From: a virus
IMG/VR virus record: IMGVR_UViG_3300005914_000059
Location: 1-28,327 of that record
Length of the DNA stretch: 28,327 nt
Reading direction: 5' to 3' (one strand)
Shown: positions 1-28,327 of the stretch, piece after piece
Position numbering within the stretch: position 1 is the stretch's first letter
Layout of the letters: every line of letters begins with the position of its first letter
Notes under the pieces: generated by a model
What the model was told of the DNA's origin: nothing
The model's input: only the letters and a program-made list of their open reading frames with translations
Database searches by the model: none
Position numbers and translations under genes: made by a program

Positions 1-2
1 CC

Positions 3-1706
3 GAGACGTACACTAGCTTCCAAATCGTTGACAAAAGAGGAATCATAAGAGTGCGTAAACCTATCGGCGTTGATATTGAAGATAATTCTTTAGTGGAGGT
101 GTACAAGCCTGTGCAGAACATCGAGTCGGCGCAGAATAACTTCTACCTATTCGGTCAGAAGTACGCCATCATTAACGCAGGGACAGCTACAAGAACCCAT
201 AGCGGTAACGTGCAGAACCAAGTCGGTTCTACACCAGCTATCGTATCCGTCTCGCAAGGCACATCATACGTCAGGAACAGACAACTGCCGACTAACAACA
301 CTATACCTGGTACACAAGCTATAATTGACTTAGTGGAGGATAACAGCTATTCTGACTTCTACGAAAGTGCTTTGAACAACAACGGCAAGGTAACACCAGA
401 AGATGATGGCAGTGGAGAGGTGCGCTTCGGCTCACGCCTGCGTTACAGTAACAACTACATCGAGGGCACACGCATCAATGGGTTGAATGACTTCAATAAT
501 CTTGACAGAGAGGACTACAGCGACCCGTGGGGGGATTTCATGCTCTTAAAGTACCGAGATAGACTGCTCTACGCTTTCAAGCAATTAAAGGTGGGCTACA
601 TCGGTGTGCTGAACAGTATAATCACCACGAGCGACGGCAATCCTTCGCTTGCGACCACCACTAAGTTCTTGAATCAGTACCAGACTTTTGCTTGGGAGGG
701 TGGCATTGGTAATATGCCTGAGAGTTACGCATCTGACCAGACTTGGCAGTATTTTCTATCCCCCAATTCGGGAACAGATTGTAGAATAGGTGGCGATGGT
801 GTCTTACCAACCTCACACCAATTCGGTTTGTCTAAAACGGTTAGAGAATACATAGACCTGTCACAGAAATACGGGGCTTTTGTATTTGGTGAAGTCGACA
901 GACAGAACGTAGAACGCCTATTGGCTTTTGAACCAGTCATTCCTTACATTTACAGAGGTAGCTTCAATCAGGCGAATTGGAAGCTATTTGATGATGACCT
1001 ACCACTTGATACAATCTTCGAGATCACTACTCAGCCGGTAAATGGCTCTGATAGCGTTCCTGTGGACGGAGTGACTACCTATACGCCTGACACAGATTTC
1101 GTGGGCTCTGACCCGTCCTACTTCAGATGGAGTATCGGCGCAGGGTGGAGCGCACCTAAGAAGATTTGTATGCTTGTGGATGACGTGCCTATCCCACCTC
1201 CGACAGTAACTTATTACAATGTGGTCGCCTCAGAATGGTTTACTAAGGAAGGTTGCGAAGCAGGTTATCACGGCTCGGGTGTAGAATACACCGTGGCGGC
1301 ATTAACTTACTCCTCGCCTTTCAGCCAAGAAGCCGCCGACCAACAGGCGATTGCTGATATAGCAGCTAACGGTCAGGCTTATGCCAATGCGAATGGAGAG
1401 TGTATTCCAGATGCGCCCCCAGGAGTAACAGAGTATCGTTTGGTCAGCTATTCAAGCCTAGATAGGCCAGAGGCTTGCGGAGGTTCTATTCTATTAACAG
1501 GAAGTCCTATATCGGTATATGCCACATCGGGAGCAGTAACGGATAACAAAACATTATACAACCAACCTGAGTTAATCAGTGTGTGGCCAGACGTACCGAA
1601 CGATGGGGATTATGTGATGTTCTTCGTAGCAGGTGCGCCTACTGTAACTTATGTAGGAAATGTCGATATAAGTGGTAATATGATTTCAATAGTAATTTGT
1701 ACTTAA
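3..1706 (+). CDS. Tail/virion structural protein with DUF5977-like domain, 5' partial
   Basis: The frame is open to the left edge: nucleotides 3-50 read in frame as ETYTSFQIVDKRGIIR before the GTG at 51, so the gene begins outside the window and 51 is probably not its start. The N-terminal half has features I associate with Bacteroidota phage tail proteins (NNFYLFGQKYAI, HSGNVQNQ, and SYVRNRQLP as a display-like loop). At about 1225-1407 lies a compact repeat-like domain (FTKEGC, GVEYTV, SSPFSQEAADQQA, NGQAYANANGEC) matching the DUF5977 pattern as I remember it. The last 80 residues look like a small beta-rich module. No signal peptide is visible because the start is missing. It is followed after one base by another structural gene. 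A virion or tail role is inferred from position; the exact part (ring, nozzle or stabilisation protein) is not determined. Confidence 0.7.
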   Translation, partial: ETYTSFQIVDKRGIIRVRKPIGVDIEDNSLVEVYKPVQNIESAQNNFYLFGQKYAIINAGTATRTHSGNVQNQVGSTPAIVSVSQGTSYVRNRQLPTNNTIPGTQAIIDLVEDNSYSDFYESALNNNGKVTPEDDGSGEVRFGSRLRYSNNYIEGTRINGLNDFNNLDREDYSDPWGDFMLLKYRDRLLYAFKQLKVGYIGVLNSIITTSDGNPSLATTTKFLNQYQTFAWEGGIGNMPESYASDQTWQYFLSPNSGTDCRIGGDGVLPTSHQFGLSKTVREYIDLSQKYGAFVFGEVDRQNVERLLAFEPVIPYIYRGSFNQANWKLFDDDLPLDTIFEITTQPVNGSDSVPVDGVTTYTPDTDFVGSDPSYFRWSIGAGWSAPKKICMLVDDVPIPPPTVTYYNVVASEWFTKEGCEAGYHGSGVEYTVAALTYSSPFSQEAADQQAIADIAANGQAYANANGECIPDAPPGVTEYRLVSYSSLDRPEACGGSILLTGSPISVYATSGAVTDNKTLYNQPELISVWPDVPNDGDYVMFFVAGAPTVTYVGNVDISGNMISIVICT

Positions 1707-1707
1707 T

Positions 1708-2619
1708 ATGAGCTTTGTAACCCTTAAAAACACCCCAATCCAAATTGACTTAGCGCAGTTAGCCGTCGATAATGGGTGGCGTATATCTGGGGGGACTGCC
1801 TATCACGACCCTTGCTTTGCAGGCTACATAACGCTTGAGAACACAGCCGTTGTAGCGGATACTTCTTACGTAGTTACTTACGAAGTGGTAGATTACGTTT
1901 CGGGAAGTGTGCGTGTAATCATAGGCACAGAACTTGGTATTAACCGCACCGCAAATGGGGTTTACACTGAAACAATCTTAGTTCCGGGCGCACCTGCTAA
2001 CCTGCTAGTGCAGTTCTACTCCGATGGCGAATTGGGTGTGAACTATGTCGAGGCTTATCCTGTGGAGGATACACCAGATACAGGCCATGTTTTAGGATTC
2101 AACATCGAGGAAAACAAATGGACGACCTACTACTCGGGGCAGCGTGAGAATATGCTGAAATTCCTGAATGACTTCTTTGCTTTCAAAGATGGTAGGTTGT
2201 GGAAGATGAACGTAAATCCTATTCGTAATAACTTCTTTGGAATGCAGTACACTTCGAGCATTACGCTTGTCGTGAACACTAATCCGACGGAGATTAAGAA
2301 CTTCTTTTCAATTAGGCAAAAGTCGAATAGCGTATGGGGGGTTCCGTCCATCATAATCCCTCCGAGTGAAGGAAAAGTAAATGGTATGGAATCTTTAATA
2401 AAAAGTGGTAACTTTATCACGTTGAACAACGGCGATCGCTTCGCTGACTTTTTGCGGGATAAGACCGACCCTCGATTTGGGACGGAGTTACAAGCACTTT
2501 TCGAGGGAGCGGTATTGCAAGGAAACTATGCAGTTATTACCTTTGAGAACACAAGTACTGAGGAGGTTAGGACTTTGAGTATAGATTTTATGATTAGTAA
2601 ACAAGAATTTACCTATTGA
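1708..2619 (+). CDS. Virion structural protein, tail-stabilisation type
   Basis: A 303-residue protein starting one base after the previous stop. It contains the signature GFNIEENKWTTYYSGQREN followed by FFAFKDGRLWKMN around residues 130-170. I recognise this W-then-KDG-LW arrangement from short-tailed Bacteroidota phage structural proteins that pair with the upstream gene type. The N-terminal 130 residues look like a beta-sandwich (NTAVVADTSYVVTYEV, VRVIIGTELG), possibly carbohydrate-binding-like. The C-terminal part ends in beta strands typical of shell or tail proteins. No catalytic motif, signal peptide or membrane segment is visible. The tail assignment is inference from context; the protein being real is well supported by length, tight spacing and position in the operon. 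Confidence 0.68.
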   Translation: MSFVTLKNTPIQIDLAQLAVDNGWRISGGTAYHDPCFAGYITLENTAVVADTSYVVTYEVVDYVSGSVRVIIGTELGINRTANGVYTETILVPGAPANLLVQFYSDGELGVNYVEAYPVEDTPDTGHVLGFNIEENKWTTYYSGQRENMLKFLNDFFAFKDGRLWKMNVNPIRNNFFGMQYTSSITLVVNTNPTEIKNFFSIRQKSNSVWGVPSIIIPPSEGKVNGMESLIKSGNFITLNNGDRFADFLRDKTDPRFGTELQALFEGAVLQGNYAVITFENTSTEEVRTLSIDFMISKQEFTY

Positions 2620-2620
2620 C

Positions 2621-3073
2621 ATGCTACAAGAGATAGATGTAACTACAGACTACCATAAAGGCATGGATGCGATTGAGAGCGTTATAGCCAATAGTGTCCC
2701 TGTAGATTGCCCTATTACGCATCATTTTGTAAATGGAGTGTATTGTAGAGAAATGTTTACCCGTAAAGGGACGGTACTAACCAGTAAAATACACAAGTCT
2801 ATGCACCCTTTTATCCTATCTATGGGTGTTATTGCTGTAGTAGATAACGATATGAAGCCCGTTATTTTAGAAGCTCCGCATTTTGGGGTTACTATGCCCG
2901 GTACAAGGAGACTAATTTATGCGTATGAAGATTCAATATGGACAACCATACACCGAACAGACGTTAAACCCGAATCGGATACTATTGAAGATATGGAAAA
3001 AGCAGCAAAATTAATAGAGGACGACATTATACAGCCTCATGACTTAAAAGAATTAGGATTATGGCCTTCGTAG
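2621..3073 (+). CDS. Phage cupin-like protein of the structural module
   Basis: A 150-residue protein one base after the preceding gene. The pattern H-HFVNGVYCREMFTRKGTVLTSKIHK, then ILSMGVIAVV, APHFGVTMPGTRRLIYAYEDSIW-TIH, is a small beta-barrel pattern common among hypothetical proteins in phage structural operons; it resembles a cupin barrel in the spacing of His and Gly residues. Which residues would bind a metal cannot be settled here. The C-terminal 30 residues are acidic and helical. Its 3' end overlaps the next gene by 13 nt, supporting co-translation. Function is unknown; a small virion or assembly-associated role is an inference from position. Confidence 0.6.
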   Translation: MLQEIDVTTDYHKGMDAIESVIANSVPVDCPITHHFVNGVYCREMFTRKGTVLTSKIHKSMHPFILSMGVIAVVDNDMKPVILEAPHFGVTMPGTRRLIYAYEDSIWTTIHRTDVKPESDTIEDMEKAAKLIEDDIIQPHDLKELGLWPS

Positions 3074-3807
3074 CAGCATCGGCAATAGCAGCAGGAGCAG
3101 CAGCTATTCCAAGTATATTTGCAGGTATAAAAAGCATCGGCCAAAGGCGACAAGCCAAGCGCATCCGTGCAAACTCGGTAGACCCTGGGTACGAGGTAAA
3201 TCAAGGCGTGATGCAAAACAAAGAAACTTTGGAGAACCGCTATAACAACTACACGCTTCCCGGTATGTCGCAGCAGATGAACCGCATCGGTACCAATGCA
3301 GCTACCGCTTTCGGGCAAGGTGCACGGGGGGCAAGCTCCGGTGGTGATGTACTAGACTTAGCCACTAAAATCGCTTACGGCACAGGGCAGCAGCAAAACG
3401 ACTTGATGCTTCAAGAGGCGCAGGGCAAAGAAGCCGCATTGGGGGGATACTTGGGGGCAAATGCCGCTGCAGGAGAAGAACGTCAGAACGTGAACGCTTA
3501 TGAGCGTCAGCGATACGAAGCTCAGTTAGCCGAAGCCGCTGCGCTTTACGGGGCGAGCGACCAGAATTTGAACAGTGCAGTTACCGGTGCAGCTTCTATT
3601 GGTTCAGCGCTTCTTATGAATCCCGAAACTAAAAACCAATATACAAGGAACGCCCAGATAACTCAACGTGCAGGGTATGCAGGCGTCAACACCAATCAAA
3701 ACCCTTATCCCAACCCAGTTACACCGAACACACCGCTCCCTGCTCGTAACATTTCGCAGAGAGCGAGGCTATTAGGGGTGACTAATACTTCCTATAATGG
3801 CCGCTAG
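3061..3807 (+). CDS. Small internal virion / ejection-type protein (T7 gp14-like position)
   Basis: A 248-residue protein overlapping the upstream gene by 13 nt and the downstream gene by 11 nt. The N-terminal segment MAFVAASAIAAGAAAIPSI is Ala/Gly-rich and hydrophobic, then comes a basic stretch (GQRRQAKRIR). The middle is rich in Ala, Gln, Asn and Gly with long helices (QEAQGKEAALGGYLGANAAAGEE, AQLAEAAALYGASDQN). This composition, and its place immediately before a longer helical protein and a giant protein, matches the three-gene internal-core cassette of short-tailed phages, whose products are ejected to extend the tail channel. The assignment is by architecture, not by sequence match. 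Confidence 0.6.
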   Translation: MAFVAASAIAAGAAAIPSIFAGIKSIGQRRQAKRIRANSVDPGYEVNQGVMQNKETLENRYNNYTLPGMSQQMNRIGTNAATAFGQGARGASSGGDVLDLATKIAYGTGQQQNDLMLQEAQGKEAALGGYLGANAAAGEERQNVNAYERQRYEAQLAEAAALYGASDQNLNSAVTGAASIGSALLMNPETKNQYTRNAQITQRAGYAGVNTNQNPYPNPVTPNTPLPARNISQRARLLGVTNTSYNGR

Positions 3808-5407
3808 TTACGTAAATACAGTCCCTGGAGGACAGATTGGTACTGGCAACGCACAAGTGTTTGGGGCTAACCCTTTGGCTACGCAGTTCGCTAATCAATT
3901 AGGAGACTTGCGTAAACGCCAAGAGTTCGAGGCGCAGAAAACAGCAAAAGCATGGAAAGATAATCAGCTCGCAGCGTCCAAAGGACGGCTGTGGGCATCT
4001 GACATGGCAGGGCTTGAGAAAGACTTCATCGACCGAGGTATCAAGTTGAAGCAAGGCGGTATCGACCCTTACGGCACCTCGCAAGAGGCGCTCGATTACC
4101 AACGTGACCAACGATACGTAGAGGCGCAGCAAGGATTCCGAGAAGCTAAGGAAAGAGATTACACAGCAGCACTTGCCAAGATAAGCGACAAGACTGACCC
4201 TAAGAGCATCAAAGCTCTGAACGATTATTTCTTGAATACTAAGTTAGTCGATGCTTTTGCGGGTAATCAAGCGATTCCACAGTTGAAGGATAGGTTTGAC
4301 GCTGCAGGAGCCATCAAAGGCTTACGTGCACCAACTATGGAGTCTAAGCGTACCGCTGAGGGCATAACCAAAGAAATTACAGAAGTGAATACGCCCGAAG
4401 CGGAAAACATGGTGCTTGGCGCATTGCGTAACACCATAGGAGGTATGGACTACATTAATAGCGAACTGACTTCTGGTTTTACTGTGCCTGATGTTAAAGG
4501 ATTTGATAAAACTTATCAAGGAAACGCAGATTCGCTCAAAGCTGAAATAGCAGGTAACCCTCCTCTACAAAAGCAATTAGCCGAACAAGGCATTGCCCCC
4601 GATTCGCAACTTATGCAAGAGTACATAAGCGACCAGGCGTATAAGCGTACTGAAGCTAAAAAGAAATTCGATTCGGAGTTACAAGCCTTAGTGGCTATGA
4701 CCGCTACGGGGGTTAAGACTGAGAATTTAGAAACTCCTTATCGTGACCCTAACGAGATGACTGCTGCTCAAAAAGATGCTTCGACAAGAGGATGGGCTAA
4801 CCTAAACAGATTAAAGGCTAAAGATGCGGCAGACGCATCGGGTGAGCAGCAAGATCCCCCTAGCGATTTGACTTTTTCTTACGGGGTTACAGATCCGAAA
4901 ACAGGTGTACGCCCTTCTTTTACGGGACTAGGTACGGTTAAGCTTAACTCGACAAAGATGAATATGCATGGCGAGAAAGTGATAGATACCACCACAGGCA
5001 GACCTACAAAGACTGCCAACGCATCTAGCGAATTTGATTTGGTAGAATTAACGCACGCACCCATCCTTCTTAAAAGTACTACCATAACTAAGCCTGATGG
5101 TACTAAAGAGATATTAGAAGCTGGGTCAGTGGTTCAGGATAGTTATGCCGAGGCTAACCCTAAATCGGTAGAATATAAGAAAGTAGGGGTGGTGCAAAAG
5201 GATAGGGGTAAGTCCGACCCGCTAACCTATTACATCGACGCAGATTTGATACCTACCAACACTATGTCTAAAATATCGAGGGGTTTGTATGATAAGTTTA
5301 TATCAGATAAATCTTATGAGCGAGGGGTTGGAACAACTAGACCTGCTTCAAGTGGTAAAATGTCAAATGCGGATTTTGCCAAGTATCTAAAATCCAGAAA
5401 TTTATAA
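3797..5407 (+). CDS. Internal virion / ejection-type protein, mid-size, helical
   Basis: A 536-residue protein whose ATG lies inside the end of the preceding gene (11 nt overlap). It begins with a Gly/Ala/Asn-rich segment and is then largely helical and charged (LRKRQEFEAQKTAKAWKDNQ, ALDYQRDQRYVEAQQGFREAKERD). A more beta-like stretch around residues 350-480 includes SFTGLGTVKLNSTKMNMHGEK. The C-terminus (SGKMSNADFAKYLKSRNL) is a short helix of the kind seen at the ends of virion-packaged proteins. Position two of three in the ejection cassette suggests an equivalent of T7 gp15. No enzymatic motif is visible. The role is inferred from order and composition. Confidence 0.6.
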   Translation: MAASYVNTVPGGQIGTGNAQVFGANPLATQFANQLGDLRKRQEFEAQKTAKAWKDNQLAASKGRLWASDMAGLEKDFIDRGIKLKQGGIDPYGTSQEALDYQRDQRYVEAQQGFREAKERDYTAALAKISDKTDPKSIKALNDYFLNTKLVDAFAGNQAIPQLKDRFDAAGAIKGLRAPTMESKRTAEGITKEITEVNTPEAENMVLGALRNTIGGMDYINSELTSGFTVPDVKGFDKTYQGNADSLKAEIAGNPPLQKQLAEQGIAPDSQLMQEYISDQAYKRTEAKKKFDSELQALVAMTATGVKTENLETPYRDPNEMTAAQKDASTRGWANLNRLKAKDAADASGEQQDPPSDLTFSYGVTDPKTGVRPSFTGLGTVKLNSTKMNMHGEKVIDTTTGRPTKTANASSEFDLVELTHAPILLKSTTITKPDGTKEILEAGSVVQDSYAEANPKSVEYKKVGVVQKDRGKSDPLTYYIDADLIPTNTMSKISRGLYDKFISDKSYERGVGTTRPASSGKMSNADFAKYLKSRNL

Positions 5408-5410
5408 GAA

Positions 5411-8400
5411 ATGCCAGACTTAAAAGAGCTATTAACAGAAGCGCATAAAATGGGAGCAAGTCAAGCACAACTTGACACTATTGTAGAACGGTACAATCAA
5501 AAAAAAAGCGACGTTGGCAACGATTCACCCGATGCACCGAGTACCTTAAACTCATTTGGGGGTGGTTCAAATCCTTTCCAAAGTTCCCAAGTAGATACTG
5601 AAATACCAACGGTATTAAGTGAAAAGGCAAAGCTAGACAATATTCGTTCCAAGAATATTGCAGGTAAGTTCAAAGTAGATACACAACTACCCGAAAGCCA
5701 ATTAGGTTATCCAATAGGTAAAATAGGTAAAACTACTATTGATGTACCCTTAGAGAATAAAGTATTCAGAGAATTTGCTGCACCTACCATCCAAAGAGAA
5801 TTTGGGGTTGCCGATATAGACGTAACACAGAACAAGGTAGGTGAAAGCCTTACACGAAAGGGCGGTTTCCAAGACGACATACAGGCGACTGAATATGTGC
5901 CACAAGAACCAACACAAGAGGATGTAGGCTATTTAGAAAGCCTAAAAAACTCAATAACCAATGTTGGTGTTGGACTTCAACAGTTTATCCCTAATACACA
6001 AATTGCACTTGAAGGCACTCTTAAAACTTTATTAGGTAAAGATTTAGGTACTGACGCATATTGGCAACTAACAAAAGGCGATCCTGAATTACACAGAGCA
6101 GAATCCTATCAAAAATTAGCCGAATTAGAACCACAATTTAAGCAAACAAGGGGGTTAGTCGAAAGTGGTCAAAACTTTGATGTGTTTGGTCTTGCAGTAG
6201 CAACAGTAGACGCGGGGCTTTCTTTGGTTAGAACAATGGTTACATCAGTACCAACGGCAGGGTTAGGTTTATATTCTGATATGGTTGGTGGCAGTGTTGC
6301 TTCGTACAATCAAGAGAAAGCAAAGCAAATGGGCCTTAGTGTTAGGGAATTGTATGATAGAGGGGAGAATGACTTTGTTGTCCCTGCTACAATAGGTACA
6401 ATTGCTGCACAAATGGAGAAAATAGGATTGAAAGGTGTTAGTAATGCAATTAATAAAAAACTTGTTGGTAGTTGGCTTAAAAAAACCGCTGTATTTGGTG
6501 TAGAGGTAAATAAAGAAGGCTTAACCGAATTGGTTCAGACAGGATTAGATGAAGCAAATAAGTCATTAGCACAGGGTAAAGGTGCAGTACAATCAAGCAA
6601 GGATGCTGCCTCAGCTATGTTATCTAAGAAAGGTCTTGAAAGCTATTTAATGGGGGTTGTAGGGTCAGCAGGTGCAGCAGGTGCAGCAGGAGCGGGTAGG
6701 ATAGCCAAGTCTATGATAAGCCCTAAAGCTAAAGAAAAAGTTCAAGCGCAGACAGAAACTATTGAACGCTTAAAGACAGAGTTAGAAAACCCTAATTTAT
6801 CCCCTACTGCACAAGAGTTTGTTGCAGCTCAAATCCAAACATCGGTTGCTGATGTAGCCACAGAAGTTGAAACAGATGCAACACTTTACGAAAATCTAAG
6901 TACCGAGCAGAAGAAAGAAGCAGACAGGCTGAATGGCGAAATTGAAAAATCAGAAACCGTTATTAACGATCCTGCGCTCTCGGAAGAAACCAAAGCCGCT
7001 GCGGTAGTTGAGAACGAACGACTGAATACCGAATTAGAAGCTAAACTAAATGAGAAGTCTGCTGAAGTAAAAACTCCAAAAGTAGATACCCCCGCCAAGA
7101 CGGTAGACGTAGCTAAGGTAGCACCCATGTCTTATACCGAAGACTCGGCAGAACAAATAACAAATATAGTTAATAGCATACCAGATATTAAAACTACGGA
7201 GGGTTTACTTAATAGCACAAAAGGAACTCATTACGAGGCGTTAGCTAAAGCATTAGGCGGTTACCTACAAAATATAAAAACATCTATTGTACCCAAACTT
7301 ATAGATAAATTTGGTATTAGAGAACATGGCGGGCTGTTTGAAGACGGTGTAATAAAGCTAAAAAAAGGCGAAGGCATAACAACTTTTTTACATGAAGCAT
7401 TGCACGCTGTCACATCAGCTAAATTATTAGCCTGGACACGTTTTAATCAATTAAATAGATATAATTTAGAGGGTGGGAAACCACAACAATCATTTAAAGA
7501 ATTAGGATTGCATGATTTATCTAAAAAAGACATTGAGGCAATAAAAAACTTAGAAAGAATCTATGAAGAAAGTAAATTAAAAGCACATGAATTTTTAGGT
7601 GGTGGTAAAGCCGATAGAACTAAAGGGTTTTATGGTTTTACTAATATAGATGAATTTATTTCAGAGGCTTTTACTAGCAAAGAATTTCAAACTTTATTAA
7701 AAAATATAAAAGGAGAAGGTAAGACATCCAATTTATTTAAAGATTTTTTAGATAGTTTGGCTAAACTATTGGATATAAAAGACCCTACTATTTTAGATGA
7801 TATATTTTACCATACTGAAGTCTTGATGGATGGTAAAAAACAAACGCAAGTTAAAGACTCAGCAGAACAAATCACCAAAGAAGCTAAGCAAGCCGAAGCG
7901 GAGATGGCTAAGAACAATGACCCTGCTGAATTTGAGATTAAGATGGAGGCTTTGGATAAGCGGGCTCAGGCGTTGCCTAAAACAGGGGAAGTTATTTCTG
8001 AAATTAAAAATACAATTGAAGATGAACAAGCAATTACTATTTCGCCTAATGCGAAAGAATTACAATCCAAGGCTAACAACAATGAAGAATCGGTGGTACG
8101 TAACGAAGCTGGTACGACTAGCAATGCTACTGAAACCGTTACACGAGAAGTAAAACCAACTGCTGAGGTAGCAAAGCCAGAACGCACAGGCGATGCTACC
8201 GAGAACGAGATTAAGATGGAGGCTTTGGATAAGCGGGCTCAGGCGTTGCCTAAAACAGAAGCCGAGGTAGGAGCATTAAAAGATGTAGAGAGTACCGCTA
8301 AAGCATTGGATAGTGTTGAATTAGGTGATAAGTTTAAATCACAAGATACTGAAAGTGTATTAGATAGAAATAATTTTTATAGAAAAGCACAAGAAATGTT

Positions 8401-11400
8401 TGTAGAATCAAAAGGTTTAACAAATGACGAAGTGTTTAATAAAAATAAACAAAAAGGCGAGCTCACCACAGAAAAAGGCAGAATAGCATTTCAGAAAGAA
8501 TTTGAAAAGTGGACAGAAACAAATAAAAAACAAATTATTTCAGAAGCCTATCACTCCGACAAAGCATCGGGTAAAGAAACAGAACTAACCAAAGCAGTAG
8601 AATCCCTACTAAAAGAACAACCCACAGAACCCATACAATCTAAAGCAGAACAAACCACTCCTGCTGCTACTGCTGCTGCCCCTGCCACGACTGCAACAAC
8701 TGACCCTTTATTAAAAGCAGAAGATGACCTAAAATCTTTAAGTAAGTCAAGCGATAAGCAAACCAAATATGCAGCAAGCGTTAAGCGGTTAATCGAGGCT
8801 AAGAAAGATAGGCAGATCACAGAGAAAGAGTTCAATGATATGTTTAAGCGTTTTGGTGACGTGCTTGCTGCGGATAAGAAAGCAGGAGATATATTACGCA
8901 AGTTAGCTGATAAAATAGACCAAGGCAGGATTAACAAGCTAGGCGGTATGCGTGGCGGTACAGGTTACGACCTAATGTGGGATGGCTCACTTACCATTGC
9001 CTCCGCATCGTTGCGTGCAACCGCTGATATAGTGGATGTGTCTGTGCGCATAGCTATCGCAATAGAAGCAGGTCTTGCCCACGCCAGAAAATCTGATTGG
9101 TACAAGAGTTTAAACAATAAGCCTAAGTTCGAGGCCGCCTATACCGCCCATCTTGAGAAAGAGTTTGGTAAGCAATTAGCGGATGACGTGGTAACTCCTG
9201 AAAAAGAAACCCCAACGCAGGAAGCACCAACGCAAGAAGACCGCAAAGAGTTGAAACGTGCGGCAACCCAGCGCGCATTAGATTCAGACCAATACGGGCA
9301 AGGCTTCAAAGATGCGCTATCTTACAAAGCAATTCATTATACCGAGTTACCTAACCAAGTAACTGAGCAGGAAGCTGAGGCGCTTATAGAGATACAAGGC
9401 GAAGTGGGTATAGAACGAGATTTGTATGATTTCAATAACGGAATGCCTAGTGCGGTCAGGTTCTCTGTGCTTCAGAAATTAATCGACATCTACGAGGCCA
9501 AAGGGGATAATTTGAAGGCGGGCGAACTTGCCGAGGAGTTATACTCCAAGGCTACCGATTATGGGCAGGGTATTCAGATTTTCTCGACCTTTCCAAAACT
9601 TTCCAAAGCCACTAACGTCGCTATAGCCAGAAAGACTGTAAAGACCAACAGAGATGTCGTAGCTAAACGTGCTAAGCCCACTACCGACAAGCTGACCAAA
9701 GAGTTCAAGAAAGCGAATAAAGAAGCCGCAGAGGAAACGGTAGAGGCTGTAAAGAAGTCCATAGGCAAAGCTACCCTTCAGAAAGGAGCTTCGCTGACAG
9801 ACCTCCCTCTAGGGTACGGTATGAAAAATAAGGTGTTCACTCGGGCTAAGTATTTGAAGGCTAAACAAAATCTACGAGGGGCTACTTTCTCTTTTGCAGG
9901 GGGTATCCCTATTGAGGATTTAGTGAACATTGCAGGGTACCACATCGAAGCTACCGGAAAAGACTTTACTAAGTTCACAAGGCGGATGAAAGCTGACTTG
10001 GGGGCAAAGATTAAACCTTATTTAAAGGATATCTATGCGAAGTCCAGAGAATCGCTCATCGAAGGTGGGTACGATCCTGCGTTGTTCTTAACCGATGAGC
10101 AAGTGGCCGAGCAGATAAATGCCGAAGATGGGCAAGTGTATAAAGAGAAGTTAGACAAAGCTATCAAGCGCAAATCTGCCAAAGAGCAGAAGCAAGCCAT
10201 CGCCAAACTGCAACAGATAAGCAAAGAGGAAGGACTATGGGGGCAGTACAGCAATAGTGCTGCCAGCAGGCTGAAGAGTATGGTTAAACCTAATATCCAA
10301 GCCGATATAGCAGGGCAACCCTCTTTGCAGCAATTCACAGACGGACTTGTCCGCAACATGAAGCAGAAGATGGCTGAGTCCATGCCTGAGCAGACTAAGA
10401 AAAGGGCTGCTCCTCGCTCAGCTATCGACATCATAGGCGATGCGTACAGTAATTTTGAGAAGTACAAAGACGTATGGGTCAAAACCCAAAAAGAGTTTCA
10501 AGAGGAGTTCGCCGACCAACCTGAGATACTAGAGGCTATAGACGCTTATTTCGGAGAGATTCTGGAAACTCCTTTCTCAGATCGAGTGTTAGAGTCTGCG
10601 GTGCGTAAAGGTTTGAAAGATATGGATAAGACCATAACCGACCTTGTTGTGCAACACTACACCCTCGTTGACCATGCTAGAGAGTCTTTATCCGATAAGC
10701 TAGTTAACGAAGCTGGGCTATCAGGCGCCGAGGCTAAGCAGCTCGCCTATGAAATAGAGCGTAAGTTTGACGAGATAGCTACTAAAAAGAAGCAACAGAT
10801 ATTGGAGCGCATGTTTTCAGCCAAGACCAAAAGGACACCGCAAGGGAAAGCCTTGGAAGATGGTATTGTGAAAATGACCAACTTGGGTGGGTTCTCCAAC
10901 GCTGACATCGTGGAGATGTATGCTGAGAAAATGGGGTGGCCTAAACTCACCCAAGAAAACATAGCAGAAATTGAATTGTTATCCGACATCATCCAAAATA
11001 CTAAAGACCCTATTAACCGCAGACGTGCTACAGAAGATTTGCTCGCCTACCAAGCTAATCTAAAGGGTATATCCGCTTTAGATATGGCCACCGCTATATG
11101 GTACGCTAACGTACTATCGGGGTATAACACTCAGATAATAAACATAGGAGCTAACGCTATAAACACGTCACTTCTATATGCTAATGCCGTTGCGCAGAAT
11201 CCTACTAATGCCGCTTTCATCGGCAGAGGATTGATGCAGGGGTTGAAACGAGGATGGCTAGAGAGCAAAGATACTTTGCGAACCGGATATAGCCCTATAA
11301 AGGGTAAACCTGAGATACCGTCTCTCCTTGAGCGTATGGATTTCAAAGGAGGGCAGTGGAACCCCGCGAACTACTTAAAGCATGTTAGGCGTGTTATGGT

Positions 11401-13255
11401 AGCGGCAGACGTTTTGTTTTTTGAAGGGCAGAAAGAAATGAGGGCTTACCAAATGGCTATGAAACAGGCTATGCGGGAAGGGAAAGACGTACCAACCTTA
11501 GACCAACAGAACAGGGCTATCGAGTTAGTGGGTAGAAGTGCGGGTCAGCTTCAAGCTATCCAAGATAAATACCAAGCTGAATATGCTGAGGATTTAGAGC
11601 GTATAGAGGGGCAGGATGAATTAACTCCTGCGGAGAAGAAAGAGCTGTTAGGCATTTTAAAGGCGGATACACAGCGTAAGATATTCGATGCAGTAGAAAG
11701 GCAACGTAGCGCAGAGATGGTGGAAGACGCAGTGAAGTATGCCTCAGAAGGTACTTACAACTACCAACCTAAAGGCACACTAGGGGCAGTGGCCAATTTC
11801 ATAAATCAGTTGGTACAAGACGTGCCAATTCTGAGATACGCAGTGCCTTTTACGAACATAATTGCCAATGTGGCTAATGAGACTATAAATTACACCCCTT
11901 TGGCTTTTACAAGGTTGAACAGAGGTGGGTGGAGTAAATTTCGCAGAGACACGCTGTCTCAGCAGGACCGAGCCGATTTAATGACCAAGGCGATTATAGG
12001 CACTACTTTGATGGTGACACTCATGGCTCTTTCCCAATCGGGCGAGGATGACGAACCTATAATCGAAATAACAGCTAACGGAACGGGGGATTACGCTAAA
12101 AACGAAACTTTGAAGTTAGGAGGCTGGCACCCTTATTCTTTTAGGATCAAACTGCCTTCGGGTAATTACTCGCCTTGGTATTCCTACCAATACTCCCCGT
12201 TAATGGCATCGCTGGGGTTCGTAGGCCACTTTAACGACTTGCAGAAATATAAAGGTGGGGATAGCGAGTTGGGGGTTGTGGCTAGACTCAGTGCCGCTGC
12301 CGGACTGACTGCGACTTCTATTTTCCAAGCCACGTTTCTAACAGGTGTGGGTGATATGTTAGCGGCTTTGCTCGACCCTAGGAGCAGCGAAGGTCTAATT
12401 GATAAAATGGCGAGAGGGGCGGTCAATGCAGCTAGGGGTGTCGCTATACCTAATTTACTTACTCAAACATCTCAAGACTTGGAGCGCATATTTGACGTGC
12501 CTAAGAAAGAGACGCGACCCGTTAAAGATGGCACGGTAAGCGATTACGCCAAGAGTTTGATAGCTAGAACGGTACAAGACGCTCCCTATGCTCGGAATAT
12601 GTACTATGATAAAATTAACATCTTAGGAGATCCTATTCTGTACGATACAGATAAATTTGAATCAGCGAATATACCTAATAGAATAATCGAACTGTTAGTC
12701 GATAAGAAAGCAGTGTTTGCCCCTATGAGCCGGAACGAGCAGAAGATTTACGACGTAGATAAAGAAGTGGAACGTGCGCTCAACGATCAAGAGTTCTACG
12801 AATACGCCAAGGTAAAAGGTGCTTTCATAAAGAACGCCCTTACGGAAGGATACAAAGATGGGGGTAAGACCTACCTGTACGAAGACTTCACTAAAATGAG
12901 TGAGGACAAGTTCAAGAGTGTACTATCTAAAATAAAAAGGAATGCAACGCTAGAAGCCAAAGCCAGTACAGGTGGTGTGCCGAGCGAAGTAATGACTATC
13001 CAAGAAGATATAGATAATGAATGGCAGTTATCGCCCAAACAAATAAAAGAGCGTATACGTTTAAACAAAGAATACGTAGAGAATAATGAGTCTATTCTAA
13101 TAACCGATACTGAAGCCTATATTAGAGAGGAGGGGCTTACACCTGCACAGGCTAGAGCCAAGGCACTCAAAGATTTATGGCGCGAGGCGAATAGCAAATC
13201 TAAGGACATTCTACTAGCAGACCCTACTTTTAAAGAAAACGCAACTATTAAATAA
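5411..13255 (+). CDS. Giant polyvalent internal virion protein (2614 aa) with HExxH metallopeptidase module
   Basis: This 2614-residue protein is by far the largest in the window and starts 3 nt after the previous gene. Visible parts, in order: a helical N-terminus (residues 1-35); hydrophobic Ala/Gly segments around 257-300 and 411-432; an HExxH metallopeptidase-like module at about 578-822 with HEALH at 661-665 and a downstream DEFISEAF (E748/E752) as likely third-ligand region; low-complexity Lys/Glu-rich linkers to about 1110; helical domains; and a C-terminal half with YANVLSGYNTQIINIGANAIN, RYAVPFTNIIANVANET and a membrane-like helix near 2194-2212. This modular build fits the large polyvalent proteins of phages, which are packaged and injected with the DNA. 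The C-terminal part resembles polyvalent-associated domains of short-tailed phages. A T7 gp16-like channel role is inferred. Confidence 0.75.
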   Translation: MPDLKELLTEAHKMGASQAQLDTIVERYNQKKSDVGNDSPDAPSTLNSFGGGSNPFQSSQVDTEIPTVLSEKAKLDNIRSKNIAGKFKVDTQLPESQLGYPIGKIGKTTIDVPLENKVFREFAAPTIQREFGVADIDVTQNKVGESLTRKGGFQDDIQATEYVPQEPTQEDVGYLESLKNSITNVGVGLQQFIPNTQIALEGTLKTLLGKDLGTDAYWQLTKGDPELHRAESYQKLAELEPQFKQTRGLVESGQNFDVFGLAVATVDAGLSLVRTMVTSVPTAGLGLYSDMVGGSVASYNQEKAKQMGLSVRELYDRGENDFVVPATIGTIAAQMEKIGLKGVSNAINKKLVGSWLKKTAVFGVEVNKEGLTELVQTGLDEANKSLAQGKGAVQSSKDAASAMLSKKGLESYLMGVVGSAGAAGAAGAGRIAKSMISPKAKEKVQAQTETIERLKTELENPNLSPTAQEFVAAQIQTSVADVATEVETDATLYENLSTEQKKEADRLNGEIEKSETVINDPALSEETKAAAVVENERLNTELEAKLNEKSAEVKTPKVDTPAKTVDVAKVAPMSYTEDSAEQITNIVNSIPDIKTTEGLLNSTKGTHYEALAKALGGYLQNIKTSIVPKLIDKFGIREHGGLFEDGVIKLKKGEGITTFLHEALHAVTSAKLLAWTRFNQLNRYNLEGGKPQQSFKELGLHDLSKKDIEAIKNLERIYEESKLKAHEFLGGGKADRTKGFYGFTNIDEFISEAFTSKEFQTLLKNIKGEGKTSNLFKDFLDSLAKLLDIKDPTILDDIFYHTEVLMDGKKQTQVKDSAEQITKEAKQAEAEMAKNNDPAEFEIKMEALDKRAQALPKTGEVISEIKNTIEDEQAITISPNAKELQSKANNNEESVVRNEAGTTSNATETVTREVKPTAEVAKPERTGDATENEIKMEALDKRAQALPKTEAEVGALKDVESTAKALDSVELGDKFKSQDTESVLDRNNFYRKAQEMFVESKGLTNDEVFNKNKQKGELTTEKGRIAFQKEFEKWTETNKKQIISEAYHSDKASGKETELTKAVESLLKEQPTEPIQSKAEQTTPAATAAAPATTATTDPLLKAEDDLKSLSKSSDKQTKYAASVKRLIEAKKDRQITEKEFNDMFKRFGDVLAADKKAGDILRKLADKIDQGRINKLGGMRGGTGYDLMWDGSLTIASASLRATADIVDVSVRIAIAIEAGLAHARKSDWYKSLNNKPKFEAAYTAHLEKEFGKQLADDVVTPEKETPTQEAPTQEDRKELKRAATQRALDSDQYGQGFKDALSYKAIHYTELPNQVTEQEAEALIEIQGEVGIERDLYDFNNGMPSAVRFSVLQKLIDIYEAKGDNLKAGELAEELYSKATDYGQGIQIFSTFPKLSKATNVAIARKTVKTNRDVVAKRAKPTTDKLTKEFKKANKEAAEETVEAVKKSIGKATLQKGASLTDLPLGYGMKNKVFTRAKYLKAKQNLRGATFSFAGGIPIEDLVNIAGYHIEATGKDFTKFTRRMKADLGAKIKPYLKDIYAKSRESLIEGGYDPALFLTDEQVAEQINAEDGQVYKEKLDKAIKRKSAKEQKQAIAKLQQISKEEGLWGQYSNSAASRLKSMVKPNIQADIAGQPSLQQFTDGLVRNMKQKMAESMPEQTKKRAAPRSAIDIIGDAYSNFEKYKDVWVKTQKEFQEEFADQPEILEAIDAYFGEILETPFSDRVLESAVRKGLKDMDKTITDLVVQHYTLVDHARESLSDKLVNEAGLSGAEAKQLAYEIERKFDEIATKKKQQILERMFSAKTKRTPQGKALEDGIVKMTNLGGFSNADIVEMYAEKMGWPKLTQENIAEIELLSDIIQNTKDPINRRRATEDLLAYQANLKGISALDMATAIWYANVLSGYNTQIINIGANAINTSLLYANAVAQNPTNAAFIGRGLMQGLKRGWLESKDTLRTGYSPIKGKPEIPSLLERMDFKGGQWNPANYLKHVRRVMVAADVLFFEGQKEMRAYQMAMKQAMREGKDVPTLDQQNRAIELVGRSAGQLQAIQDKYQAEYAEDLERIEGQDELTPAEKKELLGILKADTQRKIFDAVERQRSAEMVEDAVKYASEGTYNYQPKGTLGAVANFINQLVQDVPILRYAVPFTNIIANVANETINYTPLAFTRLNRGGWSKFRRDTLSQQDRADLMTKAIIGTTLMVTLMALSQSGEDDEPIIEITANGTGDYAKNETLKLGGWHPYSFRIKLPSGNYSPWYSYQYSPLMASLGFVGHFNDLQKYKGGDSELGVVARLSAAAGLTATSIFQATFLTGVGDMLAALLDPRSSEGLIDKMARGAVNAARGVAIPNLLTQTSQDLERIFDVPKKETRPVKDGTVSDYAKSLIARTVQDAPYARNMYYDKINILGDPILYDTDKFESANIPNRIIELLVDKKAVFAPMSRNEQKIYDVDKEVERALNDQEFYEYAKVKGAFIKNALTEGYKDGGKTYLYEDFTKMSEDKFKSVLSKIKRNATLEAKASTGGVPSEVMTIQEDIDNEWQLSPKQIKERIRLNKEYVENNESILITDTEAYIREEGLTPAQARAKALKDLWREANSKSKDILLADPTFKENATIK
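7142..7879 (+). other. Metallopeptidase module inside the giant protein, bounded by duplicated DSAEQIT
   Basis: Residues 578-584 and 816-822 of the giant protein both read DSAEQIT. At DNA level the copies begin at 7142 and 7856, exactly 714 nt (238 codons) apart and almost identical over 23 nt. The HEALH motif and the downstream Glu-rich helix lie between them. The segment looks richer in A and T than the regions beyond 8750. This is the pattern expected if the peptidase domain was gained or exchanged as a unit by recombination between short repeats, but an internal duplication of a linker would look similar. Confidence 0.5.
7934..7985 (+). repeat. Exact 52-bp direct repeat, copy 1
   Basis: Identical over 52 nt to 8207-8258, in the same frame, encoding EIKMEALDKRAQALPKT in both. 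The copies start 273 nt (91 codons) apart in a linker of the giant protein, just after the metallopeptidase module. Exact identity at the DNA level points to recent duplication or conversion. Confidence 0.95.
8207..8258 (+). repeat. Exact 52-bp direct repeat, copy 2
   Basis: Second copy of the repeat at 7934-7985. After it the sequences diverge into GEVISE (copy 1) and EAEVGA (copy 2). Recombination between copies would delete 91 codons without a frameshift. Confidence 0.95.
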
Positions 13256-13278
13256 AATATTTATAACTTTATAAAATT

Positions 13279-13761
13279 ATGGCAGCATTTGAAGTAAGTA
13301 CTGAAGCATCGCAATCCCCTGACGGACTAACAGTCACGTTCTTGGATACGAGCAATTACACCACTAACGATGAAGGGTATGTGAAAGCAGATTTTACTAC
13401 CAACACCATCGTTATTCTGGACGCTTATGGTGCAGTCCTGCAAACAAGTAACTTCTTAGCATCTGACACCGTAACCTTTGAGCAGACCAAAGATCATTGG
13501 TTCACTACTGAGCGGACTTTAGCAGGAGTAGCCTCTTATGAGAAAACAGAGAAGTTTCCGCTGCGGCTCATCACTACAAACAAGTTACAGACCGTTCTAG
13601 GTACAGGATGTTGCCAAGGCGCACAGAATGCGAAGAACTTATGCGAAGCTAATGCGTACATTAACGGGGCGACTTTCGCTGCTCCGTCTGGCAATAGCGT
13701 GGCATGGCAGAAGTTCATTGACGCTGCTAATGCTTACTTAAACATAATATTAGGGCGATAA
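13279..13761 (+). CDS. Hypothetical structural protein with DTSNYTTNDEGY motif
   Basis: A 160-residue protein 23 nt after the giant gene. The N-terminus (TVTFLDTSNYTTNDEGYVKADF) resembles a motif I associate with small hypothetical proteins in Bacteroidota phage tail modules, of the general form DTTG-Y---NPGGYG, followed by beta strands. The C-terminal third has four cysteines (TGCCQGAQNAKNLCEA gives three, with none before) and a helical ending. No start conflict: ATG is preceded by an AT-rich stretch with no Shine-Dalgarno. It lies between the ejection-type genes and the tail fibre, so a tail or fibre-attachment role is likely but unproven. Confidence 0.55.
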   Translation: MAAFEVSTEASQSPDGLTVTFLDTSNYTTNDEGYVKADFTTNTIVILDAYGAVLQTSNFLASDTVTFEQTKDHWFTTERTLAGVASYEKTEKFPLRLITTNKLQTVLGTGCCQGAQNAKNLCEANAYINGATFAAPSGNSVAWQKFIDAANAYLNIILGR

Positions 13762-13764
13762 CTG

Positions 13765-14307
13765 ATGGCAACCTATAATGAAATAACAGCAGCAATAGAA
13801 CTCGGGTGGGCTTACTACGTCGAGCAGTTAGAGGTTATTCGGTTGAAGCAGGTGGAGGGTTGCTTTGTTTGTACGTGCAGCGAGTTATCGTGCCTAGCAA
13901 GTGCGATACAGTCCTTAGAGTATGATGTGGAGGTTGAGAACAACTCACCCCTGACAACCATTGCTTACAATCAGCTACTCTCTTTAATCGCAAACTTCAC
14001 AGGTGCGTTCACCGCAGATCCGACTGTTCAAATTGCCGGGATAACAATACTAGACGGCAGCACCGCTACGATTGCTCAGACAGCGGTTGTAACTCCTGGC
14101 GATGGGGTTTCGTCTTACGTATTCCCTGAACTGATAGGTAACGAAGCGCTATCTGTTTACAGAGGTACGGGTACTACGCTTAGAGCACATACTTCTGCGG
14201 CCACTGATGAGTTCGCACAAATTAACTATTCCACAGGCACAGTGACCGTGAACTATCCATTTGGGGTGGATGAAACGCTTTGGGTCAGCTATAAAATAAC
14301 GACATGA
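13765..14307 (+). CDS. Hypothetical tail-module protein upstream of the fibre
   Basis: A 180-residue protein three bases after the previous stop. The N-terminal 70 residues are helical with a CFVCTCSELSCL cluster (four Cys in ten residues). The rest is beta-rich (ITILDGSTATIAQTAVVTPGDGVSSYVF, INYSTGTVTVNYPFGVDETLWVSYKI), like a small fibre-attachment or baseplate-type domain. It overlaps the tail-fibre gene by 4 nt (ATGA), so translation of the fibre is probably coupled to it. That coupling suggests an adaptor or accessory to the fibre; no family name can be given. Confidence 0.55.
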   Translation: MATYNEITAAIELGWAYYVEQLEVIRLKQVEGCFVCTCSELSCLASAIQSLEYDVEVENNSPLTTIAYNQLLSLIANFTGAFTADPTVQIAGITILDGSTATIAQTAVVTPGDGVSSYVFPELIGNEALSVYRGTGTTLRAHTSAATDEFAQINYSTGTVTVNYPFGVDETLWVSYKITT

Positions 14308-17300
14308 AAAGACTACTAACCTTATTACTTTTAATACCTGTGTTGTTATTCGGCCAACAGCCCAATAACACGAACACGAACTTCACGAACGGCTTAGGCT
14401 CAAGTAAGTTTTTCAACATCCCTCGTGGCACTACACCTCCTACGACGGGTATTTTATCAGGCTCTCTGTTCTACCACACGACAAATGGGCTGCAGTACTA
14501 CGATGGCGCGACGTGGCAGACTTTAGGGGTCAGCGGGGGAAGCGTGACTTCTTTTAACGGAAGGTCTGGGGTTGTCGTTCCACTAATCGGTGACTATTCT
14601 GGGTTCTTTGCCCCTTTGACACGCACTTTAACAGTTAACAGTGTGGCCTACGATTTATCCGCTAATCGGTCATGGTCCGTAGGAACTGTCACTTCGGTAG
14701 CGGCGACCGCCGGAACGGGGATAAGCGTAAGCGGTTCTCCAATCACTACTAGCGGAACATTAACAGTTACTAATACCGCACCCGATCAAACAGTTGTACT
14801 TAATAACGGTTCAGGGATTGACGTGACAGGTACATATCCTAACTTCACCATCACTAACACCGGTTCGCCATCGAGCGGGACGGTTACAAGCGTATCGGGC
14901 AATTACCCTCTTTCAGTATCTAGCCCGACTACTACCCCCATCATAAGTATTCCTGACGGCACGATTGCTAATGCGAAACTCACTAACAGCACAATTAGCG
15001 GTAAAGCATTGGGTACTGATTTGGCAACTTTAACTTTAGGAAATGGCCTGACAGGTGGTTCATATAATGGTTCGGCCACAACTACGGCAAGAGCGGATAC
15101 TTCGGTTGTTCAAACAGTAGATAATTTCTTCCCTAAAGGTGATACAAGGTATTTAAAAGGCGATGGTACAGCTAATTTTGTTCCTTATTATACTGCCGCA
15201 AGAACTTTAGCAGTAAGCCCAATTAAAGTGAACGAAGATAGTCTTACTGTTGGCAACACAGCAGGAACGGGCGGAACTTCGTTATACGGCAAAGTCTACC
15301 TGAAAAATGTATCACTTGGCTTGGTATCAGATAGTATTTTGGTAGTTCGTAATGGAAGGATATTTAAGGTGCTGAAAACTAACGGAACGGTCACTTCGGT
15401 TGCAGCCTTAACTTTAGGCACAAGTGGAACAGATTTATCTTCAACAGTAGCCACAGGCACAACAACGCCAGTCATAACCCTAAATGTACCTACGTCTTCG
15501 GCAGCTAATAGAGGGGCTTTGAGTGCGGCAGATTGGACAACCTTTAATAATAAAACCTCAAATACAGGAACAGTCACCTCTGTATCAGGAACATCCCCTA
15601 TATCAGTTGCAACGGGTACAACTACGCCTGTTATAAGTATGACAGCTGCAAGTGCGGCAAATGATGGCTATGTAACAACGGGAACGCAGACGATTGCAGG
15701 AGCAAAGACGTTTAATTCTACAATTGTCGGGAGCGTTAACGGCAATTCAGCAACAGTAACCACCAATGCGAATCTAACTGGAGCGGTCACGTCAGTGGGC
15801 AACGCTACATCTTTAGGATCTTTCACATCTGCAAATCTTTCAACTGCATTAACAGATGAAACAGGAACAGGAAATGCAGTTTTTTCAGTAAGCCCAGCTT
15901 TAACGGGAACGGTAACAGGAGCTGCCGCCAATTTCAGCGGAAATGTTGGCGTAGGAACGGCATCACCATCAAGTAAGCTTACTGTTTCAGATACGGGAGG
16001 CACAACCTACGGAAGCTCCGACCAATTAAGAGTAACATCGGGAACATCAGGAAATCGATCCGAGATACATTTAACAGATGGAGTTACTTCGGATGGTTAT
16101 GTTTCATTCTTACCATCCGCAACGGCAGCAACTAGATTTGTCGAGATTTCTGCAAATGGGTCAGGTGGTGGGATTAAGGTTTACGGGAATGGTAATTTAG
16201 ATGTTGTTTCTTTAGCTGGATCTGGGGATGTTATTGCCTATTCAAACAATTCAGGAGTAGTTGGGAAAGCGGCAATCGGTTCTGGATTATCATTTTCAAG
16301 TGGCACATTATCAGCTACTGGTGGAGCGGCAGGCACTATAACAGGAAGCGGAACGGCTGGCAAAATTGCAAAATTCAATTCATCATCAGACATAGGCGAT
16401 GCTTCAAGTTTAACAATATCAGGTAGTGATTTACAAGTTGCAGGGGTGGTTCAGGGCACAACATTAACATCGACTGTTGCCACAGGAACAGCACCATTGA
16501 CCGTCACATCGACAACACCCGTAACTAATCTTAGTATTGGAGGCAGTGCAGCCACTTTAACGACTAATAGGGCGATTTGGGGGCAGAATTTCAACGGTTC
16601 ATCAGCCGTAAGTGGAGCGATAATAGGAGCGACTACAATAGACGCTTCTTCGGATGTAACGGTAGGAGGGAGTCTTTTATTAGGCTCGACAACTCCTGCT
16701 GTTAATGGAACAGGAATTTTTAAGATTATCAAATCTAATAGTGCAACAAATTGGCAGATTTCTACTAATAACACTCTTTCAGGTGCTTTAGAGCTTACAC
16801 CATCAACAGCAGAAGGAGGGAGCACTTTCACTACTCCAGTTATGTATTTAACACCGACAAGCATTGTTGCAAATCAAGCTATAACAGGGGCTTTAACGGG
16901 CAACGCTTCAACAGCAACGGCTTTGCAAACAGCACGTACAATTTCAGGAACTTCATTTGACGGAACGGCAAATATTACCTTAAATAATTCAGGGATAACC
17001 AACGGGGCTGCATATATCACAAGTTCGGCACTTAGTGGATATGCACCCTTAGCTTCCCCATCCTTGACAGGTACACCAACAGCACCAACTCAAACAGCGG
17101 GTGATAACAGTACTAAGATAGCTACAACGGCTTATGTGGATACCAAATTTGCAAGTACATCCAATAGACAGTTGAAAGATTGGTATGCAGACGCAAATAA
17201 TGTGAGTACAACCTCAACGGATTTAATGACCTACACTGTGCCGGGTAACACCTTGGTGAATAATGGGGATAAGCTTTCATTTAGATTTTCTGGAATATAT

Positions 17301-17606
17301 GCCGCAAATGCAAACTCAAAAACACTTGAAATTAATTTTGCCGGCACTGCTTGGTCAAACTTCCCTTACGCTGTCTCTGGCGGAAGCTGGGTTATTTTCG
17401 GAACAATTATAAAAACAGGAGCAACAACTTACAGAATCAATATATCTGAGCAAAATGTTAATACATCACGGGCGGCATCTTCTACGGCTGGAACGGTTAC
17501 TAATTTCACAGGAACAAATGTTTTCAAACTTGCTGCAACAGGCGGAGCTTCATCTGATATAACCGCACAAATGGGAACACTCGAATTTAAACCGGCAGCA
17601 TTATAA
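14304..17606 (+). CDS. Tail fibre / receptor-binding protein with N-terminal signal peptide
   Basis: A 1100-residue fibre protein. The N-terminus MKRLLTLLLLIPVLLFGQQ is a typical Sec signal peptide with a Bacteroidota-type GQ end. After it come FYHTTNGLQYYDGATWQTLG and FNGRSGVVVP, common at fibre starts. GTVTSV-type beta repeats occur near residues 127, 192, 360 and 421. A GVGTASPSSKLTV element sits near 550 and AGDNSTKIATTAYVDTKF, a classic fibre collar motif, near 935-952. The final 145 residues form a separate beta-rich head, probably the receptor-binding tip. No intramolecular chaperone peptidase is visible at the end. The export signal is odd for a phage fibre, which normally assembles in the cytoplasm. 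The gene overlaps the upstream one by ATGA. Confidence 0.85.
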   Translation: MKRLLTLLLLIPVLLFGQQPNNTNTNFTNGLGSSKFFNIPRGTTPPTTGILSGSLFYHTTNGLQYYDGATWQTLGVSGGSVTSFNGRSGVVVPLIGDYSGFFAPLTRTLTVNSVAYDLSANRSWSVGTVTSVAATAGTGISVSGSPITTSGTLTVTNTAPDQTVVLNNGSGIDVTGTYPNFTITNTGSPSSGTVTSVSGNYPLSVSSPTTTPIISIPDGTIANAKLTNSTISGKALGTDLATLTLGNGLTGGSYNGSATTTARADTSVVQTVDNFFPKGDTRYLKGDGTANFVPYYTAARTLAVSPIKVNEDSLTVGNTAGTGGTSLYGKVYLKNVSLGLVSDSILVVRNGRIFKVLKTNGTVTSVAALTLGTSGTDLSSTVATGTTTPVITLNVPTSSAANRGALSAADWTTFNNKTSNTGTVTSVSGTSPISVATGTTTPVISMTAASAANDGYVTTGTQTIAGAKTFNSTIVGSVNGNSATVTTNANLTGAVTSVGNATSLGSFTSANLSTALTDETGTGNAVFSVSPALTGTVTGAAANFSGNVGVGTASPSSKLTVSDTGGTTYGSSDQLRVTSGTSGNRSEIHLTDGVTSDGYVSFLPSATAATRFVEISANGSGGGIKVYGNGNLDVVSLAGSGDVIAYSNNSGVVGKAAIGSGLSFSSGTLSATGGAAGTITGSGTAGKIAKFNSSSDIGDASSLTISGSDLQVAGVVQGTTLTSTVATGTAPLTVTSTTPVTNLSIGGSAATLTTNRAIWGQNFNGSSAVSGAIIGATTIDASSDVTVGGSLLLGSTTPAVNGTGIFKIIKSNSATNWQISTNNTLSGALELTPSTAEGGSTFTTPVMYLTPTSIVANQAITGALTGNASTATALQTARTISGTSFDGTANITLNNSGITNGAAYITSSALSGYAPLASPSLTGTPTAPTQTAGDNSTKIATTAYVDTKFASTSNRQLKDWYADANNVSTTSTDLMTYTVPGNTLVNNGDKLSFRFSGIYAANANSKTLEINFAGTAWSNFPYAVSGGSWVIFGTIIKTGATTYRINISEQNVNTSRAASSTAGTVTNFTGTNVFKLAATGGASSDITAQMGTLEFKPAAL

Positions 17607-17610
17607 AGAA

Positions 17611-17820
17611 ATGACACAAGAACAATTCAACACCGAAATCGAAGTAATCCAAAAACCTAGAATAGCTGCTATTCCTTTTTTATGGGGAGTGCTTAAAGGG
17701 TGGGTGTTTAAGAATTGGGAATCTATATTAATATTACTTTTAAAGTTAGCTTTAAGTAAATATAAGGGCACTAAATTGGGTGCTTTAATTAGGCAAATTT
17801 TAAACGAATTACAAAAATGA
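17611..17820 (+). CDS. Small membrane-associated protein of the lysis block
   Basis: A 69-residue protein four bases after the fibre gene. It has hydrophobic stretches at about 18-33 (RIAAIPFLWGVLKGWV) and 36-49 (WESILILLLKLALS) and a positively charged C-terminal half. It overlaps the next gene by ATGA and the two share the N-terminal residues MTQ. Position just ahead of the endolysin suggests a lysis accessory or holin-like role, but only hydrophobicity and position support this. Confidence 0.5.
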   Translation: MTQEQFNTEIEVIQKPRIAAIPFLWGVLKGWVFKNWESILILLLKLALSKYKGTKLGALIRQILNELQK

Positions 17821-18104
17821 CACAAGCAACTAACTTTTTAGAATTCGGCAATCTTTTATTGATTATTGGACTCCCTTTGCTGGCTGCCGTAATTGGACTT
17901 CTATCCTACCTACGTGGTCATTTTAATCATTTAGCTGAATCTCGTAAAGCAAAAGAGAGGGAGGCTAATGAAAATAGGGAGATGTATATTAAGATGGTTG
18001 TGCAGAGTACGATTGACGTGCAAATTAAAGAGATTCATGATATGATTTCAGAACTTGGGAAACGTATAGATAAACTTTTTGCACTATTGAAGAATGGAAG
18101 ATGA
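17817..18104 (+). CDS. Membrane-anchored coiled-coil protein of the lysis block
   Basis: A 95-residue protein with one clear membrane helix (residues 12-32, NLLLIIGLPLLAAVIGLLSYL minus the ends) followed by a long charged coiled coil (about 38-92). This layout is shared by inner-membrane spanins and by some holin-associated proteins. The start overlaps the previous stop (ATGA) and the end overlaps the next small gene by 11 nt. It lies next to the endolysin. An i-spanin-like role is possible, but no lipoprotein partner is visible, so this stays inference. Confidence 0.55.
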   Translation: MTQATNFLEFGNLLLIIGLPLLAAVIGLLSYLRGHFNHLAESRKAKEREANENREMYIKMVVQSTIDVQIKEIHDMISELGKRIDKLFALLKNGR

Positions 18105-18243
18105 AATACTTAGAATGACGCAAAACATTGATAAATTGGCAGGTTATATTTTTGAACTGAAAAGCGAGAATGAAAGCCTGAAAAATGAAAATGAACGACT
18201 TAAAGAGGAAATTCAGATGTTATTAAATGAGATAAATAAATGA
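18094..18243 (+). CDS. 49-residue coiled-coil protein
   Basis: A short frame from ATG 18094 to TGA 18241-18243: [20 protein letters not shown], then repeated Glu/Asn/Leu heptads ([19 protein letters not shown]) to the end. It overlaps the upstream gene by 11 nt and the downstream endolysin start by 4 nt (ATGA), so it fits the compact overlapping operon exactly. The heptad pattern indicates a dimeric or trimeric coiled coil. It may work with the adjacent membrane-anchored coiled-coil protein. Function unknown. Confidence 0.6.
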
Positions 18244-18719
18244 GGTACAAACGCCCGACAACTGACAAAAGGAATTTAAAGTACGGAAAAGCTAATCCGC
18301 AAGGTCGTGGTTATTTGGTTTGGGTTGACCTGCCTTTTGCGATGCGCATATCTTGGGATAGGAAAAAGAAAACAAAGCGCATACAATGTCATAGATTAAT
18401 AGCTACAAGGCTTGAAAATGTGCTGCTTGATATATTGGTTCACTACGGGTATGAACGTATTGTAGAGCTTGGTATTGACCTGTACGGTGGGTGTTTTAAT
18501 TACAGAGAAATGCGAGGGGGGACTGAATTGAGTTCGCATAGCTATGGAACTGCAATTGATTTAGATCCTGACAGGAATTTGCTGCATGAAACAGCTAAAA
18601 CGGCACGATTTGCAAGGCCTGAATACAAGCAGATGATTGATATTTTTTACAGTTACGGATTCATTAATTACGGAGTAGAGTTCAATTTTGATTGGATGCA
18701 CTTCGAGGACAGATATTAA
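18240..18719 (+). CDS. Endolysin, M15-family peptidase (VanY/D-Ala-D-Ala carboxypeptidase fold)
   Basis: A 159-residue cell-wall peptidase. The zinc motif [13 protein letters not shown] gives H100 and D107 as likely ligands and WMHFE gives H154 as the third. The general spacing (SxHxxGxAxD ... HxH-like end) is that of M15 peptidases, which cut peptide cross-links of peptidoglycan. There is no signal peptide, so it needs a holin, supplied by the membrane proteins around it. The start ATG overlaps the upstream stop by 4 nt. The N-terminal 40 residues are basic. Known M15 endolysins are of similar length, so the protein appears complete and active. Confidence 0.88.
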
Positions 18720-18732
18720 ATTAAAAAATAAT

Positions 18733-18960
18733 ATGACAAACAAAGTAATTTCAAAACAATTCTCTTTAAAGTCAAGGGATGTTTTCAGAGCGTTAATCAT
18801 GGCAGTCTTAACACCTGCATTAGTAATAATTCAGCAATCGGTTGAGGCTGGAATTTTAGAATTTAATTGGCAGGCTATCGCTATGGCTTCCGTAGCCGGT
18901 GGACTTGCTTATTTGGTTAAGAATTTCCTAGAACCTACAAAAACTATTGAAAAACTATAA
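18733..18960 (+). CDS. Holin-like small membrane protein
   Basis: A 75-residue protein. A longer in-frame start at 18688 lies inside the endolysin gene, whereas ATG 18733 is 13 nt after its stop with an AT-rich leader, so I chose 18733. It has two predicted membrane helices, about residues 19-36 and 46-65, separated by a short loop, with a charged C-terminus (LEPTKTIEKL). Two-helix proteins of 70-90 residues immediately after an endolysin are usually holins that permeabilise the inner membrane. Bacteroidota phages commonly carry this type. No biochemical motif exists to confirm it. Confidence 0.65.
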   Translation: MTNKVISKQFSLKSRDVFRALIMAVLTPALVIIQQSVEAGILEFNWQAIAMASVAGGLAYLVKNFLEPTKTIEKL

Positions 18961-19043
18961 TGGAAGCGTACCAGATAACCTTGCTAGTGATGGCAGTCTG
19001 CATACTTGCAGGAATGGTGTATAAGATTTGGTTTGAGGATTAG
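18960..19043 (+). CDS. 27-residue single-pass membrane peptide
   Basis: The ATG at 18960 shares its A with the stop of the holin-like gene (TAATG). The product is MEAYQITLLVMAVCILAGM, then VYKIWFED and a stop: one membrane helix (about residues 5-24) with an acidic end. The one-base overlap is typical of coupled translation. It may be a holin modulator (antiholin-like) or may be chance; length alone cannot decide. Confidence 0.4.
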   Translation: MEAYQITLLVMAVCILAGMVYKIWFED

Positions 19044-19046
19044 TTA

Positions 19047-19077
19047 CCACAATACAGCAGATTATGCCATATTGTGG
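19047..19077. terminator. Inverted repeat between the convergent transcription units
   Basis: Perfect 8-bp arms: CCACAATA at 19047-19054 and TATTGTGG at 19070-19077, with a 15-nt loop, 4 bases after the last plus-strand stop. Minus-strand genes end at 19114. A bidirectional termination role is inferred from position; the usual T-run is absent and the stem is AT-rich, so this is a weak candidate. Confidence 0.35.
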
Positions 19078-19083
19078 AAGGTT

Positions 19084-19105
19084 TATGGCCACAAGCGATT
19101 AGTTA
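19084..19105. repeat. Cassette 3'-flank repeat, copy 1
   Basis: Contains ATGGCCACAAGCGATTAGTT. It is nearly identical to 23220-23241 and, with a 2-nt gap, to 23995-24014. Read on the minus strand, each copy follows the stop of a small gene: this one lies 8 nt past the stop of the gene at 19114. It runs into the GTTATAGGGCATT form of a degenerate boundary motif at 19102-19114. Confidence 0.8.
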
Positions 19106-19113
19106 TAGGGCAT

Positions 19114-19521
19114 TTAAGAAACACGAAATACGATAGACTTTAAATACTCAATTTGTTGAACCATACACGCTTCAACAGATGTTTTACACCCATCTTTATC
19201 AGGTATATTTTCAAATATATCTTCAATTTCTTTATCGAAAGCAAAAAGCCCAACAGTTGTATCTTTATGATGCTCCAAATCTTTTACATATTTATTATAG
19301 CCAATATCTTTTAAATATTGTTCGTGTTCCTCTTTTGAATTTATACCTTCGGGCATACATTTTTTGCGCTCGTAATTATCCGACACTTCTTTAATAATAT
19401 CGTCTATAATTTCATTGAACGGAGCATAAATAATATTTTCTCCTGTTGTACCTGTGCTCGAAGCTTCAGCGATTGTGCTACCTTCAAAAATTTCTAAAAT
19501 TATCTTTTTTAAATCTTCCAT
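19114..19521 (-). CDS. Small acidic protein in a cassette-like unit
   Basis: Leftward gene of 135 residues. A longer frame to 19608 would start in the structured leader; I prefer the ATG at 19521 (MEDLKKIILEIFEGS) because it follows an AT-rich leader and begins a normal amphipathic helix. The protein is acidic and mostly helical (FNEIIDDIIKEVSDNYERKK, KEEHEQYLKDIGYN, FAFDKEIEDIF). No family is recognised. It is bounded on its 3' side by the repeat shared with the cassettes at 23220 and 23995, and on its 5' side by another copy of the boundary motif at 19665. Its codon use is A/T-rich. It is probably an accessory gene acquired at the junction between the lysis and early modules. Confidence 0.5.
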   Translation of the reverse strand: MEDLKKIILEIFEGSTIAEASSTGTTGENIIYAPFNEIIDDIIKEVSDNYERKKCMPEGINSKEEHEQYLKDIGYNKYVKDLEHHKDTTVGLFAFDKEIEDIFENIPDKDGCKTSVEACMVQQIEYLKSIVFRVS

Positions 19522-19681
19522 TGTAATTAAAATAAACGCCCTATAAGATACGCTATAAAAAAGCAGGGGCTTGGTCTGTAATTGAAGCGGTGTGCATCTA
19601 TTTGTCATTTGTGGTAGGCTGAAAGGGTGTGCATCTTAATCCCTGCCTTCTTATAGCGTCAGCCGTTATAAGCAATAAAAA
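19522..19681 (-). other. 160-nt noncoding stretch with repeats and stem-loop potential
   Basis: No convincing gene on either strand. Contents: two direct copies of GGTGTGCATCT (19589-19599 and 19626-19636); complementary GCAGGG (19563-19568) and CCCTGC (19641-19646) which on the minus strand are followed by a T-run (19556-19562); and a boundary motif GTTATAAGCAATA at 19665-19677. Read leftwards it lies upstream of the 19521 start. It could be a 5' leader with a terminator or attenuator, a small RNA, or the recombination end of a cassette. Confidence 0.4.
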
Positions 19682-19912
19682 TTACTGCTTTTGTGCTGTC
19701 GGATAGTCTGGTTCTCTGAATTGAAATCCTTTTGGTTTAATCAGAAAATCAGATTCATTGGTGAGCAAATGCCAGTCTCCGTCATCAATCTTCATTTCAA
19801 ATCCCATATCTCTCATACAGATATGCAATTGTTTACCTTCTCGTGTTTCAAGTGTAATTGAGTTATACACTTCTTTTAAAATAATCTGATTTTCTTTAGT
19901 TTCTACTTTCAT
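19682..19912 (-). CDS. Hypothetical protein, 76 aa
   Basis: A small leftward gene beginning MKVETKENQIILKEV. The sequence is beta-strand-like (NQIILKEVYNSITLE, GKQLHICMRDMGFEMKI) with a DGDWHLL turn; the C-terminus is polar. Its start lies inside the end of the 42-residue signal-peptide frame (17-nt overlap), suggesting coupled translation. It has no signal peptide, no cysteine motif and no recognised family. It is the last gene of the exported-protein cluster before the noncoding stretch. Confidence 0.45.
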   Translation of the reverse strand: MKVETKENQIILKEVYNSITLETREGKQLHICMRDMGFEMKIDDGDWHLLTNESDFLIKPKGFQFREPDYPTAQKQ

Positions 19913-20024
19913 TTCCGTATTGATTAGATTTGGCAGTTGTGTTTCTGCCTGCCTCGAATTGGATTATTTGGGCGTTCAGGAATTGCGATCCTGCGAGTAG
20001 GATTAATAGGGTTAGGTCTTTCAT
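19896..20024 (-). CDS. 42-residue putative secreted peptide
   Basis: Frame from ATG 20024 to TAA at 19896-19898. The product starts MKDLTLLILLAGSQFLNAQ, a signal peptide with a Bacteroidota-type AQ end, leaving a mature peptide of about 23 polar residues. The ATG shares one base with the preceding stop (TAATG). An AAGGAG Shine-Dalgarno at 20033-20038 has good spacing, which is unusual here because most genes in the window lack one. It lies between another signal-peptide gene and a 76-residue gene. Function unknown. Confidence 0.5.
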   Translation of the reverse strand: MKDLTLLILLAGSQFLNAQIIQFEAGRNTTAKSNQYGNESRN

Positions 20025-20443
20025 TATTTTATCTCCTTTGACATTAAAACATGAATGGTATCTGGAATGTCTATTTTATTCCCATCGAGATATTTCACGT
20101 TGACCATAAGCGGAACAGGTGCATAAACAGAACTTGAGAATCCGCTAAGTTTTGGCGTTATCTGATAATATTCAGACATCTCCCTGATAGAAAAACCCAC
20201 CATGTATTTAACCGCAGATACTGTAATCTTACTCGGGGATTCAGCAAAAACGATAAATACAGGTATGGTATCTCTAAATGGTTTTGAATTATCGGGATAA
20301 AAATGAGATAATATCGTAGTACTATCAATTTTTAATGTTCCAGAAACTCCAGTACTAAAGAATTTATTAGTCTGTAAAGTTCCGCTTTGCCCGTACCCTA
20401 CCAAACTTGACAGGATTAGTATTGTTGTTATTAGTGTTTTCAT
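20024..20443 (-). CDS. Exported protein, 139 aa
   Basis: The N-terminus MKTLITTILILSSLVGYGQ is a Sec signal peptide with the GQ ending common in Bacteroidota. The mature part of about 120 residues is beta-rich (GTLKIDSTTILSHF, DTIPVFIVFAESPSKITVS, YAPVPLMVNVKYLDG) with no cysteines and no lipobox, so it is probably periplasmic. Exported proteins of this size in phage early regions can block superinfection or interfere with host envelope functions; this is only a suggestion. It ends in a one-base overlap with the 42-residue secreted peptide. Confidence 0.55.
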   Translation of the reverse strand: MKTLITTILILSSLVGYGQSGTLQTNKFFSTGVSGTLKIDSTTILSHFYPDNSKPFRDTIPVFIVFAESPSKITVSAVKYMVGFSIREMSEYYQITPKLSGFSSSVYAPVPLMVNVKYLDGNKIDIPDTIHVLMSKEIK

Positions 20444-20463
20444 GGGTTATCCGTTAGTAAATA

Positions 20464-20691
20464 TCAATCCTCCTCCTGAACCTCTCCAGTCCCTCCGCAC
20501 TCTTCACACCAATCATATACCCGGGTGAAAATATCTCCACAAGTCAGGCACTTGTCTGATTCTGTTTCGCTCATGTCGTCACCACAACAGGACAGGAAAA
20601 TTGCGCCTGTCCCATCGCATTCGGGGCAATCTTCTGCAACATGGTCAAACTGTTTGCCGTGTTCGATGTGGTCGTGTGTTTCTTGGGTCAT
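20464..20691 (-). CDS. Small cysteine-rich zinc-ribbon-like protein
   Basis: A 75-residue protein with cysteine pairs CPEC (22-25), CC (35-36), CLTC (48-51) and CEEC (62-65). CPECDGTG and CEECGGTGE follow the CxxCxGxG pattern of the DnaJ zinc-binding domain, so it probably binds zinc. It is acidic, with an N-terminal His cluster (THDHIEHGKQ). It has a strong Shine-Dalgarno AAGGAGG (20701-20707) inside the end of the upstream gene, 9 nt from its ATG. Phages often carry such small adaptor-like proteins; the partner is unknown. Confidence 0.55.
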   Translation of the reverse strand: MTQETHDHIEHGKQFDHVAEDCPECDGTGAIFLSCCGDDMSETESDKCLTCGDIFTRVYDWCEECGGTGEVQEED

Positions 20692-20693
20692 GC

Positions 20694-21011
20694 TTATTTA
20701 CCTCCTTTAATTTTCTTAATCAAACCTAAAACTCTTTTCTGATCGTCAGCGTCCATACCAACTACGTTGTATAGGATATCCATGCGAGCCTCTATATAGG
20801 GTTGCAGATGCGGCATTATCTTGCCTAAATCCCTGTGCAGCATATTGATGTTTTGAGTACACAACTTAACCGTGCTCTCCATCTTATTACGCTTGTAGTT
20901 ATCGGTACACATCGTAGTCAGTCCTTCAGCGTATTGCTTCAGTACGTCCGATGCGATTAGCACGCTTACCGCGTAGCTAAACTCTATCTCTTCTTTGGTT
21001 GGTTTATTCAT
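20694..21011 (-). CDS. Hypothetical helical protein, 105 aa
   Basis: Predominantly alpha-helical (EIEFSYAVSVLIASDVLKQYAE, NINMLHRDLGKIMPHLQPYIEARMDIL) with a basic tail (RVLGLIKKIKGGK). There are two cysteines and no membrane segment. The start overlaps the upstream 51-residue gene by 8 nt and its end carries the Shine-Dalgarno for the zinc-ribbon-like gene, so these three look like one operon. The family is not recognised. Confidence 0.5.
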   Translation of the reverse strand: MNKPTKEEIEFSYAVSVLIASDVLKQYAEGLTTMCTDNYKRNKMESTVKLCTQNINMLHRDLGKIMPHLQPYIEARMDILYNVVGMDADDQKRVLGLIKKIKGGK

Positions 21012-21159
21012 GTATATTTTTAATAATGTTGGATAGGTCTAAGTTTATTTCTATTAATGTTAATATTTTATCCGTGGAAGTCGTATCTCCTTTTACGTGT
21101 GCCGCCATCTGCATAGCTATTAATCGGGCTGCATATTTTTTGTCTTTTGGGCTTAGCAT
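21004..21159 (-). CDS. 51-residue helical protein
   Basis: A frame from ATG 21159 to TAA 21004-21006: MLSPKDKKYAARLIAMQMAA, then HVKGDTTSTDKILTLIEINL and DLSNIIKNIHE. It overlaps the next gene by 8 nt. It is helical and charged, with no known family. The A/T-rich stretch upstream (21160-21239) may hold its promoter. Clean start, tight overlap and normal composition support a real gene. Confidence 0.5.
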   Translation of the reverse strand: MLSPKDKKYAARLIAMQMAAHVKGDTTSTDKILTLIEINLDLSNIIKNIHE

Positions 21160-21195
21160 ATTTTTTACATTAAATCAAAATTATTTTCCATACCT

Positions 21196-21203
21196 CAAAC
21201 CTA
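21196..21203 (-). promoter_or_regulatory. Possible Bacteroidota -7 box (TAGGTTTG)
   Basis: On the minus strand 21203-21196 reads TAGGTTTG, matching the Bacteroidota -7 consensus TAnnTTTG, within the 80-nt A/T-rich gap between the helicase stop and the start at 21159. No clear TTTG -33 element is visible at the usual distance, so this is a candidate only. Confidence 0.35.
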
Positions 21204-21239
21204 ACTAAATTATTTGATATTATCTAATATTATTTTAAA

Positions 21240-22622
21240 TTATCCCCAAAGCCAGTCATCTTTTTCTCTTCGGAACGCTTCGGCTTCTTCTTTGAACGCT
21301 TTAAGGGCAGCTATTAGCACGTCTTGTGTCATTGTTTTATCTACCAGACGGGCGGCCACCGTTTCTTCGATCGTGCCCTGCGTAATCAGGTGTGTGTTAA
21401 CAACCGACTCTGGTTGCCCTTGTCGGTCTAACCTTGCTACGGCCTGTTGGTATAGTTCTAGTGAGTTAGGTAAACCAAACCAGATGATGTGCCAACCTCC
21501 GAACTGTAAGTTCAATCCGTGCCCAGTCGATTTGGGGTGTGCCAGTAGCACCTCAATCTCTCCGCTATTCCAACGGTCGATTTCCGCTGAGCCTTCCAGC
21601 TTCACTACGTTCTTAATCCTTTGTTTGATCCGCTCGATGTCACTAATGAAGCAGTAGAATACAATCACAGGCGCACCGTTTAGGCTCTCTATCATTTCCT
21701 CCAATGCGTCTAACTTCGCATCGTGTACAACGTGGTAATTATGGTCTGCATCATAAACGGCACCGTTACAGAACTGTAATAACTTAGTATAAAGAGCCCC
21801 AGCATTGACTGCCGTAATCTCACCTTCCGTGAGTTGTAAGACTGCGTCTCGTTTGAACGCATCGTACTCATCCATGTTAGGGAGGTTTATTTTATGGGTC
21901 ACGTCGATAACAGGTTTCAAGTCCAGCCAGTCCTCTTTACGCATCGAGATGCAGATGTCGCTTATTTTAGCTTGGATGGACTCCTGCGCTCCTGGTCTTG
22001 GTACGTACCGCCTCGTATAATCGTTCTTGACAAAATATCTGTTGCGGAAACCTTCCATTGTCGTGCCTAGCCTTTCCCCTTGGTCAAGTAGGTACATGGG
22101 CGCCCACAGGTCGAGCAGCCCATTCGGGGCAGGTGTTCCGGTCAGGTGAATCATGCGCTTAATCTTCTTATGCTTCAGCACCGATTTCATTTTCTTGAAG
22201 CGGAGCGAGTCGTGCGACTTGAACGATGTCGATTCATCCAGAACCACCATGTCGAATGGCCAGAACTCTCCGCATAGATTAACGAGCCAAGCGATATTGT
22301 CTCTGGAAATTATCCATATATCTGCCTCTGCGGTGAGTGCCTTCTTTCTCTGCGCTGCGCTGCCTATTACTTTGGAGATTTTGAGATGGGAGACGTGTTC
22401 CCATTCCGAAATTTCATCGCTCCAAGTCTTCTCGGCTACCAAACGGGGGGCTATGATTAGAGGTTTGCTGATTTCGCACCAGTCTAATAAGTCATTAATT
22501 ACGGTCAGTGTAGAAATTGTTTTCCCTAAACCCATACTCAGCAGCAACTGACAGAAAGGTGTATTGTGGGCGAAAGTAATAACTCGCTCTTGGTATAGGT
22601 GGAAATTATCTCTTGTTTTCAT
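21240..22622 (-). CDS. SNF2-type helicase / translocase
   Basis: A 460-residue superfamily 2 ATPase. Walker A is GLGKT (31-35), motif II is DEST (129-132), motif III TGTP (161-164). The second RecA-like domain contains STGHGLNLQFGG and ends in QAVARLDRQGQ (from about 393), with arginines R397 and R400 as candidate arginine fingers. This is the SNF2 pattern seen in phage replication regions, where such proteins translocate on DNA. It starts with a 4-nt ATGA overlap with the HD gene. The length is normal for the phage type. Exact role (replication fork, recombination or chromatin-like remodelling) cannot be told. Confidence 0.85.
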   Translation of the reverse strand: MKTRDNFHLYQERVITFAHNTPFCQLLLSMGLGKTISTLTVINDLLDWCEISKPLIIAPRLVAEKTWSDEISEWEHVSHLKISKVIGSAAQRKKALTAEADIWIISRDNIAWLVNLCGEFWPFDMVVLDESTSFKSHDSLRFKKMKSVLKHKKIKRMIHLTGTPAPNGLLDLWAPMYLLDQGERLGTTMEGFRNRYFVKNDYTRRYVPRPGAQESIQAKISDICISMRKEDWLDLKPVIDVTHKINLPNMDEYDAFKRDAVLQLTEGEITAVNAGALYTKLLQFCNGAVYDADHNYHVVHDAKLDALEEMIESLNGAPVIVFYCFISDIERIKQRIKNVVKLEGSAEIDRWNSGEIEVLLAHPKSTGHGLNLQFGGWHIIWFGLPNSLELYQQAVARLDRQGQPESVVNTHLITQGTIEETVAARLVDKTMTQDVLIAALKAFKEEAEAFRREKDDWLWG

Positions 22623-23113
22623 CTGTTGAAAAGGATGTTAAATATACTTACGAATTTATCTTTTGCGAGTGCAGGTTCCCAACACCACACAGTATCGTTC
22701 CTCAACATCAATGTGTCCCATTCAAACTCCAACAGGACTTTATCTGCGGCTTTAGTCTCCTCACTCAGAATAGGATCGAACCCAAACTTATCTGCAATTA
22801 CCCGTAGTAAATTATCTTCTATTTCTTTGTACCCCGTGAGTCTTTTCTTGATCGGGCTCGGAATATCGAGCAGATAGGCCTCTGCCGAATCGTGCATAAG
22901 GGCTTGTAAGGTTCGGCTCATATCTGCTACATTAACACTGTGCTGAGCCACCGAGTAAAACTTTGGCAGGTGCCCCCCGAATCTACACTGCATCGACAAA
23001 GCATGCGCAATGTCCTCTATGCAAATCATTTCTGGTGTGGGGTCAAATACGTTCATGTAAAGCCCTGTAAATGTCCGAATGCAATTCGGTTCGTATAAGT
23101 TTTCTTTTTTCAT
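22619..23113 (-). CDS. HD-domain phosphohydrolase (YfbR-like)
   Basis: A 164-residue HD protein. Candidate metal ligands: H58 in YSVAQHSVNVA, H74-D75 in LMHDSAEAYLLDIPSPIKK, and D124 in KAADKVLLEFEWD. The pattern resembles YfbR-type 5'-deoxynucleotidases, which cut dNMPs and could help control nucleotide pools during phage replication. A short frame upstream (LVRLINDKLKLLGYL) ends in an ATGA overlap with its start, suggesting it was once coupled to an upstream gene. It overlaps the helicase by ATGA. Confidence 0.75.
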   Translation of the reverse strand: MKKENLYEPNCIRTFTGLYMNVFDPTPEMICIEDIAHALSMQCRFGGHLPKFYSVAQHSVNVADMSRTLQALMHDSAEAYLLDIPSPIKKRLTGYKEIEDNLLRVIADKFGFDPILSEETKAADKVLLEFEWDTLMLRNDTVWCWEPALAKDKFVSIFNILFNR

Positions 23114-23187
23114 AAGTAGCCTAATAATTTAAGTTTATCGTTAATTAACCGCACCAGCAGGTAAGAATTGTTATCATTTATGGCCAC
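23110..23187 (-). other. Possible C-terminal remnant of an interrupted gene
   Basis: An open frame of about 26 codons, ending NNSYLLVRLINDKLKLLGYL and then TGA in ATGA overlap with the HD gene. It has no ATG and part of it (YLLV) is encoded by CCAGCAGGTAA, which recurs at 23970-23980 in another cassette flank. It may be the tail of whatever gene formerly lay between the nuclease and the HD gene, or may be chance. Confidence 0.3.
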
Positions 23188-23215
23188 AAGCTAACATTAT
23201 TGGTTCGCTTGTGGC
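23183..23215. repeat. Perfect 9-bp inverted repeat in the cassette flank
   Basis: GCCACAAGC at 23183-23191 pairs exactly with GCTTGTGGC at 23207-23215 around a 15-nt loop. It is followed at once by ATGGCTACAAGCGATTAGTT (23221-23240). On the minus strand this is downstream of the stop at 23251. It could be a terminator for the cassette gene or a folded recombination site; no T-run follows. Confidence 0.6.
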
Positions 23216-23219
23216 AGGT

Positions 23220-23241
23220 TATGGCTACAAGCGATTAGTTA
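23220..23241. repeat. Cassette 3'-flank repeat, copy 2
   Basis: Contains ATGGCTACAAGCGATTAGTT; differs from 19084-19105 by one base. It ends 9 nt before the stop codon of the leftward gene at 23251, that is, just downstream of that gene. Confidence 0.8.
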
Positions 23242-23250
23242 GGCGTAATG

Positions 23251-23541
23251 TTAAAGACCCCTCAACATCCATTCGTTATAATCATTACCAAATCTATTTA
23301 TACCAACTCTAATGATGTTATCAAATGAAACCAACCATTGAGACCAAACATCAAAATTCATAACTAAAGCTTCGTTTGTTTCAGGGTAAATCTTTTCTAC
23401 TCTACCACAGTTAATTTGTAGATTTGATGATTTTACCCATACAATGCTACCCTCTTTGATAACATCAGAAACACTACGCATAACAGCACCTATATTCAAT
23501 TGCTGGGCTTCTGCTTCATTCAAGTTTTGTTTTTCTAACAT
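23251..23541 (-). CDS. Cassette gene with LNIGAV N-terminal tag, 96 aa
   Basis: A 96-residue protein beginning MLEKQNLNEAEAQQLNIGAV. The tag NLNE-QLNIGAV is shared with the gene at 24012 although the rest is unrelated. The body (GSIVWVKSSNLQINCGRVEKIYP, EALVMNFDVWSQWLVSF) looks like a small beta-barrel, possibly SH3- or KOW-like in spacing; this is only a structural guess. Its leader carries AGCTATATTTAGTTGCGG (23578-23595 on the plus-strand numbering). Likely an independent acquired cassette; no function can be assigned. Confidence 0.5.
   Translation of the reverse strand: MLEKQNLNEAEAQQLNIGAVMRSVSDVIKEGSIVWVKSSNLQINCGRVEKIYPETNEALVMNFDVWSQWLVSFDNIIRVGINRFGNDYNEWMLRGL
23482..23526 (-). repeat. 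Shared N-terminal coding tag, copy 1
   Basis: 45 nt encoding NLNEAEAQQLNIGAV. It matches 24285-24329 (NLNEPQNPQLNIGAV) at 39 of 45 positions by direct comparison, and the flanking parts of the two proteins are unrelated. Confidence 0.85.
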
Positions 23542-23577
23542 AATTCTGTTTTTATTTAAAGTTTAGTAATTCTAATT

Positions 23578-23595
23578 CCGCAACTAAATATAGCT
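23578..23595 (-). repeat. Shared cassette leader, copy 1 (AGCTATATTTAGTTGCGG)
   Basis: 18 nt identical to 24382-24399. It lies 37 nt upstream of the ATG at 23541 and 7 nt from the boundary motif at 23603. TATATTTA inside it differs by one base from the Bacteroidota -7 box TAnnTTTG, so it could be a promoter carried with the cassette. Confidence 0.8.
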
Positions 23596-23633
23596 TCAAA
23601 ACGTTAGCAGTAATACTACATTCCATCTCCGAA

Positions 23634-23933
23634 TTAAAGTATCAAATCCATATCTGGTGAATTACATTTAAGGGCTTCTTCAACATGCTCAAAATTAATC
23701 ATATCCCTAAATGGATTGTCATCAGTATATTTTATTTCAGCATCGACTATTTGTAATTGCTGGACATGAATAATATGCACAAGCAATCTAATAGCATCGT
23801 TTTTATCCATTTTATCTAATTGTAATATTGCTTGATGCTTGTGTTCGCAATACATAGGGTCATCGCCTTGAACCCCTACATGATTAATACCCATAACCAT
23901 CTTTGCTATTTTCTGTAATTCTTGTTTTTCCAT
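23634..23933 (-). CDS. Hypothetical cassette-block protein, 99 aa
   Basis: Begins MEKQELQKIAKMVMGINHVG; helical, acidic and polar throughout (KHQAILQLDKMDKNDAIRLLVHIIHVQQLQIVD). It lacks the LNIGAV tag. It sits between two tagged cassettes, with a boundary motif at 23603-23615 (18 nt past its stop), and its leader follows the CCAGCAGGTAA flank sequence at 23970-23980. No family recognised and no membrane segment. Confidence 0.45.
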   Translation of the reverse strand: MEKQELQKIAKMVMGINHVGVQGDDPMYCEHKHQAILQLDKMDKNDAIRLLVHIIHVQQLQIVDAEIKYTDDNPFRDMINFEHVEEALKCNSPDMDLIL

Positions 23934-23994
23934 TTTGTTATAAAATTAAATTTAGTGCTGATAATCCACCCAGCAGGTAACAGCGTATAAAAGA

Positions 23995-24014
23995 TATGGC
24001 TAAGCGATTAGTTA
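23995..24014. repeat. Cassette 3'-flank repeat, copy 3
   Basis: TATGGCTAAGCGATTAGTTA; lacks two bases relative to the copies at 19084 and 23220. It overlaps the stop codon of the gene at 24012. Confidence 0.75.
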
Positions 24015-24332
24015 GCGGCAATAGAACATAAATCCTGTCTGAACTTTATTACCGCCTTCCAAACCTATTATTTCTCCTTCGATGCTATCCGGGTTGTGAA
24101 CTGTTTTTAATGGTTGTGTTGCAATCATTGGTTCACTCTTAACTTCAATTCCGTGTGCTTTTAATCGTTCGGTTATATCTTTAGGGTCTTTACAACCTGC
24201 AACACCAACTTTGCCGCCTAAATTAAGTTCGGATATCATTGATAAAATCATAGTATTAGTTTTCCCTAATAATCTACCGCCACTAACGGCACCTATATTC
24301 AATTGCGGGTTTTGTGGTTCATTCAAGTTCAT
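24012..24332 (-). CDS. Cassette gene with LNIGAV tag and P-loop-like motif, 106 aa
   Basis: Begins MNLNEPQNPQLNIGAVSGGRLLGKTNTMIL. GGRLLGKT fits the Walker A pattern GxxxxGKT (about residues 18-25), followed by a helix (MILSMISELNLGG) and a strand (KVGVAGC) as in P-loop folds. The protein is only 106 residues and has no Walker B visible, so it may be a truncated NTPase, a binding-only domain or a coincidence. It carries the same leader and N-terminal tag as the gene at 23251. Confidence 0.5.
   Translation of the reverse strand: MNLNEPQNPQLNIGAVSGGRLLGKTNTMILSMISELNLGGKVGVAGCKDPKDITERLKAHGIEVKSEPMIATQPLKTVHNPDSIEGEIIGLEGGNKVQTGFMFYCR
24285..24329 (-). repeat. Shared N-terminal coding tag, copy 2
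   Basis: 45 nt encoding NLNEPQNPQLNIGAV; partner of 23482-23526 (39 of 45 identical). Confidence 0.85.
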
Positions 24333-24381
24333 AGTTTCTAATTTAATTTTGTGAATAATTCAAGTTTTGTGCTTCGTAAGT

Positions 24382-24399
24382 CCGCAACTAAATATAGCT
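24382..24399 (-). repeat. Shared cassette leader, copy 2 (AGCTATATTTAGTTGCGG)
   Basis: 18 nt identical to 23578-23595, 50 nt upstream of the ATG at 24332 and 7 nt from the breakpoint motif at 24407. The interrupted dam frame terminates inside it (TAG at 24388-24390). Confidence 0.8.
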
Positions 24400-24459
24400 G
24401 CATTCCGTTATAGGTAGTATTTCTTTTGCCATCCGATTTTTACTTCCCATGTATTTCAT
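24388..24459 (-). pseudogene. dam: Truncated DNA adenine methylase (dam-like), N-terminal remnant
   Basis: A frame from ATG 24459 reads MKYMGSKNRMAKEILPI, then TECSYI and a stop. The first 17 residues are the standard opening of D12-class N6-adenine methyltransferases, the SAM-binding start with the conserved GSK. The gene is coupled to the nuclease gene before it by a 4-nt ATGA overlap, as expected for a real former gene. Its sequence breaks at the boundary motif GTTATAGGTAGTA (24407-24419) where the cassette leader begins. The rest of the gene is not in the window. It is almost certainly inactive. Confidence 0.65.
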
Positions 24460-24746
24460 AATAAATGCCAAAAATATTTGTCTATAAAAATAGGTATGTC
24501 AGTTTCAAAACGAATTACTTCGTGCCTTTGTCGCATCGCTATGCTATCACGCTGGAATATTTTCTGCAAAGGGCTTAAATCCTTATTGCCGTTCTTAATC
24601 TCCACGTACACTGTCACTCCGTCAGGCACCATAACAATCTGGTCTGTAGCGCCTCTATTAGAGGGAGAAACGAATTTATACGACCTGCCTCCTGCGATAG
24701 CTACTGCTTTTTTAAATTTTGCTTCTAATTTTGCTTCTGGTCCCAT
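24456..24746 (-). CDS. VRR-NUC domain nuclease
   Basis: A 96-residue protein of typical single-domain VRR-NUC length. The pattern KFVSPSNRGATDQIVMVPDG, VYVEIKNGNKDLSPLQKIFQ has the D (TDQIV), ExK (EIK) and Q (LQ) expected of the PD-(D/E)XK fold. Such phage nucleases act on branched DNA or replication intermediates. Its end overlaps the start of the truncated dam gene by ATGA. It is followed upstream (in its direction of transcription) by a C5-methyltransferase, 1 nt away. Confidence 0.8.
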   Translation of the reverse strand: MGPEAKLEAKFKKAVAIAGGRSYKFVSPSNRGATDQIVMVPDGVTVYVEIKNGNKDLSPLQKIFQRDSIAMRQRHEVIRFETDIPIFIDKYFWHLL

Positions 24747-24747
24747 G

Positions 24748-25389
24748 TTAGCTGTTTATCCAATCGTTCCAATCATTCTGATCATTCCGATCATCCGTTA
24801 GTACTTCCTCGGCACACCTTAGTATGTGTAAACCCATTTCTGGCACTACGCAATTACGCAACACTTTTCGTTTATCTATGCCTGTGTAGCTGTCCAAGTC
24901 GAAGCCTAGTTTTTCAGATAGAAACTTCCTCTCTTCAGGTTTTTTGCAAGTTTCTAACTTCTCGAACTCCATAGGCTCTATGTGGAAATTACACCAAATG
25001 GCGTGCCGGTGTAGTATTGTACTCGGCTTTATCAAAGGGGCGTAGTAAGGTATTACATTCTCAATTACCCACAATCCTTTATACCACTTTTGCAATAGGA
25101 TTATCTCGGCGTACAAAGTCATATCGGGGTAAACGATTACTTTATTCATTGTCCGTAACCTACTATGTGTAGGGCAAGGAGGAGATGCCCAAATAATATC
25201 AAACTCTTTAAAGTGGTCTAGTAGGTATTGGTGGGCGTCCCCTACAATTACAGTATCGTTTGGGAAGTGCTCTTTGTATATAGCTGCTATATTAGGGTCG
25301 TACTCTACGGCTGTAATTTCGTACCCGTCACCCCATAGTTTTCTGTTACCCCCTATTCCTGCGTATAGATTCAGTATTTTCTTTTTCAT
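24748..25389 (-). CDS. C5-cytosine DNA methyltransferase, short form
   Basis: A 213-residue methyltransferase. Motif I is LNLYAGIGGNRKLW (6-19), motif IV contains SPPC with catalytic C72, and motif VI is IENV (109-112). A late motif RNCVVPEMG acts like motif X. It lacks a long target recognition domain, so specificity may be minimal or come from a partner. The C-terminus has a repetitive tail DDRNDQNDWNDWINS, whose DNA recurs at the end of the neighbouring 443-codon frame. It probably protects phage DNA from restriction; no cognate nuclease is visible. Confidence 0.8.
   Translation of the reverse strand: MKKKILNLYAGIGGNRKLWGDGYEITAVEYDPNIAAIYKEHFPNDTVIVGDAHQYLLDHFKEFDIIWASPPCPTHSRLRTMNKVIVYPDMTLYAEIILLQKWYKGLWVIENVIPYYAPLIKPSTILHRHAIWCNFHIEPMEFEKLETCKKPEERKFLSEKLGFDLDSYTGIDKRKVLRNCVVPEMGLHILRCAEEVLTDDRNDQNDWNDWINS
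24760..24776. repeat. Short repeat shared by adjacent 3' ends, copy 1
   Basis: CCAATCGTTCCAATCAT, identical to 25407-25423. It encodes the WNDW part of the C-terminal tail. Confidence 0.85.
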
Positions 25390-25394
25390 CTTCT

Positions 25395-26726
25395 TTAATT
25401 ATCTACCCAATCGTTCCAATCATCCGTTAACAAATTCGTTCCACTCTTTTGCTTTTCGCCACAAGTCCCAGAAGGCAAGTTCGGCGGTTTGTTCGACCAC
25501 TGAGTTGCCAATGGCACGGTGAAGATCCTCTGTAAAGTTGTACCCATTAATTGAATACTCCACGCTGGATTCAACCGTGCGGGGCTCTTCCCATTCGTGC
25601 TGATAAATTCCTTGACCTGCGGGAAATCGGTGTTCATAACGACAGCATTCGGTAGCTGACTGAGGTGTGGCCTTTCCTTTGAGTCGAAATGTTCCTGCGA
25701 GTTCGCCCCCTTGTAGTCTCTGGTTGCTGGTGTCGGCCAATTCTTCATCTCTCCGTACACTGCTGCATCCCTCATATTTGAGAAGCTGCTCCTGCCCGGT
25801 CTTGTTTCGTTCATCTCCTTGTCTATCGCTTTGTCCGTCTTTGGGGGCAGTTGATCCATCGTTGTTGGTGTTGGCCAATTCTTCGCTGCATTGCTCAGTC
25901 CTTGCTGTTTGCTCTTGGCACTCCTTCTGTCTGAGCAATCTGGTGTTGGCCAATTCAGTGCTTGGTGAGTCAGAGATGTATTTTTCTTCATTCCGTCTGC
26001 CGTGTAATAAGCAGTCCCTTTCCACACCCATCCTAACTCTTTTGCTCTCTCCGGTGATATCTCTCCTTGTTGTGTTGTCGCAGGGGTCGCCCAGTTCAAA
26101 ACCTTGCTGTTCAAGTCTATCGTCCATCCCTTCTCCTCTTTGCGTTGGTAATTTCCCGACTCTGGTAGGTCTAGGCTCCGGAAGTCCCGGCTCTGCGGAG
26201 TTGGCCACCCTAATTGCGAGGATGAACAATCTTTCCCGCCGTTGAGGAGCGCCAATTTCTTCCGCTGAGTATATTCCTGCCTCAACGAAGTAGTCCATTT
26301 CTTCCAGTTCACGTTTAACCACGTCGAACCCGAGTGTAAGGTGACCTGCGACATTCTCAAAGAAACACCATCCGGGTTTAATAGTTCTGACGTGTTCTCG
26401 AATGAAGGGCCACAGGTGACGTGGGTCATTTTCTCCTGCTCGGTTACCAGCCAGGGAAAATGGCTGACAAGGGTATCCGCCAATAATTCCATCAATGAGT
26501 CCTCGAAACGGTTCCGGATTGAAGGTTTTAAGATTCGTCCAGATAGGTGCTGGAGCCACCAGACCCGCTTCCATTGCAGCAAGAAGGTTTTCCACGATAA
26601 AGGCTTCGATTTCCACATAAGCACAGGCTCTAACTTCTCGAAATATTCTTTCAAGTCCTCTTTCGATTCCACGTATTCCGGGGCATAGACTGATGATAAC
26701 GGGTGATTGTTTGGTAAAATCCACAT
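25395..26726 (-). CDS. Overprinted 443-aa frame, WPTP/LNPxW-LMG type
   Basis: An ATG frame that begins right after the upstream stop (26727-26729) and runs through the whole methyltransferase gene in another frame. Motifs: WPTP at 174-177, 259-262, 284-287 and 330-333; WATP at 212-215; TMDQLPPK at 288-295; RPGRS at 309-313; HLSQLPNAV at 354-362; LNPAW at 385-389 and LMG at 393-395. From memory this set (WPTP ... LPPK ... RPGRS ... LNPxWVExLMG) marks a phage protein family found with C5-methyltransferases. The first 150 residues look like a shadow of the enzyme. Its C-terminal WNDW tail matches the in-frame tail of the next gene. Translation is unproven. Confidence 0.45.
   Translation of the reverse strand: MWILPNNHPLSSVYAPEYVESKEDLKEYFEKLEPVLMWKSKPLSWKTFLLQWKRVWWLQHLSGRILKPSIRNRFEDSLMELLADTLVSHFPWLVTEQEKMTHVTCGPSFENTSELLNPDGVSLRMSQVTLHSGSTWLNVNWKKWTTSLRQEYTQRKKLALLNGGKDCSSSQLGWPTPQSRDFRSLDLPESGNYQRKEEKGWTIDLNSKVLNWATPATTQQGEISPERAKELGWVWKGTAYYTADGMKKNTSLTHQALNWPTPDCSDRRSAKSKQQGLSNAAKNWPTPTTMDQLPPKTDKAIDKEMNETRPGRSSFSNMRDAAVYGEMKNWPTPATRDYKGANSQEHFDSKERPHLSQLPNAVVMNTDFPQVKEFISTNGKSPARLNPAWSIQLMGTTLQRIFTVPLATQWSNKPPNLPSGTCGEKQKSGTNLLTDDWNDWVDN
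25407..25423. repeat. Short repeat shared by adjacent 3' ends, copy 2
   Basis: Second copy of 24760-24776. Here it lies at the end of the 443-codon frame (DDWNDWVDN) and mostly past the stop of the large methyltransferase. Confidence 0.85.
25420..26724 (-). CDS. C5-cytosine DNA methyltransferase (Dcm-type)
   Basis: A 434-residue methyltransferase with a GTG start at 26724 (no nearby in-frame upstream start). Motif I is SLCPGIRGIERGLERI (12-27), unusual because the normal F-G-G core is CPGIRG. Motif IV GGYPCQPFSLAG has catalytic C86; motif VI FFENV (121-125); motif VIII QRRERLFILA (161-170); motif X HRAIGNSVVEQTAELAF (402-418). Between 171 and 401 lies a polar, repeat-containing target-recognition region with recurring VAN, LANT, LADT elements. 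It is probably an anti-restriction or host-mimicking enzyme. The same DNA carries a second long frame (25395-26726). The upstream gene ends 3 nt away. Confidence 0.88.
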   Translation of the reverse strand: MDFTKQSPVIISLCPGIRGIERGLERIFREVRACAYVEIEAFIVENLLAAMEAGLVAPAPIWTNLKTFNPEPFRGLIDGIIGGYPCQPFSLAGNRAGENDPRHLWPFIREHVRTIKPGWCFFENVAGHLTLGFDVVKRELEEMDYFVEAGIYSAEEIGAPQRRERLFILAIRVANSAEPGLPEPRPTRVGKLPTQRGEGMDDRLEQQGFELGDPCDNTTRRDITGESKRVRMGVERDCLLHGRRNEEKYISDSPSTELANTRLLRQKECQEQTARTEQCSEELANTNNDGSTAPKDGQSDRQGDERNKTGQEQLLKYEGCSSVRRDEELADTSNQRLQGGELAGTFRLKGKATPQSATECCRYEHRFPAGQGIYQHEWEEPRTVESSVEYSINGYNFTEDLHRAIGNSVVEQTAELAFWDLWRKAKEWNEFVNG

Positions 26727-28327
26727 TTATATTTGTTTGTTGGTTAATTCTAATTCGTCTATTGCATGTTCAGTACTGCCTACTCTAACATAGCTCCTTT
26801 GATTTCCATACTTCTTGTAGCTCAGTGTTCCGCATCGCTTCCACCCCTCTAAATTCAGAAGCGCATTATGGATATACTTGGTATTGTAAGCGTTCATATC
26901 TGCTAAATTGTTGTTGAACAGCTCGCACCAAACCTCTGCGGTGCAAATCTTATCTCTGCGAACTGTTCCTTCCTGATCTCTGGTGCTGGTGTAGGACACC
27001 CGCTCATACCGGCTCATCTGCTCCCAATTCGCTGGAAGTAGCATCTCCGCAAACCCTTCAATGAGTCCTGCACGCTCGTCCGATTCGGTGTGAAGTCGTT
27101 GTTGTTCTCCCGCCATTTCTTCTAGTGCTTTGGTTAAGTACAGTTTCTCCCCTTCTTTGTATCTGTAAACGGCCTCTGCCCAAATTTCGTCCGCATTGAT
27201 CGTTCCAGGTATGTACTTCTTAGTAACCGAAAGCGGCCAAAAACGTCTGCCCCCTGTGGGGTCTTTCATAAAAGACCATTCGTTCGTAGACCCAAAAAAC
27301 ACACCTTGGCGTTTAAAGTTCGTGTTGTACCTCATAAAAGGCGGACGGAAACGATCTTCGCGCTTAGATATAAAATTCTTAACCGCCTCGATATCCCCTT
27401 TTTTAATCGCTGATAACTCAGCCATCTCGATGATCCACGCTCCCTGAAGTTGAATGTATGCGTCTTTACCTGTCACGCTGTCTAAGGTGTCTGAGAACCA
27501 TTCTCCGCCCAAGTCGTATAAAAGCGAACTCTTACCTTGCCCCTGCCCGCCAATAGTTACGACCATATAGTCGAACTTGCAACCCGGTTCGTGAACTCTG
27601 GCGACTGCAGCCACAAGCGACTTTCGAGTAACGGCTCGGGTGTATTCCGAATCCGGTGCGCCAAGTTGGTCGATGAACAGCGTATCCAGTCTAGGCACGT
27701 CGTCCCAAATCAGTTTCGCTAGATATTCTTTAACCGGATGGAAGGTGTTGTCTCTACAAGCAAGCACAAAAGCATCCTTGCTCTTAGCGGTGTGATACAT
27801 GTTGTAACTTTTTTCAAAGTAGTGTCTCACGCCCGATTCGTCGTCGTCTCCTACCTCTCTAATCTTCTTATCAGAATGCCAAGGCACACCGCCTTTTGCA
27901 TAAAGTCGGTAGTCGAACTCATTGGCTGAAAATCTACCTTTGAGATTCGGATCATTGCGAAGAACCAGTAAGAAGTTATCTATGGTTGGTGCGTATTCGT
28001 GTTGTTTGTTCACTTCCATCTGACCGAGCCAGTCTGTACCCCCTTCGGTAATACTATCACCTAGTTTGAAAATGCCTAGCTCCTGAATTACTTTTGGGTC
28101 TGTCCGTGCTAAGTTATTCATGGATTGGAAAGATATTTTTTGCGTACCATCCCCGTCCATCACCCCAAACTTATGGATGCGAACTAGATCGAAAGCATTA
28201 TGTATGTGACCATTGTTTGCCGGGTCCGTGGAGTGGTGGCTGTACAGAAACTTGTCCTGGTAAACAAGTGCCCCTGAACTACCTTGCCCCTCAGTATAGG
28301 TGTACCTGCCCTCTCCTGCCTCCACAT
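26727..28327 (-). CDS. Phage primase/helicase ATPase (VapE-like), 5' partial
   Basis: A 532-residue visible part, cut at its N-terminus by the right edge; the frame opens at the edge, so the GTG at 28325 is probably not the start. The first 60 residues (FLYSHHSTDPANNGHIHNAFDLVRIHKFG) look like the end of a primase-type domain. The ATPase domain has Walker A GGQGQGKS (259-266), Walker B-like WIIEMAEL (297-304), and GSTNEWSF...RRFWPL typical of the VapE/phage-replication family. Full proteins of this type are around 700-900 residues. It probably opens DNA for phage replication. It ends immediately before the methyltransferase region. Confidence 0.8.
   Translation of the reverse strand, partial: VEAGEGRYTYTEGQGSSGALVYQDKFLYSHHSTDPANNGHIHNAFDLVRIHKFGVMDGDGTQKISFQSMNNLARTDPKVIQELGIFKLGDSITEGGTDWLGQMEVNKQHEYAPTIDNFLLVLRNDPNLKGRFSANEFDYRLYAKGGVPWHSDKKIREVGDDDESGVRHYFEKSYNMYHTAKSKDAFVLACRDNTFHPVKEYLAKLIWDDVPRLDTLFIDQLGAPDSEYTRAVTRKSLVAAVARVHEPGCKFDYMVVTIGGQGQGKSSLLYDLGGEWFSDTLDSVTGKDAYIQLQGAWIIEMAELSAIKKGDIEAVKNFISKREDRFRPPFMRYNTNFKRQGVFFGSTNEWSFMKDPTGGRRFWPLSVTKKYIPGTINADEIWAEAVYRYKEGEKLYLTKALEEMAGEQQRLHTESDERAGLIEGFAEMLLPANWEQMSRYERVSYTSTRDQEGTVRRDKICTAEVWCELFNNNLADMNAYNTKYIHNALLNLEGWKRCGTLSYKKYGNQRSYVRVGSTEHAIDELELTNKQI

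Follow-up and report, generated by a model that had tools for sequence, protein, structure and literature searches.

The window, by which we mean the whole 28,327-nucleotide stretch of the IMG/VR virus record IMGVR_UViG_3300005914_000059, carries three small ORFs on its minus strand between the start of a dam gene and a gene for an HD-domain protein (Table 1). The first-pass annotation, made from the sequence alone, had described these ORFs as a cassette array that seems to have broken dam, and the array is indeed there. The matching leader and N-terminal tag ascribed to two of the genes are also found: ORFs 1 and 3 have them in common as two repeats (D1, 76 % over 92 nt; D2, 71 % over 63 nt). 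From the comparisons below, leader and tag are to be read as opposite ends of a single attC-type site, which together with a body makes up the mobile unit. The array is part of a system that goes beyond the disruption of dam. With four sites, at 24410, 24014 (degenerate), 23606, and 19670, and no TIGR02249 match in its twin record, the window has the composition of a CALIN (two or more attC, no IntI). When folded as single-stranded DNA, attC_A is predicted to close TAAC/GTTA and both arms (-13.2 kcal/mol, a value obtained without shuffle controls). The minimum-energy fold of attC_C differs from the attC hairpin, this site being partly decayed, and in body 2 no pairing of the ends was seen by eye, which makes excision at attC_B/body 2 doubtful. 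The array in the window may, therefore, be partly dead. For the ORF of cassette 1 no Pfam family was found.

Table 1. Features of the cassette array, its borders, and a second cassette in the window. A bar marks the predicted crossover.
Feature	Position	Strand	Description
dam (D12 adenine methylase) remnant	24408..24459	-	17 codons MKYMGSKNRMAKEILPI and one further base; ends with TAA| at the crossover
Strict R-box at dam junction	24407..24418	+	GTTATAGGTAGT; one base cassette, eleven dam (codons 14-18, antisense)
attC_A (type 1)	24284..24410	-	TAACGGAATGCAGCTATATTTAGTTGCGG...CCCGCAATTGAATATAGGTGCCGTTA; carries ATG and tag MNLNEPQNPQLNIGAV for the ORF that follows; member of the site family
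First three bases of attC_A		-	TAA; dam-derived
Cassette body 1	24011..24287	-	start GTTAGTGGCGGTAG, end CTATTGCCGCTAAC; self-complementary at 8/11 positions tested
Cassette 1 ORF (106 aa)	24012..24332	-	starts within attC_A; frame crosses GTT
attC_B (short hybrid/degenerate site)	23978..24014	-	TAACTAATCGCTTAGCC...ATACGCTGTTA
Cassette body 2	23603..23981	-	ORF 23933-23634 (99 aa), start within body
attC_C (type 1)	23481..23606	-	holds ATG and tag MLEKQNLNEAEAQQLNIGAV
Cassette body 3	23238..23484	-	start GTTATGCGTAGTGT, end ACATTACGCCTAAC
Cassette 3 ORF (96 aa)	23251..23541	-	starts within attC_C
Array distal end	23149..23241	-	TAACTAATCGCTTGTAGCC site, then strong hairpin, then TTACCTGCTGGTGCGG
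HD-domain 5'-deoxynucleotidase-like gene	22619..23113	-	ATGA at start
Second cassette, separate from main array	19107..19670	-	attC TAACGGCTGACGCTATAAG...CTTTTTTATAGCGTATC; body TTATAGGGCGTTT...AAATGCCCTATAAC; gene 19114-19521

Upstream of the array, the frame MKYMGSKNRMAKEILPI-TECSYI, followed by a stop codon, starts at 24459 on the minus strand and has an ATGA overlap with the stop of the nuclease gene. The earlier recognition of this MKYMGSK-type frame as the start of a D12-class methylase proved correct, as 15 of its 17 amino acids are identical to those of the intact dams of both Croceibacter phage P2559Y (E 2e-3) and Cellulophaga phage phi19:1 (E 7e-3). The last dam-like position is 24408, the cassette being present from 24407; at this junction the nucleotide similarity reaches CCTATAA and diverges at the predicted crossover TAA|C. 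A search of both strands of the window for the strict R-box GTTANNNGYMGT returned two, one at the dam junction (+24407) and one at the start of body 3 (-23484). No D12 methylase was detected with PF02086 in the window (G000) or in its 50.8-kb twin record (G027), and two C5-methyltransferases (PF00145) adjoin the array, as had been reported. That dam was broken by a cassette is well supported by these sequence comparisons. Since the rest of the gene is missing, simple insertion alone does not explain the present state.

The supposition that the insertion removed most of dam thus holds for the remnant, the junction, and the lack of any other D12 gene, but an intact dam in this slot was not found: we encountered no sister phage with such a gene between the nuclease and HD genes, and a regex scan of the fetched flanks of 80 nuclease relatives (kept from the 130 found) recovered the MKYMGSK frame only in the window's own twin. 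As to the proposed test for absence of the array in relatives, the best backbone relative, L083, has no array in this slot, nor does it have dam or the HD gene there. Together with the other gene that L083 carries in the dam slot, the lack of a relative with an intact dam would fit a frame that encodes a short leader peptide, or that resembles dam by chance, no dam ever having been broken. We consider this improbable in view of the 15/17 identity and the aligned nucleotides with two intact flavophage dams, the ATGA coupling to the nuclease gene, and the arrest of the similarity at a strict R-box. The HD gene begins with ATGA as annotated, but may not mark a return to the backbone, since its relative in L056 (63 % amino acid identity) is located inside a cassette array.

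The same array architecture was found in many IMG/VR phage records. The leader 18-mer occurs in 37 viral loci (some on the same contig or in the window's twin), 35 of which lead into a tag of the same type (Q[LF]NI); the exceptions are L027, with a different right arm and tag, and L024, a chance match. Two matches, both untagged, were obtained for this one exact 18-mer in the genome_contigs collection, and a search for the site TAACTAATCGCTTGTRGCCATA gave three loci, two of them from the twin record. For cultured phages, the type-1 tag yielded weak matches in 10 Flavobacterium phage records (all E 8, identity <60 %). Body scans revealed five bodies of the window's kind in Polaribacter phage P12002L and none in Ingeline_1 (10 kb), TJE1, or the first 50 kb of PH101.

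Throughout these arrays each body ends in a near-perfect reverse complement of its start. For 37 bodies, own ends paired at 9.2 of 11 positions vs. 6.5 for swapped partners (2000 permutations, maximum 7.1), and a de novo scan recovered 193 self-pairing bodies in 563 kb of (overlapping) array loci compared to one in a single mononucleotide shuffle. The attC arms covary as well (67 of 79 sites; own 17.8 vs. swapped 11.8; 5000 permutations, maximum 12.8). Type-1 sites alone display no such gap (19.67 vs. 19.70, 12 sites), as expected for one family. These comparisons show that attC is, as predicted from sequence, a long imperfect hairpin and that the body ends pair like R'/R'' boxes, so that the attC-type sites, hairpin arms, and paired R boxes of integrons are all represented. 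We had considered self-pairing ends (14 nt) as special to the phage system but dropped this idea, because the Vibrio phage integron used as a control has 9-11-nt self-pairing ends too (three cassettes, by eye; two automatic scans found none).

The recombinase encoded beside the arrays is a XerA-like protein of ca. 265 aa without the IntI-specific insertion. TIGR02249 matches it in 12 of the 50 array records, many of which are fragments, and never over the cut-off; the genes of G026 and G039 are remnants, and that of G042 has an early TAG. In all 12 records the gene lies past the last cassette (G011, G025, and L056 partly by eye). The enzyme aligns over its full length with XerA 4a8e, of the Pyrococcus abyssi type, and in two pieces with IntI4 2a3v, relative to which it is ca. 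48 aa shorter in the IntI-specific region. IntI is defined by a specific additional domain around patch III (PMC9668308); this domain is not indicated for the phage enzyme, given the two-piece alignment with IntI4 and the lack of any match over the TIGR02249 cut-off in the 50 records. The family is not confined to arrays, since relatives occur in 445 plasmid records and, at 38 % identity, in Cellulophaga phage Ingeline_1, where the surrounding 10 kb contains no such body. For the phage of the window, the twin G027 was searched in place of G000 and has no TIGR02249 match.

This absence, the XerA-like nature of the recombinase itself, and the 11-nt boxes starting with TTA, which we take to resemble Xer arms, would be in line with movement of the cassettes by host XerC/XerD, as in dif-module exchange, instead of by a phage enzyme. 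However, wherever found, the recombinase gene comes after the last cassette, and the insertions in the Freya phages (see below) abut it, which makes a host enzyme unlikely.

The composition of the mobile unit can be deduced from 23 pairs of loci sharing a body. In 17 of these the upstream attC is kept (identity at least 0.80) next to a different downstream one (at most 0.56), while four keep both, two neither, and none the downstream site alone. The 17 pairs represent six cassette families, one of which accounts for 10 pairs, and since most loci were fetched by their type-1 upstream site this result is biased and not independent; the pair L064/L079, from near-identical phages, and the Freya isolates constitute the evidence free of this bias. 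A body travelling with its downstream site, the classical layout, is contradicted by the same-body pairs, by the lack of an attC separating the last body from the recombinase, and by the Freya comparisons. All 58 bodies that could be scored relative to the recombinase (11 records) are on its strand. Because the genes read toward the recombinase, the travelling attC stands 5' of its gene, which is not the integron order of gene then attC, reading away from intI. The unit borders are shown by the aligned sequences to fall at AA|C (G|TT on the opposite strand). Judged from the predicted ORFs, roughly half of the scored cassettes take their ATG and a short N-terminal tag from attC: the start lies in attC for 78 of 153 ORFs, of which 64 are in the GTT frame, and with type 1 excluded these numbers are 48 of 122 and 34. 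The frame usually runs through the crossover as GTT-ANN-NNY-MGT, i.e., V-x-x-S/R.

Gain and loss of cassettes can be followed in cultured Polaribacter phages. The seven Freya phages compared (7 of 10 records, nine comparisons, leaving aside Freya_3, 4, and 7 as well as the Danklef phages) differ by insertions consisting of cassette units, almost all of which lie at the same point. Seven of the nine comparisons reveal a single insert at AAC|ACCCC, 46 nt before the ATG of the recombinase, with lengths of 842, 902, 472, 307, 2891, 3198, and 3793 nt, the three largest having been taken whole and not split into single cassettes. In the other two, Freya_8 lacks the 902-nt unit at an inner place and, relative to Freya_9, additionally has the 307-nt unit at AAC|ACCCC. 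The best match of the Freya enzyme is likewise 4a8e, end to end. These alignments show units present or absent in otherwise identical phage stretches, just upstream of a XerA-like recombinase gene, as in integrons where cassettes come and go at an attI-like point beside the recombinase; an attI-like tail is recognizable as well. With these insertion differences, the system looks active.

Mosaicism of this kind could in principle result from homologous recombination between conserved leaders without any site-specific event, and like bodies often have upstream sites that are 80-100 % identical, which is enough for exchange. This is, however, highly implausible, as unlike attC sites are mixed within arrays, the junctions of Freya units that differ in attC fall on one exact base and lack a common flank, covariation is seen in both R boxes and arms, and dam contains no similarity to the leader. 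It could also be argued that these are ordinary bacterial integron cassettes taken from hosts by a bacterial IntI (CALIN), with no phage-specific system: the sites are attC-like with a G|TT crossover, methylases are among the cargo, and attC clusters of phages have been published, including a P12002L site on which IntI1 acts (PMC9892861). We regard this as distinctly unlikely, since the type-1 18-mer, the sole 18-mer searched, is in 37 viral loci compared to two untagged matches in the genome collection, the recombinase, where found (12/50 records), is XerA-like and adjoins the array, 58/58 scored bodies point to it, and the Freya insertions abut it.

It is, therefore, very probable on present sequence evidence that the three small genes are carried on mobile cassettes, and that these belong to an integron-like system by which phages capture genes, with a XerA-like recombinase; the cultured phages carrying the system infect Polaribacter (Bacteroidota). 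The recombinase would fold attC as single-stranded DNA, excise cassettes, and insert them at its own attI-like site, AAC|TANTATATRTA or AAC|ACCCCTATAAC, and would act in trans in phages without the enzyme in their record, such as that of the window. In the latter, a cassette probably entered an R-box-like secondary site in dam codons 14-18, the rest of dam being lost. With somewhat less confidence, but still on balance, we favor the broader view that Bacteroidota phages have a gene-capture element of a class of its own, namely a mirror-image integron whose XerA-like recombinase lacks the IntI domain and in which attC is translated as a 5' module, tag and gene thereby travelling together as a portable reading frame. 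It would provide a rapidly changing arsenal of methylases, restriction alleviation, and many small proteins, and some “integrase” genes from which lysogeny has been deduced, e.g., in Freya, would be cassette recombinases. If so, phages run their own gene-capture platform and do not merely ferry bacterial cassettes, attC is recognized by an enzyme without the domain thought necessary for this, a recombination site doubles as a protein-coding module, and the Freya phages on Polaribacter offer a cultured system for watching capture directly. An “integrase” gene alone is no proof of a temperate phage.

In classical integrons the attC follows the gene, genes read away from intI, and the enzyme is IntI. 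The phage enzyme has its full-length sequence match among XerA-like tyrosine recombinases (4a8e), for which we know of no cassette arrays. The array of the reverse-orientation integrons of Spirochaetota is downstream of intI, whereas the phage array is upstream of the recombinase and its genes run into it. What both have in common is that recombinase and cassette genes share a strand (PMC9668308). Our literature search, which did not extend to preprints and most subscription journals, turned up no account of mirror-image integrons in phages, of attC sites that are coding in this way, or of a cassette recombinase of the XerA type. Clusters of attC in phages are already published: Qi et al. 2023 (PMC9892861) reported integrase-less clusters (CALINs) in virulent phages and recombination by IntI1 of an attC of Polaribacter phage P12002L, which is not necessarily one belonging to the five bodies found here. 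Their CALINs resemble the arrays described here in combining attC sites with methylase cassettes, P12002L with its five bodies included, but were reported without an integron integrase, and the polarity, coding attC, and XerA-like recombinase are not described in the accessible part of that paper (PMC9892861). Vibrio phage Va_90-11-286_p16 (MK672802), which Qi et al. count among the integron-bearing temperate phages (PMC9892861), also has pairing cassette ends (by eye) and an array beside a divergent tyrosine recombinase gene, but most genes there face away from the recombinase. In ORF-11 of attI1, too, a recombination site contains a start codon that aids translation of the next cassette, although ORF-11 lies in attI and acts mainly by translational coupling, whereas the phage attC encodes the N-terminus of the cassette protein itself (PMC8876359).

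The window phage, a linear virus record of 28.3 kb, has a region in common with a 50.8-kb twin (IMGVR 3300007074_000017), with 100% protein identity (12 sequences compared). The first-pass annotation had taken the frame behind the nuclease-like gene for the start of a D12-class adenine methylase gene (dam), and this is well supported: of its 17 residues, 15 are identical to those of intact flavophage dams. The nucleotide alignment reaches CCTATAA, where the next base is the C of the cassette in the window and a T in the dam of P2559Y. The dam side reads TTATAGGTAGT on the opposite strand and fits the consensus of the attC recombinase-box-like motif (R-box); the window has only two strict R-boxes, one here and one where body 3 starts, body being the gene-carrying part of a cassette. 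PF02086 was searched in 21 records, among them that of the window and its twin; neither of these two gave a dam, and one of the 21 scored over the cut-off. The same annotation had proposed a comparison with related phages that keep an intact dam in this slot; the backbone relative L083 (identity to the window phage: primase 61%, methyltransferase 51%, nuclease 54%, helicase 74%) carries a single 184-aa ORF there instead. Our conclusion is that a secondary site within dam received a cassette and that the remainder of the gene was lost. The HD gene was possibly brought in by a later exchange, since the HD gene of viral locus L056 sits in an array.

Features of the window and of two further viral loci
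Feature	Record	Position	Strand	Remark
C5-methyltransferase	window	25420-26724	-	first in minus-strand order
Second C5-methyltransferase	window	24748-25389	-	
Nuclease-like gene	window	24456-24746	-	
17-codon dam start, then three small ORFs	window	between nuclease-like and HD genes	-	
HD gene	window	22619-23113	-	
SNF2-type helicase	window	21240-22622	-	last in listed order
ORFs of 443 and 434 aa	window	25395-26726 and 25420-26724	-	nearly full overlap on one strand
Second frame over the C5-methyltransferase	L083	2733-4004		like start
Isolated second cassette	window	19107-19670	-	own attC hairpin, self-complementary ends
Ends of three bodies	window	24014, 23241, 19107	-	right halves differ each time
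Exact 52-nt direct repeat	window	7934-7985 and 8207-8258		within a 2614-aa gene
HD gene relative	L056	5001-5519		within cassette array
Recombinase	L056	6160-7008		

The second frame over the C5-methyltransferase (MWILP...WPTP repeats) is also open in L083 with a like start, which suggests an overprinted gene. In the window phage these three bodies all end in TAACTAATCGCTT...; the fuller form TAACTAATCGCTTGT(A/G)GCCATA occurs elsewhere in one further viral contig (L081).

The leader 18-mer GCTATATTTAGTTGCGGA of the cassettes was found in 37 viral loci, some on one and the same contig, and 35 of these run on into one kind of coding tag (…PQ.PQ[LF]NI..V) and diverge past GTT; the exceptions are L027, with a different right arm, and L024, a chance match. 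The genome collection yielded two matches to the 18-mer, both without the tag. A tag pattern retrieved 51 loci, many of them the same, and the tag itself gave only weak matches (10 records, E 8) among cultured phages. The two conserved ends, leader and tag, form the arms of a single hairpin, TAACG…GCAGCTATATTTAGTTGCGG … CCGCAATTGAATATAGGTGC..GTTA, here called a type 1 attC, which would presumably fold as a single strand. Between the bodies lie many unlike sites of this common plan, whose interiors group in length around 40, 65, 80, and 118 nt (79 interiors). In the 67 of 79 sites used, arms matched their own partner at 17.8 vs. 11.8 when swapped (permutation maximum 12.8); the 12 type 1 sites alone gave no such difference. 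Very short 40-nt sites with a common loop near CGTTTTAATG were seen in L008, L013, L015, L029, L039, and L064, and also in the Polaribacter phage P12002L.

Bodies start with GTTANNNNN[AC]GT or a close variant and end with an approximate reverse complement of their own start, with one recurrent G/T wobble. For the 37 of 39 picked bodies with sufficient downstream sequence, pairing was 9.2 of 11 with their own end vs. 6.5 when swapped, the best of 2000 permutations reaching 7.1. A leader-independent scan found 193 wobble-bearing bodies in 563 kb of array loci (overlapping loci counted) vs. one after a single mononucleotide shuffle; 185 kb of other loci gave five, namely one in L040, the window's own phage, three in L056, which turned out to hold an array, and one in L054. 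After removal of duplicates, 53 loci carried at least one body and 36 at least two. Paired ends are not special to the phage system, because a Vibrio phage integron has 9–11 paired bases at three cassettes (by eye).

Like bodies at different places formed 23 pairs, of which 17 had only the upstream attC in common, four both, two neither, and none only the downstream site. The 17 pairs represent six cassette families, one giving ten, and the count is biased by the retrieval of most loci via the upstream type 1 site. Neither the L064/L079 pair nor the cultured phages are subject to this bias. One cassette is present as two copies, L020 and L026, on a single contig with different downstream neighbors.

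Among the cultured Polaribacter phages, Freya_10 has an “integrase” 35% related to the array recombinase, with two bodies upstream. In seven of the 10 Freya records (nine pairs compared), differences were 842 nt, i.e., two cassettes (Freya_1 vs. 2), 902 nt (2 vs. 5), 472 nt (5 vs. 6), 307 nt (9 vs. 10), 2891 nt (5 vs. 9), 3198 nt (2 vs. 8), and 3793 nt (2 vs. 9). All seven inserts lie at AAC|ACCCCTATAAC, 46 nt upstream of the integrase gene, and their flanks are identical on both sides over the stretch compared. At an internal site, Freya_8 is without the 902-nt unit that both Freya_9 and Freya_10 have. Each of these differences may be a gain or a loss. The Freya description (PMC8776804), in whose main text the word “integron” is absent, interprets the presence of the integrase as pointing to temperate potential. 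IntI1 recombined one attC site of P12002L (Qi et al., PMC9892861); this phage has five bodies of the array type.

Of 158 bodies with complete upstream sequence, 153 hold an ORF longer than half the body. The ATG lies inside the attC for 78 of these ORFs, 64 in frame with the GTT codon (48 of 122 and 34 of 48 when type 1 is excluded, leaving many unlike tags ending in V). Such tags would be translated; in about half of the cassettes the ORF starts within the body. Stops fall on the end-box TAA (51), 12 nt upstream of it (36), or elsewhere (66). Together, the frame and stop counts indicate that site and body tend to share a common register. The ORF of the 307-nt Freya unit begins within its attC, in frame with GTT, and the 472-nt unit has one ORF ahead of its GTT and one behind. 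Pfam matches (E 0.001) of 99 cassette proteins of at least 75 aa point to a putative cargo of N6_N4 methylases (3), MT-A70 (2), and, once each, Lar restriction alleviation, DUF3850, DUF4326, ASCH, and four others; the majority matched no family at this threshold. The first cassette ORF of the window had no Pfam family and the third a non-significant match only.

The recombinase, which presumably moves the cassettes, matched TIGR02249 at E 0.01 or better in 12 of 50 array records, none over the cut-off; 14 of 14 control genomes also matched below it, and membership in this family is therefore of little meaning by itself. What matches is a remnant in the viral records G026 and G039, and in G042 there is an early TAG. 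For 11 of the 12 records the ORF or remnant follows the last body and is on its strand; the twelfth is L056. Body end and match start are 61–108 nt apart in eight records and 5 nt apart in G039. The gap is wider in G025 (385 nt) and G011 (761 nt), whose last body fell under the scan threshold yet is visible in sequence. Across these 11 records, 58 bodies share the strand of the recombinase and none is opposite (G009 and G028 are near-identical phages). The sequence past the last AAC is AT-rich and similar in several phages (TAACTA-N-TATATRTA), a candidate attI, the insertion site by the recombinase gene.

In an alignment of eight recombinases R, K, HxxR, H, and Y are invariant, and the best curated family for five of them is NF040815 (“XerA ... 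tyrosine recombinase/integron integrase”), under its cut-off. Relatives occur outside known arrays, in 445 plasmid records; in Ingeline_1 no body was found within 10 kb surrounding a 38% relative. Acinetobacter tyrosine recombinases make up most of the best-ranked plasmid relatives (H86–H97; about 50% over 82%); one of these relatives, from an uncultured bacterium, is named TnpF.

The phage cassette system works like an integron, and differs from one in two of the defining traits tested. The sequences themselves show the sites, the polarity, units with exact borders, and their presence or absence in cultured phages; what the enzyme does, folding as a single strand, translation of the tags, and what the cargo does are inferred. 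The additional domain specific to IntI is described as a defining trait (PMC9668308); the profile of the phage recombinase matches XerA (4a8e) end to end, whereas it matches Vibrio IntI4 (2a3v) in two pieces flanking the region of extra IntI residues. In integrons the gene precedes its attC, an order that the phage cassettes do not have. For these two reasons we do not file the system as an integron; the window's own array is, by definition, an integrase-less attC cluster.

Follow-up and report, generated by a model that had tools for sequence, protein, structure and literature searches.

Two reading frames of more than 400 codons lie over each other, on the same strand, in one methyltransferase gene of the window analysed here, a viral DNA of 28,327 nucleotides (IMG/VR record IMGVR_UViG_3300005914_000059). 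Long same-strand overlapping genes in bacteria and phages are usually suspected to be artefacts. The locus raises the question of whether the second frame encodes a protein and, if so, whether that protein belongs to the methyltransferase.

Layout of the two frames and their start region

The 434-codon frame encodes a C5-methyltransferase catalytic domain with motifs I, IV (PCQ), VI (ENV), VIII and X (Pfam PF00145, E 5.2e-30). It lies wholly within the span of the 443-codon second frame. The first-pass annotation had described both frames on one strand, and on re-check their coordinates and lengths were exact. The features that it had listed for the 443-codon frame (five W(P/A)TP motifs, LPPK, RPGRS and LNPAW...LMG) were all found, and the next ATG does begin 5 nt beyond the end of this frame. 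The WNDW tail common to the 443-codon frame and the next gene is real at the DNA level, with TTAACGGATGAT...TGGAACGATTGG at both 3' ends. Within the first gene, this DNA is read in the 443-codon frame only. The two tails look like a small duplication, and the copy in the next gene carries an 18-bp insertion compared with the 443-frame tail. The next gene itself (24748-25389, minus strand) encodes a short second C5-methyltransferase-like protein of 213 aa (Pfam E 3.4e-9), whose match is limited to the N-terminal third of the Pfam family. Elsewhere in the window, a plus-strand ORF of 2614 aa (5411-13255) had no PHROG match at E 0.001.

Table 1. Features of the overlapping methyltransferase locus (window coordinates)
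Feature	Positions	Strand	Remarks
443-aa second frame (beta-like subunit)	25395..26726	-	ATG start; one base forward of the 434 frame
434-aa C5-methyltransferase frame (alpha-like subunit)	25420..26724	-	GTG start; Pfam DNA_methylase E 5.2e-30
ATGTG, in which the two starts overlap (443 frame, ATG; 434 frame, GTG)	26722..26726	-	
434 frame, catalytic motifs I-VIII (residues 9-172)	26209..26700	-	AF2, Foldseek, constrained frame
443 frame, N-terminal half overprinted on motifs I-VIII	26208..26726	-	MWI-P start conserved
443 frame, five WPTP/WATP modules (residues 174-384)	25575..26207	-	Putative target-recognition modules
443 frame, motif IX region ARLNPAWSIQLMG (residues 383-397)	25536..25580	-	Profile match
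434 frame, residues 176-365: disorder predicted, without a recognition domain	25630..26199	-	AF2 pLDDT <50
434 frame, motif X (GNSVVEQTAEL) and C-terminal helix	25426..25533	-	
443 frame, 3' tail (LTDDWNDWVDN)	25395..25430	-	DNA common to the tail of the next gene (24748-24800)

The overlapping starts recur among viral relatives, as ATGTGG in 50 loci, GTGTGG in 6 and TTGTGG in 3. A Shine-Dalgarno-like stretch precedes the starts in 46 of 59 viral loci. No such stretch was found upstream of the window's ATGTG, a lack that would be compatible with a host that makes no use of these sites. The alphaproteobacterial examples shown have a start of the form ATGCATGACCTGG, with two ATGs four bases apart. 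The N-terminus of the second protein is MW(I/L)xP in most relatives.

Openness of the second frame in the window and its relatives

The openness of each frame was compared with chance by 20,000 synonymous-codon permutations of one frame, in which its protein was kept fixed and the stops were counted in the other frame. With the 434-aa protein fixed, the second frame acquired a mean of 9.9 stops (minimum 3). With the 443-aa protein fixed, the methyltransferase frame acquired a mean of 17.3 stops (minimum 6). None of the 20,000 permutations was open in either direction. Neither frame accounts for the openness of the other.

The frame pair also recurs in other genomes of phages and prophages, well over a hundred in all. 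Two scans of viral contigs, one by the second frame and one by the methyltransferase, yielded 160 loci, many of which were common to both. All loci found via the second frame had the methyltransferase frame, in constant phase, and the majority of those found via the methyltransferase had the second frame. A scan of bacterial genomes, with at least 330 candidates, gave 80 further loci, which came chiefly from Alphaproteobacteria and Burkholderiales, with a few from Chloroflexi, Planctomycetes and others. After the removal of duplicates, 132 viral or phage loci and 79 genome loci were analysed; their HMM-based selection favours well-conserved cases. In 97 of the 132 viral loci and in 73 of the 76 genome loci counted, the open stretch of the second frame began ahead of the first residue conserved in the methyltransferase. 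Every second-frame ORF checked in phage, plasmid and genome loci (87/87) was in the constant phase. The outcome that had been proposed as a refutation, namely that relatives keep only the 434-codon frame, was looked for, and the homologues hold both frames open. The window and most of the loci here have the co-extensive form.

A test of openness on pairs selected for the overlap is circular by construction, and loci seeded by the methyltransferase were used in its place. In 39 such loci, chosen without regard to the second frame, we counted stops by region. In the +1 frame, 10 stops were seen against 134 expected over motifs I-VIII, and 12 against 80 between motifs VIII and X. Beyond motif X, in the part in which the second frame comes to an end, there were 46 against 26 expected. 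The control +2 frame was near expectation in the same loci (275 vs. 279 over I-VIII; 339 vs. 370 over VIII-X). Across all 79 seeded loci, the +1 frame had 170 stops against 508 expected, and the +2 frame 1289 against 1275.

If codon bias or a scarcity of stops had produced the second frame as an artefact, the 192-codon antisense frame that is also open in the window would be in keeping with it, and the first-pass annotation had urged caution on this ground. The antisense frame was not retained in the two closest relatives, where its longest runs were 118 and 79 codons, and the caution was dropped. The artefact also does not agree with the absence of a single open permutation, nor with the maintenance of the second frame in many divergent loci in which the +2 frame behaves as expected. 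Comparative stop counts and permutations together ruled out the stop-poor artefact, to which we assign virtually no probability. The pair recurs in constant relative phase at about 130 viral loci and 79 bacterial ones, and this excludes both chance and low stop density.

Selection and the division of motifs between the frames

Codon-position rates were determined from blastn pairs picked without reference to frame. Over motifs I-VIII, the fastest codon position was position 3 of the methyltransferase frame (0.40 in viral loci, 0.33 in genomes). For the recognition region, the highest rate was that of second-frame position 3 (0.29 viral, 0.30 genomes), and methyltransferase position 3 was slow (0.14 viral, 0.11 genomes). 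At motif VIII, constraint passes from one frame to the other: it falls on the methyltransferase frame over I-VIII and on the 443-codon frame between VIII and X. The rates of flanking ORFs were discarded as controls, being contaminated by spurious antisense ORFs. Related WPTP modules had a mean identity of 0.52 in the second frame, 0.26 in the methyltransferase frame and 0.29 in the third frame; these pairs were chosen on second-frame similarity, and the frame-neutral blastn pairs are the unbiased test.

Across motifs I-VIII, protein conservation in the second frame modestly exceeded the level imposed by the methyltransferase. This excess was larger than that of the +2 control frame at every divergence level, with z values that are descriptive, the pairs being non-independent. 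The N-terminal half of the 443-aa protein is conserved weakly. Judged for dual coding, selection on the second frame was strong in the WPTP and motif IX region and weak over I-VIII. The first-pass annotation had proposed that the target-recognition region is dual-coding, a case of overprinting. Dual coding held up, and it spans the whole gene from the start codon instead of being confined to that region. The second frame likewise stood, and protein-level selection in the recognition region acts on the 443-codon frame, not on the methyltransferase frame. Given this selection, the 443-aa product is most likely an enzyme subunit and not an unrelated overprinted protein.

The catalytic motifs of the methyltransferase frame were invariant in the alignment of relatives. 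AF2 modelled the 434-aa protein with a pLDDT of about 90-97 across most of residues 9-172 (the catalytic domain). Residues 176-365 had a pLDDT below 50, indicating disorder, and the C-terminal helix of motif X was confident. By Foldseek, the model matched M.HhaI/M.HaeIII over the catalytic part only (about 170 columns, E 4e-14). No motif IX-like stretch was seen in the methyltransferase frame of 40 aligned relatives. The 434-codon frame is predicted to be without a folded target-recognition domain of its own, and it has no recognisable motif IX.

The 443-aa protein matched phrog_1008, which is labelled DNA methyltransferase, over residues 79-218 (E 3.5e-16). It had no match among the Pfam, NCBIfam and PADLOC models, and a sequence search of the PDB returned nothing meaningful. 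Its LNPxWVxxLMGxPxGW region resembles motif IX of in-frame C5-methyltransferases (profile-profile probability 94, E 1.2e-7), the comparison being made with related methyltransferases that have IX in frame with motif X. The window's own motif IX region diverges from the consensus beyond LMG. The AF2 model of the 443-aa protein alone was poor (pLDDT 59.5, pTM 0.29), with no fold match in the PDB by Foldseek; this might fit a subunit that folds with its partner. The recognition region consists of units that begin with W(P/A/x)TP, have a median length of 35 aa and number 0-7 per gene. The fourth unit of the window (TMDQLPPK...RPGRS) recurs in 15 other loci at differing positions in the gene. This recurrence suggests that the units may be exchangeable recognition elements.

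Some relatives divide the motifs differently. In three loci (L011, L013 and L041), the first frame ends after motif VIII, and IX and X lie together in the second. The second frame therefore supplies parts of the enzyme. In others (L021, L073/L111 and L138), stops break the methyltransferase frame between VIII and X, the second frame is open and motif X is unlinked from I-VIII. These loci are possibly broken genes, cases of recoding or a third arrangement. In a further set (L152, L155 and L160), motif IX lies in the methyltransferase frame, yet the +1 frame, closed across the N-terminal half, contains LPTP repeats in the stretch from VIII to IX. These are possibly an intermediate form.

Readings of the locus and comparison with known systems

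We consider it likely that overlapping same-strand frames at this locus encode the two polypeptides of a single C5-cytosine DNA methyltransferase, an enzyme of the M.EcoHK31I type. The alpha polypeptide (434 aa) would contribute motif X and, with motifs I-VIII, the domain for SAM binding and catalysis; the beta polypeptide (443 aa) would contribute motif IX and, as WPTP units, the modules for target recognition. Both would be translated from one initiation region, in which the ATG of beta and the GTG of alpha are two bases apart, and would assemble. Each WPTP unit may then serve as an element of recognition that can be exchanged for another. The likely use of the enzyme is to mark phage DNA against host restriction. 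With slightly more doubt than confidence, we further propose a widespread phage and prophage gene class in which two full-length same-strand frames with near-joint starts encode two subunits. In such genes, the choice of start codon would set the subunit ratio, the second-frame modules would be shuffled while the first frame merely stays open beneath them, and the N-terminal half of beta would have been born by overprinting on the catalytic domain.

Two other readings were weighed. The second frame might encode an unrelated overprinted protein, e.g., a regulator or an anti-defence protein, which merely uses the methyltransferase gene. The lack of a Pfam or NCBIfam family for the 443-codon frame, the lack of a known relative for its N-terminal half and the poor solo model are all compatible with this. 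We nevertheless regard it as unlikely, in view of the C5-methyltransferase motif IX that the 443-codon frame has and the 434-codon frame does not, of motif X in the second frame at some loci, and of the presence in phrog_1008 of the second gene of split mycobacteriophage methylases. Alternatively, two programmed frameshifts, one of +1 after motif VIII into the WPTP/IX frame and one back before motif X, could produce a single fused enzyme. The switch of the constrained frame at motif VIII agrees with such a scheme, as do the actinophage relatives that carry LLPTP repeats, IX and X in a single frame and the few loci whose methyltransferase frame is interrupted between VIII and X. However, frameshifting has no need for a second frame that is open over I-VIII (10 vs. 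134 stops) with a conserved start, nor for a methyltransferase frame that is open between VIII and X, and two shifts per gene would be costly. We hold it to be very unlikely.

The two-polypeptide reading bears on how these genes are annotated. In the Synechococcus phages Ssp-JY39 (L004) and Yong-M2-251 (L168), the second-frame protein is identical over the stretch of the methyltransferase gene, and the annotations are opposite: Ssp-JY39 is annotated in the second frame (as a hypothetical protein) and Yong-M2-251 in the methyltransferase frame. Since gene callers choose one frame or the other, many recorded phage methyltransferases are probably half-annotated. The annotated frame, if expressed alone, is expected to yield an inactive enzyme. 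Here, two frames of more than 400 codons stay open across a large and divergent set of genomes, and the constrained frame switches within the gene. The system makes overprinting directly testable by a simple methylation assay.

Pairs of the nested kind already carry annotations in some phages (K1H and K1ind1), and the principle is therefore known. No description of the co-extensive arrangement was found in the open-access literature searched, and the full-length co-initiating form, its breadth and the swappable recognition modules appear to be undescribed there. The nested methyltransferase genes of the Escherichia phages K1H (gp32/gp33) and K1ind1 and of the Xanthomonas phage PhiXhv-5 resemble the window in having WPTP and LNPxxxxWLMG in the inner frame, and both frames are annotated. 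K1H has the same +1 phase as the window, and its gp33 belongs to phrog_1008. Unlike the frames of the window, which start together, the inner frame of K1H starts 88 nt inside the outer gene and encodes a shorter protein of 230 aa.

A split of a C5-methyltransferase after motif VIII is shared with M.AquI and with the split methylases of mycobacteriophages. Mycobacterium phage Charm is an example, in which genes 80/79 overlap partially and the product of gene 79 falls into phrog_1008. In the M.AquI type, the second polypeptide holds motif IX as well as motif X and the overlap is partial, whereas motif X of the window is on the first polypeptide. The three loci with IX and X in the second frame (L011, L013 and L041) are nearer to the M.AquI type. 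A single-frame form also exists, in which LLPTP repeats, IX and X occur together (Mycobacterium phage prophiGD91-2 gp27 and Gordonia phage Phinally gp5). The multispecific C5-methyltransferases of the SP-beta group carry tandem exchangeable recognition units of about 40 aa. The WPTP units are similar in being tandem and putatively exchangeable and in their size (median 35 aa in the window's family). They differ in lying in the second frame, whereas those of the SP-beta group are in frame in one polypeptide.

A close parallel is M.EcoHK31I. Its small polypeptide is encoded in another frame inside the gene of the large one, and the second polypeptide of the window is likewise encoded in another frame of the same DNA. 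M.EcoHK31I is a two-polypeptide C5-methyltransferase for YGGCCR, with motifs I-VIII and X on the large polypeptide and IX on the small one, and its predicted TRD was placed on the large polypeptide (PMC3404938). The window shows the same division, in that IX alone is separated from motifs I-VIII and X. In contrast to M.EcoHK31I, the second polypeptide of the window is 443 aa long, is co-extensive with the first and starts two bases ahead of it, and the recognition region, to judge from the constrained frame between VIII and X, is apparently on this second polypeptide and not on the one with motifs I-VIII.
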